Assembly: GCF_000176915.2 (NCBI RefSeq)
Contig: NC_014844.1
Location: forward strand, 3,286,001-3,350,000
Direction of reading: 5' to 3'
DNA from: Pseudodesulfovibrio aespoeensis Aspo-2
GTDB taxonomy: Bacteria > Desulfobacterota > Desulfovibrionia > Desulfovibrionales > Desulfovibrionaceae
DNA: 64,000 nt
The notes under the pieces are model-generated. The model ran no database searches, had not been told where the DNA came from, and was given only the letters and a program-made list of their open reading frames with translations. Made by a program: the position numbers and the translations under genes. Every line of letters begins with the position of its first letter. The first letter of the stretch is position 1. Shown here in pieces: positions 1 to 64,000 of this stretch.

Positions 1-36
1 CTCGCCGGAGTGGACAAAAGCCGGGCCTGCCGTTAG
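1..36 (+). CDS. possible 3' end of an upstream gene (partial)
   Basis: Frame 1 is open from the window edge and ends at a TAG, giving a tail of eleven codons ending in RACR. It lies just before the ATG of the next gene, so it could be the C-terminus of a co-directional gene. Nothing about its function can be said, and it could equally be noncoding. Confidence 0.25.
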   Translation, partial: LAGVDKSRACR

Positions 37-46
37 TGAGGGAACC

Positions 47-1261
47 ATGCAAGCGTCCCCGAACACCTGGCCCAAGTTCCGCCGCACCACCCCGCGCATT
101 CTGCTGCTCACCAGCCAGTACTTCCTGACCGGCGAGCTGGAGGCCGCGTGCCGTCGGCTGGGCGTGGAGCATCAGGTCATGGATTTCGGGGCCAGGGAGA
201 TGGACCTAGACACCTTTGTCTCCAGCATGCTCGCCGTGCTGACCGCCTTCAAACCCGACTTCGTGCTCACGGTCAACCACCTGGGCGTGGACCGCGAGGG
301 CGTGCTGGCCGCCCTGCTCGACCGCTTCGACGTGCCCCTGGCCTCCTGGTTCGTGGACAACCCCCACCTCATCCTGGGCGCTTACCAGAACCTGCACGGC
401 ATGCGCACCGCCCTCTTTTCCTGGGACGCGGACAACATCGAGTCCTTGAAAGCCATGGGCTTCCGCCACGTCTTCCACCTGCCCCTGGCCGCAGACCCCA
501 CCCGGTTCACGCCGGGCCGGTCACGCCCTGTTGAGGCATGGCGGGCAGGCATCTCCTTTGTGGGCAACTCCATGCTGGGCAAGACCATCAAGCGGCTGGA
601 AGCGGCCAACCCGTCGCCCAGGCTGGTCCAGGCCGGGATCATGGTGGCCCGTGCCTTCGGCGAATCCGAAGAGCGCTGCTCAGGCCGGTTCCTGGTCAGG
701 AACTACCCGGAGCTGCGGACCGACTACGAGGCCCTTGGCACCCCGGAGCGCACCCAGGCCTTCGAGACCTTCATCACCTGGCAGGCCACGCTCCTCTACC
801 GCCTCGACTGCGTGCTGCGCATCCTCGACCACGCCCCGCTCATCGTCGGCGACCCCGGCTGGAAAGAGCTGCTCAAGGGCCGCGACGACTGGCGATACCA
901 CGCCGAGCTCTCCTACTACGGCGATCTGCCGAACTTCTATCCGCAAAGCGAGATCAACTTCAACTGCACCAGCCAGCAGATGAAGGGCGCGGTCAACCAG
1001 CGCGTCTTTGACGTGCCGTGCTGCGGCGCGTTCCTGCTGACAGACTACCGCAGACAGATGGAGGAGCTGTTCGAGCCGGGCCGCGAGATCGTCTTCTTCA
1101 ATCACCCGGACGAGATCCCCGGACTGGTGGACCTCTACCTGAACGATCCGCAAAAACGGCAGCGCGTGGCCCTGGCCGCCCGCAAGCGCGTGCTGGCCGA
1201 GCACACCTACGACCACCGCATGACCCGACTCATGGACATCATGCACGACACCTTCGCATGA
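47..1261 (+). CDS. CgeB-like glycosyltransferase
   Basis: 404 aa. The N-terminus (about residues 17-25, RILLLTSQY) starts a Rossmann-like fold. The middle segment with VDNPHL and LFSWDADN, and the C-terminal glycosyltransferase-type segment with NQRVFDVPCCGAFLL and EIVFFNHPDE, are typical of the CgeB/DUF3880 family of glycosyltransferases. Members act in the cytoplasm on surface polysaccharides or on flagellin in Desulfovibrio-type bacteria. It is followed 33 bp later by a family-9 glycosyltransferase and then by the flagellar block, so flagellin or LPS glycosylation is plausible, but the substrate is inferred only. The family call is fairly secure. Confidence 0.8.
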   Translation: MQASPNTWPKFRRTTPRILLLTSQYFLTGELEAACRRLGVEHQVMDFGAREMDLDTFVSSMLAVLTAFKPDFVLTVNHLGVDREGVLAALLDRFDVPLASWFVDNPHLILGAYQNLHGMRTALFSWDADNIESLKAMGFRHVFHLPLAADPTRFTPGRSRPVEAWRAGISFVGNSMLGKTIKRLEAANPSPRLVQAGIMVARAFGESEERCSGRFLVRNYPELRTDYEALGTPERTQAFETFITWQATLLYRLDCVLRILDHAPLIVGDPGWKELLKGRDDWRYHAELSYYGDLPNFYPQSEINFNCTSQQMKGAVNQRVFDVPCCGAFLLTDYRRQMEELFEPGREIVFFNHPDEIPGLVDLYLNDPQKRQRVALAARKRVLAEHTYDHRMTRLMDIMHDTFA

Positions 1262-1294
1262 CCGCACCCAGGCCCTGACCCGCCGCGAGACCCT

Positions 1295-2704
1295 ATGAGC
1301 GCCAAACGCCCCATACTCATACTCCAGATGCAGCGCATGGGAGACCTGATCCTCTCCTTTCCGCTCATGCTCTGGCTCGCCCGGCAGTTTCCGGGCCACC
1401 CACTCTTCGTGGCCGCGGAGGCGATGTTCTACAAGCCGCTGATGCGCTTCTCGCCCAAGGCCACCTATTTTCCCTGGGACAGCGCCCACCAGCTCAGGCA
1501 GCACGCCTTTGAGCTGGTCATCAACCTGAGCATCCGGGAGCAGGCCGCCCTCCTGGCCGACGAACTGCGCAGCGAGGCCAGACTCGGACCGACCCAGGCC
1601 AGGGACGGCAGCCGGTTCGTCCACGGCCCCTGGCAGCTCTACCGGACCTCCCTGGTGCGCAACAACCGCTACAACCGCTTTCACTGGGCCGACCTCAACG
1701 CCCTGGACATCGTCCCGGAGCAGGCCATGACCGCCACCCGGTTCGATCCGCCGCGCACCCTGCCGCCCGATTCCGCCTCGGTGGGCCTGTTCCTGGGCGC
1801 GAGCGAGCCGGGCAAGCGGCCCACGGCCCGCTTCTGGGCCGCACTGATCCATGAGCTGCTGGGGCGCGGCCTGCGGCCCGTGCTCTTCGGCGGCCCGGCA
1901 GAGGTCGGGCTGGGCCGCGAGGTGACAACCCTGGCCAAGGCCCCGGTCCTCAACCTGTGCGGCACCCTGGCCCTGGAGGAATTCGGCGTGGTAGGCCAGA
2001 CCCTGGCCCTGTTCATCACCCCGGACACCGGGCCCATGCATCTGGCCGCCTGGACCGGTCTCAAGTGCCTCAACCTGTCCATGGGCCACGTCAACCCGTG
2101 GGAGACAGGCCCCTATCCGCCCGGCCATTTCGTGCTCCGGGCCGACATGGCCTGCGCCAGCGGCTGCTGGCAATGCACAGGCGACAGGCTCCTGTGCCAC
2201 GACCCCTTTGAGCCCGGTCGCGTGGCGGTGCTGGCCGCGCGCATGGTGGCCGGTGACCCGGCAGCCAAGCTCGCGGGCATGAATCTGCCCGGCCTGACCC
2301 TCTTTGAGACGGCCAGGGAACAAGGGCTGTGCCGCCTGCGCAGGCTCGACAGCGCGCCGCCCGACGAGGAGCGGCTCGTCTCGCGCTTCTGGCAGACGTT
2401 CTTCGGGGCTCGCCTTGGCGGGCGGGACGAGGCGCGCGCAGCCACAGCCTGGAAGGACGTGACCGCGTCCGCGCCCAAGGCGGCCACCGCCCTGCTCGGC
2501 CACATCCCTGAGATGAGCCGCCAGTTCACGCACGGAGTGCGCACCGGCTCGCTGTTGCACGAATCCTTCTGGGCCGACAGCCCGCCCGTGGTCAGACCCC
2601 TGACCGGCTATATCCAGATGGCCCTGGCCAACGGCTGCCACTCCCGGCGTGCCTGGGCACAGGCTCTGGAGCTGGTGGAGACGCTCATCGCCAACTGCCG
2701 CTGA
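1295..2704 (+). CDS. glycosyltransferase family 9 (heptosyltransferase-like)
   Basis: 469 aa. It opens with ILILQMQRMGDLILSFP, the classic N-terminal motif of GT9 ADP-heptose:LPS heptosyltransferases, and carries the C-terminal domain signature around FITPDTGPMHLAAWTGLKC, which contains the sugar-nucleotide binding D-T-G-P-M-H. It is longer than WaaC/WaaF (about 320-350 aa) because of a roughly 120-residue C-terminal extension of unknown role. It probably forms an operon with the preceding CgeB-like gene. The heptose donor is supported by rfaE2 elsewhere in the window, but the acceptor cannot be read from sequence. Confidence 0.82.
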   Translation: MSAKRPILILQMQRMGDLILSFPLMLWLARQFPGHPLFVAAEAMFYKPLMRFSPKATYFPWDSAHQLRQHAFELVINLSIREQAALLADELRSEARLGPTQARDGSRFVHGPWQLYRTSLVRNNRYNRFHWADLNALDIVPEQAMTATRFDPPRTLPPDSASVGLFLGASEPGKRPTARFWAALIHELLGRGLRPVLFGGPAEVGLGREVTTLAKAPVLNLCGTLALEEFGVVGQTLALFITPDTGPMHLAAWTGLKCLNLSMGHVNPWETGPYPPGHFVLRADMACASGCWQCTGDRLLCHDPFEPGRVAVLAARMVAGDPAAKLAGMNLPGLTLFETAREQGLCRLRRLDSAPPDEERLVSRFWQTFFGARLGGRDEARAATAWKDVTASAPKAATALLGHIPEMSRQFTHGVRTGSLLHESFWADSPPVVRPLTGYIQMALANGCHSRRAWAQALELVETLIANCR

Positions 2705-2736
2705 CCCCGGCCCGACCACTCCCGCGCACTTTTCCA

Positions 2737-2814
2737 GGCCCGGTCATGATCCGGGCCGGCCCGCACCCGGCAAGGAACGTCCCCTGCCCGGACCACCGCC
2801 TCGCAACAGGCGGT
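2737..2814 (+). terminator. two hairpins after the GT9 gene, possible terminator
   Basis: A 7-bp GGCCCGG/CCGGGCC stem (2737-2743 with 2751-2757) is followed by a second stem ACCGCCT/AGGCGGT (2795-2801 with 2808-2814). Neither has a long T tract, so function is tentative. They separate the glycosyltransferase genes from the flagellar block. Confidence 0.35.
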
Positions 2815-2865
2815 TTCTGCCTACTCCTCATTTCGACAATACGCCTGAATTACTGAATTTCCCCT

Positions 2866-2882
2866 TTGGCACGGCTTTTGAT
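2866..2882 (+). promoter_or_regulatory. sigma-54-like promoter upstream of fliK
   Basis: TTGGCACGGCTTTTGAT has the -24 GG (2868-2869) at the right N10 distance from the -12 position, but the -12 dinucleotide is GA rather than GC. It lies 26 bp before the fliK ATG. A true sigma-54 promoter precedes the flagellin gene, so RpoN control of this flagellar block is reasonable; the mismatch makes this only a candidate. Confidence 0.4.
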
Positions 2883-2907
2883 TGTATGGATGCCGAAGGA
2901 GCAAACC

Positions 2908-4668
2908 ATGCAAAATATTCCCGGCATCGCTTTGGAACCCATCACGGACAAGATCAAGAACCCGAACGTATCGGGATTTGGCAGGAATGAGCAGCAGGGG
3001 CTGTTCGCCGAGGTCTTTGCCCAGCATTCCACGGCTATCGAGAATGAACTCGCCATGGCCCCTGTCACCACCACCGACAAGATGCTCGAATCCGCGCCCC
3101 TGCCCCAGGAGGAATCCAAATCCGTGGTCACGGCCAGCACCAAGGTCAAGGCCAGGGAAGAGCGCGTGGTCAAGGAGGACCAGGACGCAAAGACTCGCAA
3201 CAGCGAAGAACGCATGACCCGCGAGGACATGGAAAAGGTCAAGGAAGACCTCGAAGCCTATGGGATGAGCGCCGAGGAAATCGCCGAGATAGAGAAGAAG
3301 GTCAACAGCGAAAAAGGCATGACCTGGAAGGAATTCGCCTCCACCCTGGCCGACAAGATGGAATCCATGCGCAAGGCGAGCATCAGCGACGACCAGCGGG
3401 AAAAGCTTGCCACCTTCTTTGCCAAGTTCGGCTTCACCACCGAGGAGTCCGACACCCTCATCGCCCGGCTTGAGAATGGCGAGCAGGACAAGGTCGTGAG
3501 CGCCATGCAGACCAAGCTGGCCGAGCTGCCCAAGGCCCAGCAACTGCTCCTGACCAAGGACGAGGTCGAGGCTTTCTCATCCGCCATGCGCTTCTCCACC
3601 GAGTTCACCGCCAAGATCAAGGAGATGGTCGGCACCAACTCCACGGCCAAGGAGGTCAAGGAAGCCTTCACCCTGATCCGTCAGGAGCTGGCCGGGATGG
3701 ACGCCAAGGACCGCCAGTTGGTCAAGGCCGTGGGCAGGGAATTCGCGCAGTCCATGGGCGAAACCTTGAAGGCGAGCAGCGCGGCCAGGGACATCGAGGC
3801 TGCCGTGGACCTCAAGCCCCGCGTGGCCGAGGACAGCCCCAGGACCGAGGGCAAGTCCGGCACCCAGACCGATGCGAAGACCGAAACCAGGGGCGATGCC
3901 GAAGCGCGGACGCAGGTGCGTGAAGATTTCAAGGGCGCGGTCGAGACCCGCAAGGAGTCCATGCCCGCCGAGACAGCCAAAAAGAGCGCGAGCCCGATCC
4001 TGCCCGAGAAGTCCGGCTCCGACACCACCGATGGCCGCAACGACAACGCCAAGGCCGAGGACCCGTGGGGCAACCTCTTGGCCAAGCTCAAGGACGACTC
4101 GTCCCGGCCCAACTCCACCCGGACCGCGACCGACACCACTGAACAGTTGTTCAAGACCGACACCTCGGACCTGGTCTCCAAGAACCAGAACAGGGTCTGG
4201 GACAAGGTCGATGCGCCCAAGGTCATGCGTCAGGTGGAAACCGCCATTTTCAAGAACCTGTCAAACGGCACCAAGCAGCTCACCCTGCAACTGACGCCCG
4301 AGAACCTGGGCAAGCTGAACATCGTGCTCCAGGTCCAGGGCAAGGAAGTCAACGCCGTGATCAGGGCCGACAGCGCGGACGCGGCCAGAGTCATCAACGA
4401 GAACATCGAGGCGATCCGCTCCTCCCTGGAAAGCCAGGGACTCAAGGTCGAGAAGCTCGAGGTGCAGACCGGCCTGACCGGCAACCAGGACAGCAACGAC
4501 TGGGCTGGCAGCGAACAGCACAACCTGGCGCGCGATCGCGAGGTCATGACCGCCATGCGCAAGCACATGCGCGCCATGCGCGGCGACGCCACCGGGCTGG
4601 GCCCGGTCTCTGCTGACACGCCCCCCCGCAGCGCCCGCACCGAACAGGGCATCCACGTCATCGCCTAA
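2908..4668 (+). CDS. fliK: flagellar hook-length control protein FliK
   Basis: 586 aa from the ATG that has GAAGGAG seven bases upstream; an in-frame ATG at 2866 lacks a ribosome site. The first ~400 residues are a low-complexity, Lys/Glu/Ala-rich helical ruler region. The C-terminal ~100 residues hold the conserved FliK (Flg_hook) core, including LTLQLTPENLGKLNIVLQ and a segment predicted to form the T3S4 substrate-switch domain. FliK measures hook length and switches the flagellar export apparatus to filament substrates. It is 12 bp upstream of flgD and then flgE, the usual hook-assembly neighbourhood. Confidence 0.93.
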   Translation: MQNIPGIALEPITDKIKNPNVSGFGRNEQQGLFAEVFAQHSTAIENELAMAPVTTTDKMLESAPLPQEESKSVVTASTKVKAREERVVKEDQDAKTRNSEERMTREDMEKVKEDLEAYGMSAEEIAEIEKKVNSEKGMTWKEFASTLADKMESMRKASISDDQREKLATFFAKFGFTTEESDTLIARLENGEQDKVVSAMQTKLAELPKAQQLLLTKDEVEAFSSAMRFSTEFTAKIKEMVGTNSTAKEVKEAFTLIRQELAGMDAKDRQLVKAVGREFAQSMGETLKASSAARDIEAAVDLKPRVAEDSPRTEGKSGTQTDAKTETRGDAEARTQVREDFKGAVETRKESMPAETAKKSASPILPEKSGSDTTDGRNDNAKAEDPWGNLLAKLKDDSSRPNSTRTATDTTEQLFKTDTSDLVSKNQNRVWDKVDAPKVMRQVETAIFKNLSNGTKQLTLQLTPENLGKLNIVLQVQGKEVNAVIRADSADAARVINENIEAIRSSLESQGLKVEKLEVQTGLTGNQDSNDWAGSEQHNLARDREVMTAMRKHMRAMRGDATGLGPVSADTPPRSARTEQGIHVIA

Positions 4669-4680
4669 GCGAGGTTTATC

Positions 4681-5424
4681 ATGGGATACACAGACACCAC
4701 CGGCGTCTATATCGGCGCACAGGAAGACCGGCTTGCCGCCTCCAACACGCCGACCAGCAAGGCGAGCCTTGGGCAGGCGGATTTCCTGACTCTGCTGGTA
4801 GCCCAGCTGACGCACCAGGACCCGCTCAACCCGATGCAGGACACGGACATGACCTCGCAGTTGGCCCAGTTCTCCAGCCTTGAGCAGCTGACCAAGATCA
4901 ACGACGGCGTCCAGTCGTTGAACACGGTCATGGGCAAGAGCGACCTGCTCTCCGCAGCCAGCTACATCGGCAAGGACATCAAGGCCGAAGGGTACAAGAT
5001 CAGCGTCGCCGAAGGCAACGCCTCGACCATCTACTACGGGTTCGGCGAGTCGGTCACTGAGATCTTCATGAACATCTACGACTCCGAGGGTGCCATTGTC
5101 CGCACCGTGGAGCTCGGCAGCAAGGAAGCCGGCACCTACCAGTACAAGTGGGATGGCAGGGACGAGAGCGGCAACCTGGTGGACGACGGCACCTACGGCG
5201 TCGGCATTCTCGGCAAGGACGCAGGCGGCAAGGCCGTCATGGTTCAGACAGAAATTTCCGGAACGGTCGATGCCGTGGTCAATGAGAGCGGGACCCAGTA
5301 CCTGCGGCTCAAGGATGGCCGTTTCGTGAGCTTCCTCAACGTCAAGGAAATCGTCGATCCGGGCAGCACGAGCGTCACGGACGATTCGGACACCACCGAC
5401 GAAGCGGAAGAGACAGGCGCATAG
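4681..5424 (+). CDS. flgD: flagellar hook assembly (capping) protein FlgD
   Basis: 247 aa. The N-terminal motif DFLTLLVAQLTHQDPLNPM followed by MTSQLAQFSSLEQL is the FlgD signature. The central part (about residues 105-175) is a FlgD Ig-like/FLg-hook domain with TYQYKWDGRDESGN. FlgD caps the growing hook and guides FlgE polymerisation outside the cell. A GAGG site precedes the ATG. It follows fliK by 12 bp and precedes flgE by 58 bp. The tail is Ser/Thr/Asp-rich, which is common in this family. Confidence 0.95.
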   Translation: MGYTDTTGVYIGAQEDRLAASNTPTSKASLGQADFLTLLVAQLTHQDPLNPMQDTDMTSQLAQFSSLEQLTKINDGVQSLNTVMGKSDLLSAASYIGKDIKAEGYKISVAEGNASTIYYGFGESVTEIFMNIYDSEGAIVRTVELGSKEAGTYQYKWDGRDESGNLVDDGTYGVGILGKDAGGKAVMVQTEISGTVDAVVNESGTQYLRLKDGRFVSFLNVKEIVDPGSTSVTDDSDTTDEAEETGA

Positions 5425-5482
5425 GCAAATCACGCCCGGGCGAGACCGCCCGGACATCTTGGAGAAGAGACAGGAGGTAGTT

Positions 5483-7147
5483 ATGGGTTTAGGGTCATCA
5501 CTTTACGCGGGCATCACCGGCCTGACCGTGCACTCCGAGCGCATGACGGTCATCGGCAACAACCTGGCCAACGTCAACACTGTGGGCTTCAAGGGCACCT
5601 GGATGCAGTTCGAGGATCTCCTGAGCCAGGACTTCGCCACGGTCAACGGCGTGGGCCAGATAGGCCGGGGCGTGCGCGTTTCCACCATCTATTCGGATTT
5701 CGGCCAGGGCTCCTTCGAGTCCTCCACCGAGGCCACGGACGTGGCCATCTCCGGGGACGGCATGTTTGTTCTCTCCCCCAAGGGACTGGATTCCAAGTTC
5801 TACTCCCGCGCGGGCAACTTCCGCTTCGACAACGACGGCTACCTTGTGGATCCGCACGGCTACGTGGTCCAGGGTTGGGCCGTGGAACAGGCCACCACCT
5901 CGGTGTCCTCCACCTCCGCGACAACCACCAGCACGGTCAACTCCACCCGCATCGTCGGCACCCCCACCGACATCCGGCTCGACAACTTCCAGTCGTCGCC
6001 GAAAGCCACCAGCTCCATGTCCGTGGTCACCAACCTCGACCCCACGGCCACGGACAAGTCCACCAGCGCTACCCATCCCTATTTCGCCATGTTCGAGAAC
6101 TGGGACGGCACCGAGGACACCCCCCTGGACGCCACCCGCTACTCCTACTCGACCACCATGAAGGTGTTCGACGACATCGGCACAGCCCACAACGTGACCG
6201 TGTACTTCGACCCGGTTACCTTGAGCAACGCAGGCGGCGACACGGTGTGGGAGTACATGGTCACGGTCAACCCCTCCGAGGACCGGCGCATGCTCAGCGG
6301 CGCAGACGGCAATATCACCTCCATCGGCAAGGGGCTGACCGAAGCGTCGGGCGTGCTCATGGTCGGCACCCTGACCTTCACCACCGGCCAGCTCACGGCA
6401 ATGAGCGCCTTCACCCTCAAGTCCAACGGCGGCATGACCGGCGGTCCCGATGACCTGCGCAACTGGACTCCGGCGGACTTCTCCACCGGCGGCTATCCGG
6501 TCTTCACCGCCAACTTCCTGGGCAAGTCCAACGCCAGCACGGCCGAGGCGGCCAACGCCACGCCCATCCAGATGGACTTTGGCATCTCCAACAACGACCT
6601 CTCTGGCAACGGCTGGACCGTGAGCCTTGGCACCATGCCCTCCAACGCGGCAGCTGCCCAACTGGCCATTACCAACAGCACCGGGTATCTGCCCAGCTTC
6701 AGGGATCCGGCTGTGAGCGCCCTGGCCACCCAGAGCTACAACACCGGCGGCTCGTCCACCCTGTTCCAGGGGCAGGACGGTTACTCCGCAGGCATCCTGC
6801 AGAACATCTCGGTCTCGCGCGAGGGCGTGCTCACCGGCCACTACTCCAACGGAGAAGTGATCGAGCTCTATGCACTGACCCTAGCCACCTTCACCAACAA
6901 GCACGGGCTGCGGCGCGAAGGCGGCAACCTCTTCTCCGAGACGCGCGAGTCCGGCCCGGCCCTGACCGGCCAGGCAGGCTCCAGCGGCAAGGGCACGGTG
7001 GACGGCAACGCCTTGGAGCTGTCCAACGTGGACATGGCCACCGAATTCGTGCGCATGATCACCACTCAGCGCGGGTTCCAGGCCAACACCAAGGTCATCA
7101 CGACCACGGACTCCATGCTCGGCGAAGTCATCGCCATGAAGAGGTAG
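5483..7147 (+). CDS. flgE: flagellar hook protein FlgE
   Basis: 554 aa when started at the ATG preceded by CAGGAGGT; an upstream in-frame ATG at 5459 would overlap this ribosome site. The N-terminus (SSLYAGITGLTVHSERM, then IGNNLANVNTVGFKG) is the flagellar basal-body rod/hook family signature, and the C-terminus (NVDMATEFVRMITTQRGFQ) is the matching terminal helix. The central ~350 residues form the variable surface-exposed D1/D2 domains rich in Ser/Thr. FlgE polymerises into the hook outside the cell. It is last in the fliK-flgD-flgE set. Confidence 0.96.
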   Translation: MGLGSSLYAGITGLTVHSERMTVIGNNLANVNTVGFKGTWMQFEDLLSQDFATVNGVGQIGRGVRVSTIYSDFGQGSFESSTEATDVAISGDGMFVLSPKGLDSKFYSRAGNFRFDNDGYLVDPHGYVVQGWAVEQATTSVSSTSATTTSTVNSTRIVGTPTDIRLDNFQSSPKATSSMSVVTNLDPTATDKSTSATHPYFAMFENWDGTEDTPLDATRYSYSTTMKVFDDIGTAHNVTVYFDPVTLSNAGGDTVWEYMVTVNPSEDRRMLSGADGNITSIGKGLTEASGVLMVGTLTFTTGQLTAMSAFTLKSNGGMTGGPDDLRNWTPADFSTGGYPVFTANFLGKSNASTAEAANATPIQMDFGISNNDLSGNGWTVSLGTMPSNAAAAQLAITNSTGYLPSFRDPAVSALATQSYNTGGSSTLFQGQDGYSAGILQNISVSREGVLTGHYSNGEVIELYALTLATFTNKHGLRREGGNLFSETRESGPALTGQAGSSGKGTVDGNALELSNVDMATEFVRMITTQRGFQANTKVITTTDSMLGEVIAMKR

Positions 7148-7267
7148 CGCGGCGCACCAAGGCCACAGCCCTTAACAATTGCAAAAAAGCGTCCGGCTCA
7201 TGCTGCGCGGACGCCCTTCTCCAAGACAGCTCCGCGTCTGACCCGCGCGGGGCGCGCACAACAGGCC

Positions 7268-7294
7268 GGCCCGGCAGGACATCCCTGCCGGGCC
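7268..7294 (+). terminator. flgE: hairpin after flgE, probable terminator
   Basis: A perfect 11-bp stem GGCCCGGCAGG (7268-7278) pairs with CCTGCCGGGCC (7284-7294) around the five-base loop ACATC. Only a weak T-run follows, so it may act as a terminator or as an mRNA-end stabiliser. Confidence 0.55.
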
Positions 7295-7692
7295 GCTTCG
7301 CGTTCACTGGTCAGACCCTGCCTGCGTCCAGTCCAACCAGGGAAACCGTCCGCCATCGCCTGCGTCCGCGCCTTTGATCACGCCCCCAGCCCTCTGCCCG
7401 GCCACAGCACCCCGTGCGGGTCCAAGGCCCATGCCAGCCCCTGCCGCCCCCTGGTTTGGCACCCGACTTGGCAGAGGGTCCGGCCCCTGGTCCAATCTAA
7501 AGCTCCAGGCCGAGTCTCAAAAGCGGTCCGAGACCCGGCCCGCACCGACCCCGGCAGGGCATTTTTTGCTGCCCACCACCGGCGATCCTTTGACAAACCG
7601 CCCTGTTGGACAGATTCCGACTTAGGCAAAAAAGGACTGTCTAGACTTTTTATAAACTGACAATGCCTTAATATACCTTAATAAAGCACAGT

Positions 7693-7708
7693 TGGCACGC
7701 ATACTGCT
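7693..7708 (+). promoter_or_regulatory. sigma-54 (RpoN) promoter of the flagellin gene
   Basis: TTGGCACGCATACTGCT matches the -24/-12 consensus: GG at 7694-7695, ten bases, then GC at 7706-7707. Transcription would start near 7719, leaving a short leader that contains the AAGGAGGG ribosome site before the ATG at 7754. RpoN-dependent transcription of flagellin is established in many polar flagellates. Confidence 0.85.
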
Positions 7709-7753
7709 AAAGACAGCGCAAATGGATTTGAAGTTTGAACAAGGAGGGTTCTG

Positions 7754-8680
7754 ATGTCTTTAGTTATCAACCACAACCTGATGGCGATGAACGCCCAGAG
7801 GAACCTGAGCGAGCACTACAGCCGCCTTGGCACCTCGACCCGGCGTTTGTCTTCCGGTCTGCGCGTTGGCACGGCTGCCGACGATGCCGCCGGACTGGCT
7901 ATTCGCGAACTCATGCGCTCGGAAATAAGCTCTCTGCACCAGGGCATCCGCAACGCAGCCGACGCGATTTCACTCATCCAGACGGCGGACGGCGCGCTGC
8001 AGGTCATCGATGAAAAGCTCATCCGCATGAAAGAGCTGGCCATGCAGGCGTCCACCGGCACGTACAACTCCGACCAGCGCCTGATCATCGACTCCGAGTA
8101 TCAGGCCATGTCCTCGGAAATCAACCGTATCGCCAACGCCACGGACTTCAACGGAATTTACCTGCTCAACGGTAACCTGTCCGGCAATCCGGGCACGGAC
8201 CACAACGGCAGGGGCATTTCGCCCACCGGTCCCTTGAAGATCCACTTCGGCACAGGCAACGACAGCTCGGAAGACTACTACTACGTAGCCATCCAGGGCT
8301 CCACGGCCTCTGCCTTCGGCCTGGGCCACGCCGCCACAGCCAAGGCTGGGGCCACTGCCGAGGAAATCAACGCGGGCAAGGCCATCTCCACCCAGGCGCT
8401 GGCCCAGGCAGCCATGGCCGCCATCAACAACGCGATCATTTCCAAGGACAAGATCCGCGCCAACCTCGGTGCCATGCAGAACCGGCTGGAGAACACCATC
8501 ACCAACCTGGAAATCCAGGCCGAGAACCTGCAGGCTGCCGAATCCCGCATCTCCGACGTCGATGTGGCGCAGGAAATGACGGAATTCGTGCGCAACCAGA
8601 TCATGACCCAGTCCGCTGTCGCCATGCTGGCGCAGGCCAACTCCCTGCCGAGGATGGCCATGCAGCTCATCGGCGGCTAG
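7754..8680 (+). CDS. fliC: flagellin
   Basis: 308 aa. The N-terminal D0/D1 region (MSLVINHNLMAMNAQRNL, then RLSSGLRV and AADDAAGLAI) and the C-terminal D1/D0 region (LENTITNLEIQAENLQAAES, ISDVDVAQEM, ending in LIGG) are diagnostic. The central variable domain is short (about residues 145-215), giving a compact flagellin. It is exported by the flagellar type III system and forms the filament. A strong AAGGAGGG site and a sigma-54 promoter lie upstream; a hairpin follows the stop. Surface Ser/Thr residues could carry glycans made by the nearby glycosyltransferases, which is inference. Confidence 0.96.
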   Translation: MSLVINHNLMAMNAQRNLSEHYSRLGTSTRRLSSGLRVGTAADDAAGLAIRELMRSEISSLHQGIRNAADAISLIQTADGALQVIDEKLIRMKELAMQASTGTYNSDQRLIIDSEYQAMSSEINRIANATDFNGIYLLNGNLSGNPGTDHNGRGISPTGPLKIHFGTGNDSSEDYYYVAIQGSTASAFGLGHAATAKAGATAEEINAGKAISTQALAQAAMAAINNAIISKDKIRANLGAMQNRLENTITNLEIQAENLQAAESRISDVDVAQEMTEFVRNQIMTQSAVAMLAQANSLPRMAMQLIGG

Positions 8681-8715
8681 CCGCACCGGGCAGACTTTCG
8701 CGGCTGAAGACGATC

Positions 8716-8756
8716 GGAACCGGACCGGCGGCCACTGGCCGCCGGGCTCCGGTTCC
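8716..8756. terminator. branched hairpin between flagellin and rnc
   Basis: Outer stem GGAACCGG/CCGGTTCC (8716-8723 with 8749-8756) encloses an inner stem GGCGGCC/GGCCGCC (8727-8733 with 8737-8743). It lies between two convergent genes and probably terminates both, though no long T tract is present. Confidence 0.5.
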
Positions 8757-8786
8757 CGGTCGTTTGCCCGCGCCCATAAGGCCGGG

Positions 8787-9479
8787 CTATTCGTCGTCGG
8801 GAACGTTGAGGGCGCGCAGGCCCAGCCTTGCGGCCTCCTGCTCGGCCCGCTTGACGCTGCTGCTCACGCCGCGAAAGCAGGCCCCGGTGGGCAGGGTGGC
8901 GTCCACCATGAACACCTTCTCGTGCTCCGGGCCGCTGGTTCCGGCCAGCACGTACACGGGCCGGTCGCGAAACCGCTCCTGGGCCACCTCCTGGAGGCGG
9001 CTCTTGTAGTCCTTGGTTTCAGGCAGCATCTCGGCCTCGGGCCATTTGTCCCCGAATATGTGCAGGATGCTCTTCCTGGCCGCCGCAAATCCCCCATCCA
9101 GAAACACCGCGCCCATGAGCGCCTCGAAGGCGTCGGCCAGCAGGGCGTCGCGGTCGCGCCCGCCCTGGAGTTCCTCGCCCTTGCCAAGCAGAATGTGCCG
9201 GTGCAGGTCCAGGCTACGGGCTATGGCGGCCAGGCTCTTCTCCTTGACCAGTTGCGACCGGATCCTGGTCAGCTGCCCCTCCGGAGCATGCGGAAAGCGG
9301 CGGTAGCCCTCCTCGGATATGCACAGCTCAAGCACCGCGTCGCCGAGGAACTCGAGCCGCTCGTTGTCGCCGTCCCCCTCCTGCTCGTTGGCGTGGGAAC
9401 TGTGGGTCAGTGCTGCCTCCATAAGCTTGACTTGCCCAAACCTATGGTGAATACGTTGTTGCAGGTCGCCGGTATCCAT
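8787..9479 (-). CDS. rnc: ribonuclease III
   Basis: 230 aa. The RNase III signature NERLEFLGDAVL lies near residue 40, and the second acidic cluster is in DAFEALMGAVFLDGG. The C-terminal part (from about residue 155) is a double-stranded-RNA binding domain with KDYKSRLQEVAQ and SSSVKRAEQEAARLGL. The enzyme cleaves dsRNA in rRNA maturation and mRNA decay in the cytoplasm. Length is usual for the family. Its ATG is only 16 bp from the divergently oriented acyl-CoA synthetase start, and a GGGGG ribosome-like site precedes it. Confidence 0.96.
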   Translation of the reverse strand: MDTGDLQQRIHHRFGQVKLMEAALTHSSHANEQEGDGDNERLEFLGDAVLELCISEEGYRRFPHAPEGQLTRIRSQLVKEKSLAAIARSLDLHRHILLGKGEELQGGRDRDALLADAFEALMGAVFLDGGFAAARKSILHIFGDKWPEAEMLPETKDYKSRLQEVAQERFRDRPVYVLAGTSGPEHEKVFMVDATLPTGACFRGVSSSVKRAEQEAARLGLRALNVPDDE

Positions 9480-9495
9480 TCAACCCCCGTGGTAT

Positions 9496-11598
9496 ATGCA
9501 ATCAGACACTCGCCTTCGCACCCTGTTCAATCCCGATTCCGTCGCCGTCATCGGCGCATCGAGAAATCCGGGCAAGCTCGGCCATGTGGTGCTCGCCAAT
9601 CTGGTGGGCGCAGGGTACAGGGGGAAATTGTTTCCCGTCAATCCCGCAGGCGGCGAAATCCTCGGTCTGAAGACGTATTCCGCCATCAACAGGCTGCCGC
9701 ATTCGCCCGATCTGGCCGTGGTGGTCCTGCCGCGCCAGGATGTGCTGCGCACCCTGGACGAGCTGGCCGAGGCGCGCGTCGGAGCCGTGTGCGTCATCAC
9801 CGCCGGGTTCCGCGAGACAGGCCGCGACGGGTTCGAGCTTGAGATGCGCATGGCCGATCTGGCCCGGCGCAAAAACATCACCCTGCTCGGCCCCAACTCG
9901 CTGGGACTTATCAACACCGAGTGCGGTCTCAACGCCACCATTGCCCAGGCCATGCCCGCCAGGGGGTCCATCGGGTTCTTCTCCCAGTCCGGCGCCCTGT
10001 GCTCGGCCATCCTCGACTGGGCCGACGGCGAGGGGGTCGGCTTCTCCAAGTTCGTCAGCCTGGGCAACAAGGCCGCCCTGTCCGAGGCGGACGTGCTCGA
10101 AGCCCTGGGCGACGACCCGGACACACGGGTCATCATCGGCTACCTCGAAAGCGTGGACGACGGCGAAAAATTCCTGCGCAAGGCGCGCGCCGTGACCGGG
10201 ACCAAGCCGGTCATCATGATCAAGGCGGGCACCACCCCGTCGGGCGCGCGGGCCACGTCGAGCCACACCGGCTCCATGGCCGGGTCGCTGGTGGCCTCCA
10301 CCGCCGCCTTCCGCCAGGCGGGCATCATCGAGATGCACGACCTGGAGGCGCTCTTTGACCTGGCCCGCGCCTTTTCCGAGCAGCCGCTGCCCAAGGGGCC
10401 GAACCTGACCGTGATCACCAACTCCGGCGGCCCCGGCATCCTGGCCGCGGACGCCTGCGAGGGAGCCGGGCTCAACCTCGCGCGCCCATCGCAGAAGACG
10501 CTGCAAATCCTGACCGAGGCCCTGCCACCCTTTGCCGCCATCTACAACCCCATTGACATCATTGGCGACGCCAGGGCGGACCGCTACCGGGCCACCCTCG
10601 AAGCCGTGGCCCAGGACGAGATCACCCACGCCATCCTGGTGCTGCTCACGCCCACGGCATCCGCCGAGATCGAAGCCACGGCCCAGGCGATCATCGACAC
10701 GGCCAAGGCCTGCGACAAGCCCGTGTTCGCCTGTTTCATGGGCCACGAGCGCATCAAACCGGGCCGCGACATGCTGCTGGCCGCGGGCATTCCCTGCTAC
10801 GCCTACCCAGAGCCCGCCATCCGCGCCATTTCCTCCATGCTCGCCCACTACCGCTGGCTCAACCGGCCCTATCCGGTGGAGGTCTGCTTTCGCCGGGACA
10901 AGGGCAAGGCCGAGCATGTCATCGCCAAGGCGCGCCGGATCGGCCTGCAAGAGCTGCCCTTTGCCGACGCCATGAGCGTGGCCGCCGCCTACGAGCTGCC
11001 CGTACCCGAGACCCGGCTGGTGCGCACCAGCGACCAGGCCGTGCGCGCGGCCAAGAAGCTCGGCTACCCCGTGGCGCTCAAGATCGTCTCGCCCCATATC
11101 CAGAGCCGGGCCGACGTGGGCGGCGTGGCCATTGATCTGCACACCCCGCGCGACGTTCGCGACGCCTGGCTCGACATCACCAGCCGCACCCAGCGCAAAC
11201 GGCCCGATGCCTACATCGCGGGCTGTCTGGTCCAGACCATGGGGCCGATCAAGGCGCGCGAGGTCGAGGTGCGCTTCACCCAGGACCCGCAGTTCGGACC
11301 GCTGCTCTCGTTCTGTCTGGCCGGGCCGCTCTCCGAGATGCTCGGCGATGTCAGCTACCGGCTGGCCCCGCTGACACTCCAGGACGCCCAGGACATCATC
11401 CGCGAGATCCGCTCGTTCCCCCTGCTGCGCGGGGCGCGCGGCGAGGAGCCGGTCAACCTGACGGCCATCGAGGACATCCTCCTGTCCATGTCACAGCTGG
11501 CGACCGACTTTCCGGGGATTCAGGAGGCCGTGCTCAGCCCGGTCCTGGTCAATGCCGAGGGTGCGTTCGTCTCGGACCTGCGCTTGACCATCGGCTGA
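9496..11598 (+). CDS. ADP-forming acetate/acyl-CoA synthetase, fused alpha-beta
   Basis: 700 aa. Order of domains: CoA-binding Rossmann domain (residues ~10-130, FNPDSVAVIGAS), succinyl-CoA-ligase-like domains (~150-460) with the phospho-histidine motif SSHTGSMAG (His257), and a C-terminal ATP-grasp domain (~475-700). It interconverts acyl-CoA + ADP + Pi with acid + ATP + CoA, giving substrate-level ATP in anaerobes. The alpha and beta parts are joined in one chain as in many bacterial homologues. The ribosome site is weak (GTGG). The next gene downstream, 77 bp away, is a phosphotransacetylase-like protein, suggesting shared acetyl-CoA metabolism. Exact acid substrate is unknown. Confidence 0.9.
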   Translation: MQSDTRLRTLFNPDSVAVIGASRNPGKLGHVVLANLVGAGYRGKLFPVNPAGGEILGLKTYSAINRLPHSPDLAVVVLPRQDVLRTLDELAEARVGAVCVITAGFRETGRDGFELEMRMADLARRKNITLLGPNSLGLINTECGLNATIAQAMPARGSIGFFSQSGALCSAILDWADGEGVGFSKFVSLGNKAALSEADVLEALGDDPDTRVIIGYLESVDDGEKFLRKARAVTGTKPVIMIKAGTTPSGARATSSHTGSMAGSLVASTAAFRQAGIIEMHDLEALFDLARAFSEQPLPKGPNLTVITNSGGPGILAADACEGAGLNLARPSQKTLQILTEALPPFAAIYNPIDIIGDARADRYRATLEAVAQDEITHAILVLLTPTASAEIEATAQAIIDTAKACDKPVFACFMGHERIKPGRDMLLAAGIPCYAYPEPAIRAISSMLAHYRWLNRPYPVEVCFRRDKGKAEHVIAKARRIGLQELPFADAMSVAAAYELPVPETRLVRTSDQAVRAAKKLGYPVALKIVSPHIQSRADVGGVAIDLHTPRDVRDAWLDITSRTQRKRPDAYIAGCLVQTMGPIKAREVEVRFTQDPQFGPLLSFCLAGPLSEMLGDVSYRLAPLTLQDAQDIIREIRSFPLLRGARGEEPVNLTAIEDILLSMSQLATDFPGIQEAVLSPVLVNAEGAFVSDLRLTIG

Positions 11599-11675
11599 TT
11601 ATTCCGCAATGTAATTTTGATGGGCCGCAAGCCGCGCGCCGCGCGCCCGTTTCACAACCAGGGAGGAAATTCGGC

Positions 11676-12740
11676 ATGGCTGGTCTCTACATTGGTTCGA
11701 CTACCGGGTATTCAGGCAAGAACATGATCGTCATGGGCCTGGGCCTCAAGCTCCAGAAGGATGGCTTCAACGTCGGCTACATGAAGCCTGTCGGTGCCAT
11801 GCCCATAGAGGTCAACGGCAAGCTCGGCGACGAGGACGCGGTCTTTGTCCAGGACGTGCTGGGCATCGGCGAGGACCCGGAACTGGTCTCGCCCGTGGTC
11901 GTGACCCAGGATTTCAAGGTCAAGGCCTTCTCCGGCAACATGGAAGGGCTGCTCGACAGGATCGTGGAGAGCTACAAGACCCTGGCCGAGTCCAAGGACG
12001 TCACCCTGGTGGCCGGCTCCGGCTCCATGTACTCCGGCAAATATTGCAACACCGACGCCATCTCGGTCATCAAGCAGCTCGGCATCAAGGCGATCATCAT
12101 CGACCGCTTCCAGAAAGAGCTGAAATACGACTACCTGATGGTCATGAAGGAGCAGTTGGGCGACCAGCTTCTGGGCGTCATCCTCAACGACATCCCGCCC
12201 CATTTCATGGACGAGGTGGACCAGCTGCTCGGCCCGGCCCTGGAGAGCAAGGGCGTGAAGATCCTGGGCGTCATCCCGCATGACCCGCTCATGGGCGCCA
12301 TCAAGGTGGGCGATCTGGCCGACCGGCTGGGCGGCAAGATCATCTCGGCCCACAACAAGTCCGAGCGCGTGGTCGAGACCTTCCTCATCGGCACCATGCA
12401 GGTGGAAAACTTCATGACCCACTTCCGCAAGAAGAAGAACTCGGCCATCATCGTGGGAGGCGACCGCTCGGATGTCCAGCTGGTGGCGCTCGAGGGCGAC
12501 TGCCCCTGCCTGGTGCTGACCGGCAACCTCTACCCCAACGACATCATCCTGACCCGCTCCGAGGTGCTGGAGACCCCCATCATCATGGTCCGCGAGGACA
12601 CCTTCACCGTGGCCAAGAAGATGGACGACATCCTCTCCCGCCACAAGCTGCGCGACGCCATCAAGATCAAGCAGGGCGCGGAACTGGTGGCCGACCACAT
12701 CGACTTCCAGCACATCAAGAAGGAACTGGGGCTCAAGTAG
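11676..12740 (+). CDS. phosphotransacetylase-family protein (BioD-like P-loop plus DRTGG domain)
   Basis: 354 aa. The N-terminus (LYIGSTTGYSGKNMI) is a P-loop of the BioD/cobyrinic-acid-synthase-like AAA fold also found at the N-terminus of long Pta proteins; the region from about residue 215 to 330 matches the DRTGG domain. The catalytic PTA_PTB domain is absent, so this is the stand-alone regulatory-type version (COG0857-like). It has a strong GGGAGGAAA ribosome site and follows the ADP-forming acyl-CoA synthetase. A sensor or regulatory role in acetyl-CoA/acetate metabolism is inferred from that linkage; no reaction is proven. Confidence 0.8.
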   Translation: MAGLYIGSTTGYSGKNMIVMGLGLKLQKDGFNVGYMKPVGAMPIEVNGKLGDEDAVFVQDVLGIGEDPELVSPVVVTQDFKVKAFSGNMEGLLDRIVESYKTLAESKDVTLVAGSGSMYSGKYCNTDAISVIKQLGIKAIIIDRFQKELKYDYLMVMKEQLGDQLLGVILNDIPPHFMDEVDQLLGPALESKGVKILGVIPHDPLMGAIKVGDLADRLGGKIISAHNKSERVVETFLIGTMQVENFMTHFRKKKNSAIIVGGDRSDVQLVALEGDCPCLVLTGNLYPNDIILTRSEVLETPIIMVREDTFTVAKKMDDILSRHKLRDAIKIKQGAELVADHIDFQHIKKELGLK

Positions 12741-12763
12741 TCCAAGCCATCGAATCAATGCCA

Positions 12764-12789
12764 AAGGCCCCGGTTCCGGGGCCTTTTTT
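12764..12789 (+). terminator. intrinsic terminator
   Basis: AAAGGCC and GGCCTTT arms surround a CCGG-rich centre, and six T residues follow directly. It lies 24 bp after the phosphotransacetylase-like gene and is a textbook rho-independent terminator. Confidence 0.88.
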
Positions 12790-12877
12790 CATGCCTACCT
12801 CTGAGTCTTGCGGTGTGCGCCCCCGCCTGGTTGCCAACCGGGCCGAGACGGGCTAGGACAAGGGCCGGGAGCAACGC

Positions 12878-13180
12878 ATGAAGAACTCGTCCAGAACAAA
12901 GCCGCGCAAGCGGGCCTGTCCGCCGCCGCCCCTGCACTCGGCGCGGACCTATGTGCGGGTGGAGCCATCCAAGATCGGGCTGTTCCGCTTCCTGCTCGAA
13001 GCGCACGACAACCTGGGCGTGTTCACGGTGACCAACCGGTTCACCGGCATCCTGCAACTGCGCTACAGCCCGCACCTGCGCCGCGAGATGCGCGCCTTTC
13101 TCGACGCCGCAGCCACCGAGATGACGGTGGAGATCGTCATGGACCCTGGCGGCGCGGTCTCCCGGCCCCGCCGAGCCTGA
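12878..13180 (+). CDS. small DUF4911-like protein
   Basis: 100 aa. After a basic, Pro-rich start, the segment TYVRVEPSKIGLFRFLLEA and the end EMTVEIVM resemble the DUF4911 family of small Desulfovibrio-type proteins of unknown function. No signal peptide or membrane helix is visible. GGGAGCAACGC precedes the ATG. It stands alone between a terminator and a convergent protease gene. Its stop codon is the start of a 12-bp tandem repeat. The family assignment is from memory and moderate. Confidence 0.6.
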   Translation: MKNSSRTKPRKRACPPPPLHSARTYVRVEPSKIGLFRFLLEAHDNLGVFTVTNRFTGILQLRYSPHLRREMRAFLDAAATEMTVEIVMDPGGAVSRPRRA

Positions 13181-13223
13181 CGCGAATCCTGACGCCGGGC
13201 CTGACGCCGGGCCTGACGCCAAC
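13176..13223. repeat. four 12-bp tandem repeats
   Basis: Four units of the type CCTGACGCCGGG run head to tail, the middle two identical and the outer two diverged at the end. The first unit contains the stop codon of the upstream gene, so later units are intergenic. Confidence 0.8.
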
Positions 13224-13241
13224 TCCGGCCCGAATCCCGGA

Positions 13242-14615
13242 CTAGACCAGCCCCTTCAGGGGATTGGCCACGGGCTCGGCCCGGCCCTGGATATAGCCCC
13301 ATTCCACCAGCCGGTAATAGGCGTGCTTGGCCTGCTCGCCCTGGTTGACCTGCTGGAGAAAACGCACATACTCCTCGGCGGCCTCGCGGGTGCTGCCCAT
13401 GCCCTCCTTGCAGTAGCCCTTGTAGAAGGCGCTGTAGGGGTTGCCGGGCAGCGCCTTCTCATAGGCCGCGAAATTGGCAAAGGCCTCGTCATACTTCTTG
13501 GTGGCCACCAGCAGCAGCCCGTTGAGCTGCATGGCCTGGGGTTCGCCCGGATACGCTTCGTGGGCACGCTGGGCATAGGGCAGGGCCGTGGCGTACTGCT
13601 CCTGCGCCGCCTTGCACTTGGTCATCAGCAGCAGCCCGCAGTAGTCGCGAGGCGACTGCTTGATGGCGGTGGCGATATGTCCGTCGGCCTTGGCGTATTC
13701 CTTTTCGCGGATGAGCTTCTCCGCGGTCTGCAACTCCTTGATGGCAGGCTCCGTGGCGCGAAGCGACGCGGTGTTGTCCATGTACCGCTCGCGATAGAGC
13801 GAATACTCGCGGGCCGAGAGGTATTTCGAATTGGCGGCCTGCCGGGCCGTGGCCAGCCGCTCGCTGCTCATGGGGTGGGTGGAGAACATCACCTCCAGCG
13901 CGCTCGGCTCCTTGTCGTGCTGGGTGTTGAGCATCTCCATGAGTCCGGCCATGCCGTCGGGGTTGTATTCGGCTTTGGTCATGTATTCCATGCCCAGGCT
14001 GTCCGCCTGACGCTCGTCGTCGCGGCTGTAGGAGGCCAGAAGCGCACCCACGCCGATGCCGCCAAGCCCGCCCGCCAGCGCGCCCCAGTCGCCGCCGTAC
14101 CTGGCTCCCACCACTGCGCCGCCGACACCGGCCAATGCGCCCACCACCATGGAGGTGCTCATGCGCGAGGCCGTGTGCCGGGCGTTGACGTGGCCGATCT
14201 CGTGGCCGAGCAGGGCGGCCAGTTCAGCCTCGTTGTCAATGCCCAGCATGATGCCGCGCGTGCAGGCGATGGTCCCGCCGGGAAAGGCGTAGGCGTTGAC
14301 ATAGTTGGCGTTGACCACCCGGAAGCTGTAGGGCATGTCGGGCCGGTGGCTCGTGGCCGCCAGCCGTTGGCCCACGCCCGAGACATAGCTGTTGAGCGCG
14401 CCGTCCTGCACCGGACCGTAGTCGGCAGAGAGCTGGTGCGGCGCGGCCTGCTTGTCCAGGTTGACCTCATCGGTCTCGCTGACGAGCATCAGCTGGCTCT
14501 TGCCGGTGACCGGGTTCTTGGCGCAGCCCCCAAGAGCCACGGCCATGGCGGTCATGGCTCCTGCCCTGAGAAATCGGCGGCGGCTCCAGGCTCCGGCACA
14601 TGCGGACTTGTTCAT
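13242..14615 (-). CDS. M48-family metalloprotease with TPR tail, Tat-exported lipoprotein
   Basis: 457 aa from the ATG with AACGGAG upstream. Residues ~11-35 hold a twin-arginine signal (SRRRFLRAG), a hydrophobic stretch and a lipobox ending GGC, so the protein is likely a Tat-exported lipoprotein. The zinc motif HEIGH (in LLGHEIGHVNARH) and the distal DERQADSLGMEYM glutamate mark an M48 protease; the last ~170 residues contain TPR-like helices. The architecture is that of BepA/YfgC or LoiP-like periplasmic proteases that act in outer-membrane protein quality control. The precise client is unknown. A longer in-frame start at 14696 would lack a ribosome site and spoil the signal peptide. Confidence 0.88.
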   Translation of the reverse strand: MNKSACAGAWSRRRFLRAGAMTAMAVALGGCAKNPVTGKSQLMLVSETDEVNLDKQAAPHQLSADYGPVQDGALNSYVSGVGQRLAATSHRPDMPYSFRVVNANYVNAYAFPGGTIACTRGIMLGIDNEAELAALLGHEIGHVNARHTASRMSTSMVVGALAGVGGAVVGARYGGDWGALAGGLGGIGVGALLASYSRDDERQADSLGMEYMTKAEYNPDGMAGLMEMLNTQHDKEPSALEVMFSTHPMSSERLATARQAANSKYLSAREYSLYRERYMDNTASLRATEPAIKELQTAEKLIREKEYAKADGHIATAIKQSPRDYCGLLLMTKCKAAQEQYATALPYAQRAHEAYPGEPQAMQLNGLLLVATKKYDEAFANFAAYEKALPGNPYSAFYKGYCKEGMGSTREAAEEYVRFLQQVNQGEQAKHAYYRLVEWGYIQGRAEPVANPLKGLV

Positions 14616-14787
14616 GATCACTCCGTTGAGACTATGCAGTTTCTCTACATATATGCAGACTCTGTATTGATACCGCAAACCCTGCATAAACTTCAAGGGG
14701 TGTTACCCATCTGGAACTTGACTTGACCCCGCTCCACGGGCCACCATCGCTCCGGCGTTCAACCAACAACCGCAGGATCTTGCCACC

Positions 14788-15510
14788 ATGCCGTCCTCCC
14801 GTCCCATCCTTGTGCTCAAGACCGGCTCCACCTTTGACCATCTGATCCCGGCCAGGGGCGATTTCGAGCATTGGACCGCGCGAGGCATGGGCCTTGCCCC
14901 TGACCAGTGGATCTGCGCGGACGTGCGCCGGGGCGACCCGCTGCCCGATCCCGCCATCCTGACCGGATGCGTCATCACCGGCTCCCACGACATGGTCACG
15001 GACGACGCGGACTGGATGCTGACCACGGGCCGCTGGCTGGCCGGGGCCGTGGACGCGGGGCTGCCCATGCTCGGCATCTGCTTTGGCCACCAGCTCATGG
15101 CCCATGCCCTGGGCGGGCGGGCCGACTACCACCCGGACGGCCCGGAGATCGGCACCGTGCCCGTCACCTTGACCCACGAGGCGGCGCGCGATCCGCTCTT
15201 CTCGTCGCTTCCGCCCGTGTTCGCGGCCCACGTCACCCATTCGCAGACCGCCAGCGTCCTGCCCCCGGCCTGCGTGGTCCTGGCGGCCAGCGACCACGAC
15301 CGGCATCAGGCATTTCGCCTGGGCCGTCACGCCTGGGGCGTTCAGTTCCACCCGGAGTTCGACGCCGAGGCCACTCGCCACTATGTGACGGCCCAGGCCG
15401 CTAAGATCGCCGCCCACGGCAACGACCCGGACGCCCTGCGCGACTCGGTCCGCGAGACCCCGGAGTCCGCCGACCTGCTGCGCCGGTTCGCAGCGTATTG
15501 CCTCGCCTGA
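14788..15510 (+). CDS. class-I glutamine amidotransferase-like protein
   Basis: 240 aa. The nucleophile elbow LGICFGHQLMAHALGG carries the catalytic Cys, and VQFHPEF supplies the His-Glu pair, so the triad of the GATase1 fold is intact. It is a stand-alone domain of the GMP-synthase-like type (GuaA N-domain-like), as in the yfeJ/YLR126C group. The substrate is unknown; ammonia transfer to a partner or hydrolysis of a gamma-glutamyl compound are both possible. No obvious partner synthetase is adjacent. It diverges from the M48 protease gene. Confidence 0.82.
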   Translation: MPSSRPILVLKTGSTFDHLIPARGDFEHWTARGMGLAPDQWICADVRRGDPLPDPAILTGCVITGSHDMVTDDADWMLTTGRWLAGAVDAGLPMLGICFGHQLMAHALGGRADYHPDGPEIGTVPVTLTHEAARDPLFSSLPPVFAAHVTHSQTASVLPPACVVLAASDHDRHQAFRLGRHAWGVQFHPEFDAEATRHYVTAQAAKIAAHGNDPDALRDSVRETPESADLLRRFAAYCLA

Positions 15511-15629
15511 CAGGACCAGCGGCCTGTTGAAAACAGCGATCTGCGTCGCTGCACTGCAAAGCGCAACAAAGGGACGAGCCGGAAAAAAGATAGGGAAACC
15601 GGAACGAAAGGCGGAGGGGAAGGCGGGGA

Positions 15630-16532
15630 TTACCGGTAGGAGAAAGTCCAGCCCTGGCCGGTGGAGGAGGAAAGGTCTATCTTCAGGGAGCCGACGAACT
15701 TCTCGAGCAGGGACTGCTCCTTGACCGGTCCCTTGACCAGCACGGCGCGGCCCTCGATGGAGCACATGGCCTTGAGCTTGTCAAACGCCTGGGATTCGCT
15801 GCCGAGCATGTCCACCAGCCCGAGCTCCAGGGCCTGCCGCCCGGTGACACCCCGCCCGTCGGCCACGGCGGCCACGCGGGCAAAGGGCATCTTGCGGGCG
15901 CGGGCCACATCGCCCACGAACTGGTCATGCAGGTCGCGCATCAGGTCCAGGAGCTGCTCGCGCTGCTCGGGAGTCAGCTCGCGCATGGGGGTGCCTGCGG
16001 CCTTATACTTGCCCGTGGTCAGCACCTCAGGCTTGATGCCGAGCTTTTCCAGGGCCTCGGTCACGGTGACAAACTCGGCCATGACCCCGATGGAGGCGGT
16101 GATGGAGCCGGGGTTGGCCACGATGACGTGGGCCGGGGCAGAGGCGTAGTAGCCCCCGCTGGCAGCCACGGTGCCGTAGGAGGCGACCACAGGCTTGACT
16201 TCGGCCAGGGCGGACACCGCCTGATATATCTCCTGGGAGGGCGCAATGGCCCCGCCCGGCGAGTTGACGCGCAGGAGCACGCCCTTGATGGACGTGTCGT
16301 CCTTGAGGGTGCGTATCCACTCGACCACCTCGGCGGAGTCGAGGATCACCCCTTCCACCGAGACCATGCCGAGCCTGTCGCCGCCCATGCCCACCGAGTG
16401 TGGGGTCCAGCCCATGGAACGGAAAAAGGCCGTGGCCCCCATAACGAGGACCACGGCCACTAGTATCATCATCACCCCAAACACAAAGGGGTGGCGCTGG
16501 GAGAAACGAGAACGGGTTCCTTCCAGGCGCAT
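15630..16532 (-). CDS. sppA: signal peptide peptidase SppA, short (36K-type) S49 protease
   Basis: 300 aa. One N-terminal membrane helix (about residues 17-38) anchors the protein with the catalytic domain on the periplasmic side. VASYGTVAASGGYYASA contains the serine nucleophile and the segment TGKYKAAGTPMRELT the lysine general base of the Ser/Lys dyad. It cleaves leftover signal peptides in the membrane. Its ATG is 10 bp after the rpsA stop, so the two genes are probably co-transcribed, an arrangement seen in other bacteria. Confidence 0.92.
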   Translation of the reverse strand: MRLEGTRSRFSQRHPFVFGVMMILVAVVLVMGATAFFRSMGWTPHSVGMGGDRLGMVSVEGVILDSAEVVEWIRTLKDDTSIKGVLLRVNSPGGAIAPSQEIYQAVSALAEVKPVVASYGTVAASGGYYASAPAHVIVANPGSITASIGVMAEFVTVTEALEKLGIKPEVLTTGKYKAAGTPMRELTPEQREQLLDLMRDLHDQFVGDVARARKMPFARVAAVADGRGVTGRQALELGLVDMLGSESQAFDKLKAMCSIEGRAVLVKGPVKEQSLLEKFVGSLKIDLSSSTGQGWTFSYR

Positions 16533-16541
16533 GGTTTTGCC

Positions 16542-18413
16542 CTACTTGCCTTCTTCGTCGTCGGCAGCTTCAACAGCGGCTTCGACAGGCGCTTCAACAG
16601 GCTCTTCAGCAGGCGCTTCAACAGAAGCCTCGGCAGCTGCCTCGGCCCTGGCCTCTTCCTCGGCGGCCTCTTCAAGGGCTTCACCCGCGGCCTCTTCCAG
16701 CTTCTCGCGGAGCAGGTCGCCCAGGGTAGACCCGGCATCGACACCGCCGCCAAAGCTCTTGGGCTTGCGGGCACCGCCTGCGGCAACGGTGGGAGCCTCT
16801 TCCTTGGTCTGCTTGATGGACAGGCCCAGGCGGCGCTCGTCAGCCGAGACGTGGATGACCTTGGCCTCGATGGTGTCGCCTTCCTTGTAGATCTCGGAGG
16901 GGGACTTGATCTTCTTGCGGCTGATCTCGGAGACGTGCACCAAACCTTCGATGCCTTCCTCGACCTCGACGAAGAGACCGAAGTCGGTGATGTTGGTCAC
17001 CGTGCCGGTGATCATCTGGCCCACGGGGTACTTGCCCGGAACCTGGGTCCACGGGTCTTCGGTCAGCTGCTTCACGCCCAAGGTGAACTTCTCGTTCTCC
17101 TTGTCCACGGTCAGGACCTTGGCCTGGACCGCGTCGCCGGACTTGTAGACCTCGGAAGGATGGCGGATCTTCTTGGTCCAGGAGATGTCGGACACATGGA
17201 TGAGACCGTCGATGCCCTCCTCGATGCCGATGAACACGCCAAACTCGGTGATGTTCTTGATGGCGCCCTCAAGGACGGTGCCCTCGGGGTACTTCTCGGC
17301 CACCACATCCCAGGGATTGGGGCTGATCTGCTTCATGCCGAGGCTGATGCGCTTCTTGTCCTGATCCACGCCGAGGACGACCACCTCGACCTCGTCGCCG
17401 ACCTTGACCATCTGAGAAGGGTGGCGCAGCTTGCGGGTCCAGGACATCTCGGAGATGTGGACCAGACCTTCCACGCCGTTTTCCAGCTCCACGAACGCGC
17501 CATAGTCGGCCAGATTGGTGATGACGCCGGTGAAGCGGGCCCCTTCGGGGTACTTCTCGGCGATATTCTCCCACGGATCGGACACCAGCTGCTTGAGACC
17601 CAGGGAGACCTTCTGCGCGTCGCGGTCGAAGCTGAGGATCTTCAGCTCCAGCTCGTCGCCCAGCTGGACCATTTCCTTGGGATGCTTGATGCGCTTCCAG
17701 GACATGTCGGTGATGTGCAGCAGGCCGTCGAGACCGCCCAGGTCGATGAACACGCCGTATTCGGTGATGTTCTTGACCTTGCCGGTGACAGACTGGCCGT
17801 CTTCGAGGGTGTCGAGCAGCTTGTCGCGCTGTTCGCTGCGCATCTCTTCGAGAAGCACGCGGCGGGAGACGATGACGTTGCTGCGGCGACGGTTGATCTT
17901 GAGGATCTTGAAGTCGAACTTCTTGTTGACCAGGGCGTCCATGTCAGGGACCGGACGCAGATCGACATGGGAACCGGGCAGGAAGGCCTCCACGCCGCCG
18001 AGATCGACGGTGTAGCCGCCCTTGATGCGACGGAGGATGCGACCGATGACTTCGCCGTCCTTCTCCATCAGCTCTTCCAGTTTATCAAAAAGCTGCATCC
18101 GCTTGGCCTTGTCGCGGGACAAGTAGATGGTGCCCTCGGCTTCGTTCTTGCGGGCCACGAACACGTCGACCCTTTCGCCGATCTGGACGTTCACTGTGCC
18201 GTCTGAGTCGGTGAATTCGCTGGCGGGAATCTGTCCTTCGGACTTGAAATTCACGTCGACGAGCACGTAGTCCTTGTCAATCTTGACGATTTCACCGGAT
18301 ACGATGGTGCCTTCGTCAAGGTCCCCGAAATCGGAGTTCAAATATTCGTCGAGCGCGTCGGCGAAATTCATCTCCATCTCAGGCGATTCAATAGCTTCGT
18401 TCGTTTTTTCCAT
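16542..18413 (-). CDS. rpsA: 30S ribosomal protein S1
   Basis: 623 aa, longer than the E. coli protein (557 aa). Six S1/OB-fold repeats are visible between residues ~35 and ~535 (for example YVLVDVNFKSEGQIPASEF, GVEAFLPGSH, GLDGLLHITDMSW, GVEGLVHISEMSW, GIDGLIHVSDISW, GIEGLVHVSEISRK). The last ~60 residues are an Ala/Glu/Val/Pro-rich acidic tail encoded by degenerate 12-bp repeats. S1 binds mRNA on the 30S subunit to start translation. GGAGGT lies upstream of the ATG. It is followed directly by sppA. Confidence 0.97.
   Translation of the reverse strand: MEKTNEAIESPEMEMNFADALDEYLNSDFGDLDEGTIVSGEIVKIDKDYVLVDVNFKSEGQIPASEFTDSDGTVNVQIGERVDVFVARKNEAEGTIYLSRDKAKRMQLFDKLEELMEKDGEVIGRILRRIKGGYTVDLGGVEAFLPGSHVDLRPVPDMDALVNKKFDFKILKINRRRSNVIVSRRVLLEEMRSEQRDKLLDTLEDGQSVTGKVKNITEYGVFIDLGGLDGLLHITDMSWKRIKHPKEMVQLGDELELKILSFDRDAQKVSLGLKQLVSDPWENIAEKYPEGARFTGVITNLADYGAFVELENGVEGLVHISEMSWTRKLRHPSQMVKVGDEVEVVVLGVDQDKKRISLGMKQISPNPWDVVAEKYPEGTVLEGAIKNITEFGVFIGIEEGIDGLIHVSDISWTKKIRHPSEVYKSGDAVQAKVLTVDKENEKFTLGVKQLTEDPWTQVPGKYPVGQMITGTVTNITDFGLFVEVEEGIEGLVHVSEISRKKIKSPSEIYKEGDTIEAKVIHVSADERRLGLSIKQTKEEAPTVAAGGARKPKSFGGGVDAGSTLGDLLREKLEEAAGEALEEAAEEEARAEAAAEASVEAPAEEPVEAPVEAAVEAADDEEGK
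16567..16650. repeat. rpsA: 12-bp-periodic coding repeat in the rpsA tail
   Basis: Seven degenerate units of the type GCTTCAACAGGC run head to tail and encode alternating Glu-Ala-Pro-Val-type residues of the acidic tail of S1. Confidence 0.7.
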
Positions 18414-18784
18414 GAGTTACCTCCACAACGGACCTCGGACAATGTATTTTAGCGTATATTGTCAAGAGGAGGGTACCGGCGCACCCGAAGGTGGATCGTT
18501 CCGAGGCAGTCGAGCCTTTGGATGCGCGGTCGGCAAAGTGCCGCTTCCGCCCTCTTTACGCTCCTTGTGCCAGGATGAGCTGCCATTTCGGCTGATTACG
18601 GGCGCACCGCCCCATCCTGAATAAAGAAGAATCCTGCTTGTATCGGAAATCCGACACCGTGTAAACTCATTTCTCCCGGCGGATATGGCCGAGACAAAGA
18701 CGGCGGGCCGGTCCGCGGGGGCGGAAAAAACAACCGGACCGGAGGGATGGCTCCCCCCGGTCCGGACCTGGTCGCGAAAGAAAT
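18414..18784. other. 371-bp intergenic region upstream of rpsA
   Basis: It holds the leader of rpsA (minus strand) and, at the other end, the terminator of phoU. A TTGACA is present on the minus strand at 18460-18465, but a matching -10 at 16-18 bp is not clear. No gene is seen. Confidence 0.6.
18725..18765 (-). terminator. intrinsic terminator of pstB-phoU
   Basis: On the minus strand a 9-bp stem CCGGACCGG (18757-18765 with 18734-18742) is followed by TTGTTTTTT. It lies 20 bp past the phoU stop. Confidence 0.85.
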
Positions 18785-19450
18785 CTATTCCTTGCAGTTG
18801 TGCTTCATGCTCGTGCCTTCGACGATGAAGACCACCGACTCGGCCACGTTGGTGGCCAGATCCGCGATGCGCTCCAGGTGGCGCGCGCCGATGATGGCGT
18901 GCACCCCGCGCTCCACGATGCGCGACTCCGAGACCATCTCGCTGACGTACTGGCGCAGGATGGCGATGTTCAGATCGTCCGCCTTGTCGTCTGCCCGGCA
19001 GACCTGCCCGGCCAGGGAGACATCCTCGTCCACATAGGCCTTGAGCGCGTCGGAGAGCATGAGCTTGGCCGTGGCCGCAAGGCTCTCCATCTTCGGGTTG
19101 TGGGGCAGGGGCGGGCGGGTGCTCAGGAACATGGCCCGGTGGGCGAGATTGACCGCCTCGTCGCCCAGCCGCTCCAGGTTGACCGTGATGCGCTGCCCGC
19201 CGATGATGGTGCGCAGGTCCACGGCCATGGGCTGGTCGAGGGCCAGCAGCTCCAGGGTGAAGTTGTCCAGGTTGTCCTCAAGCTTATTGATGGTCGCGTC
19301 GCCAAGGATGACCTCTTCGGCCAGGTCGGCGTCGTTCTCGAGAAACGCCTTGACCGCCTTGTGGATCGCAGACTCGGACAAGGCCGCCATGCGGAGAACT
19401 TCAATTTTCAAATCTTCAAGCTTCTTGGAAAAATGTGCGCGCTGTTCCAT
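18785..19450 (-). CDS. phoU: phosphate transport system regulator PhoU
   Basis: 221 aa from the ATG preceded by GGAGGAATAT; an in-frame start nine codons upstream lacks a site. The all-helical protein has two PhoU repeats, with the metal-binding style motifs ITVNLERLGDEAVNLAH in the first and ARHLERIADLATNVAE in the second. PhoU lets the PstSCAB transporter signal phosphate status to the PhoR kinase. It lies 100 bp downstream of pstB and ends at an intrinsic terminator. Confidence 0.95.
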   Translation of the reverse strand: MEQRAHFSKKLEDLKIEVLRMAALSESAIHKAVKAFLENDADLAEEVILGDATINKLEDNLDNFTLELLALDQPMAVDLRTIIGGQRITVNLERLGDEAVNLAHRAMFLSTRPPLPHNPKMESLAATAKLMLSDALKAYVDEDVSLAGQVCRADDKADDLNIAILRQYVSEMVSESRIVERGVHAIIGARHLERIADLATNVAESVVFIVEGTSMKHNCKE

Positions 19451-19550
19451 ATATTCCTCCAGATCCTGTCCCTGCACTCGAACCGGCGTCGTTAGTCTTC
19501 AATTGCTGCTGATTGCATGCAAGCCCCTGGCTGTCAACGGGTGTCGCGGC

Positions 19551-20312
19551 CTAGCCGAAACGCCCGGTGATGTAGTCCTCAGTCTGTTTGTTGCCCGGCT
19601 TGGTGAACATGGACTTGGTGTTGTCCACCTCGATGAGCCTGCCCATGTAGAAAAAAGCGGTGCGGTCGGAGACACGGGCCGCCTGCTGCATGGAGTGGGT
19701 GACGATGATGATGGTGAAATTCTTCTTGAGCTCGTGGATGAGGTCCTCGATCTTCTGGGTGGCGATGGGGTCGAGCGCCGAGGCGGGCTCGTCCATGAGC
19801 AGCACCTCGGGCTGCACGGCCAGGGCGCGGGCGATGCACAGCCGCTGCTGCTGGCCGCCGGAAAGCCCCAGGGCCGAGGTGTGCAACCGGTCCTTGACCT
19901 CGTCCCACAGGGCCGCTCCCTTGAGACTCTCCTCCACGGCCTGCTCCAGGAACGCCTTGTCCTTGATGCCGTTGACGCGCAGCCCGTAGGCCACGTTCTC
20001 GAAGATGGTCTTGGGAAACGGGTTGGGCTTCTGAAAGACCATGCCGATGCGCCGCCGAAGCGAAACCACATCAAGACCGGGGGCGTAGATGTCCTCGCCG
20101 TCGAGGACCATCCTGCCGACCACTTTGGTCCCGGGAATGAGATCGTTCATGCGGTTGATGCACCGAAGATATGTGGACTTGCCGCAACCCGACGGCCCGA
20201 TCAGCGCCGTGACCCGGTTGGTCTGAAACTCCAGGCTGATGTTCTCCAGCGCCTTGAAGTCCTCGTAGTAGAAATCGAGATTGGTGGAAGCCACCTTGAT
20301 GGCGTTGCTCAT
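19551..20312 (-). CDS. pstB: phosphate ABC transporter ATP-binding protein PstB
   Basis: 253 aa. Walker A is [11 protein letters not shown], the ABC signature [15 protein letters not shown], and Walker [14 protein letters not shown], with the switch His in IIIVTHSMQ. PstB drives high-affinity phosphate import with PstSCA, none of which are in this window, so the operon is split or begins elsewhere. The ATG at 20312 is used with GGGGAG eleven bases upstream; a TTG nine bases further up is too close to that site. A Pho box lies about 80 bp upstream. Confidence 0.96.
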
Positions 20313-20377
20313 GCCGCTCAAAACTCCCCATGTGGAATGGTTGATCCCCGCCCTGCGGGACGAGTGAATCCACGCTC

Positions 20378-20383
20378 TCTATC
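20378..20383 (-). promoter_or_regulatory. pstB: candidate -10 element of pstB-phoU
   Basis: GATAGA on the minus strand sits 8 bp beyond the last Pho-box repeat, the distance expected when PhoB replaces a -35 element. The hexamer itself is a weak match to TATAAT. Confidence 0.35.
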
Positions 20384-20391
20384 CGGGCGGG

Positions 20392-20429
20392 GTTACGTCT
20401 GCATGACCCGTTTGTTACGATTGCGAAAC
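20392..20429 (-). promoter_or_regulatory. Pho box upstream of pstB-phoU
   Basis: On the minus strand the pentamers GTTTC, GTAAC, GTCAT and GTAAC occur exactly every 11 bp (plus-strand positions 20425, 20414, 20403, 20392). PhoB binds 11-bp direct repeats of the CTGTCAT type, so this is a good candidate site. It is placed about 80 bp before the pstB ATG. Confidence 0.75.
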
Positions 20430-20439
20430 GGAGTTCCGA

Positions 20440-21204
20440 CTACCGGGCCAACGGCACTGTCAAACGCAGGGTGGAGCCGTCGCGCTTCACGACCGGGGTT
20501 CCGGTCCGGACGCCAGCCGTGTCGCGGAAATGGACCACGAACCGCATCTTGTCCGGATGCGTGCCGATGACCACATGGACAACCGGACCGCTCTCCTCAC
20601 GGATAACGTTGGGCGCGGTCAGCCGCCAGGAACCGGACATGTCGAACACAAACCGGGCGGGCGAGGACAGGGCCAAATGCGCCGTGTCCCCCGCGGGCCG
20701 GTCGCAGACAATGGTCAGGACAAAACTGTCCGGGGTGGCTTTGAGGGAGGCCCCGGTGACCGTGCCGGACACGGCGGATTCTCCGGCTGCTGACGGTTTT
20801 TGGGGCGCGGAGGGCTTTTGGGGCGCACCGGCCCTGGCCGGAACCTTGGGTGCCGGGACTTTCGGGGCCGTTGTTTTCGGGCCAGAGCCCTCTGGCGCAG
20901 GGGCAATGGGCTCGACAGGCCCGGTCTGGGCTTCCTTGGGCGCGACGGCTTCGCCCGCCCGATCGGGCAGGGCCGCGTCGGGCAAGCCCTGATCGGCAGG
21001 AACTGCTTCGGGCGGGAGCAAGCCCACGGTGTCGCCGGAGATGACCGTGCTGTCCACCTCCATGCGCACCTGGCCGGGAGAGGATGACGAACCTGCGTCC
21101 GCCCCGGTGGTCAGGCCCATTCCCCCGTGCAGGATGAAGGCCACCAGCCCGGCCACCATGAGCATGGCGGCCAGCAATATGCGTTGCCCCTTGGTCTTCT
21201 TCAT
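20440..21204 (-). CDS. membrane-anchored protein with AMIN-like C-terminal domain
   Basis: 254 aa. One membrane helix (residues ~8-28) is followed by a long Pro/Ala/Lys-rich linker (about 80-145), which suits a periplasmic spacer, and a C-terminal beta-rich domain (about 150-254) resembling AMIN domains that bind peptidoglycan (VLTIVCDRPAG, RFVFDMSGSW, MRFVVHFRDTAG, STLRLTVPLAR). AAGGAAG precedes the ATG. A periplasmic cell-wall-associated role is inferred. Enzymatic residues are not seen. Confidence 0.6.
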   Translation of the reverse strand: MKKTKGQRILLAAMLMVAGLVAFILHGGMGLTTGADAGSSSSPGQVRMEVDSTVISGDTVGLLPPEAVPADQGLPDAALPDRAGEAVAPKEAQTGPVEPIAPAPEGSGPKTTAPKVPAPKVPARAGAPQKPSAPQKPSAAGESAVSGTVTGASLKATPDSFVLTIVCDRPAGDTAHLALSSPARFVFDMSGSWRLTAPNVIREESGPVVHVVIGTHPDKMRFVVHFRDTAGVRTGTPVVKRDGSTLRLTVPLAR

Positions 21205-21330
21205 ATATCTTCCTTGCGGCTGCGCCTTGGATTGCGGCGCAGCGTCTTCGACTGAGGACTATACTGAAATCCGGGCCGAAAGGCAAAGGCGACAGCGAGC
21301 CGCCCGACGAAAACCGCCATCCGGCCCATG

Positions 21331-22290
21331 CTACAGGTGCTCGTAGAACCGGGCAAGGCGATCGGCCACGATCCGGTCCGACCACCGCTCGACCATGAAC
21401 TGACGCGACGCCTCGCCCACGACCCGGCAGCGGTCGCGGTCCGCGGCCAGCTCGCGCAGCCGGGCTTCCAGTTCAACCCGGTCGCGGGCCACCACCCAGG
21501 GCAGGTCGTCGGTGCCGACGAACCGGGCCACCTGCTCGCGGTTCCAGGCATCGAGCCCGGCGATGACCGCCAGCCCCTGGGAGAGGCCCTCCAGGCTGCT
21601 CACTCCGTAATACCCCTGCATGTGGTCGAACAGGACATGGCTCCGCCTCTTGCGGGCCAGACACTCGCTGTTGGGCACGTCGTCGATGAGGTCCACGGCC
21701 AGCCGGTGCGGGCCGCCCTCCATGGCCTTGACCACGGCCAGAAAATCATCGGTGTTCTTCAGATCCTTGCGGGTCGGCGAATGGCAGACCCGCAGCGGGC
21801 CGGGGCCGCCGAAACGGCCCGGCAGGGGCGTGAGCAGCGGATCGTCCACGGGCACGAGATTGGGCAGCCAGCGCGCCTCGGGCAGCAGCCGCATCAGATC
21901 CGGGGTGCTCACCAGCAGGCTGGTGCGCCCCAGCCGCCGGTACTTGTCGCGGAAGGATTGCGGATTGGTGCGGAAATCGTGATGCCCGTGGTGGTGGTGG
22001 ACCACGGCCTTGCCTGCCAGATGGTCGGCGGGCAGATACGGGCCAAAAGGCTGGCGCTCGTCGCAGGTCATGTGGAAATGGAGCACGTCGGCCTCGCGCA
22101 GGAGGATGCCAAGCTCCTCGACGCCGTCCGGCCCCAGGTCGGGCAGGTGAAGGTCCTTATCCCAGGCGTGGGTGTAGCGGGTCTCCAGGGTCGCCAGCCG
22201 GGCAGTGTGCGGGGTGTGGCGGTTGAGCGCCCGGCAGAACTGGATGGCCGTGCCTGCCGGATCGTTGATGGCGAGCATGAGGATGTTCAC
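21331..22290 (-). CDS. glycosyltransferase-like protein
   Basis: 319 aa from a GTG that overlaps the stop of the Hpt gene (GTGA); GGAGG lies nine bases upstream. The start NILMLAINDPAGTAI and the C-terminal part (GVSSLEGLSQGLAVIAG, followed by acidic/hydrophobic helices) match GT-B glycosyltransferases, where the C-terminal Glu-containing loop binds the donor nucleotide. A His-rich segment (VHHHHGHH) is unusual. It is translationally coupled to the genes upstream. The acceptor is unknown. Confidence 0.72.
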   Translation of the reverse strand: MNILMLAINDPAGTAIQFCRALNRHTPHTARLATLETRYTHAWDKDLHLPDLGPDGVEELGILLREADVLHFHMTCDERQPFGPYLPADHLAGKAVVHHHHGHHDFRTNPQSFRDKYRRLGRTSLLVSTPDLMRLLPEARWLPNLVPVDDPLLTPLPGRFGGPGPLRVCHSPTRKDLKNTDDFLAVVKAMEGGPHRLAVDLIDDVPNSECLARKRRSHVLFDHMQGYYGVSSLEGLSQGLAVIAGLDAWNREQVARFVGTDDLPWVVARDRVELEARLRELAADRDRCRVVGEASRQFMVERWSDRIVADRLARFYEHL

Positions 22291-22646
22291 GGGGTCTCGC
22301 CTCCAGGTGTCTCCCCTGCGCCCTGGCCGCCATAGGTCACGCGGACATTGTCCAGGAACCGGCCCACCTCGTCGGCCAGCCGGGCCGCGCCCTCCAGGTC
22401 GCCGCCAAGGGCGGCCCGCTCAATGGCCGCGCCCAGTTCCGTGAGCCTGGGGAACCCGTAGGACGCCCCGGTGCCCTTGAGCCGGTGGCCGAACATGCGC
22501 GGCACATCGGCATCGCCCTGCGCCACGGCCTGCCCGATCACGGCCAGCTCGGCCCGCTGCAGCTCGAAATACCTGGGCATGATGGCGGCCAGTTCCGGCT
22601 CGACCACCACGGTGAAACGTTTCATGCCGTCCCCGGAAGAGGTCAT
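22287..22646 (-). CDS. histidine phosphotransfer (Hpt) domain protein
   Basis: 119 aa. HRLKGTGASYGF (near residue 54) is the Hpt motif with the phospho-accepting His. The domain is a four-helix bundle that relays phosphate between a hybrid kinase and a response regulator in the cytoplasm. The ATG overlaps the stop of the upstream budA-like gene (ATGA), and a second in-frame ATG at 22625 is possible. It has no kinase beside it; the orphan nine-PAS hybrid kinase 19 kb away is a candidate partner only by inference. Confidence 0.85.
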   Translation of the reverse strand: MTSSGDGMKRFTVVVEPELAAIMPRYFELQRAELAVIGQAVAQGDADVPRMFGHRLKGTGASYGFPRLTELGAAIERAALGGDLEGAARLADEVGRFLDNVRVTYGGQGAGETPGGETP

Positions 22647-23443
22647 TGGCTTCCCGTGGCGCCCTTTTCCACCACATCCAGCTCCCCGCTCTTGTCGCCC
22701 GTCAGGTCAAGCCCGTCGAACTCCTTGGACTGGGGCAGGCGGACCGTGAACTCGCGCAGGGTGTCCAGCCGGGCCGTGGTCGGCTCGATCGAGCAGTCAA
22801 GCACGTGGCCGCCGCCCGTGCGGTCGCTGGTCAGGAAATGCCAGTGAAAGCCGGGCACGTTGACGCCCTTGACAAAGGGGGGCGAATAATAGCCGACCAG
22901 CGTGCCCTCGCCAGAGAACTGGACCACCACCTGCTGTTTGACCGCCTCGGCCAGGGGTGCGTAGGGGGTGTTCTGCCTGGGGATGGCGCGCGCCTTGACA
23001 AAGGGGAACCGACCGTCGATGCGGATGGCGCAGAACGCGTTGCGCGAGGGCAGCCCGGCCTCCACTGCAAGGTTCAGGGCTTCCAGGGAGCCGACCCTGC
23101 CCAAGGTGAGGATGGTGTCCTCCTGGAAAAAGGAAACCGTGGCAAAGGGGGTGCGCGCCGAATCAGCCGGAACCTGCGCCTGACCGCCCGCCGCCACATG
23201 ATACGCCTGCCCGTCGAGGACCACCAGCTCACCGTCCAGCCCGTTAAGGGTGCCCAGGCCGAAATCGCCCTGATATTTCAGATCCTCGATGCTCATCTGG
23301 CCATCGTACAGCCCGGCCAGAAGCGCATCGATGGTGGAATACTGGAAGAGGGTGTCGCCCGCTGCGGCCACCCCGGCGGGCAAAGCCAGCCAAAGGCACA
23401 GGCACAAGGCCGAAAGTGTTCTGCATGATGATGCCAAGCGCAT
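22643..23443 (-). CDS. budA: secreted alpha-acetolactate decarboxylase
   Basis: 266 aa. An N-terminal signal peptide (residues 1-27, hydrophobic core LCLCLWLALPAGVAAA) precedes the decarboxylase fold. Family features are STIDALLAGLYDG, FGLGTLNGLDGELVVLDG and the zinc site with the histidines of VPGFHWHFLTSDR and GGGHVLD. The enzyme turns (S)-2-acetolactate into acetoin with CO2 release. Export is known for some Gram-positive homologues such as the Brevibacillus enzyme. AAGGAG precedes the ATG. It is first in an overlapping set with Hpt and a glycosyltransferase, an odd grouping. Confidence 0.88.
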   Translation of the reverse strand: MRLASSCRTLSALCLCLWLALPAGVAAAGDTLFQYSTIDALLAGLYDGQMSIEDLKYQGDFGLGTLNGLDGELVVLDGQAYHVAAGGQAQVPADSARTPFATVSFFQEDTILTLGRVGSLEALNLAVEAGLPSRNAFCAIRIDGRFPFVKARAIPRQNTPYAPLAEAVKQQVVVQFSGEGTLVGYYSPPFVKGVNVPGFHWHFLTSDRTGGGHVLDCSIEPTTARLDTLREFTVRLPQSKEFDGLDLTGDKSGELDVVEKGATGSQ

Positions 23444-23492
23444 GTATTCTCCTTGCTGGTCAACCGTTGTGGCTGGGCACGCATTGCCCGCG

Positions 23493-24038
23493 CTAGAGTT
23501 TGGTGCCCGGATTGCCGCCGTTGTCCTGGCCCTCGAACATGGTCTGGTTCAGCCGCTTGAGCCAGACTTCGCCGGAATGGGTGTTGAACATGAGCTTGCG
23601 GCCCTGGTTGCCCCCCACGTCCTGGACGGCAATTTCAAGACGGGCGAAACGCAGCAGCTTGCGAGCCATCTCCACATTGCGCCGCCCGATGTCAAAGGAG
23701 GTGTACTCCATGCCGCGCACCGCGATGCCAGAGGAACCGCCAAAGAGCTTGATCACCAGATCGCGCCTGGGCACGCCGACCTTGTCCATGGTTTCGAGCA
23801 TGTTCTGCAGGGCGGTGTCCACAAAGCGGCATATCTGCGGCTCGGAGCTGCCGCGCTTGGCGTCCGAACTGTCCGGGAGAAAGGCGTGACAGATGGTGCC
23901 CAGGCCCATTTTCGGCGCATGCATGGTCGCGGCCACGCACGAGCCGAGCACCGTGGTCACCAGCGTCGGCTGAACGCCGAAAAAACAGTCTCCAGTCTGG
24001 AGGAAGACCTTGGGCAGCCCCTGTCCAAGTCCTTTCAT
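23493..24038 (-). CDS. cheD: chemoreceptor glutamine deamidase CheD
   Basis: 181 aa. The catalytic Cys34 sits in TTVLGSCVA and His51 in CHAFLPD, the dyad of CheD. The C-terminal part carries the family segment GMEYTSFDIGRRN. CheD deamidates glutamines on methyl-accepting chemotaxis proteins and can bind CheC. No receptor or cheC is adjacent. The gene points toward the overlapping budA operon, 49 bp away, and could be co-transcribed with it. Confidence 0.92.
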   Translation of the reverse strand: MKGLGQGLPKVFLQTGDCFFGVQPTLVTTVLGSCVAATMHAPKMGLGTICHAFLPDSSDAKRGSSEPQICRFVDTALQNMLETMDKVGVPRRDLVIKLFGGSSGIAVRGMEYTSFDIGRRNVEMARKLLRFARLEIAVQDVGGNQGRKLMFNTHSGEVWLKRLNQTMFEGQDNGGNPGTKL

Positions 24039-24119
24039 GACGAATTCCGCATCAGTGTGACAGCTTCCTTTGGTCAGGGAAGAAACCAGCGTCCAATTTG
24101 GCCTTTGGCGCGTCCCAAG

Positions 24120-25277
24120 TCAACCCTTGGCCCCGGCTTTGGTCAACTCCGCATCCACAAACTGGCTGAGCACCAGGGAGGCGACGCTCAAGGCCGCCGC
24201 GCCGACAAACACGGCCCGGTAATCGACGAGCCAGACCAAGCCGCCCAGCAGGGGGATGATCACGGCAGCGATGTGGTTGATGGTGAAGCCCACGGCCATG
24301 CCCGAGGCGATGTCGCCCGGATCGGCGATCTTGTGATAAAAAGTCCGGATGCCCATGGCAAAGTTGTAGAACACGTTGTTGACCACATAGAGCGCGCCTG
24401 CCAGGAACGCGCTGTCGATCAGGGCGTAGCCCAGGAATATCAGGGCCAGCCCGGCATATTCCACGCTCAGGACCGCCCGCTCGCCGAAACGGTTGACCGC
24501 CCTGCCCGTCAGGGGCGCGGCAAAATAGTTGACCACGTTGTTGGCCACGAAGAGCATGGTCACCTGCTCGATGGTGTAGCCGAACCTCTCGACCAGCAGA
24601 AAGACGGCAAAAGCCACGAATATCTGCCGTCTGGCCCCGCCCAGGAAGGTCAGGGCGTAGTAGAGCCAGTACCTGACCTTGAGGACCATCTTCCTGTCCT
24701 GGGGCGGGATGTCGATCCTTGAGGGATCGCGGGTCACGGCCCACAGGCCCGCGGCCACGGCCACCCCGCCGAGGATGGCGAACATCTCGGCATAGCCGAG
24801 CGTCCTGGCCAGGAAATAGATGCCTCCGCCCACCGCGACATTGGTCAGGGCGGCCACGCTGCGCAGCCGCCCCAGGACCAGCGGCGCTTCGGTGCGGCTG
24901 AAATACTGGAGCGTCAGCGACTGGTTCATGGTCTCGAAAAAATGAAACCCGAAGCTCATGAGCAGGGTGGTGAAGACGAGTCCCGCCGTGGTGGGCATCA
25001 GCCCGGCCAGGGCCACCCCAAGGCCGAGCACGCAGACCGACAGCGCGGCCAGCCGATGCTCGCTCATGATCATGATGACATACAGGGCGAGCAGGGACAA
25101 AAACCCTGGAATCTCGCGCACGGACTGGATCAGGCCGATGTCCAGGCCCGACAGCCCGCCCACCTCCACGGCAAAGTTGTTAAACAGGGTGCGCCAGCCC
25201 TGAAACCCCACCTGCGCGCCCACCACGAGCACGAGCAGGAAGATGTACATGTTCCGCCGTCTGTATGAATCGTCCAC
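24120..25277 (-). CDS. MFS transporter
   Basis: 385 aa from a GTG that has AGAGG five bases upstream. About twelve hydrophobic segments are visible, starting with NMYIFLLVLVVGAQVGFQG. Between the two halves lies a charged loop (PSRIDIPPQDRKM). No substrate-specific motif could be recognised, so function is only 'major-facilitator permease'. It diverges from the DUF523 gene with 134 bp between the starts. An in-frame ATG further upstream (25322) would lack a site. Confidence 0.8.
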   Translation of the reverse strand: MDDSYRRRNMYIFLLVLVVGAQVGFQGWRTLFNNFAVEVGGLSGLDIGLIQSVREIPGFLSLLALYVIMIMSEHRLAALSVCVLGLGVALAGLMPTTAGLVFTTLLMSFGFHFFETMNQSLTLQYFSRTEAPLVLGRLRSVAALTNVAVGGGIYFLARTLGYAEMFAILGGVAVAAGLWAVTRDPSRIDIPPQDRKMVLKVRYWLYYALTFLGGARRQIFVAFAVFLLVERFGYTIEQVTMLFVANNVVNYFAAPLTGRAVNRFGERAVLSVEYAGLALIFLGYALIDSAFLAGALYVVNNVFYNFAMGIRTFYHKIADPGDIASGMAVGFTINHIAAVIIPLLGGLVWLVDYRAVFVGAAALSVASLVLSQFVDAELTKAGAKG

Positions 25278-25411
25278 TGGCACCTCTGCTGCGAGGGGCA
25301 CAATAGGGCTTTGACACCACAAAAATCAAGGCTAGAATCCGCCTGCGCCGCCGGGAAACCGAACCCCGGTGCCCGACCCGTGAACAGCACGCCAACCCGG
25401 AGACCACGCCA

Positions 25412-25873
25412 ATGATGCGCCCCGCCCCGGATCACATTCTTGATGACGCCCCGCTGCTCGTGAGCGCCTGCCTGATCGGGCAGCCATGCCGCTACGACGG
25501 CGCGGCCACCCCGACCACGTGGGTCATGGACCTCGTGGCCCAGGGCCGGGCCATTCCCTTCTGCCCGGAGATCGCGGGCGGCCTGCCCACGCCTCGCACG
25601 CCGTGCGAGCTGCGCCGGGGCAAGGTGGTGGACCGGGACGGCATCGACCACACCGACGCCTTCCTGCGCGGGGCGGAGCAGGGTCTTGCCCTGGCCCGGC
25701 TGGCCGGATGCGCCGGGGCCGTGCTCAAGGCGCGCTCGCCCTCCTGCGGCCTCGGCCAGATCTACGACGGCACCTTCACCGGCCTGCTGGTGCCGGGCAA
25801 TGGCCTCTTCGCCGCCCTGCTCCTGGCCCACGGCATCCCGGTGCGCACCGAGCTCGACCAGGACCGCCCGTGA
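25412..25873 (+). CDS. DUF523 family protein
   Basis: 153 aa. The family signature is the Cys-rich start LLVSACLIGQPCRYDG, the FCPEIAGGLPTPR segment and KARSPSCGLG. The conserved cysteines suggest a metal- or thiol-dependent role, but no reaction is established for this family. GAGACCACGCC lies before the ATG. It overlaps the next gene by four bases (GTGA), so the pair is translationally coupled. Confidence 0.85.
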   Translation: MMRPAPDHILDDAPLLVSACLIGQPCRYDGAATPTTWVMDLVAQGRAIPFCPEIAGGLPTPRTPCELRRGKVVDRDGIDHTDAFLRGAEQGLALARLAGCAGAVLKARSPSCGLGQIYDGTFTGLLVPGNGLFAALLLAHGIPVRTELDQDRP

Positions 25874-26580
25874 CCAGCTATTGCGGCCTGCCCCTGTCCA
25901 TCCGCGCCCACGCCCGCGCCCGCAGGGTGCTGGTAAAACTGGTGCCGGGCCGGGGGCTTGAGGTGGTGGTGCCGCCCGGCTTCGACCCGGACCGGGTGCC
26001 CGCCATCCTCGACGCCAGACGACCGTGGATCGAGCGCGCCAGGGCAACCATGGAGGCGCGCGGCACGGACCTGACCGGACGCGCCCCGGCCCTGCCCGAA
26101 GTGGTGGAGTTCAGGGCCGCGGGCCGGACCTGCCGGGTGGACTGCCTCGACCGTCCGGGCCGGGCCACGGTGACCGAGAACGGCCCCAGGCTGATGGTGC
26201 GCGGCCCCCTCGACGACCAGGACGCGCTCGTTGCCGCCCTGGTCCGGTTCACGGTGCGCAAGGCGCGCGAGTTCCTGCTGCCGCGCCTGGACGAGGCGAG
26301 CGGCAGGCTGTCCATGCCATACTCGGCCATGCGCGTGCGTCGCCAGCGTTCGCGCTGGGGCAGCTGCTCGGCCAGGGGCGTCATCAGCCTCAACGCCAAG
26401 CTCCTGTTCCTGCCGCCCGAGCTGGTGGACCACCTGCTGCTCCACGAGCTGTGCCACACCCGCCACCTCAACCACTCCGACGCCTACTGGGCCCTGGTGG
26501 CCGACCTGCAGCCCGAATACGCACGACTCGAAAAGGCGCTCAACCAGAGCATCGCCCTGGTGCCGCCCTGGTTTTGCTGA
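25870..26580 (+). CDS. YgjP-like (DUF45) metallopeptidase
   Basis: 236 aa from a GTG overlapping the DUF523 stop. The zinc motif HELCHTRHLNHSDAYW (HExxH...) with a downstream His marks the M48-like DUF45/YgjP group; RRQRSRWGSCSARG is the matching upstream family motif. Likely cytoplasmic; substrate unknown. It is the second gene of a three-gene set with DUF523 and the FKBP-like/methyltransferase fusion. Confidence 0.87.
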   Translation: MTSYCGLPLSIRAHARARRVLVKLVPGRGLEVVVPPGFDPDRVPAILDARRPWIERARATMEARGTDLTGRAPALPEVVEFRAAGRTCRVDCLDRPGRATVTENGPRLMVRGPLDDQDALVAALVRFTVRKAREFLLPRLDEASGRLSMPYSAMRVRRQRSRWGSCSARGVISLNAKLLFLPPELVDHLLLHELCHTRHLNHSDAYWALVADLQPEYARLEKALNQSIALVPPWFC

Positions 26581-26734
26581 TTACCGGACCCGGTCCAAAG
26601 CCGCAGACCGTCACGGCGCGCGGGGAAGCACGGTTGGGGTTGCCTTTTCCCTTTCTTCCGTTACAATAATCCTCCACCCTCGGACATTGCGCCCCCATCC
26701 GGGCGGCGACCGAGGGCATCAGCGAGGAGACGTT

Positions 26735-27946
26735 GTGGCGCACATCACACAGGATTCGGTTGTCACCGCATATTTCGAGATTTCATGGGAGAGCGCGCAC
26801 GCGGCCCATGTGGAGCGGTATCTGGCCCGCGAGGTCAGCTTTGTCCGCGACATCCTGCCTCTGGGGCTGAAAAGCCGCATGCGCGGGCTTGGGCCGGGCG
26901 ACTCGGTGGAGCTGGCCCTCGACCCCTCGGAGATCCCCGGATTCAAGCCGGGCAAGGTGCTGGACATGCCCATCGCCCGGTTCAAGGCCCCGTTCATCCA
27001 CAACCGCAAGCTCAAGCCGCGCCTGGGCCGCTTCTACCCGCAGCACCTGATCGTGGACGTCCCCGGCACCCGGCCAGACTCGGACGCCCCCTTTCGCGTG
27101 GTGGACACGGACAAGACCGGATTCAAGGCGGACCTCAACCACCCCATGGCCGGACGCGACGTGCGCGTCAAGGCCACGGTGATGGACATCCGCCCGCCCT
27201 CGGGCAAGACCGGCACCCTGCGCCGCTGGTCTGACATCCTGTTCAACGGGCCGGGCATGCAGGCCCAGTTGCCGGACACGCCCACCGACTTCTTCAGCGA
27301 GGAACCCTTTGCCAGGGCCGACGAGTCGGACGACGCCCGCTTCTACACCCGGCCAAGGCCGGTGGCCCACCTGGACAGCCAGGCCATGGAGAACCTGACA
27401 GCCACCTACGCCGCGCTGCTGACCAATGCCACGGACCTCCTCGACCTCATGGCCGGGCACGACTCGCACTTACCTGAAGGGCTGTCCCCGCGCTCGGTCA
27501 CCGGCCTGGGCATGAACGCGCAGGACATGGCGGCCAACCCGGCCCTGACCGCGTCCGTGGTCCATGACCTCAACCAGGACCCGGAGCTGCCCTTTGCCGA
27601 TGCCAGCTTTGACGCCATCCTCTGCACCGTGTCCGTGGAATACCTGATCCACCCCTTCGAGGTCTTCGAGGCCGCGGCCCGGACATTGCGGCCCGGCGGA
27701 ATATTCGTGCTCTCCTTTTCCAACCGCTGGTTCGAGCCCAAGGTCATCCACGTCTGGAGCGAGCTGCACGAATTCGAGCGCATGGGACTCGTCAGCCAGT
27801 ATTTTTCCCATTCGGGACGATTCGGCGACGTGCGCACCATCAGCGAGCGCGGCTGGCCGCGCCCCGGCGACAGCCAAGACCGGCACTTTCCCCACCAGGC
27901 GGAAAGCGACCCGGTCTACGTTGTCTGGGCGCGGTTGGAGCAGTGA
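26735..27946 (+). CDS. FKBP/SlyD-like plus methyltransferase fusion protein
   Basis: 403 aa from a GTG with GAGGAG five bases upstream. Residues ~1-165 resemble an FKBP/SlyD-type peptidyl-prolyl isomerase: the segment KADLNHPMAGRDVRVKATV matches the FNHPLAGK-type core of SlyD. The C-terminal ~230 residues form a class-I SAM methyltransferase-like domain with motif I LLDLMAG, DLNQDPELPFADASFDAILC and LRPGGIFVLSFSN. The methyl acceptor and the isomerase client are unknown. Isomerase-methyltransferase linkage suggests protein modification. It is 154 bp after the metallopeptidase gene. Confidence 0.72.
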   Translation: MAHITQDSVVTAYFEISWESAHAAHVERYLAREVSFVRDILPLGLKSRMRGLGPGDSVELALDPSEIPGFKPGKVLDMPIARFKAPFIHNRKLKPRLGRFYPQHLIVDVPGTRPDSDAPFRVVDTDKTGFKADLNHPMAGRDVRVKATVMDIRPPSGKTGTLRRWSDILFNGPGMQAQLPDTPTDFFSEEPFARADESDDARFYTRPRPVAHLDSQAMENLTATYAALLTNATDLLDLMAGHDSHLPEGLSPRSVTGLGMNAQDMAANPALTASVVHDLNQDPELPFADASFDAILCTVSVEYLIHPFEVFEAAARTLRPGGIFVLSFSNRWFEPKVIHVWSELHEFERMGLVSQYFSHSGRFGDVRTISERGWPRPGDSQDRHFPHQAESDPVYVVWARLEQ

Positions 27947-27972
27947 TCTGGAAGGGCTTCCAGACAAACACC

Positions 27973-28002
27973 AGCGGGGCGGGGAATGATCCCCGCCCCG
28001 CT
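27973..28002 (+). terminator. intrinsic terminator
   Basis: AGCGGGGCGGGGA (27973-27985) pairs with TCCCCGCCCCGCT (27990-28002) around a four-base loop, followed by TGTTT. It lies between two convergent genes and ends the FKBP-methyltransferase transcript. Confidence 0.8.
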
Positions 28003-28042
28003 TGTTTCAGGCTGGTTGCCGGACAAACCGCCGGGCCATGCG

Positions 28043-29050
28043 TCAGGCCAGCTGGGCCTTGGACAGGGTGGCGATGAGCCGCTTGAGCAGCTCGGTGTCA
28101 TAGGCCCCGCGCTGGGACTTGATCCGGGTCAGGGCCTCGAACGGAGTCAGCGCCTTGCGACCCGCTGCGCCGCGCACCAGACCGTCGTATTCGTTGCACA
28201 GGGCGATGACCTTGACATAGGAGGGGAGCATGGCCCCGGACGCGCCCGACGGGTAGCCCATGCCGTTCTCGCGCTCGTGGTGGAAGAGGATGCACTGCAA
28301 CGTCTCCTGGGGCAGGGGCAGGGACGAGCATATGCCCACGCCCAAGGCGGGATGGGAGCGGATCATGTCCAGCTCGGCCTGGCTCAGGGTGTCGCGCCGC
28401 CGGGTGAAGAGCTCGCCCGGCAGCTCCAGCTTGCCGATGTCATGGAGCATGGCCCCCATGCCCACGGCCACCAGCATGTCCGCGTCGTCCCTGACATAGG
28501 ACGAGAGCACGCTGACTGTCAGGACCATGACCCCGATGCCGTGCTTGTAGAGTTCGCTGCCCTCGGCGATGAACCTCGACAGCTCCTTGAGGGCATCGTC
28601 TCGCGCCAGGAACCTGAGGCTGCTGGCGATGAGCGAGCGGATCCGGGCAAAGCCTCGCTTGTCCATGGATTTTGGCAGGCTGGTTTCAAAGGCTTCACGG
28701 GCCAGCGAGACCGTGGCGTCGTTCCAGGCCCTGGCCCGCTCGCGCACCGGGATGGTCTCGTCGTCCAGGAGTTCGAGCAGGTTGTCGTGCAGGTAGTCCG
28801 CGTAGCGGCGGTAGTCCTCGGCGCGCACGTAAAGGTGGTCCACGCCGAGCCGGGAGAGCCGCTCCTTGTGCTCGTCCGTGAACAACTCGCCCTTCTCAGC
28901 ATAGAGAACATAGGTCTCATCCTGCTTGAGAAACAGGGAGAAGCCGCCCACCCTGGATGGTATGACCATGTACGGGGAGACCTTGAACAGGCTGCCCGTC
29001 TTCTGCTTTCCGGTATCATTGCCGTTTCCGGCGGGTGCGGTGGTTCCCAT
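28043..29050 (-). CDS. HD-GYP domain c-di-GMP phosphodiesterase
   Basis: 335 aa from the ATG preceded by AGGAGGGAG; an upstream in-frame start at 29101 lies beyond the leader. The first ~130 residues are a DUF3391-like regulatory part. The HD motif LHDIGKLELP and the GYP motif HHERENGMGYPSG define an HD-GYP phosphodiesterase that hydrolyses c-di-GMP, lowering the signal and favouring motility. A cyclic-di-GMP-I riboswitch lies in its 5' leader, giving likely feedback control. No membrane helix is seen. Confidence 0.92.
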   Translation of the reverse strand: MGTTAPAGNGNDTGKQKTGSLFKVSPYMVIPSRVGGFSLFLKQDETYVLYAEKGELFTDEHKERLSRLGVDHLYVRAEDYRRYADYLHDNLLELLDDETIPVRERARAWNDATVSLAREAFETSLPKSMDKRGFARIRSLIASSLRFLARDDALKELSRFIAEGSELYKHGIGVMVLTVSVLSSYVRDDADMLVAVGMGAMLHDIGKLELPGELFTRRRDTLSQAELDMIRSHPALGVGICSSLPLPQETLQCILFHHERENGMGYPSGASGAMLPSYVKVIALCNEYDGLVRGAAGRKALTPFEALTRIKSQRGAYDTELLKRLIATLSKAQLA

Positions 29051-29128
29051 GACTCCCTCCTGGGTCGCCGGGGAAATCGCCTGGACACCGGGAAGCCGCA
29101 TAGAAGCGGCCCGCCGGCGGGTGATGCT

Positions 29129-29253
29129 CTGGCAACCCGGCTGTCTTTGCGTACCCCTTCGCTCCCATGTCCCGGCACCGATGCCGGACAGAGACCGAAG
29201 CGGGCAAAGACCCGTGGCTTTCCGTCCCCGTCTCGCGACGGGTTTGGCTTGTC
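29129..29253 (-). promoter_or_regulatory. cyclic-di-GMP-I (GEMM) riboswitch
   Basis: On the minus strand the leader reads AAGCCAAACC, a GNRA-capped stem (CGTC GCGA GACG), then GGGACGGAAAGCCACGGG, a long extended helix in which GTCTTTG pairs with CAAAGAC, and finally ACAGCCGGGTTGCC. These are the hallmarks of the GEMM/c-di-GMP-I aptamer (GGGACGCAAAGCC and AGCCGGGTTACC in the known family). A CCCGCCGGCGGG hairpin after it may be the switch. It precedes an HD-GYP gene. Confidence 0.85.
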
Positions 29254-29262
29254 TTACCCATG

Positions 29263-29291
29263 ACCATACGCCCGGTCGAGCGCCCTGTAAA
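29263..29291 (-). promoter_or_regulatory. sigma-70-type promoter of the HD-GYP gene
   Basis: On the minus strand TTTACA (29286-29291) and TATGGT (29263-29268) are separated by exactly 17 bp, and the riboswitch begins about 10 bp later. The IS element inserted about 60 bp upstream of the -35. Confidence 0.65.
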
Positions 29292-29340
29292 CCTCGGACA
29301 TGTCTCCCCCTGATCCGGGAAAAAATCCCGAAACAGGCAG

Positions 29341-29350
29341 CAGTTTATCC
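29341..29350. repeat. left 10-bp target-site duplication
   Basis: CAGTTTATCC directly abuts the left IS end; the same ten bases follow the right end at 30638-30647. Confidence 0.88.
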
Positions 29351-30637
29351 CAGGGCAACCGCATCTAATTTCCAGTCAGCACCTTGATAAGAAACGAGTT
29401 GTCCCAGCCAGCCATTTTGCGCTTTCTCTTCATGCTGGTTTTCGTAGACTCTTGTTTCACACAATTGAGCGCTATTTTCCTCAACATTGAGAGGTTTTCC
29501 GGCGAATTATCCTTTCGTATACGACTTTGGTCCTCGCCGAAACTGACATCGAGCACCCAATGGACTGTGTTTTCTATCCCCCAGTGCTCACGGACGGCAT
29601 CGCCGAAACGTTGAGCGTGCCCGTTGATACTCATGATGAAATATCTTTTTTCTATTCGATATGGTGTTGCCAACTTCGCGTTTTGATTCAACCATGCCGA
29701 TGGCATTGAGATTGTCCCACCCTGTTATTCCTGCCAGAAGACCGTCACCCACAATGGTGCTGTATTCACGGGTTTCGATTCGGCCATGGCCGGAATCGAT
29801 TGTCCGGCGCGTCTGATGTAGCAAAGATGTATTGACCTTGGACTCGTTAAACAAAGATCAATATATTCATAAAGTTCTGGCTGGTTCTGTTTTACGGCAA
29901 GCACATAGTCGGCTTTTTGATCCGATCTGCTTGGCTATGGCTTTTTGGCACCCCATGGCATCAATGGTGACAATTGCACCTTCAAGATGCAGCATTTCAA
30001 GCAGCTTGGGGATTGCAGTAATTTCATTCGACTTGTCATCCACTTTCACTTGGCCAAGGATAAGGTTGTCCTGTGAAAGCCATGCGTTGACCAAATGAAG
30101 AGAGTTTTTTTGCGTTGCCCTATCGAACGATCGCCGCACCGTCTTTCCATCAAACGCCACAACTTTGCCGCGCATTTCGATCTGTAGGGCCGAAAGCCAA
30201 CTCGACAGCGCTTGTTGCAATTCGATGGGCTCCAGTCTGGCAAAGACGCGCGCAAACGTGTCGTGGGATGGAATGCCATTTGGAAGCTCAAGAAATGTTT
30301 TCAGCCATTTTTCCCTCGTTATTCCAAAGCATTCTATATCCTCCCACCCCTCAGCATTGGCAATAACTGCGCAAACGGCAATGACCAGTATGTCAATAAG
30401 GTTATGTTTTTTTGTCCTGTCAATTCGCGGGTCTTTGACAATGGACAGATGGGTGATCAACGACTTGTCGCAATTTGGCATCTGCACTCCCTTTTGGAGT
30501 GCACCATACACTATATCAGACTAAAATCATTATGAATGCTTTGACACATGGCATTTGAGTCAAACGAATAAATGAAGTCAGGAGGCACTTAACCGACAAA
30601 AACGCGTCAGACGCGATCCTGAGATGCGTCAGCCCTG
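29351..30637 (-). mobile_element. ISAs1-family insertion sequence, 1287 bp
   Basis: Terminal inverted repeats begin CAGGGCAACCGCATCT (left, 29351) and CAGGGCTGACGCATCT (right, read on the minus strand from 30637), and a 10-bp target duplication flanks them. The element carries one transposase gene on the minus strand, now broken by frameshifts. The length and short IRs fit the ISAs1 family. Confidence 0.88.
29365..30481 (-). pseudogene. ISAs1-family DDE transposase, frameshifted
   Basis: The intact parental protein would be about 370 aa. Start ATG at 30481 with GGGAG upstream. Frame one gives the N-terminal part (LITHLSIVKDPRIDRTKKH, FDGKTVR, then VTIDAMGCQKAIAKQI) and is lost by an extra G near 29923. 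A second shift near 29855 and a third in an A-run near 29655 are needed to join SGHGRIETRE and the C-terminal HWGIENTVHWVLDVSF piece. Catalytic aspartates and the final glutamate are present in the pieces, but no continuous frame exists, so the gene is inactive unless the frameshifts are assembly errors. Confidence 0.88.
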
Positions 30638-30647
30638 CAGTTTATCC
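30638..30647. repeat. right 10-bp target-site duplication
   Basis: CAGTTTATCC directly follows the right end of the ISAs1-family element. Confidence 0.88.
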
Positions 30648-30775
30648 CATCGGCCATTGATTTCCTGCCCGGAGCCGTATACGTATATCGACACTCAGAG
30701 TCGCGCGGCCTTGATCCGACTGAATAGTTTGTCGGGATTATCTCCTGAAACCATCATGAGGCTCCACAGACCAGC

Positions 30776-31147
30776 ATGCCCCTCACAACAACTTTCACCG
30801 TGACCGACCGGTACCTCCTGGTCATTGCGCAGGGCGCGGCGCAAACCGCCGACGAACTGACCGAGTATGCGCTGAGCCTCGTCGAAGAGGCCCGCAAAAC
30901 CGGCCAGACCCGAATCCTGCTCGACGAAACCCGGGCCGCCATCACCCCCGACACCTTTGACATCGTCCTCCTGGCCGACAGGCTCGACGCATTGCGCGTG
31001 GCCAACCTGGGCATCCGCACCGCCGCCGTCTGCGCCCCGGACAACTGCGAGGTCGAACGCTCCATCGAGACCGCCCTGCGCAACCGGTCCATCAGCTACA
31101 GGGTCTTTGACGACAAAGCCGCCGCCGAGGCGTGGCTGCTGGCCTGA
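30776..31147 (+). CDS. SpoIIAA/STAS-like small protein
   Basis: 123 aa. The beta-strand start TTTFTVTDRYLLVIAQG, the helix DELTEYALSLVEEARKTG and the strand TRILLDETRAAI fit the SpoIIAA-like (STAS/SEC14) fold used for protein interaction in regulation. No conserved phosphorylatable serine of anti-sigma antagonists could be confirmed. Single domain, cytoplasmic. It lies 109 bp before uvrA with no known connection. Confidence 0.6.
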   Translation: MPLTTTFTVTDRYLLVIAQGAAQTADELTEYALSLVEEARKTGQTRILLDETRAAITPDTFDIVLLADRLDALRVANLGIRTAAVCAPDNCEVERSIETALRNRSISYRVFDDKAAAEAWLLA

Positions 31148-31256
31148 CCGCTCGCCAGCCCCTAAAACAATTCAGACAATTATTTCCACAAACCTTGCCG
31201 GGGGGCTTTTTCATCGCGCCCCTTGCCTTCGATCTGGGAATGTTTATCATCCGGCC

Positions 31257-34025
<2,769 letters not shown>

Positions 34026-34056
34026 ATGTCTCCGAAGGCCAGAACCGCATGAACGA

Positions 34057-34093
34057 AATCGGCCCGGCATCCACAAGGATGACCGGGCCGATT
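34057..34093. terminator. terminator between convergent uvrA and phoB-like genes
   Basis: A perfect 11-bp stem AATCGGCCCGG (34057-34067) pairs with CCGGGCCGATT (34083-34093). It can serve both strands. Confidence 0.7.
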
Positions 34094-34118
34094 CCGCTTC
34101 ATGAGACGCGGATGAAAC

Positions 34119-34805
34119 TCAGGAACGAAAACGGTACCCGACGCCGCGAACGGTTTCTATCCACTCGGCATAAGGGCCGAGCTTCTGGCGCAGCCGACGC
34201 ACATGGGTGTCCACGGTGCGGGAGTAGCCTTCAAAATGGGTGTCCCAGACCGTGTCCAGCAGGTTGTCGCGGGTCTGGACCTTGCCGCTGCCCGAGATGA
34301 GCACGGTCAGCAGCTTGAATTCCGTGGCGGTCAGGGTCGCCTCTTCTCCGTCCACCGTGATCTGGTGGGCCTCGAAGTCGATGCGCAGCCCCTCGCGCTC
34401 CCACGCCTTGGGGGCCTTGGGCTCACGCCCGCCCGCCCGGCGCAGCACGGCCTTGATGCGCAGGACCAGCTCTCGCGGCGAGAAGGGCTTGACGATGTAG
34501 TCGTCCGCACCCAGCTCAAGGCCCACGATCTTGTCGATCTCCTCGCCCTTGGCCGTGAGCATGATCACCGGGATGCGCGACAGCGAACTGTTGCCCTTGA
34601 TCTGGCGGCAGACCTCAAGTCCGTCCATGCCCGGCATCATCAGGTCAAGCAGCACGATGTCCGGCTTGAACGCCTCGGCCAGGGCCAGGCCCGATGCGCC
34701 GTCTTCTGCCGCAGCCACGTCGAATCCGGCGGCGGTCAGGTTGTATTTGAGCAGTTCCCGGGTGTCTTTGTGGTCTTCGACCACCAGTATCTTGTGGGCG
34801 GACAC
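34119..34805 (-). CDS. phoB: PhoB-like response regulator
   Basis: 228 aa from a GTG with AAGGAG upstream; a longer ATG start at 34853 lacks a site. The receiver (1-120) has the acidic pair VVEDH and phospho-acceptor Asp54 in VLLDLMMPGMDG, with Lys in ADDYIVKPFSPRELV. The OmpR/PhoB winged helix (about 130-228) has TATEFKLLTVLI and SRTVDTHVRRLRQKLG. A Pho box lies about 65 bp upstream with a -10-like TATAGC, so autoregulation and a PhoB identity are likely. No phoR kinase is adjacent. Confidence 0.9.
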   Translation of the reverse strand: MSAHKILVVEDHKDTRELLKYNLTAAGFDVAAAEDGASGLALAEAFKPDIVLLDLMMPGMDGLEVCRQIKGNSSLSRIPVIMLTAKGEEIDKIVGLELGADDYIVKPFSPRELVLRIKAVLRRAGGREPKAPKAWEREGLRIDFEAHQITVDGEEATLTATEFKLLTVLISGSGKVQTRDNLLDTVWDTHFEGYSRTVDTHVRRLRQKLGPYAEWIETVRGVGYRFRS

Positions 34806-34842
34806 GGCGCGTCTCCTTGCTGGCGATGAATTGTTACGGCCT

Positions 34843-34848
34843 GCTATA
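34843..34848 (-). promoter_or_regulatory. phoB: candidate -10 of the phoB-like gene
   Basis: TATAGC on the minus strand is 21 bp from the Pho-box edge, so the last PhoB repeat would overlap the -35 region as in E. coli pho promoters. Confidence 0.4.
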
Positions 34849-34869
34849 CCCAAGTCCCTTCATGCCGGT

Positions 34870-34906
34870 GTTACAATCCAGTAACTTTATCGCAACAAAA
34901 TGTCAC
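34870..34906 (-). promoter_or_regulatory. Pho box upstream of the phoB-like gene
   Basis: The plus-strand pentamers GTTAC (34870), GTAAC (34881), GCAAC (34892) and GTCAC (34902) are spaced 11, 11 and 10 bp apart. The same periodicity occurs upstream of pstB-phoU. It lies between the regulator gene and a divergent small orphan gene. Confidence 0.6.
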
Positions 34907-35085
34907 CTGTTCAGTGGTTGACCACGCAAAGAGAGGCGTGGCGGAACGCACTGCCCTGCCCAGGCGGCACCCCTATCACCCGCCTGGAACAAATGTCGAT
35001 TTTTCCCCTTAAGCGGTTCACCAAACAGGCCGATATGGAGTGTGGAGCAGGCGCGACGCCACACTCTCGACTGGAGAAAAAACGC

Positions 35086-35301
35086 ATGTACTACCACGGC
35101 TTCGACAAGAAATTTCCTTCGGGAAGCAAGTATTGGACGGTATACGATGACCAGCTCATCGGCATGCTGTTTTCAAAGATAGTGAACAAGACCATGAGTG
35201 TGGAGATGGCCGGAGCGGATTCGGAGGAACTGGTCGACGAGATGGTGCACAATCTGTTCGACCTGTGCTTCTACATCAACAAGGATTTCCACGACTGCTA
35301 G
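35086..35301 (+). CDS. 71-aa orphan protein
   Basis: Start ATG with GGAG ten bases upstream. It begins with an aromatic-rich stretch (MYYHGFDKKF), then VYDDQLIGMLFSKIVNKT and ends FYINKDFHDC, with two Cys residues near the end. There is no signal peptide and no recognisable domain. It is followed by a strong terminator and preceded at a distance by the Pho box. Two earlier in-frame starts (34900, 35035) would add residues without a ribosome site. Its existence rests on the site, the protein-like composition and the terminator. Confidence 0.6.
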   Translation: MYYHGFDKKFPSGSKYWTVYDDQLIGMLFSKIVNKTMSVEMAGADSEELVDEMVHNLFDLCFYINKDFHDC

Positions 35302-35327
35302 CAGCAGAACCCTTCTCATCCATTTGG

Positions 35328-35354
35328 AAAAGCCCGGCGCGAGCCGGGCTTTTT
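35328..35354. terminator. bidirectional intrinsic terminator
   Basis: AAAAGCCCGGC (35328-35338) pairs with GCCGGGCTTTT around a GCGA loop, with T residues after. It serves the 71-aa gene on the plus strand and the convergent aminotransferase gene. Confidence 0.85.
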
Positions 35355-35380
35355 CGTGGATCAGGCAAAGCTGGCCGAGG

Positions 35381-36544
35381 TCAGGCGTTCAGGGTGCGCT
35401 TCACGGCTTCGATGACGTCGGCCACATCGGCGTCAGTCAGCTTGGCCGAAAGCGGCAGGCTCACGGTCTGGCGGCCTATGCGCACCGCGTGGGGCGTGTC
35501 GGCCAGGGTCCAGCCGAACCGCTCGCGGTAGTAGGGCTGCTCCGGAATGCTCAAATAATGCACGCCCACGCCGATGCCCTCCCTGGTGATGCGCGCCAGG
35601 AACTCGTCGCGCTCGACCCCGCAGGCGTCCGGGTCCACCAGGATGGTGTACAGATGGCGCGCATGGCAGGTGCCCGGCTCCTCGGGCGCGGGCAGGCCCA
35701 GCGGCAGGGCGGCAAAGGCGTCCTGGTACCTGTCCCATATCTCGCAACGGCGCACGAAATATTGCTCCACCCGCTTGAGCTGGTGGATGCCGATGGCGGC
35801 CTGGAGGTCCATCATGTTGTATTTGAACCCGGCCTCGATCACCTGATAGTGCTTGTAGCCCTCGTCCGAGAAACGCTTCCAGGCATCGGCGCTCATGCCG
35901 TGCAGGCCGAGCACCTTGACGTGGCGGATGGCGTCCTCGCCCGCGGCCACGACCATGCCGCCCTCGCCGGTGCAGACGTTCTTGGTGACGTAGAAGCTGA
36001 AGCAGCCGAAGTCGCCAAAGGTGCCTGCGTGGCGCCCTTTCCAGGTGGTCTCGATGGCGTGGGCGCAGTCTTCCACCACCTTGAGATCGTGCTCGCGGGC
36101 AACGGCCATGATCCGGTCCATGTCGCAGGAGCGGCCCGCGAAGTGCACCGGCAGGATGGCTCTGGTGCGCTCCGTGATCTTCTCGCGGATGCATTCGGGG
36201 TCGATGTTCTGGGTGACCGGGTCGATGTCGGCCAGCACCGGGGTGCATCCGGCGTGGATGATGGCGTTGACCGAGGCGCAGAACGTCAGCGGCGTGGTGA
36301 TCACCTCGTCGCCGGGCTTGAGCCCCAGGGCCACCAGGGCCAGATGCAGGGCCGCGGTGCACGAGTTGCAGGCCGCGGCGTAAGGCGCGCCCACATAGGC
36401 GGAAAAATCCTTCTCGAACCGGGCCACCTTGGGGCCGGTGCCGAGCCAGCCGACCTCCATGGAGGCCACCACCTCGTCGATCTCGTCCTGCTCGATGCGC
36501 GGGGAACCGAAAATGAGAAAATTCTCTTTTGAACGAACGGGCAT
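35381..36544 (-). CDS. DegT/DnrJ/EryC1/StrS family aminotransferase
   Basis: 387 aa. The PLP Lys lies in FGCFSFYVTKNVCTGEGGM, the family's SFxxTKN-type loop; YAAACNSCTAALHLAL is the start of the cofactor site and VVEDCAHAIET the Asp-binding site. These enzymes transaminate keto-sugar nucleotides for surface or flagellar glycans. AAGGAG lies upstream of the ATG. It stands alone; no sugar epimerase or dehydratase is adjacent. The sugar substrate cannot be named. Confidence 0.88.
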   Translation of the reverse strand: MPVRSKENFLIFGSPRIEQDEIDEVVASMEVGWLGTGPKVARFEKDFSAYVGAPYAAACNSCTAALHLALVALGLKPGDEVITTPLTFCASVNAIIHAGCTPVLADIDPVTQNIDPECIREKITERTRAILPVHFAGRSCDMDRIMAVAREHDLKVVEDCAHAIETTWKGRHAGTFGDFGCFSFYVTKNVCTGEGGMVVAAGEDAIRHVKVLGLHGMSADAWKRFSDEGYKHYQVIEAGFKYNMMDLQAAIGIHQLKRVEQYFVRRCEIWDRYQDAFAALPLGLPAPEEPGTCHARHLYTILVDPDACGVERDEFLARITREGIGVGVHYLSIPEQPYYRERFGWTLADTPHAVRIGRQTVSLPLSAKLTDADVADVIEAVKRTLNA

Positions 36545-36628
36545 GCTCGGGAGTGCTCCTTGTGAAGGTCGTTTGCGGACGCGCGAGATTTAGCAGATAT
36601 CGGACGGGTGGTAAATGGCGGCGATGGG

Positions 36629-37132
36629 CTAGAAATCCCAGGCGACGCCGGTGGTCAGCGCTATGTCGGGCGCGGCGTAGTGCTCGTTGCCCAAGGCGAA
36701 GGTGATGCGGGAGAAGGTCTCGGTGTGCCGGTTGGGCTTGTACTTGAAGCCGCCGCCCACCTCGGCCCAGTCCTGATCCACCGGGCCGCCGCCGTAGCTG
36801 AACCGGCTCATGCCGATCAAGTCGCCGTCCATGGAAGGCCCTCTGCGTTCGAAGCGGTGTGACCATGCGGCCCATGCCCACAGGTCGAGGTCGTCGCTGG
36901 CGGCATTGGCCTGGGAATTCGCACCGCCCAGGGTGCCAAGGCCGACCGCCGCATCCTTGCTGTCGCCTACCACGGCGCCACCTGTCGAGACGCTGTATCC
37001 ATAGGTGTCGCCAGCGATCAAATACCCTGGCTGGACCAGCTCGGCGGCGTGGGCGATGCCGCCGCTTGGCGCGAGAGAGAGGTTCAGTGCGAGCAGGAAG
37101 ACGAGCGCGGCCCGAGCGGGCGCTCCGGTCAT
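36629..37132 (-). CDS. small outer-membrane beta-barrel-like protein
   Basis: 167 aa. A signal peptide (residues 1-29, core ALVFLLALNLSLAP, cleaved near AHA) is followed by a Gly/Ser/Ala-rich segment and alternating beta strands such as RISFALGNEHY-type pieces, ending in the aromatic residue F after WD, which is typical of outer-membrane barrels. No family is recognised. It may be a truncated autotransporter or porin-like protein. GAGG lies before the ATG. It stands between the aminotransferase and the hisI promoter region. Confidence 0.5.
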   Translation of the reverse strand: MTGAPARAALVFLLALNLSLAPSGGIAHAAELVQPGYLIAGDTYGYSVSTGGAVVGDSKDAAVGLGTLGGANSQANAASDDLDLWAWAAWSHRFERRGPSMDGDLIGMSRFSYGGGPVDQDWAEVGGGFKYKPNRHTETFSRITFALGNEHYAAPDIALTTGVAWDF

Positions 37133-37330
37133 GAGCCAGCCTCAAAAGGAACTGTCTGCGAGATGAGAGCCATCAATGCCCCTGTTCCCGTTCATCTCCA
37201 TGGGTGCGCACCGGGTGTTGCCTATCATTCTCACACCATAGTACGAGGGGCGTTATCAGCATATTGCCGGGGAGGTAAATCCGGCGGCCATTCTTCAGAG
37301 TGGCATCCGGGTGACACATATCGCCGACGG

Positions 37331-37359
37331 TTGCGCTTTATTGGGGCTTTCGCTATGTA
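37331..37359 (+). promoter_or_regulatory. candidate promoter of hisI-hisG
   Basis: TTGCGC and TATGTA are 17 bp apart, 55 bp before the hisI ATG. Both hexamers are only partial matches. Confidence 0.35.
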
Positions 37360-37413
37360 ACTCGCCCGGCCCGCACCTGGACCGGACCAAAACCATCTGA
37401 TACGAGGTACCGC

Positions 37414-37788
37414 ATGATCAGACCGGATTTTGAAAAAATGGACGGGCTTGTCCCGGCCATCGCCCAGGACGCCGAGACCGGCGAAGTCCTGATGATGGCC
37501 TACATGAACGAGGAAGCGTGGAACAAGACCCTGGAAAGCGGCGAGGTCCATTACTGGAGCCGGAGCCGTCAGGAGTTGTGGCATAAGGGCGGTACCTCAG
37601 GCCATACCCAGACGGTGAAGTCCATCCGCATCGATTGCGACGACGACACCGTGCTCTTTCTCATTGACCAGATCGGCGGCGCGGCCTGCCACAAGGGCTA
37701 TCGCAGCTGCTTTTATCGCGAACTCAAGGACGGCGAGGTCCGGGAATGCTCCCCCCTCGTCTTCGACCCCAAAGAGGTATACAAATAA
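37414..37788 (+). CDS. hisI: phosphoribosyl-AMP cyclohydrolase
   Basis: 124 aa, the stand-alone single-domain form without His[18 protein letters not shown] and the zinc ligands in [16 protein letters not shown] and [14 protein letters not shown] are diagnostic. It opens the ring of PR-AMP in histidine synthesis. The TAA stop shares its last A with the ATG of hisG (TAATG), so the pair is coupled. Confidence 0.95.
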
Positions 37789-38666
37789 TGTCCACTCAGT
37801 TTCTTCGTCTCGGCGTGCCCAAAGGTTCCCTTCAGGATGCGACCATCAAGCTGTTCGGCAAGGCCGGATGGAAGATCAAGCTCCACGACCGCAACTACTT
37901 CCCGGATATCGACGACGAGCGCATCAAGTGCTCCCTGGCCCGCGCCCAGGAGATGTCCATGTATGTGGAAAACGGCACCTTTGATGTCGGCCTGACCGGC
38001 ATGGACTGGATCAAGGAAAACAAGTCCGATGTCGTGATCGTCGATGACCTGATCTACTCCAAGGTCAGCAACGGCAAGGCGCGCTGGGTTCTCTGCGTCA
38101 AGGGCGACTCGCCCTACAAGCGGCCCGAAGACCTCGAGGGCAAGAAGATCGCCACCGAGCTGGTCGGCTTCACCCGCGAATACTTCGAGTCCCTGGGCGT
38201 CAACGTCGATGTCTCGTTTTCCTGGGGCACCACCGAGGCCAAGGTGGTCGAAGACCTGTGCGACGGCATCGTGGAAATCACCGAGACCGGCACCACCATC
38301 CGGGCCAACGGCCTGCGCATCATCGCCGAACTGATGCAGACCAACACCCAGCTCATCGCCAACAAGGCCGCCTGGGAAGACCCCAGGAAACGCAAGCTCA
38401 TCCAGGAGATCAACCTCCTGCTCCAGGGCGCGCTCAAGGCCGACAGAATGGTCGGGCTGAAAATGAACCTGCCCAAGCACAAGCTGGCCGAACTCAACGG
38501 CTCCCTGCCCAGCCTCAACTCGCCCACCGTGGCCGAGTTGCAGGACCCGGCCTGGCTGTCTGTCGAAGTCATGGTGGAGGAGAAGATTGTTCGGGATCTG
38601 ATTCCGCGGCTCAAGGAGTTCGGGGCAGAGGGAATCATCGAGTATCCGCTGAACAAGGTCATCTGA
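37788..38666 (+). CDS. hisG: ATP phosphoribosyltransferase (long form)
   Basis: 292 aa. The catalytic domains span ~1-205 (LGVPKGSLQDATIKLF; GVGLTGMDW-type substrate site; EDLCDGIVEITETGTTIRAN, the PRPP-binding motif). The C-terminal ~80 residues (KMNLPKHKLAELNGSLPS, VEVMVEEKIVRDLIPRL) are the ACT-like histidine-feedback domain of the long form, so no HisZ partner is needed. The enzyme makes the first committed step of histidine synthesis. It is the second gene of hisI-hisG and ends at a terminator. Confidence 0.96.
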   Translation: MSTQFLRLGVPKGSLQDATIKLFGKAGWKIKLHDRNYFPDIDDERIKCSLARAQEMSMYVENGTFDVGLTGMDWIKENKSDVVIVDDLIYSKVSNGKARWVLCVKGDSPYKRPEDLEGKKIATELVGFTREYFESLGVNVDVSFSWGTTEAKVVEDLCDGIVEITETGTTIRANGLRIIAELMQTNTQLIANKAAWEDPRKRKLIQEINLLLQGALKADRMVGLKMNLPKHKLAELNGSLPSLNSPTVAELQDPAWLSVEVMVEEKIVRDLIPRLKEFGAEGIIEYPLNKVI

Positions 38667-38690
38667 TCCGTTGGGAATATGTTTGAAGCG

Positions 38691-38725
38691 AAAGCCGGAA
38701 GATCCGAAGGGGTCTTCCGGCTTTT
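38691..38725 (+). terminator. intrinsic terminator of hisI-hisG
   Basis: AAAGCCGGAAGA (38691-38702) pairs with TCTTCCGGCTTTT (38713-38725), with further T residues following. Confidence 0.92.
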
Positions 38726-38787
38726 TTGATTGAGCCAGAGCAGGGAGCGGGAAGAGAAGCGGGGAAAAGATACGAAAGCCGCCTTCC

Positions 38788-39291
38788 CTATCCCTCTTCC
38801 TTCACACCGCCCTTGCGAATCCTCGCCACAAACCCGGTGGTGGAATACCCCGGCAGCAGCGGCAGACTGCGCACAACCCCGCCAGACTGCTCCACCACCT
38901 CGCGCCCGACGATAGCCTCCGGCGTCCAGTCGCCGCCCTTGACCAGCACCTGGGGCCGGACCGCCTTGATCAGCTCAAGGGGCGTGGATTCATGAAACAC
39001 GATGATGCAATCCACACAGGCCAGACCAGCCAGGACAAAGGCGCGCTCCTCCTGGGTGTTGAGAGGGCGGTCGTCGCCCTTGCCGAGCCTCTTCACGGAC
39101 TCGTCCGAGTTGAGCCCCAGCACCAGGGAGTCGCCCAGGGCGCGGGCGCGCGCCAGCAGGTCCACATGGCCGGGGTGCAGGATGTCAAAGCAGCCGTTGG
39201 TGAAGACCAGCCGGTGGCTTGGCGGCAGCTCCGCCTTCTTCTTGAGAAAGGTGCGGATGGACATGAGCTTGGGGTTGGCGGGCAGGGCCAT
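38788..39291 (-). CDS. rfaE2: D-glycero-beta-D-manno-heptose-1-phosphate adenylyltransferase
   Basis: 167 aa. [20 protein letters not shown] holds the nucleotidyltransferase HxGH motif, and [14 protein letters not shown] is typical of the RfaE/HldE C-domain. It is the stand-alone adenylyltransferase without the kinase domain, so hldA/rfaE1 is expected elsewhere. It makes ADP-heptose for LPS core, matching the family-9 heptosyltransferase-like gene at the window start. It starts three bases after the ykgJ-like stop, in an apparent operon. Confidence 0.93.
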
Positions 39292-39294
39292 GCG

Positions 39295-40062
39295 CTATCT
39301 CCTGGGCTTGAGGTTCGGGGTGGCATGAAAAAGCATCAGCTCGATCCAGTCCATGGCGAATTCCAGGGCCGTCTCCTCGTCCTCCAGTATCGCCTTGTGG
39401 CGGTTTTCGTCCAGGTCCAGACGGTCGAAGAGGTGCGTCTGAATGATGAACCGCTGGAACTCGTCGAGCTTGTACAGGGCCAGGGTGGCCAGATGGCCCA
39501 TCTTCTCGGGCACCGGGGCCCCGGTCTGGCGGATGCGGGCCAGGATGTTCATGTAGCGGTCGTTGCTGGCCGTGTAGGCCACGAACCCCTGATCCTGCTT
39601 CCACGACGCGCCGGTCCACTCGTCCTTTTCGTTGAAGCCGAGACAGTGATCCTCCCGGACGATGAAGAACTGCTCGCTCACCCCGCCAGCGCCGTCAGGC
39701 CGGGTGGCGCGGCCCAGGGGATACATGCGGCAGGCGCCGGGCCTGTCGGCGTAGACCGAGCATCCCTGTTCGCGGACAAAGGGGCAGGCGCGGGCCTCGT
39801 TGTCGGTCATGCGCAGGCGGAATTCGGGAAAGTTGGTCTCCGGGGCCATGTGCATGGTGGTGTGGCTGCGCAGGAACTCGACACTGCCCATGTTCAGGCT
39901 GCGGCGCAGGCGCAGTATGTCGTAGGGGGTGAGCACCAGGTTCAGGTCGCTGCAACAGGCGTTGAAGCAGGCGACGCCGGGGCGACATTTGAAATGGTAT
40001 GTCTTTCCTTCTTCCAGCTCAGGCAGGCTGGCCAGGAATTCCTTGGTCTGATCGTCGCTCAT
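39295..40062 (-). CDS. YkgJ-type cysteine-cluster protein
   Basis: 255 aa. The cysteine pattern CRPGVACFNACC, then CPFVREQGCSVYADRPGACRMYP, defines the YkgJ/UPF0153 family, likely binding a metal or Fe-S cluster. AGGAGACATC lies before the ATG; the much longer open frame upstream is read-through. It is followed three bases later by rfaE2. Reaction unknown. Confidence 0.85.
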   Translation of the reverse strand: MSDDQTKEFLASLPELEEGKTYHFKCRPGVACFNACCSDLNLVLTPYDILRLRRSLNMGSVEFLRSHTTMHMAPETNFPEFRLRMTDNEARACPFVREQGCSVYADRPGACRMYPLGRATRPDGAGGVSEQFFIVREDHCLGFNEKDEWTGASWKQDQGFVAYTASNDRYMNILARIRQTGAPVPEKMGHLATLALYKLDEFQRFIIQTHLFDRLDLDENRHKAILEDEETALEFAMDWIELMLFHATPNLKPRR

Positions 40063-40095
40063 GATGTCTCCTGGATGGGCCGCCCCCATGCGGGG

Positions 40096-40129
40096 CTGCC
40101 GGCGGCAGGAAAATTCCCGCCGCCGGCAG
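40096..40129. repeat. 11-bp inverted repeat upstream of ykgJ-like gene
   Basis: CTGCCGGCGGC (40096-40106) pairs with GCCGCCGGCAG (40119-40129). It lies between the divergent ykgJ-like and selD genes, in the leader of the former. Confidence 0.6.
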
Positions 40130-40242
40130 GGGTGTCCTAGCACGGTGTCGGCCTGAAGGCAAAGTGTGCAAAGGCATGGCCCGCGAAGACGGCTTTGCAT
40201 TCGCCCGGCTCTCTGATAGGACGGGGAGGCAAAGGAGGGCAC

Positions 40243-41289
40243 ATGCCGAAGCTGAAGCTTGTGAGCATGGTCAAAGCGGCCGGCTGAGCCGCCAAGATCG
40301 CTCCGGGGGACCTGGAGCAGGCACTGTCGGGCATGTATGCCCGCAAGGACGACCGCGTGTTGGCCGGAGGCCCCGGCGACAACGAGGACGCTGTGGTGTT
40401 GTCCTTTCCCCCTGGCAAGGCCCTGGTCCAGACCGTGGACTTCTTCACCCCGGTGGTCAACGATCCCTACCGGTTTGGCCGCATTGCCGCTGCCAACGCC
40501 CTGTCCGATATCTATGCCATGGGCGGCACGCCCTTTTCGACCATGAACATCGTCTGCTTTCCCATGAAAAAACTCTCGGGCGCGGTCTTGCGCGAGGTCT
40601 TGCGCGGCGGACGCGACACGGTGGAGGAGGCCGGGGCCATCCCCTCGGGCGGCCACAGCGTGGAGGACGACGAGATCAAGTACGGGCTGGCCGTGTCCGG
40701 CGTGGTCGATCCCTCCCGGTTCGCCTCCAACCGGGGCGTGCGTCCGGGCGACCGGCTCATCCTGACCAAGCCCATCGGCACCGGCGTGCTGGCCACGGCC
40801 ATCAAGGGCGAGATGCCCGGCTGCGACGCGATGGAGGAGACCCTGTTCGAGGTGTGCGGGCGGCTCAACCGGGCTGGGGGCGAGGTCATCGCCGCCCTGG
40901 GCCTGACCGGGGCCACGGACATCACCGGCTTTGGCCTGGGCGGCCACCTGATCGAGCTGGCCGACGCCAGCCGGGTGACCATCGACCTGCACATGGAGTC
41001 TGTGCCGCTCATTCCCGGCGCGCTGGAGCTGGCGGCCATGGGCATGCTCCCGGCAGGGTCCATCTGCAACCGCACCCACTATCTGCGGCGCACCACTGTG
41101 GCCCAGGGCCTCGACCCGGTTCACCTGGACATGATGTTCGACGCCCAGACCTCGGGCGGGCTGGTGCTGGCCGTGCCGCCGGACGCGTTCGACCGGGCAG
41201 TCGCCATGCTTGAGGCCGCCGGAGACCTGGCCGCCCCCATCGGCACGGCCAGGGCCAGGAGCGACAACACCCCCCTGACCATTCTCTGA
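40243..41289 (+). CDS. selD: selenide, water dikinase (selenocysteine-containing)
   Basis: 348 aa if the in-frame TGA at 40285-40287 is read as selenocysteine. The start ATG has AAGGAGGGCAC upstream. The context KAAG-U-AAKIAP with a Lys three residues later is the SelD catalytic loop, where U or C is the active residue. The body (GGPGDNEDAVVLSF, GRIAAANALSDIYAMGG, SGGHSVEDDEIKYGLAV, ending in DNTPLTIL) is intact. A stem GCTCC/GGAGC at 40300-40318 follows the UGA at SECIS distance. SelD makes selenophosphate from selenide and ATP. selA, selB and selC are not in this window. Confidence 0.93.
40300..40318 (+). promoter_or_regulatory. selD: candidate bacterial SECIS hairpin in selD
   Basis: The 5-bp stem GCTCC/GGAGC with a GGGGGACCT loop begins 12 bases after the UGA. 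The G-rich apical loop and distance match bacterial SECIS elements bound by SelB. Structure not computed. Confidence 0.6.
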
Positions 41290-41296
41290 TCTCTGC

Positions 41297-44200
41297 TCAC
41301 CGACCGGATTCGAGCAGCACCCGCTCCAGTTCGTCCTGCAATTCCGGCAGATCAAAGGGCTTGGCCACATAGCCCTGCATGCCCGCGTCGAGGAACCGCT
41401 TGCGGTCGCCCTCCATGGCGTGGGCGGTCAGGGCGATGATCGGGATGTCGAGGCCCAGGGTGTCGCGGATGGCGCGGGTGGTCTCCACCCCGTCCAGACC
41501 GGGCATCTGGATGTCCATGAGAATGCAGTCAAAGGCAGCGGTGGCCAGTATCTCGATGGCCTCCTCGCCGCTCTCGGCGCAGGCGGCCTCGTGGCCGAGC
41601 TTGCCGAGCAGCCGCTGGGCCACGGCGCGGTTGGTGCGCTCGTCTTCGACCACAAGGATCGACAGCGGCCTGAACACTCCGTTTTGGCCGCTGACAGCCG
41701 GGGTGAAGGCGGCGTGATCGACGCGCCGGGCAGCCACGGTAAAGACCACGGTGGTGCCCGCCCCAAGCTCGCTGTCCACCGCGATGGTGCCACCCATGAG
41801 CGCCACCAGCCGCCGCACGATGCCAAGGCCCAGGCCCGTGCCCTGATACTTGCGGGTAAAGGAGCCGTCCACCTGGGTGAAGGGGTCGAATATCTGGTCC
41901 ATCTTGTCGTCCGGGATGCCGATGCCGGTGTCGGAAACCGAGAAGAAAAGCTGCGCCCGGCCATCGGGCATGGGGTGCGCCAGGGGGTATGCCTCCACCA
42001 GCACCGAGCCGGATTCCGTGAACTTGGTGGCATTGCCCACCAGGTTGAAGAGGATCTGGCGCAGGCGGACCTTGTCGGCCAGGAAGTGGCGCGGCAGGGT
42101 CTTGTCCATGACCAGCGCCACCTCGATGCCGCGCATCCGGGCCTGATGCCGGAAAACCGCGACCACGGATTCCGCCACCTCGCCCAGGTCGAGTTCCTGG
42201 TCGTCGAGTTCGAGCTTGCCCGACTCGATCTTTGAAATGTCGAGGATGTCGTTGAGAATCTGGAGCAGGCTGCGCCCGGAGCTGAGGGCTATCTCCAGGA
42301 ATTCCCGCTGCTCGCCGCCCAGGATGGTGAGCTGGAGCAGCTGGAGCATGCCCAGCAGCCCGTTGAGCGGCGTGCGTATCTCGTGACTCATGTTGGCGAG
42401 AAACTCGTTCTTGGCCAGGCTGGCCGCCTCGGCCTTGGCCATGGCCCGCTTGAGCTCCTGCTCCATGACTTTGAGGTCCGTGATGTCCGTGGCCATGTGC
42501 ATGTGCACCAGCCGCCCCTCAAGCCACTCGATGGCCCGATCGTGGTTGAGATACCAGCGGCCCGTGATCTGGCTGTGCCACTCCCGGACCAGGGTGCCGA
42601 CCGGCGCGCCGCGCCCGTTGAGCAGGGCGGGCTTGGGGCAGACCTGGCACTGCCGGGACTCGCCCCGAAGGATTTCGTGACACAGGGAATCCTGGCCGCT
42701 GGTGCCGTAGGTCTCCTGAATGTGGGCGTTCATGAACAGCACCTCATGGCTGTCCAGCTCCGAGACGTAGATGTTGGCGTCGATGCCGTCCAGGATGGTC
42801 AGCAGCCGCTCGTGGGACTGGGCCAGTTCCCTGGCCGCCTGCCGCTCCTGGGTCACGTCGCGGGTGGAGCCAAAGACGCGTCTGAGCCTGCCGCGCCCGT
42901 CCGTCTCCGGGATGGCCACGCCCACCAGCACCCCCTGGGAGCCATCGTCCCGGAGGCAGCGGAACTCGACTTCAACTGGCCGCATGTCTCGAAGCAGGCT
43001 TGTCCACGCCTCGACGAGCCGGGGGGTGTCGCCCGAATGAATGTGCCGATTGAGGATGTGCCCGATGTCCGGGGCCGACCCGTCCGGCTCCAGGCCGAAG
43101 AGGCGGAACTGCCCGTCCGTCCAGTGGTTCGCGCCGGTATCGAGGTCGTGCTCCCAGCCGCCGGTCAGGCTGATGCGCTGCACCTCGTTGAGCAGTTCGC
43201 GGCTCCAGCGCAGGGCCTGCTCGGCCTGGTGCCGCTCGGTCAGGTCGTAGGCGTAGACAAAGAGATACTCCTTGCCGCCGTAGACCTTGTAGTGGCTGAC
43301 GATCTCCACGGGCAGTTCGCGCCCGTCGCGGCAACGGTGGACCGTTTCGAACCGCCTGATGTCCTCAAGCCGCCGCGCGTTCCAGTATTCGGCCCAGGTA
43401 TCGGGTGAGAACAAGGGGCAGATATCCGATACGGTCATGGCCAGCAGGTCGTCCTGCCCGTAGCCGAGGCTGGAGCAACCATGGTCGTTGACGTAGACGT
43501 ACCGCCCGCTCCTGTCGATCCAGTAGATGCTGACCGGGGCCATGTCCACGGAGAACTGGGTCAGCCGGAGCGCCTCCTCCACCCGCTTGCGCCCGGTGAT
43601 GTCGATGATGCTGCCCTCGAAGAGTTCCGGCTCGTTGCCCAGCCCCCGGCTCAGCCGGCTGTTGATGGACACCCAAAGGGTGCCGCCCCCCTTGCGCCGG
43701 ATGAGAATCTCGAACTGGCGGACCTCACCGTGCTGGATCAAGGCTTGGACCAACCTGTCGCGGTCCTTGGGATCGTAATAGAATTGCGTGGTGATGTCGG
43801 TGATGGCGTCCATGAACTCCTGGGGCGAATCGTAGCCCGTGAGCCGGACCAAGGCCGGATTGACGCTGACGAACCGCCCCTGCGGGGTGGACTGGTACAG
43901 CCCCTCCACTGAATTTTCAAAGAGATTGCGGTAGTTGCGCTCGCTCCTGACCAGCTCGGCCTCGGCCCGCTTGCGCCCCGATATGTCCGCGGCCATGGCC
44001 AGGACACCCTGGTAGCGCCCGTCGTCGCCCAGAATCGGCGAGGCCGAGACCAAAGCCCAGACCGAGCTGCCGTCCTTGCACCGGTAGCGCTGTTCGAACT
44101 GGTCCGAGAGCCCCTGCCGCCTGCGCACCAGGTGTTCTTCGAGCCGGGGAATGTCCTCAGGGTAGAGAAGCGCGGACACGGGTTTGCCCAGCAGCTCGTA

Positions 44201-45862
44201 GACCGCGTAGCCGAGCATCCGGCACAGCACCTTGTTGGCGAACCGGATGTTCCCGTTGGGACCGATGGAGATGATGCCCTCGTTGGCCGTCTCCACTATG
44301 CGCCGGTAGCGCGCCTCGCTCTCGCGCAGGCTGCGCTCGACCATCTTGGCCTCGGTGATGTCGGCGATCATGACAAAGGCTCCGGCGTATTCCCCGACAT
44401 CGGTCCTGATGGGCGTGGCCGAGACACGGCCCCAGGTCCTTGTCCCGTCCCGGCGCACGAACCGCTGCTCGTAGCGCACCCCGCCGCTCTTGATGGCCTG
44501 GGCGCGCCGGACGTATTCGGAATGCTCATCCGGCGGCATCAGGTCCGGCAGGGTCGCGCCGATGATGTCCTCGAAGTCGTGGCCCATAAAATCAACCATG
44601 GTCTGGTTGGCAAAGGCAATGCGGCCATCGGCGTCCATGCTCAGGATGCCCTCGTTGGCTGTCTCCAACATGCGCCGGTAGCGCGCCTCGCTCTCTCGCA
44701 AGGCCTCCTCCGCCCTGGTCCTCTCGGTCGTGTCCTTGGCAAAGATAGCCACCCCGTCAACCTCTCCGTCCTGGCCGAACACGGGGTAAAGGGTGAGATC
44801 GAAGTGCCTTCCCTTGAGATGGCCCTTGCGCGACACCGGCCTGCCCGTCTGAGCCACCTGCCTGAAGGACTCTCGCCAACTCTCGACCCTTTCCTGAGGC
44901 AGATGGTCGAACAGGCTGAGCCCGGCAGCTTCTTCAGGGTCAAGATCAAGCCGTGCGGCCATATTCCCATTGATGATGCTGATGGTGCCATCCGTGCCAT
45001 AGAGGCCGACATCCTCGACAGTGGCATCAAGAAGGGCGCGCAGGGCGCGTTCGTTGCGGCGCAGCCTTTGCTCCACTTCCCTGCGGTCGCCGATAGACCG
45101 AGTGGAGCCGATGAACCCGACGCACGCCCCGGCATGGTCCAGCAGGGGGCGGGCCACAGCCTCCACCCACACGGCGCTTCCGTCTGCGTGTTGCACCTCA
45201 AGCTCCATGCGGGCCAATGGGCTTCGTTCTCCCCTGGCAACGGCGCGTCTGACGCCGTCAAGAGCCTCAAGGACCAGGGGCAGAGTCTGCGGGGTCACGA
45301 ACTGGTCGACGCACCGCCCGACCACGTCTTCCGGCACTATGCCGCGAAGTCTGCCCACCGAGGGGCTGACATAGGTGTACCGAAGGTCGTTATCCACAGT
45401 CCAGACGACATCCTCGGTGTTTTCGGCCACCAGCCGGTGTATCCGGGCGTCCCCGGCCACGGTCCGGGCGTCGGCCTCCCCCTGGGGATACAGGAAGTGG
45501 GCAAGGCTGAACCCGGCCCCGGCTCCGTCAGGGCGACGAATCTCGGCCCGGACCTCGACGGCGCAACCGTCCCTGCCCAGCATGGTCAGACAAACCGGGC
45601 TTTCCGGGCTGGAGCCGTCGGCTGCCCACACCTGGGGCGGACCAGCCAGAAAGTCGTCAAGGGGTCGGCCCGTGGCCTCTTCCCGGCTGAAGCCGAGCAG
45701 GGCGAGCCAGGCCCGGTTGACGGCCACGATCCGGCCTTGGTCATCCAGACAGTGGCACGGCAGCGGCACCAGGTCGAAATACGGCCCGGCAGGCCCATGC
45801 GCCGCCGGGTCGGTCGCTCGGCCATGGTTCGCCGCCTCTGATTTCGTGCCTTTCCTGCCCAT
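41297..45862 (-). CDS. nine-PAS hybrid histidine kinase with receiver
   Basis: 1521 aa, no membrane helix, so cytoplasmic. About nine PAS/PAC repeats occupy residues ~25-1140 (two nearly identical starts, [18 protein letters not shown] and [18 protein letters not shown], show recent internal duplication). Then HisKA with [15 protein letters not shown] (His near 1160), HATPase with [24 protein letters not shown] and GTGLGLGIV, and a receiver near residues 1390-1515 with Asp in [12 protein letters not shown]. It needs a phosphotransfer partner, such as an Hpt protein. No response regulator is adjacent. Confidence 0.93.
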
Positions 45863-46012
45863 GGATCACGCTCCTGTCCGGTCGTGGTTGGAATTGGGTC
45901 CGGTCCTTGCCCAACCTGTACCATTTTACAGATCAACATGTGATTATTTTACCGGAAAAGCCTGTCCGGATGCGGGGCAGGCTGCTTCGCCCCTCTGAGT
46001 GGCCCGTCCGCT

Positions 46013-46053
46013 TGACACCGCGCGGCACGCTCTGTCATCAAAAAGCATGACAG
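46013..46053 (+). promoter_or_regulatory. TTGACA and CTGTCAT dyad upstream of the thioesterase operon
   Basis: A TTGACA at 46013-46018 is followed by CTGTCAT (46032-46038) and its inverted copy ATGACAG (46047-46053). The dyad could be an operator. It lies 24 bp before the first ATG; no clear -10 is seen. Confidence 0.4.
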
Positions 46054-46076
46054 CCTGAAATCAGCGGGAGGCCCAG

Positions 46077-46325
46077 ATGAGCAGAAAAGTGCGCTCGGTC
46101 CGTGTACCCAGGGAACTTGAGACAATGAACCTGTCCAGCCTCGTCCACGAGTGCGAGAAGCATCTGCGCGATCTTGAGTCCGCGACCCTGTTGCGCCAGC
46201 AGGGCAATGCAGAGGCCGCCGAGGCGCTCATGCGCACGCGCCAGGCCGACCTGGGCCGCAAGGTGGGCAAGCTCGTCTGGGAAGCGCGCGTCCAGTACGG
46301 AAGAACCAAGGGAGAACAGGCATGA
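46077..46325 (+). CDS. small hypothetical protein
   Basis: 82 aa, charged and probably helical (HECEKHLRDLESATLLRQQGNAEAA, with heptad-like Leu). GGGAGG precedes the ATG. The stop TGA overlaps the ATG of the thioesterase gene (ATGA), so the two are coupled. No domain is recognised. Confidence 0.65.
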   Translation: MSRKVRSVRVPRELETMNLSSLVHECEKHLRDLESATLLRQQGNAEAAEALMRTRQADLGRKVGKLVWEARVQYGRTKGEQA

Positions 46326-46813
46326 AGCCGAAGTCGGTCAAGGAATCCGAGGTCATCATGACCCATCTCGTGCTGCCCCAGGACGCCAACCCGGCAGGCA
46401 ACCTGCACGGCGGCGTCATCCTGCGGCACATCGACACAACGGCGGGCGTGGTGGCCAAGCGGCACACCCGCGGCAACGTGGTCACCGTGTCCATCGACCG
46501 CATGGCCTTCAAGCAGCCGGCCTACATGGGCGAGCTGCTCACCTTCAAGGCCAGCCTCAACCACGTGGGCCGGTCGAGCATGGAGATAGGCGTGCGCGTG
46601 GAGGCCGAGAACCTGCGCACCGGCGAGGTCCGCCACACCAACTCCGCCTACCTGACCTTCGTGGCCCTGGACGACAACGGCAAGCCCACGCCCGTGCCGC
46701 CCCTGCTGCTGGACACCCCCACGGCCCAGCGCCGCCACCGCGAGGCCGAGCTCCGGCGCGAGCTGCGCCAGCGCGAACGGGCCCTTGAGGAGGGCAGGGA
46801 ACCCCACGCCTGA
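46322..46813 (+). CDS. acyl-CoA thioesterase, hotdog fold (YciA/BFIT-like)
   Basis: 163 aa. The hotdog motif DANPAGNLHGGVILRHIDTTAG has the catalytic Asn/Gly-His-Gly set of YciA-type enzymes, followed by VVTVSIDRMAFKQPAYMGELL. The C-terminal ~25 residues are an Arg/Glu-rich helix. It hydrolyses acyl-CoAs to free acid and CoA. It is the second gene of a small operon and precedes a VOC-family gene by 32 bp. Confidence 0.88.
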   Translation: MKPKSVKESEVIMTHLVLPQDANPAGNLHGGVILRHIDTTAGVVAKRHTRGNVVTVSIDRMAFKQPAYMGELLTFKASLNHVGRSSMEIGVRVEAENLRTGEVRHTNSAYLTFVALDDNGKPTPVPPLLLDTPTAQRRHREAELRRELRQRERALEEGREPHA

Positions 46814-46845
46814 TCCACGGCCCGATCAAAGACCAAAGGAGCGTC

Positions 46846-47442
46846 ATGGCAACCTACACCGGCATCAACCACCTGGCCATGGTCACCGGCGACATGGACG
46901 CCACCCTGCGCTTCTGGCGCGACCTCCTGGGCATGCGTCTGGTGGCCGGGCTGGGCCACCCCGGCTACCGCCACTATTTCCTGGAAATCTCCGGCCACGA
47001 CATGATCGCCTTTTTCGAGTGGCCCGGTGTGGAGCCGGTGCCTGAAAAAGACCACGGCTTCCCGGTCAGGGGGCCGGTCTGCTTCGACCACGTCTCCTTC
47101 GAGGTGGCGGGCGAGGACGACCTGTGGGAGATCAAGGACACGCTCGACGCGGCGGACATCTGGTGCTCCGAGGTGGTGGACCACGGGTTCATCCACTCCA
47201 TCTACACCTTTGATCCCAACAACATCCCCATCGAATTCAGCGCGCCCGTGCCCGGCGTGGACATCCGCAAGACCCCGGCCATGGCCGACACCGCGCCGAG
47301 CGCCGAGGCCCTCAAGGGGTTTGAGCGGCAACCCGGCGTCTGGCCGCCAGTAAGGCGGCCCACGCCCAAAGACGAGCGCGCGGCCTACGAAGGAGAGGGG
47401 GAAAAGATTCTTGAAGCCATCAGGAAGCGGACAAAGGGGTGA
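46846..47442 (+). CDS. VOC-family (glyoxalase/dioxygenase superfamily) protein
   Basis: 198 aa. NHLAMVTGDMDATLRFWRDLLGMRLV is the first beta-alpha-beta-beta-beta unit with the metal His; later His and Glu in CFDHVSFEVAG and NNIPIEFSAP complete the usual metal site. The C-terminal ~45 residues are an extension with RPTPKDERAAYEGE. Substrate unknown. AAAGGAG precedes the ATG. It faces the HDOD gene. Confidence 0.82.
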   Translation: MATYTGINHLAMVTGDMDATLRFWRDLLGMRLVAGLGHPGYRHYFLEISGHDMIAFFEWPGVEPVPEKDHGFPVRGPVCFDHVSFEVAGEDDLWEIKDTLDAADIWCSEVVDHGFIHSIYTFDPNNIPIEFSAPVPGVDIRKTPAMADTAPSAEALKGFERQPGVWPPVRRPTPKDERAAYEGEGEKILEAIRKRTKG

Positions 47443-47461
47443 TCGCGCCGATCCGGGCGAC

Positions 47462-48727
47462 TCAGCCGTCTTCGGGAAAAAAGGCGGTCATGACATCCGA
47501 GGCCTGACGCTCGGCCTGGCGCACGATATCCGGCAGGTCGGCCTCGCGCAGGCCGAGCTTCTTCCACGCCCTGGGGTCGAGCTCCGGGACCAGGGATGCG
47601 CCGCTTGAGCCGATGCCAAGGCCGTGGATGATGAAATCGGCCACATGGATGACCGAGGCCTCGGCGGGCATGGACGCCTCCATGGGGGTGTGGTGGTGGT
47701 GGACCAGCGCTTCGAGGAAAGGGGTCAGCCGCCAGCTCTTGAGCATCCGGCCACCGATCTCGGCGTGGGTGCAGCCCCAGACCGCCCGTTCCACGTCCAC
47801 CAACGCGCGACGCCCGACCTTGGCCGGGCGCAGCACCTCGATGGTCGCCTTGAGGTGGTTTTTGAGCATGACCAGCCGCCCGATGTCGTGGAGCAGCCCG
47901 GCCACGAAGAATTTCTCGTCCCCGGCCAGCCCGGCCCGCCCGGCCAGCAGCCGGGCCACGATACCGCAGGCCACCGAATGGAGCCAGAACTCCTTGAGGG
48001 TGAAGAACTCCTCGGGCACACCCTCGAACGCGGCGATGACCGACACGCCCAGGGCCAGGTTGGTCAACTGGTTGGTGCCCACCACGGTCACGGCCCTGGA
48101 CAGGGTGTCTATCCGACTCGAAAACCCGTAAAATGGCGTGTTGACCAATTTGAGCAGCTTGGCCGAAAGGGCCACATCCTTGCTGATGACCTCGGCCACG
48201 TAGGAGGCGGAGCTGCGCGGATTCTTCAGGCTCTCGGTGATCTGGAAAAAAATGTTGGGCAGCGAGGCCAGCTCCATCTCCTGCCTGACCACCGCCTCGG
48301 GGCTGATGTTCGCCTCGGTGGTGGGCGACGGGGCAAAGATGTCCACGGAGTCATCGTGCTGGCAGGCCGAGAGCATCCAGCGCGCCTGCTCCGGGCTCAG
48401 CCCGCGCGCCTGATGCAGCACGTAGAGCCGGGCCATCTCCTTGACTACGGGCTGGGACGCGCTGTTGAGCACGAACCGCTGGGCCGCCATGATCTTGCAG
48501 ACTTCAAGCACTCCGGGATCGATCTGGTCAAAGGAGGTGAAGCGACCGTTCCCGGCCTCCTCCTCGCCCTGGATGTCGGCCTCGACGATGCCCCAGACCC
48601 GGCAGGTGCGGATATGCGCCTCGGTCAGCATGGCCCCGCGCGGCAGGAGCATCCGGCCCTCCCCTGTGGTCAGGTCGTCGGCCAGGATCATGCCGGGCTC
48701 AAGTTGCGATAGATTCATTTTCGGCAT
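47462..48727 (-). CDS. HDOD-domain signalling protein
   Basis: 421 aa from the ATG with GGGAGGG upstream; the long frame upstream is read-through. An HDOD domain (about residues 150-360; LPNIFFQITESLKNPRSS, FFVAGLLHDIGRLVM) follows an N-terminal segment with CRVWGIVEADIQGEEEAGNG. HDOD proteins bind nucleotides or partner kinases in regulation. It diverges from sfsA with 134 bp between starts. The C-terminal HD-like region is degenerate. Confidence 0.8.
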   Translation of the reverse strand: MPKMNLSQLEPGMILADDLTTGEGRMLLPRGAMLTEAHIRTCRVWGIVEADIQGEEEAGNGRFTSFDQIDPGVLEVCKIMAAQRFVLNSASQPVVKEMARLYVLHQARGLSPEQARWMLSACQHDDSVDIFAPSPTTEANISPEAVVRQEMELASLPNIFFQITESLKNPRSSASYVAEVISKDVALSAKLLKLVNTPFYGFSSRIDTLSRAVTVVGTNQLTNLALGVSVIAAFEGVPEEFFTLKEFWLHSVACGIVARLLAGRAGLAGDEKFFVAGLLHDIGRLVMLKNHLKATIEVLRPAKVGRRALVDVERAVWGCTHAEIGGRMLKSWRLTPFLEALVHHHHTPMEASMPAEASVIHVADFIIHGLGIGSSGASLVPELDPRAWKKLGLREADLPDIVRQAERQASDVMTAFFPEDG

Positions 48728-48861
48728 GCGTTTCCCTCCCCGGACGGCTATCCCCTCTGGCCCTCTTAGTCCATTTCCAACGCCCCGGCAACCCGATAAA
48801 CCTTGCCTTGACGGCAAAATGGTGAGAAATCGGTTGGTTGAAGACACAAGGAGCGCCTGTT

Positions 48862-49590
48862 GTGGCTGGCATGCCCTGCTCAATACCCCATCCCGGCCCC
48901 TGCTGCCGGGCCCGCCTCATCGCGCGGCACAAGCGGTTCACCGTGGAGGCTGAGGCTCTGGACGGCCCTGACGCCGGACGCATTGTGCTGGCTCACACCA
49001 ACAACACCGGCTCCATGCTCGGCCTGCTCAGGCCCGGCGTCACGGCCCTGCTCTCGCCCGCAGCCAGCCCGGCCCGCACGCTGCGCCACACCCTGGAGGC
49101 CCTGGAGCTGCACGGTCGGTTCGTGGGGGTCAACACCCTGACTCCCAACCGGATGCTGCGGCGCGCCTGGGAGACCCGAGCCCTGCCCGAACTCGACGAC
49201 TACGACACCTTTCGCGCCGAGGCCAAGACCGGCGACAGCCGCCTGGATGCCCGCCTGGACGGCCCGCGCGGCACGCTGTGGGTGGAATGCAAGAACGTGA
49301 CCCTGGTCGAGGACGAGGTGGCCTGCTTCCCTGACGCCGTGACCGGGCGCGGCCAGAAGCACCTGCGCGAGCTGATGGCCCTGGCCGCCACTGGCGCGCG
49401 CGTGGCCCTCTTCTTTCTTGTCCAGCGCACGGACGGGCGTTGTTTCGGCCCGGCGGACGTGGTGGACCCGGTCTATGCCGACCTGTTTTACGAGGCTCTG
49501 GACCGGGGCGTGGAGGCGTGGCCCTGCGTGGCCCAGGTGGACGAAACCGGCGTCAGCCTGGCCGACAGGCTCCGGGTGGTGCGGTCATGA
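48862..49590 (+). CDS. sfsA: SfsA-family DNA/RNA nuclease
   Basis: 242 aa from the GTG with AAGGAG eight bases upstream; a TTG eight codons earlier is also in frame. RLIARHKRFTVEAEA is the SfsA start and the nuclease-like core includes EAKTGDSRLD, VECKNVTLVEDEVACFPD, GQKHLRELM, and the PD-(D/E)XK-style acidic cluster. E. coli SfsA affects sugar fermentation genes and binds DNA; in archaea a nuclease. Its stop overlaps the next ATG (ATGA). Confidence 0.9.
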   Translation: MAGMPCSIPHPGPCCRARLIARHKRFTVEAEALDGPDAGRIVLAHTNNTGSMLGLLRPGVTALLSPAASPARTLRHTLEALELHGRFVGVNTLTPNRMLRRAWETRALPELDDYDTFRAEAKTGDSRLDARLDGPRGTLWVECKNVTLVEDEVACFPDAVTGRGQKHLRELMALAATGARVALFFLVQRTDGRCFGPADVVDPVYADLFYEALDRGVEAWPCVAQVDETGVSLADRLRVVRS

Positions 49591-50435
49591 CCGGGTTCGT
49601 CATCGGGGCCGTGCTCATCAGCTTCTCGTCGGTCATGGTCAAGCTGGCCAACGTGCCGCCCGACGTGGCCGGATTCTACCGCCTGTTCGCGGGCGGCCTG
49701 GGCATGACCGTGATCCTCTGGAGGCTGGGCAAGCTCCGCCGGATGACGCCCCATGTCTGGCGCTGGTCCCTGGTCTCGGCCCTCTTCTTTGCGGCGGATT
49801 TCTTCTGCTGGCACCGATCCATCGGGCTGGTGGGGCCGGGGCTGGCCACCATGCTGGCCAATTTCCAGGTCATCGTCCTGACCGGGGTGTCCATCCTCTT
49901 CCTCAAAGAGCGGGTGTCGCGCCCGTTTCTGCTGGCCATCCCCATGGCCATGGCCGGGCTCTACCTCATGGTCGGCGTGTCCTGGGCCTCGTTCACGCCC
50001 GATTTCAGGCTGGGCGTGGGCTACGGGCTGCTCACCGCCCTGTTCTACTCCCTCTACCTGCTCGCCCTCAAGTTTTCCCTGACCAGGGCCGGGGCCGATC
50101 CCCTGGCCATGGCCGGGTCCGTGGCGCTGATCACGGGCCTGATGCTCGGCGGGCTGGGCGCGGCCCAGGGCGACTCCTTCGCCATTCCCGACACCCGCTC
50201 CCTGCTCGCCCTGGCCGCCCTGGCCCTGATCTGCCACGCCATCGGCTGGTACCTGATCACCCGGGGCATCCAGCAGGTGCGCACCTCGCTGGTCGGGCTG
50301 ATCCTGCTCCTGCAACCCACCCTGTCCTATGTCTGGGATATCCTCCTGTTCGACAAGCCCACCAGCCCGGTGGAACTGACAGGCGTGGCCCTGGCCCTGA
50401 CGGCCATCTACCTTGGCTCCCTCAGGCGCGAGTGA
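49587..50435 (+). CDS. EamA-family (DMT) transporter
   Basis: 282 aa with about ten hydrophobic helices in two EamA halves (SSVMVKLANVPPDVAGFYR at the first; LLTALFYSLYLLALKFSLT at the second). Drug/metabolite permease, substrate unknown. The ATG overlaps the sfsA stop (ATGA); the two are coupled. Confidence 0.83.
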   Translation: MTGFVIGAVLISFSSVMVKLANVPPDVAGFYRLFAGGLGMTVILWRLGKLRRMTPHVWRWSLVSALFFAADFFCWHRSIGLVGPGLATMLANFQVIVLTGVSILFLKERVSRPFLLAIPMAMAGLYLMVGVSWASFTPDFRLGVGYGLLTALFYSLYLLALKFSLTRAGADPLAMAGSVALITGLMLGGLGAAQGDSFAIPDTRSLLALAALALICHAIGWYLITRGIQQVRTSLVGLILLLQPTLSYVWDILLFDKPTSPVELTGVALALTAIYLGSLRRE

Positions 50436-50601
50436 AACCCCTGCTGCGGACATCGCGCCCCAACCGGTCCGACATTGTTTCGTAACAAGAAAATAATTCT
50501 CTTCCGATGGGCTTTGTTTCATGAGACACTTGCGCCGGGGGCAACCGTATTCAACAAACACCCGCAGCCTTCGAGGGAAGAGGCACGCGCAAGAGGAACC
50601 C

Positions 50602-51933
50602 ATGGCGGACAAGAAATACGATTCCATTGTCTACGATTTTTTCGAGAGCAGGAACGGGGCGGTCCTGCTCCTGAGCGAGGACCCGCTCTTCAAGAAGACG
50701 CTTTCCTCCACCATCTTCAAGATCCTCGGCACCAAGCGAGACTGCTTTTTTGCCTTTGAAAACGCCCAGTACGGGCTGCGCAAGCTTCAGGATTTGCGGA
50801 AAAGCAAGGTCGAGTGCATCTTCTTCATTGAACGACTGATAAACGGCAGGCCGAGCACCGACACCATCCTCACCATCAAGCGGCTGCTGCCCGACCTCAA
50901 GGTCATTGTCCTGGTGGGCGAGACCAAGCGCGAGAACATCGCCTATTTCTACGAGATCGGCGTCAACAACGTCATCTCCAAGCCCGCGTCCATGAACAAC
51001 ATCATCGAGAAGATGGCCTTCACCATCAAGCCCCAGGGCAAGCTGAGCGAATACATGAACCTGGGCAAGCGGTTCCTTGAAGCGGGCAAGTTCAAGGAGG
51101 CCCTGGAGGTGGGCGGCAAGATCCTCGAAGCCAAGCCCAACAGCCCGGCTGGGCTGATGCTGCGCGGCGATGTGTTTCTTGAGATGGGCAAACGCGAAGA
51201 GGCCGTGGCCAACTACATGAAGGCCCACGAAAGCTCGCGCCTCTACCTGGAGCCGCTCAAGCGGCTGGCCCTGGCCTATGAGGGAGTGGACGACGAAAAG
51301 CACCTGGAATATCTCAAGAAGCTCGACAGATTGAGCCCGCTCAACACCGAACGCAAGACCGACATCGGCAAGGTACACATGGCCCGCAAGGAGCTGGACC
51401 GGGCCGAAAAGTACTTTGACCAGGCCATTGAGACGGCCACCCGCGAGGCCATGAGTCTTGTGGGCTCTGTGGCCGAGCAGATATCCGAGGCCGTCAGCCA
51501 TGCATCGCCGGAAATGTCGGAAAAATACCTGCTCAAGGTCATCGAGACCAAGGGCCAGTCGCTGAACAAGGACGACATCGCCCTGTTCAACAAGCTCGGC
51601 ATCGCCCTGCGCGGCCAGGGCAAGTGGCGCGAGGCCATAGACAACTACAGCCGCGCCCTGGCCATCTCGCCTGACGACGAGGGGCTGCACTACAACATGG
51701 GCATGGCCTACTTCGACGGCGGCGACAAGCGCATGGCCGCCCGCTGCTTCGACACCGCGCTGGAGAAGAACCCGGATTTCCATAAGGAAAGCGAGGTGGC
51801 CTCCCTGAACCTGGGCACCATCTACGCCGAGCTGCGCCAGCCCGACAAGGCCATCCCGTTCCTCAAGAACGCCCTGGCCCTCAATCCGGGCAATAGCGCA
51901 GCCAAGCAGAAGCTCGACGCCCTGAGCCGGTAG
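50602..51933 (+). CDS. pseudo-receiver plus TPR protein (paralog A)
   Basis: 443 aa from the ATG with AAGAGGAAC upstream. Residues ~15-135 look like a response-regulator receiver, but the phospho-acceptor position in CIFFIERLINGR is Glu, not Asp. TPR helices follow (about 150-443; GKRFLEAGKFKEALEVGGK, LGIALRGQGKWREAIDNYSRAL, NLGTIYAELRQPDKAIPFLK). Such proteins act as scaffolds. It is tandem with a similar gene 91 bp downstream, and both are probably products of a duplication. Partner unknown. Confidence 0.85.
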   Translation: MADKKYDSIVYDFFESRNGAVLLLSEDPLFKKTLSSTIFKILGTKRDCFFAFENAQYGLRKLQDLRKSKVECIFFIERLINGRPSTDTILTIKRLLPDLKVIVLVGETKRENIAYFYEIGVNNVISKPASMNNIIEKMAFTIKPQGKLSEYMNLGKRFLEAGKFKEALEVGGKILEAKPNSPAGLMLRGDVFLEMGKREEAVANYMKAHESSRLYLEPLKRLALAYEGVDDEKHLEYLKKLDRLSPLNTERKTDIGKVHMARKELDRAEKYFDQAIETATREAMSLVGSVAEQISEAVSHASPEMSEKYLLKVIETKGQSLNKDDIALFNKLGIALRGQGKWREAIDNYSRALAISPDDEGLHYNMGMAYFDGGDKRMAARCFDTALEKNPDFHKESEVASLNLGTIYAELRQPDKAIPFLKNALALNPGNSAAKQKLDALSR

Positions 51934-52024
51934 CCCGCCTCCCTTGACCCAAAGGGTGCGCTTCCCTTAGGGTGGAGCCTTGCAAGGCAACCGTCACGGG
52001 CGCTTGGCGCGCCGCGGAGGGCCA

Positions 52025-53545
52025 ATGGCGAGCCACCAATTCGACCAGATAGTCCGGTCTTTCCTTGAAACCGGAGCCATCGTCTATCTCTCTGACGACG
52101 CGGTTTTCATCCGGGCGCTCAGGAACATCGTCAGCCGCGTCATCGGGTTCAAGGGCGATGCGCTCTTCCCCATGGCCCAGACCCAGGCGGCCCTGGAAAA
52201 GTGCCTGGAACTGCGCGACGCAGGCGTTCCCTGCGTGGTCTTTGTGGAGCGGATGCTGGGCGACAAGCCGACCACCGACTTCATCATCCGCCTCAAGCGC
52301 GAGTTTCCCGTAGTGCGCATGATCGTGCTCACCTGGGAGGCCACACGCGAAACCGTGGCCTACTTCTTCGAGCTTGGCGTCAGCCAGGTGCTGGTCAAGC
52401 CCGCCTCGGCCAACAAGGTCATCGAGGATCTGGCGGCCACCATCCACCCGCCCTCGGTGCTCAAGAAGCAGATGGACCGCTGCGCGTCGCTCCTTGACGC
52501 GGGCGAGTACGACGCGGCCCTGGAAGTGACGGACCGCATCCTGCTGCTCAAGCCGGACTGCGCGCCCGGACTGGTCATGCGCGGCGATGCGCTCATGGGC
52601 ATCGGGGAGGCGGACAAGGCTGTTCAGGCATACATGGCCGCCCACGAGAGCCGACCCATCTTCATGGCCCCGCTGATCAAGCTGGCAGCCGCCTTTGACA
52701 GGATGGAGGACGAGCGCGCCCTGGCCTACATGAAGGAACTCGACGAGATCAGCCCCCTCAACCCGGAACGCAAGATAGAGCTGGCCAGACAGCACCTGCA
52801 ACGCGACGAGACCGAAAAGGCCGAGGCGTACCTGACCGAGAGCGTCGAGCTGGCCGAGCGCGAGCATCTCAGCATCACGGGCGACCTGACCGAGCGCATC
52901 GTGGACGCCGTGGCCGCCCGCGCCCCGGACCTGGCCGCCAAGTACCTGATGCGCGTCCTTGACGGCAAACGGGTGCTGGGCCGCGACGACCTGGTCCATT
53001 TCAACCGGCTGGGCATCGTCCTGCGCGGCCAGGGCCGGTGGAAGGAGGCCGTGGATGTCTACAAGAAGGCCTTGAATATCGCCCAAGACGATCCAGCCAT
53101 CCACTACAATATGGGCCTGGCCTACTGGGAGGGCGACGAGCGGCGCACCGCCATGGGGTGCTTCGAGGCGGCCCTCAGGCTCAACCCCCGCTTCTATGAG
53201 GGCAGCATGGGCGCGGCCATGAACATCGGCTCGCTACACCTCGATCTGCGCCAGTACGAGGACGCGGTCCCCTTCTTCGAGCACGTGCTTGAGCTTGACC
53301 CGCAAAACGACACCGCGCGCCGCAGGCTGGACAGGGCCAGAAAGCGTCTTCCCCCGGTTGACAGGCGCAGCCAGGAGCGCGAAGCCCAAGCCCGCGACGA
53401 GTACAACGTGGACGATCTGGTTGCAGCCCCGACCAAGGGCCAAAGGGACAAAGGCCAAAGGGACAAGAGACAAAAGGACAAAGGACAAAAGGACAGCGAG
53501 ACGAAGAAGGGCCGCTCCGGCAAGATCACCCGGCTCGACTTCTGA
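52025..53545 (+). CDS. pseudo-receiver plus TPR protein (paralog B)
   Basis: 506 aa from the ATG with GGAGG upstream. Same layout as paralog A: receiver-like domain (CVVFVERMLGDKPTT, again Glu at the acceptor site), then TPRs (DAGEYDAALEVTDRILLLKP, LGIVLRGQGRWKEAVDVYKKAL, NIGSLHLDLRQYEDAVPFFE). The C-terminal ~65 residues are a disordered, very charged tail with four five-residue repeats (KGQRD-type) encoded by 15-bp units. Probably cytoplasmic scaffold. Paralog A lies immediately upstream. Confidence 0.85.
   Translation: MASHQFDQIVRSFLETGAIVYLSDDAVFIRALRNIVSRVIGFKGDALFPMAQTQAALEKCLELRDAGVPCVVFVERMLGDKPTTDFIIRLKREFPVVRMIVLTWEATRETVAYFFELGVSQVLVKPASANKVIEDLAATIHPPSVLKKQMDRCASLLDAGEYDAALEVTDRILLLKPDCAPGLVMRGDALMGIGEADKAVQAYMAAHESRPIFMAPLIKLAAAFDRMEDERALAYMKELDEISPLNPERKIELARQHLQRDETEKAEAYLTESVELAEREHLSITGDLTERIVDAVAARAPDLAAKYLMRVLDGKRVLGRDDLVHFNRLGIVLRGQGRWKEAVDVYKKALNIAQDDPAIHYNMGLAYWEGDERRTAMGCFEAALRLNPRFYEGSMGAAMNIGSLHLDLRQYEDAVPFFEHVLELDPQNDTARRRLDRARKRLPPVDRRSQEREAQARDEYNVDDLVAAPTKGQRDKGQRDKRQKDKGQKDSETKKGRSGKITRLDF
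53435..53494 (+). repeat. four 15-bp tandem repeats in paralog B
   Basis: Units of the type AAAGGCCAAAGGGAC encode KGQRD, KGQRD, KRQKD and KGQKD in the C-terminal tail of the pseudo-receiver/TPR protein. Confidence 0.85.
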
Positions 53546-53565
53546 GCCAGAAGCGGCCTGCCCGC

Positions 53566-54186
53566 CTAGCTTGCCGGACCCTGCGCGCCGGGCTTTCCAA
53601 GCATGAAGATGCCAAAGGCGGCCAGCAGGTTGGGCAGCAGGGTGATGACCCGCCCCCTGGTGTCGTGATGGTGGGTGGAGATGGCCACCTCCCTGACGAT
53701 GGGCACGCCGAGATCCCGGCAAAACCGCCTGAAATCCGTGATGGGAATGACCCGGATGTTGGGGCTGTCGTACCACTGGTAGGGCAGCTCCCGCGATACG
53801 GGCGCGCGCCCGGTGAAGAACATCTGGAGGCGGTTCCGTATGTGCGTGAAGTTGGGGAACGAGACGATGCACCGGCTGCCCACGCGCAGCATCTCGCGGA
53901 TGAGCATGGCCGGGTCGTAGACCTGTTGCAGGGTCTGGGAGAGGATGACGTAGTCAAAGGCGTTGTCCGGATAGTCCCCGATCTCCTCGTAGATGTCGCC
54001 GTGGATGACCGAGAGCCCTTTGGCTATGGCCTCGCCCGCGGCCTTTTCGTCGATCTCTATGCCCGTGCCCAGAGTCCCCTTTTCCCGACGCAGATGATTG
54101 AGCAGCGAGCCGGTGCGGCAGCCGAGGTCGAGCACCCGCGAGCCGGGCTCGATCCAGGAGGCGATGACCTGGAGATCAAAGCGCAT
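53566..54186 (-). CDS. metW: methionine biosynthesis protein MetW
   Basis: 206 aa from the ATG with GAGAGAGG upstream, overlapping the metX 3' end by 11 bp. SAM-methyltransferase fold with RVLDLGCRTGSLL, GIEIDEKAAGEAI and FDYVILSQTLQQVYDP. MetW works with MetX in homoserine acetylation/succinylation in many proteobacteria. The longer frame upstream is read-through of metX in another frame. Confidence 0.93.
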   Translation of the reverse strand: MRFDLQVIASWIEPGSRVLDLGCRTGSLLNHLRREKGTLGTGIEIDEKAAGEAIAKGLSVIHGDIYEEIGDYPDNAFDYVILSQTLQQVYDPAMLIREMLRVGSRCIVSFPNFTHIRNRLQMFFTGRAPVSRELPYQWYDSPNIRVIPITDFRRFCRDLGVPIVREVAISTHHHDTRGRVITLLPNLLAAFGIFMLGKPGAQGPAS

Positions 54187-55417
54187 GGGTTCCTCTCTCT
54201 TCGCACTCCCCGGCGGAGCATTGGCCGCGCACCCTGTCGAGGAATCCCGCAATGAGCGCGTCAAGGCGCGGGTTGGGCAGCAGAAAGGCGTCGTGACCCC
54301 ACGGGGCCTCGATCTCGCAAAAGCTGACATCCAGCCCGTTCTTCTTCATGGCCTTGACCATGGCCTTGGACTGGTAGGTGGGGTAGAGCCAGTCCGAGGT
54401 GAAGGAGACCACCAGGTAGCGGCAGCGCGCCCTGGCAAAGGAGGCCACCAGCGAGCCGTCGCCGTGCTGGTTTTCCAGGTTGAAGTAGTCGGCGGCCTTG
54501 GTCAGGTAGAGAAAGCTGTTGGCATCAAACCGGCTGACGAACTTGTTGCCCTGGTAGCGCAGGTAGTTCTCCACCTGAAAATCCGCCTCGAAATCAAAGG
54601 AGAGCTCGCACCGGTCCTGGAGCCTGCGGTCGAACTTGTGGCGCATGGATTCGTCGGAGAGATAGGTGATGTGGCCGATCATCCGGGCCACGGCCAGCCC
54701 GTGCTCCGGGCGGCCCGTGGCGTAGTAGTCGCCGCCGTTCCAGGCCGGGTCGGCCATGATCGCCTGCCGGGCCACCTCGTTGAAGGCGATGGCCTGGGCC
54801 GAGTGCTTGGTGGTGGTGGCCAGTGGCAGGGCCGCGCAGACCCGCTCCGGGTAGCGCACCGACCATTCGAGCACCTGCATGCCGCCCACCGATCCGCCCA
54901 CCACGGCCAGCAGCCGGTCAATGCCCAGGTGGTCGATCAGGCGGCGCTGGCAGCGGACCATGTCGCCGATGGTGACTACCGGGAAGCGCGTGCCGTAGGG
55001 CGCGCCCTTGGTCGGGCCGTCGGTCGGGCCGTCTGTCGGGCCATTGGTCGGGTCTGGCGACATGGGCCCGGTGGAGCCCATGCACCCGCCGATAACGTTG
55101 GAGCAGATGACGAAATATTTGTCCGTGTCGATGGGCTTGCCCGGGCCGACCATAATGTCCCACCAGCCCGGCTTGGGATCGTCCTCCTGGTAGCGGCCCG
55201 CCACGTGCGAGTCGCCGGTCAGGGCGTGACAGACCAGCACCGCGTTGTCGCGCGCCGCGTTCAGGCTGCCGCAGGTTTCAAAGGCCAGGGCCACCGGCCC
55301 CAGCGAGCGCCCGCTCTCCAGGGTCATGGGCTCGTCCGCCGAGCCAAAGGTGAAGGCCTGTTTTTCCACCAGCCCCACGCACGGCCCGGTGTCGAGGTCG
55401 TCGAGATATTCGCTCAT
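54176..55417 (-). CDS. metX: homoserine O-acetyltransferase
   Basis: 413 aa. Nucleophile elbow GGSVGGMQ carries the catalytic Ser; Asp lies in SFTSDWLYPT and His in WGHDAFLLPN. The region PDPTNGPTDGPTDGPTKG is an insertion encoded by four 12-bp repeats where other MetX proteins have a short Pro-Gly linker. It acetylates homoserine for methionine synthesis. metW follows, overlapping by 11 bp. Confidence 0.95.
   Translation of the reverse strand: MSEYLDDLDTGPCVGLVEKQAFTFGSADEPMTLESGRSLGPVALAFETCGSLNAARDNAVLVCHALTGDSHVAGRYQEDDPKPGWWDIMVGPGKPIDTDKYFVICSNVIGGCMGSTGPMSPDPTNGPTDGPTDGPTKGAPYGTRFPVVTIGDMVRCQRRLIDHLGIDRLLAVVGGSVGGMQVLEWSVRYPERVCAALPLATTTKHSAQAIAFNEVARQAIMADPAWNGGDYYATGRPEHGLAVARMIGHITYLSDESMRHKFDRRLQDRCELSFDFEADFQVENYLRYQGNKFVSRFDANSFLYLTKAADYFNLENQHGDGSLVASFARARCRYLVVSFTSDWLYPTYQSKAMVKAMKKNGLDVSFCEIEAPWGHDAFLLPNPRLDALIAGFLDRVRGQCSAGECEERGTHAL
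55011..55058 (-). repeat. metX: four 12-bp tandem repeats in metX
   Basis: Plus-strand units GTCGGGCCGTCG, GTCGGGCCGTCT, GTCGGGCCATTG and GTCGGGTCTGGC run head to tail and encode GPT-type residues in the MetX insertion. Confidence 0.88.
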
Positions 55418-55469
55418 GGAATCATGGTACGGTCGCGGCCCGGCCCGGTCAATGGCGCAGTGGGCGGTC

Positions 55470-55871
55470 TCACGGCCCGGAGACCGTCTCGCCGCCCAGG
55501 ATTTTCCAGGCGAGCATGCCCCAGGTGAGGTTGGTCACGGCGGTGTAGCCGCCTTTCTGCATCTGGCTGGCCACGGGCGAAGAGCGGTGGCCGGTCAGGC
55601 AGACCACCACCACGGACAGGGTCGGATCGGGCGAGACCGCGGCCAGCTCGGCCAGAGTGGCCGGGAAGGGCACGTTGACCGCGCCGGGGATGTGGAAGGA
55701 CTCGAACTCGGAGCGGCTGCGCACATCGATGATCACCGGGGCGCGGCCTTCGTTGACGGCCAGCTTCAGCGCCCTCGGACTCATGGGCGAAACCCCGAAC
55801 CCAAGCCACCAGCCGACGTCCCACAGGAGAAACCCGGCAAAGAGAAGCACGATAATCCACAACCAGCGCAT
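55470..55871 (-). CDS. membrane-anchored rhodanese-like protein
   Basis: 133 aa. One N-terminal membrane helix (about residues 3-21) is followed by a rhodanese domain, active loop VVCLTGHRSS with the Cys. It probably handles sulfane sulfur outside the cytoplasm. Three bases downstream of the GNAT stop, so in an operon-like run. Confidence 0.87.
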   Translation of the reverse strand: MRWLWIIVLLFAGFLLWDVGWWLGFGVSPMSPRALKLAVNEGRAPVIIDVRSRSEFESFHIPGAVNVPFPATLAELAAVSPDPTLSVVVVCLTGHRSSPVASQMQKGGYTAVTNLTWGMLAWKILGGETVSGP

Positions 55872-55874
55872 GGC

Positions 55875-56708
55875 CTACCCCAGTTCAAAGGATGTGACGC
55901 CGAAAAGCCTGCCCATATCCGTGTCCGGCGCGCCGCCCGCGTACATGCGCACCGTGGTGAAAACCCCTGGCATGGACCGGGCCAGGGCCGCGGCCTGAGC
56001 GTTGGGCTCGATGACATCAAGGAAAAACTGCTCGCCCGGCACAGCGGCGGCCAGGGCCGCGAGCAGAACCCCGGCCACGTCCGCGTTGTCGGCAAGGAGC
56101 GGGCCGATCTTGTGCCCCTCGGCGCAGGGGCGGATGACCCCGAATCCAGCCAGCCGGTCGCCGTGCATGACGCCGTAGCCGGACACGCCCGGCGCGTTGA
56201 TCCACGCCCGCATGAAGGATTCGCGTCCGGCAGGGAAGCATTGGCGGTCCAGGCGCAGGATCTCGGCAAAGGGGACTTGATCGAGCCGGACCACTCCCTG
56301 CGGCATGGACCCGCCGCCTCTGCCCGCGTGGCGCACGCTGCGGTAGGCCGGGACAAAGCCCGCCCTGCGGTAGATCGGCTCCTGGTCCAGGACCGAGTCA
56401 AGCCCCACCACGCACCCGTCCAGATAGGCCATGGCGTGACGCCACAGGGCCATGCCATATCCCCTGCCCCGAAACTCCGGCAGGACGATGAACAGGCCGA
56501 TGAAACCGAAATCGTCCTGATAGCGGACCGCCGAGATGGTGCCCACAGGCCGCCCTTCCACCTCGGCCACGAAAAACCCGTTGGGATCGGCGGCATAAAA
56601 ACTGTCGGCGTCGGCCTGGCCGGGATTCCATCCCTCCCTGGCCGCCAGCCCGATGGCCAGATCCATGTCCGCGCGCGACATTGTCCTGATGGTCGGCGTC
56701 TCAGCCAT
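55875..56708 (-). CDS. two-domain GNAT acetyltransferase
   Basis: 277 aa from the ATG with GAGGAG upstream. The N-terminal GNAT domain has VLPEFRGRGYGMALWR, the acetyl-CoA loop; the C-terminal ~130 residues resemble the YitH/HsvA-type acetyltransferase second domain. Substrate unknown. Confidence 0.82.
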   Translation of the reverse strand: MAETPTIRTMSRADMDLAIGLAAREGWNPGQADADSFYAADPNGFFVAEVEGRPVGTISAVRYQDDFGFIGLFIVLPEFRGRGYGMALWRHAMAYLDGCVVGLDSVLDQEPIYRRAGFVPAYRSVRHAGRGGGSMPQGVVRLDQVPFAEILRLDRQCFPAGRESFMRAWINAPGVSGYGVMHGDRLAGFGVIRPCAEGHKIGPLLADNADVAGVLLAALAAAVPGEQFFLDVIEPNAQAAALARSMPGVFTTVRMYAGGAPDTDMGRLFGVTSFELG

Positions 56709-56754
56709 TGTCCGCTCCTCTGCTGTCAACGGGTTTACGCTCCCACTCTGGCTA

Positions 56755-57618
56755 TCAGCCCGCAAGGAACATATCAAGGAGCACGCCAAAGAAAAGTGCC
56801 ACGGCAATGACCCCGTTGAGGGTGAAGAAGGCTACATTGACCCGGCTCAGGTCATCGGCCCGCACCAGCCGGTGCTCGAACATGAGCGTCAGCCAGACGG
56901 CCAGGGCCACGAAAAAGTAGGGCCAGGAAAGGCCCGCGCTCCATCCGGCCAGGATGAAGAACACCCCGGTCACCACATGGCTCATGGTGGAAACCTCCAG
57001 CGCGCAGGCCACGCCGAGCCGGGAGGGCATGGAGTGCAGCCCGCGTCCCAGATCAAACTCCGCATCCTGGCAGGCATAGAGGATGTCGAACCCGGCCACC
57101 CAGAAGGTCACGCCGAAGAAGAGCAGCGCGGCAGGCAGGGTCAGGACCGGGTCCACGCACAGCCAGCCCGCCACCGGGGCCAGCCCCAGCACCGCGCCGA
57201 GCACGAAATGGCACCACCGCGTCAGCCGCTTGCAAAAGCTGTAAAAGGCGGACAGTCCGAGCGCCACGGGCGAGAGCAGCAGGCACAGCGGGTTCATCAG
57301 CGCGCAGGCGGCCACGAAGATCAGGGCCGTGGCGACGATAAAGAGCAGGGTGAACCGGGTGGACAGCTCGCCCGTGACCAGGGGCCGCCCCTGGGTTCTC
57401 GGATTGTCGCTGTCGATGTCCAGGTCGGCGTAGCGGTTGAAGGCCATGGCAAAGGAACGCACCGCCACCATGGCCACGGTCAGGACGGTCATGTTCCACA
57501 GCCCCGGCCATCCCCCGGCGGCCAGAAAGGCCCCGGCATAGGCAAAGGGCAGGGCAAACACCGAATGCTCGATCTTGATCATCCGGCAGACCGAAGCCAG
57601 ATCCTTGGCAAAAGGCAT
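56755..57618 (-). CDS. UbiA-family prenyltransferase
   Basis: 287 aa from the ATG with GGAGGAACCC upstream; two further in-frame starts exist. Polytopic membrane protein with the two Asp motifs NRYADLDIDSDN and DAEFDLGRGLHS that bind Mg-prenyl diphosphate. In this lineage it most likely prenylates a menaquinone precursor of the futalosine type (MqnP-like), which is inference. Confidence 0.85.
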   Translation of the reverse strand: MPFAKDLASVCRMIKIEHSVFALPFAYAGAFLAAGGWPGLWNMTVLTVAMVAVRSFAMAFNRYADLDIDSDNPRTQGRPLVTGELSTRFTLLFIVATALIFVAACALMNPLCLLLSPVALGLSAFYSFCKRLTRWCHFVLGAVLGLAPVAGWLCVDPVLTLPAALLFFGVTFWVAGFDILYACQDAEFDLGRGLHSMPSRLGVACALEVSTMSHVVTGVFFILAGWSAGLSWPYFFVALAVWLTLMFEHRLVRADDLSRVNVAFFTLNGVIAVALFFGVLLDMFLAG

Positions 57619-57682
57619 GGGTTCCTCCATGGGGCACCAGGACATGGGCTCGGCCCGCCCCTGTCCGGTCGGCTCGCGCCGT

Positions 57683-58126
57683 CTAATACTTGTTGACCAG
57701 CACCGCGCCCGCGATGATCAGGGCCACGCCCGCCACGCGCGGCCAGGTGACCTCGCGCAGGGCGAAACTGACCAGCCCGAAGTGGTCGAGGATCAGGGCG
57801 GCCAGGAACTGCCCGGCCAGAAGCCAGGCCATGGTGGTGGCCGCGCCGAGCTGCCCGGCCAGGACAATGGTGGCAAAGACGAAAAACGCGCCGAGCGCGC
57901 CGCCCGTCCACGCCCACCAGGGCACCCCGGCGGCCACGCCCGCAGGCGGCAACTCCACCCTGGCCGCCACCACATAGGCCAGCAGGCACACGGTTCCCAC
58001 CGCAAACGACACCAGCGCGGCCACGACCGGCTCGCCCAACGCATGCCTCAAACGCAGATTGATGCCCGCCTGCAGGGGCATTCCCGCCCCGGCCAGCAGA
58101 GCGAAAAGTACAAACATCCATTTCAT
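57683..58126 (-). CDS. DMT-superfamily (YdcZ/DUF606-like) membrane protein
   Basis: 147 aa with four to five helices (MKWMFVLFALLAGAGMPLQA, then GEPVVAALVSFAVGTVCLLA). It has the half-size DUF606 layout. The longer frame upstream is read-through. No strong ribosome site. Function as a transporter is inferred. Confidence 0.75.
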   Translation of the reverse strand: MKWMFVLFALLAGAGMPLQAGINLRLRHALGEPVVAALVSFAVGTVCLLAYVVAARVELPPAGVAAGVPWWAWTGGALGAFFVFATIVLAGQLGAATTMAWLLAGQFLAALILDHFGLVSFALREVTWPRVAGVALIIAGAVLVNKY

Positions 58127-58279
58127 GCCCGCAGGGTATCGCCGTTTTCCCGTTTCGTCCATGGGGACACGCATCCATTCGATGCGGAATCGTCGGCCCG
58201 CCGTCACCAAAGCGTCAATCACCCCAGGGGGCGCAGGGGTAGAGAAAGCCATCATCACTCTCATCCTCCGGAGGAAACC

Positions 58280-58630
58280 ATGACCGAAACGCAACGCCGC
58301 GAGATCAAGGACCATCTGTTGAACGGACTGAGCAGCCTGACCGTGCAGGAGGCAGCCGAGACCTTTGCGGTCGAGAACTGCCCCGACGAAACCGACTTCG
58401 CCACCCAGCTCGCGCAGCAGGGGGTGAACCTGGCCATGCAGCGCCGCCGCATGGCCCGCATCAAAGAATACGAGTGCGCCATCAAACGGCTGCGCGAGAC
58501 CGACTACGGCACCTGCGACGAATGCGGCGACCCCATCGGGCTGGCCCGGCTCAAGGCCAACCCCTCGGCCCGGTTGTGCATCGTCTGCCAGTCTGCCGCC
58601 GAGGAAGAAGATCACGCCCGCTGCGCCTGA
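58280..58630 (+). CDS. DksA/TraR-type zinc-finger protein
   Basis: 116 aa. The C4 zinc finger is CDECGDPIGLARL...CIVCQ. An N-terminal coiled-coil-like helix precedes it. GGAGGAAACC lies before the ATG. DksA-type proteins bind RNA polymerase. It precedes the PHP-GT fusion by 32 bp. Confidence 0.87.
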   Translation: MTETQRREIKDHLLNGLSSLTVQEAAETFAVENCPDETDFATQLAQQGVNLAMQRRRMARIKEYECAIKRLRETDYGTCDECGDPIGLARLKANPSARLCIVCQSAAEEEDHARCA

Positions 58631-58661
58631 GCGACCGGACCAAACAGAGCGAGGCCACACC

Positions 58662-61109
58662 ATGGCTGATTCCCGGTTCAGGGTGGACATGCACGTCCAC
58701 TCGAAGTTCTCCACACGCCCCTCGCAGTGGCTCCTGCAAAAGATCGGCTGCCCTGAAAGCTTCACCGAGCCAGCCACCCTCTACGCCATAGCCCGCGAAC
58801 GCGGCATGGACCTGGTGACCATCACTGATCACAACACCATCAGCGGCAGCCTGGAGATCGCCGGGCTTCCCGGCACGTTCGTCAGCGAGGAGATCACCAC
58901 CTACTTTCCCGAAGACCGGTGCAAGCTGCACGTCCTGGCCTACGACATCACCGAGGCCCAGCACGAGGACATCCAGCATGTCCGCGAAAACGTCTTTGAT
59001 CTGGTGGGCTATCTGCGCGGCCAGGACATCACCCACGTGCTGGCCCACCCGCTCTTCGCGGTCAACGACCGGCTGACCCCGGCCCATTTCGAGCAATCCC
59101 TGCTCCTGTTCGACGTGTTCGAGGAGAACGGCACCCGCGATGCGCGCCAGAACCAGGTGCTGCGCGACATCCTGGCCCGGCTGACCCTTACGGACATGGA
59201 ACGGCTGGCCAACACCCACGGCATCGCGCCCCACGGACAAACCCCCTGGCGCAAGGGGCTCATCGGCGGGTCCGACGACCACAGCTCGCTCAACATCGCG
59301 CGCATGCACACCACCTTTGCCGGCACGGCGTCGGTCAAGGCCGCGCTGGCCGGGGTGCGCGACCACTCGGCCCGGCCCGGCGGCTCGTCGGCCACGCCCC
59401 GGACCATGGCCCACAACCTCTACGGCATCGGCTACGGCTTCTACCGCTCGCGCATCGGGGCCATGAGCCACGCGGCCAGCGAGCACCTGTGCTTCCGCTT
59501 CGTCAAGCACGCCCTGTCGCCCGACCGCACCGGGGGCGGCTCCCTGGTGGACCGCTTCCTGCGCCTCATAGGCCGGGGCAAGGCCTCGCTGCACCGGGAA
59601 TACGGGCCGAGCAAATCCGTGCAGGATATGCTGCTCAAGGAAGCGGGCGACATCATTGCCGGCGATCCCGACCTGATGCGCATCGCCAAAGGCGAGATCA
59701 TCGACATCCTGACCCTGGAGCGGGAATGGTCCAGGTTCGTGTCCCTGGCCGCCAACCGCGTGCTGGCCCAGTTCGCGGACCGCACCCTGAACGCGGCCCT
59801 GGGCGCCAACCTGTTCGACGTGTTCCACTCCATCGGCTCCGCCGGATCGCTCTATGCCCTGCTGGCACCGTATTTCGTCGGCTACGACCTGTTCGCCAGC
59901 GAGCGCAAGTTCTCGCGCGAATGCCTGGCCCGGTTTCGGCCCAAGGCGGGCAAACGCGACGCCAAAAATCTCAAGATCGCCCACTTCACCGACACCTTTG
60001 ACGAGATCAACGGCGTGGCCCGGACCATCCGCCAGCAACTGGCCATGGTCGCCCGCCACGGCAAGGACATGACCGTCATCACCTGCGGGGCCAGCGCCGA
60101 CATCCCCGGCGCAGTCAGTTTCGCCCCGGTGGGCCGGTTCTCCATCCCGGAATACCCCGGCATCGAGCTGGCCTACCCGCCCTTTCTGGACATGCTCACC
60201 CACTGCTTCGAGCAGGAGTACGACTGCATCCTGGCGGCCACGCCCGGCCCCGTGGGACTGGCCGCGCTGGCCATCTCCCGCATCCTCAAGCTGCCCTTTC
60301 ACGGCACCTACCACACCGCCTTCCCCGAGTACGTGGGTACCCTGACCGGCGACTCGGCCCTGGAAGACGGCTGCTGGCGATACATGAGCTGGTTCTACAA
60401 CCAGATGCAGATCATCTACGCGCCCAGCGAATCGACCCGGTTCGAGCTGGCCGACCACGGCATCGACCCACACAAGATCGTCACCTACCCGCGCGGGGTG
60501 GATACCGACCGCTTTCACCCGGCCAAGCGCAACGGGTACTTTGTCCAGTACGCGGTGGAAGGCCGGACCAAGCTCCTCTACGTGGGCCGCGTGTCGCGCG
60601 AAAAGGGGCTTGAGGTGCTGGTGGAGGCGTTTCTCAAGGCGTCCCGGATGCGCGACGGGCTCCAGCTCATCGTGGTCGGCGACGGGCCGTATCTCGACGA
60701 GATGAAGCGCAGGCTCCGGGGCGCGCCAGCCACCTTTACCGGGGTGCTCAAGGGCGAGGCCCTGGCCCAGGCCTATGCCAGCTCGGACCTGTTCGTGTTT
60801 CCCTCGGCCACGGATACCTTCGGCAACGTGGTGCTGGAGGCGCAGGCTTCGGGGTTGCCGGTCATTGTCACGGACAAGGGCGGGCCGTGCGAGAATGTGC
60901 TGCCCAATGAGACCGGGCTGGTTGTCCCGGCAGACGATCCGGACGCCCTGCTCAGGGCAATCCTCCATCTCATCGACGCGCCGGAGCGGATACAGTACAT
61001 GCGGCAGAAGGCCCGCTCCCATGTGGAGAAGAGGACGTTTGACGCCACCTTTCTCAAGACATGGGAGATATTCGGGTCGCATGTCGGGGAGAGGGAACGC
61101 GCCTCTTGA
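58662..61109 (+). CDS. PHP-domain plus glycosyltransferase-4 fusion protein
   Basis: 815 aa. Residues 1-~250 are a PHP metal-dependent phosphoesterase (VDMHVHSKFSTRPSQW, ITDHNT, HVLAHP, DDHSS), and ~430-815 a GT4-type glycosyltransferase (KIAHFTDTFDEINGVART, RGVDTDRFHPA, LLYVGRVSREKGLEVL, EAQASGLPVIVTDKGGP). About 180 residues link the two. Cytoplasmic; substrate unknown. A PHP domain on a glycosyltransferase suggests a paired phosphatase/transferase function. Confidence 0.88.
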   Translation: MADSRFRVDMHVHSKFSTRPSQWLLQKIGCPESFTEPATLYAIARERGMDLVTITDHNTISGSLEIAGLPGTFVSEEITTYFPEDRCKLHVLAYDITEAQHEDIQHVRENVFDLVGYLRGQDITHVLAHPLFAVNDRLTPAHFEQSLLLFDVFEENGTRDARQNQVLRDILARLTLTDMERLANTHGIAPHGQTPWRKGLIGGSDDHSSLNIARMHTTFAGTASVKAALAGVRDHSARPGGSSATPRTMAHNLYGIGYGFYRSRIGAMSHAASEHLCFRFVKHALSPDRTGGGSLVDRFLRLIGRGKASLHREYGPSKSVQDMLLKEAGDIIAGDPDLMRIAKGEIIDILTLEREWSRFVSLAANRVLAQFADRTLNAALGANLFDVFHSIGSAGSLYALLAPYFVGYDLFASERKFSRECLARFRPKAGKRDAKNLKIAHFTDTFDEINGVARTIRQQLAMVARHGKDMTVITCGASADIPGAVSFAPVGRFSIPEYPGIELAYPPFLDMLTHCFEQEYDCILAATPGPVGLAALAISRILKLPFHGTYHTAFPEYVGTLTGDSALEDGCWRYMSWFYNQMQIIYAPSESTRFELADHGIDPHKIVTYPRGVDTDRFHPAKRNGYFVQYAVEGRTKLLYVGRVSREKGLEVLVEAFLKASRMRDGLQLIVVGDGPYLDEMKRRLRGAPATFTGVLKGEALAQAYASSDLFVFPSATDTFGNVVLEAQASGLPVIVTDKGGPCENVLPNETGLVVPADDPDALLRAILHLIDAPERIQYMRQKARSHVEKRTFDATFLKTWEIFGSHVGERERAS

Positions 61110-61290
61110 GGACGGAAACAGAAGTGGAAACCGCCTTCGGCGGAATGGGGAGTTGGGTGAGGGGGGGGGCGGCGTTGAGACGGGAAGGCAAGGAAAAGAC
61201 AAAGAGCCGTCGCTGTCGCTCCTCCACGTTTTTTGATTGCCCTCCCGGCGGGGCTACTTTCTTTTGCTGGCCCAAAAGAAAGTAGCCAAA
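61110..61290. other. intergenic region with palindromic repeat upstream of IS110
   Basis: A CCGCC/GGCGG hairpin lies just after the PHP-GT stop, followed by nine consecutive G residues (61161-61169), a Ser/Arg-rich unlikely frame, and the perfect 15-bp palindrome. No gene. Confidence 0.7.
61252..61287. repeat. perfect 15-bp palindromic element
   Basis: GGCTACTTTCTTTTG (61252-61266) and CAAAAGAAAGTAGCC (61273-61287) pair perfectly around CTGGCC. Similar CTACTTTCTTTTG palindromes are a common intergenic repeat in Proteobacteria. The IS110 element begins just after it. Confidence 0.85.
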
Positions 61291-61357
61291 TACCATGCTG
61301 GCCTTACCTGAGGTAGTCTGAGTTTGAACGACAACTTAGAACCGCAGGAGGCACAGC

Positions 61358-62425
61358 ATGGCAAAGTATTCAGTATCACGAATCAGCGATTTTCTGGAAG
61401 CGTTTGAAGGCCGGGAGATTCACGTCGGCGTGGACGTTCACAAACTCAGTTATCATGTGGCGGTGCGTCGCGAGGATGGGGCTTGTGAGACATGGGTAGC
61501 GCCTGCCAAGCCATATGATTTGGTCCTGGCGTTGCTCGAATTGGGGCAGCCAATAGCACAGGTCACTTATGAATCCGGCCCAACGGGTTTTGGGCTATGT
61601 CGGGCCATGGAAGAGGCTGGCATAGATTGCTGCGTGGTTGCCCCGAGCAAGGTTCCCCGTGCTGTGGTTGCGGGGTCAAAGACAGATCGGTTGGACTGTA
61701 TCAAACTGGCCGACTATGCCGCCAAGGGCATGCTTAAGGGGATCGCCGTGCCTACTCCTGCCGAGGAAGGAGAGCGCAGCCTGATTCGCCGCAGGTCGCA
61801 GATTGTCGACAACATCCGCCGCGCCAAGTTACGGATCAAGTCGTTGCTGCTTTACGTCGGCGTGGAGGAGCCGCCAGGGCTATCGCAGTGGTCCGGGCAA
61901 GCCGTTGGGAGACTGTCGACTCTTCAAATCGAGCCTGCCGCCAAGTTGACGCTGGACAGCCTGTTGCGCGAGTTGTCTTGGCAGAAGGTGGAGCTAAAAG
62001 AGATCGAGGCGACTCTGTCCATGATCATGGTAAAACGGCATGAAGAGGCTATGAAGCGGCTGCGGACGGTCCCCGGCGTCGGCCCGACGGTCGCCACCAC
62101 GTTTTTGCTGGAGGTCTTTCGTCCGGAGCGTTTTCAGTGTCATGAACAGGTCGTGTCGTATCTCGGTCTTGCGCCGACGGTTCGCCAAAGTGGTGAGCGA
62201 TCATCACGCGGCCGACTTGTTCCTGTCGGACAAAAACGATTGCGAAGCCTCCTGGTCGAATCCGCTTGGATATGGCAGGCAAAAGTTCCTAAAATCAAAG
62301 AACGTTACAACCAGCTTGTCGCAAAAACAGGAGTGCCGCAAAAAGCCATTGCAGCCATAGCTCGCCTCCTGGCAATCGTTTTATGGCGTTTGAGTCTTTC
62401 GGGCCGTTGTTATCAAAGTTCATAA
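61358..62425 (+). CDS. IS110-family transposase (DEDD recombinase)
   Basis: 355 aa. The RuvC-like acidic residues are Asp26 (HVGVDVHK), Glu72 (VTYESGPTG), Asp110 and Asp113 (KTDRLDCIK), matching the DEDD tetrad of the IS621-type recombinases. The C-terminal Tnp-20 domain has VPGVGPTVATTFLLEV and GERSSRG with a likely catalytic Ser. AGGAGGCACAGC precedes the ATG. The protein is expected to work with a bridge RNA from the element's noncoding end. Confidence 0.93.
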   Translation: MAKYSVSRISDFLEAFEGREIHVGVDVHKLSYHVAVRREDGACETWVAPAKPYDLVLALLELGQPIAQVTYESGPTGFGLCRAMEEAGIDCCVVAPSKVPRAVVAGSKTDRLDCIKLADYAAKGMLKGIAVPTPAEEGERSLIRRRSQIVDNIRRAKLRIKSLLLYVGVEEPPGLSQWSGQAVGRLSTLQIEPAAKLTLDSLLRELSWQKVELKEIEATLSMIMVKRHEEAMKRLRTVPGVGPTVATTFLLEVFRPERFQCHEQVVSYLGLAPTVRQSGERSSRGRLVPVGQKRLRSLLVESAWIWQAKVPKIKERYNQLVAKTGVPQKAIAAIARLLAIVLWRLSLSGRCYQSS

Positions 62426-62583
62426 CCTGAATCACCAATCTGCGCGGGCGTTTTTCGGCTGTTTAGACAGCGTGAACCAAATGGCGCAATAATGATTTTG
62501 TACCGAACGAATGGTACTTGGTGCCAGAGAGCACGAATAGGAAAAGGCTATACACAGATTCCCTTGACGGTGGGCCACATAGG
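62426..62583 (+). ncRNA. candidate IS110 bridge-RNA region
   Basis: The ~158-bp noncoding right end has two hairpins, GCTGT/ACAGC (62458-62471) and GTACC/GGTAC (62500-62517). In IS1111-type members of the IS110 family the bridge RNA is transcribed from the right noncoding end; the left side here is only 67 bp. Not verified by structure prediction. Confidence 0.4.
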
Positions 62584-62843
62584 AAGAAAAAGGCCTTTCC
62601 AGCTTGGCCGCCTGCACTCCACGGCCAAGAATCTGATCAAATCGCGCTGCTCCCGAATCAAGTCCTCCGCTTCGCTCCGTCCGTGATTCGAAAGAGCCGC
62701 AGCTTGCGATTTGTCAGCTTCTAGGCCTTAGGAGGCTTAAGGGCTGGGACGCGCGAAGGTTGCAAGGACTGCGGATGCGGTTGGATGAGGAGAGAAAAGC
62801 TGCTGCCGAAAACTCTTATAAACCCCCTGCCGCATGCAATGGC

Positions 62844-62880
62844 GCGGGCCTGTCCATCCCGAAAGGGTGGGCAGGCCCGC
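62844..62880 (-). terminator. hairpin downstream of nrdJ
   Basis: GCGGGCCTG (62844-62852) with GTCC... pairs with CAGGCCCGC (62872-62880) across a CCATCCC/GGGTGGG-type extension. Lies beyond the nrdJ stop on the minus strand; no long T-run follows. Confidence 0.5.
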
Positions 62881-62900
62881 GTCAGTGTATGCGGCTCTTA

Positions 62901-62950
62901 CCGCCGGAGGCTCGCTTGGGGTCCAGGGCAGCGCCCTGGCCGCCGGAGGC
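62901..62950. repeat. CCGCCGGAGGC-flanked hairpin repeat
   Basis: Two copies of CCGCCGGAGGC (62901-62911 and 62940-62950) flank a hairpin CCAGGGC/GCCCTGG (62923-62929 with 62933-62939). Confidence 0.65.
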
Positions 62951-62970
62951 ATTAGGTTCGGGTCAAGGGG

Positions 62971-64000
62971 TTAGCCGCACTTGGTGTAGGCGCAGGCCTT
63001 GCAGATATGGCAGCCTTCCTCAAAGACGAGCGGTTCGCCGCATTCGGGGCAGAGGTCTTTGTTCAGGGCCGGGGAGCCCGCGCCCACGCGGTCGCCCTGG
63101 AGGTAGCGGGATTCGAAGACGTGGGCGATGGCGTCGGGGATGGATTTGACCAGGTGTTTTTTCATGAACTTGGGGTTTTCGCCGCCGATGCCTTTGAGTT
63201 GCCCGACGATTTCGCGGACCTCGACCCCGGAGCGCAGGGCCAGGGAGACGAGGCGACCAATGGCTTCGGCCTTGGCGGTGATGGAGCCGCCTGATTTGCC
63301 GATGGTGGCAAAGACTTCAAAGGGTTTGCCGTCCATCTCGTTGACGGTCAGGAAGAGCATGCCCAGGCCGGTGGGGATCTTCTGGGTAAAGCCGTAGATG
63401 ACATCGGGCCGGGCCTTGACCACGGATTTCCCGGCCTTGGCGTCGTCCATCTTCTTGTCACCATCGCCGGTGCAGAGCACCTGGGAAGTCTTGGAACCGT
63501 CACGGTACACGGTGACTCCCTTGCAGCCGTATTCGTAGGCTTTCCAGTAGATGTCCCAGATGTCTTCCCTGGTGGCCGAGCCGGGCAGGTTGACGGTCTT
63601 GGACACGGCGTTGTCAGTATATTTCTGGAAGGCGGCCTGCATCTTGAGGTGCCAGATGGGCTCGATGTCCATGGCGGTGACATAGACGCGACGCAGGTCA
63701 TGGGGCAGGTGTTCCATCTTCCGGATGGTCCCCACCTTGGCGATCTCCTCCATGAGTTTTGGGGAGTAGGCGTCGGCTTGCTTGAGGGCGGTCTCGAAGA
63801 AGGGGTTGCTCTCCACCAGCTTGTCGTTGTCCATGACATTGCGCACAAAGCTGAGGGCAAAGAGCGGCTCCACGCCCGAGGAGCAGCCGCCGATGATGGA
63901 CAGGGTACCGGTGGGCGCGATGGTGGTGGTGGTGGCGTTGCGGTAGGGGCCGAGGTTGGCCTTGCCGAACACGGACTCTGCATAGGCGGGGAACGGTCCA
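62971..64000 (-). CDS. nrdJ: AdoCbl-dependent ribonucleotide reductase, C-terminal part (partial)
   Basis: The open frame continues through the window edge, so the 5' part is missing. The visible part holds the segment TTTIAPTGTLSIIGGCSSG and the C-terminal zinc-binding tail CPECGEPLVFEEGCHICKACAYTKCG. Class II RNR uses adenosylcobalamin and reduces ribonucleotides with or without oxygen. At its 3' side a hairpin lies 91 bp away. Confidence 0.93.
   Translation of the reverse strand, partial: GPFPAYAESVFGKANLGPYRNATTTTIAPTGTLSIIGGCSSGVEPLFALSFVRNVMDNDKLVESNPFFETALKQADAYSPKLMEEIAKVGTIRKMEHLPHDLRRVYVTAMDIEPIWHLKMQAAFQKYTDNAVSKTVNLPGSATREDIWDIYWKAYEYGCKGVTVYRDGSKTSQVLCTGDGDKKMDDAKAGKSVVKARPDVIYGFTQKIPTGLGMLFLTVNEMDGKPFEVFATIGKSGGSITAKAEAIGRLVSLALRSGVEVREIVGQLKGIGGENPKFMKKHLVKSIPDAIAHVFESRYLQGDRVGAGSPALNKDLCPECGEPLVFEEGCHICKACAYTKCG

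Follow-up and report, generated by a model that had tools for sequence, protein, structure and literature searches.

The formate dehydrogenase alpha subunit (FdhA) and SelD (selenide, water dikinase) are named as the most widespread bacterial selenoproteins in a passage of a 2006 paper, whose Table 3 lists SelD as a selenoprotein for Desulfovibrio vulgaris and D. desulfuricans (PMC1794560). An alignment of SelD proteins with selenocysteine (Sec) and with Cys has been described in part of a second paper (PMC2398784), and the evolution of SelD enzymes is treated in part of a third (PMC4561486). For the bacterial SECIS hairpin (bSECIS), the rules given in an excerpt of a 2026 review are an apical loop of 3-9 nt, an upper stem of 4-16 bp, at least one G among the first two loop positions, a distance of 16-37 nt between the UGA and the apical loop, and a minimum free energy of at most -7.5 kcal/mol (PMC13188914).

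We analyzed a stretch of 64,000 nucleotides from the chromosome of Pseudodesulfovibrio aespoeensis Aspo-2 (the window) that contains a selD gene with an in-frame TGA at codon 15 (Table 1). From sequence comparison, we judge it nearly certain (probability about 0.98) that this UGA is decoded as Sec by the ordinary bacterial pathway. As compared by listing alone, in Table 3 of the 2006 paper, the D. vulgaris and D. desulfuricans proteins are the same enzyme from the same bacterial group (PMC1794560), and Desulfovibrionaceae relatives with the motif GUAAK are among the SelD loci that we aligned. A sequence-only reading had described this selD as Sec-containing, and our results support it in both coordinates and interpretation.

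Table 1. Features of the selD locus, in window positions
Feature	Position	Strand	Details	Basis
selD: selenide, water dikinase	40243..41289	+	348 aa, Sec at position 15, stop TGA 41287-41289	
Shine-Dalgarno-like AGGAGG	40233..40238	+	4 bases 5′ of ATG 40243	read from sequence
In-frame TGA, read as selenocysteine	40285..40287	+	codon 15, motif AAG-U-AAK	alignment with relatives and solved SelD chains
Downstream ATG, start for an ORF caller halting at TGA	40333..40335	+	318 aa, active site lost	ORF list
Bacterial SECIS hairpin (predicted)	40300..40318	+	8-bp stem 40300-40307/40311-40318, apical loop GGA 40308-40310	fold and covariation

The start codon of selD has the good ribosome site that had been claimed for it, and the frame indeed meets the TGA and continues for 333 codons to the real stop. 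Translated with the UGA as Sec, the product was assigned to the SelD family (TIGR00476 equivalog, 331.9 bits against a curated cut-off of 125), and AIRS and AIRS_C domains were found in it. As the genome (3,629,109 bases in a single contig) gave one match to the SelD protein, no intact second copy was seen. Scans around selD found no sigma-70-like promoter and no terminator-like site on the + strand; the sole terminator-like site was on the minus strand (40130-40116). Divergent from selD is a gene for a Cys-rich 255-aa protein (39295-40062, minus strand) for which NCBIfam gave no match at E 0.001, and convergent with it is a 1521-aa ORF (41297-45862, minus strand) that, by reading, encodes a multi-PAS hybrid histidine kinase. 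Elsewhere in the window, a c-di-GMP-I riboswitch (29128-29258, minus strand; RF01051, 60.4 bits) lies just 5′ of an ORF on the same strand (28043-29101) whose product is similar to HDIG-type c-di-GMP phosphodiesterases, with scores below cut-offs.

Comparison with solved SelD chains placed the TGA at the catalytic Cys/Sec site, as the sequence-only reading had proposed. The window motif AAGUAAK aligned with SGCAAK of 2yye/2zod and, in the same column, AGUAAK aligned with AGCGCK of 3u0o; both entries carry the molecule name Selenide, water dikinase, and 3u0o and 2yye were the best solved matches. All of these conform to C/U-x-x-K, which we take to be the catalytic Cys or Sec of SelD, two residues and then Lys. 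The crystallized chain of 2yye/2zod, presumably the Aquifex aeolicus SelD with its Sec changed to Cys, has Cys where the window SelD has Sec. The same is true of 3u0o, which we take to be Escherichia coli SelD with its essential Cys17; a second Cys two residues on in that chain is Ala in the window protein.

The alignment of relatives comprised 95 loci, of which one was the window copy, 67 came from a family sample and 27 were taken from named records. Among the last are Pseudodesulfovibrio, Nitratidesulfovibrio and Solidesulfovibrio, as well as more distant Deltaproteobacteria, a Clostridium, Actinomycetota, a KSB1 and a Spirochaetia bacterium. Of the 79 genomes in the family sample, 69 matched the SelD protein, including one with a fragment (G014) and one with a weak match that is not a SelD N-terminus (G035). 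Among 41 match rows that had no locus, 38 were fetched; the G014 fragment and one weak second match each in G026 and G037 were omitted. We excluded the G035 locus, which was out of register with 25% identity, leaving 94 SelD loci in which genomes present in both sets are counted twice. The column of the window Sec was TGA in 93 of these and TGC in one. Dropping nine rows that duplicated another row across the whole gene or across the 78 bases surrounding the UGA left 85 distinct rows, with TGA in 84 and TGC in one. The GUAAK motif was present in 69 of the 85, and no row had a further in-frame stop over the aligned part of up to 299 codons after the Sec column. We regard the conservation of TGA across these aligned loci as decisive for the reality of the Sec codon.

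The window hairpin, GCUCCGGG-GGA-CCUGGAGC, has one G-U pair in its stem and starts 12 bases past the UGA, and the GCTCC/GGAGC stem noted earlier at this spacing proved to be the lower part of the 8-bp stem. When compared with the excerpted bSECIS rules, the stem of 8 bp, the loop of 3 nt with G at its first two positions, the 20 nt between the UGA and the apical loop and the fold of the 42 nt after the UGA at -15.7 kcal/mol all fell within the ranges (PMC13188914). Thus, the likeness to known bacterial SECIS elements in the sequence-only reading stood, but the stability of the single fold was not significant: z was -0.14 against dinucleotide shuffles, of which 81 of 200 were equally stable, and 43 of 300 synonymous shuffles were equally stable, a mild excess only. 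Taken alone, the window hairpin does not exceed chance, and a tendency of the conserved residues themselves to favor pairing may be the reason. No SECIS match reached the gathering score when the window was scanned with Rfam.

Structure after the UGA was evident when relatives were considered together. Over the 85 distinct rows, the mean z against synonymous shuffles was -1.81 for the 14 codons that follow the UGA, with 36 rows in the lowest 5%, while at 13 other places along selD the mean z ranged from -0.43 to +0.13, with 1 to 14 rows in the lowest 5%. Of the 14 places tested, the one after the UGA therefore stands far above the rest in its excess of structure over synonymous shuffles. In 79 distinct aligned sequences, 88.1% of stem cells were paired (78.6% in shuffles), 48 stem cells were changed on both sides (shuffled mean 16.9) and the covariation score was 0.264 (0.133 in shuffles); none of 500 shuffles reached any of these values. 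Versions of the stem slid along the alignment, over which the true stem has the advantage that its structure was derived from the window sequence, gave at most 52.2% pairing, 24 cells changed on both sides and a covariation score of 0.108. On one further measure the covariation is weak: 5 of 8 pairs had changes on both sides, and 44 of 500 shuffles and several slid versions did at least as well. A simple bSECIS rule, lenient in accepting any sub-stretch and run without a control, was passed by 82 of the 85 rows; the distant rows L062, L066 and L111 carry the TGA and failed it. Covariation over the 79 sequences thus supports the predicted pairing of the window hairpin.

The outer pair of the stem is formed by the first bases of the fifth and eleventh codons after the UGA (U+5 and U+11). 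It is G-C in 39 of the 85 rows, encoding Ala with Gln, Arg or His in 38 and Gly with His in one, and C-G in 15, encoding Pro with Glu, Val, Asp, Gly or Ala; pairing is non-standard in 26. From these counts, which ignore kinship, the odds look even that the SECIS stem dictates the two residues, in which case the two amino acids would be coupled through RNA pairing and not through protein contact.

The Sec machinery was found in the Aspo-2 chromosome. Matches to selA (600 bits) and selB (372.1 bits) were over cut-off and approximately 2 kb apart. A tRNA-Sec, the selC product, scored 82.3 bits, over cut-off, with RF01852, and ARAGORN gave it the anticodon TCA. Since the RF01852 model matched 14 of 14 control genomes, 5 of them over cut-off, the tRNA-Sec call rests on ARAGORN too. 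All three genes that the sequence-only reading had named as a check are therefore present. The same genome encodes two formate dehydrogenase paralogues (L123 and L125; C1:178846-181860 and C1:3037428-3040463) whose corresponding codons differ: FdhA has a TGA within ARIUHSATV, and at this site the paralogue has Cys, within ARICHSSTV. Thus, use of UGA for Sec at other places in the genome is very probable, and formate dehydrogenase is predicted to be its second selenoprotein. Selenouridine synthase (selU/ybbB, TIGR03167) had no match in this genome.

If the UGA were a true stop, the gene would start at the ATG at 40333 and encode an enzyme without the N-terminal active-site segment. The mechanical ORF list does give the shorter ORF, which opens at the next in-frame ATG it holds, 90 bases late and with the active site gone, just as had been predicted for a caller that halts at UGA. 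However, the family match opens at residue 6, ahead of the UGA, and both the TGA and the N-terminus are conserved in 93 of the 94 loci. Relatives keep the protein sequence to either side of the UGA; in the 14 codons before it, the six close relatives L019, L020, L021, L049, L050 and L051 differ from the window by 0, 3, 4, 2, 3 and 3 synonymous and 0, 1, 1, 1, 5 and 1 non-synonymous changes, respectively. We consider a start at 40333 extremely improbable. Scarcely any weight, in our estimate, falls on readthrough with another amino acid (Trp, Cys or a near-cognate), a sequencing error or a pseudogene. We found nothing in favor of such readings, and TGA occupies the same codon across independent genomes, a covarying hairpin follows, selA, selB and tRNA-Sec are present, and the one SelD match in the genome leaves no intact second copy in view. 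Decoding of the UGA as Sec is the reading that we retain.

A natural control came from the one Cys-containing SelD among the 94 loci (L100, genome G008), whose codon is TGC. We sought selA and selB in the Aspo-2 genome and in 14 of the 78 other sample genomes, those with no SelD match or an odd one. In G008, selA had no match, selB had none over cut-off (best 192.2 bits) and selU had no match; with 150 of 599 tRNA-Sec candidates scored, the best, just over the gathering score, was tRNA-Ser by ARAGORN. The G008 SelD is thus an apparent orphan Cys-SelD. The hairpin after its TGC folded at -22.8 kcal/mol, and 1 of 300 synonymous shuffles was equally stable. It resembles the SECIS remnants after Cys codons that are reported in a passage of the 2006 paper (PMC1794560). 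As a single genome, G008 is an illustration and not a statistic.

Some sampled genomes had Sec machinery and no SelD match over cut-off. In G047 (1.7 Mb, 4 contigs, 99% complete), selA and selB scored over their cut-offs and a tRNA-Sec carried the anticodon TCA; the best TIGR00476 match was ThiL, and formate dehydrogenase alpha had no match there. Sec machinery without SelD, as in G047, would be unusual. G010 and G063, which are fragmented (330 and 200 contigs), also had selA and selB over cut-off, and G010 had two formate dehydrogenase genes, each of which contains a single TGA. For these two assemblies, a missing stretch is the likeliest explanation for the absence of SelD.

For the window selD, we infer from established knowledge that SelB carrying Sec-tRNA(Sec) would bind the hairpin just past the UGA and bring Sec to the ribosome. 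Sec15 would then be the active-site residue of an enzyme that turns selenide and ATP into selenophosphate. Because the genome yielded no other SelD, this enzyme would provide selenium for its own Sec and for other selenoproteins, such as formate dehydrogenase.

Sec-containing SelD is long known and ordinary in the Desulfovibrio group; with the Desulfovibrio proteins already in print in the tabulated list (PMC1794560), the finding in the window is right and ordinary. Its main weight is for annotation, as a caller that takes the UGA as a stop drops the SelD active site. For the biology of the organism, it is an instance of a loop of self-dependence that is already known: making Sec requires an enzyme that would itself contain Sec.
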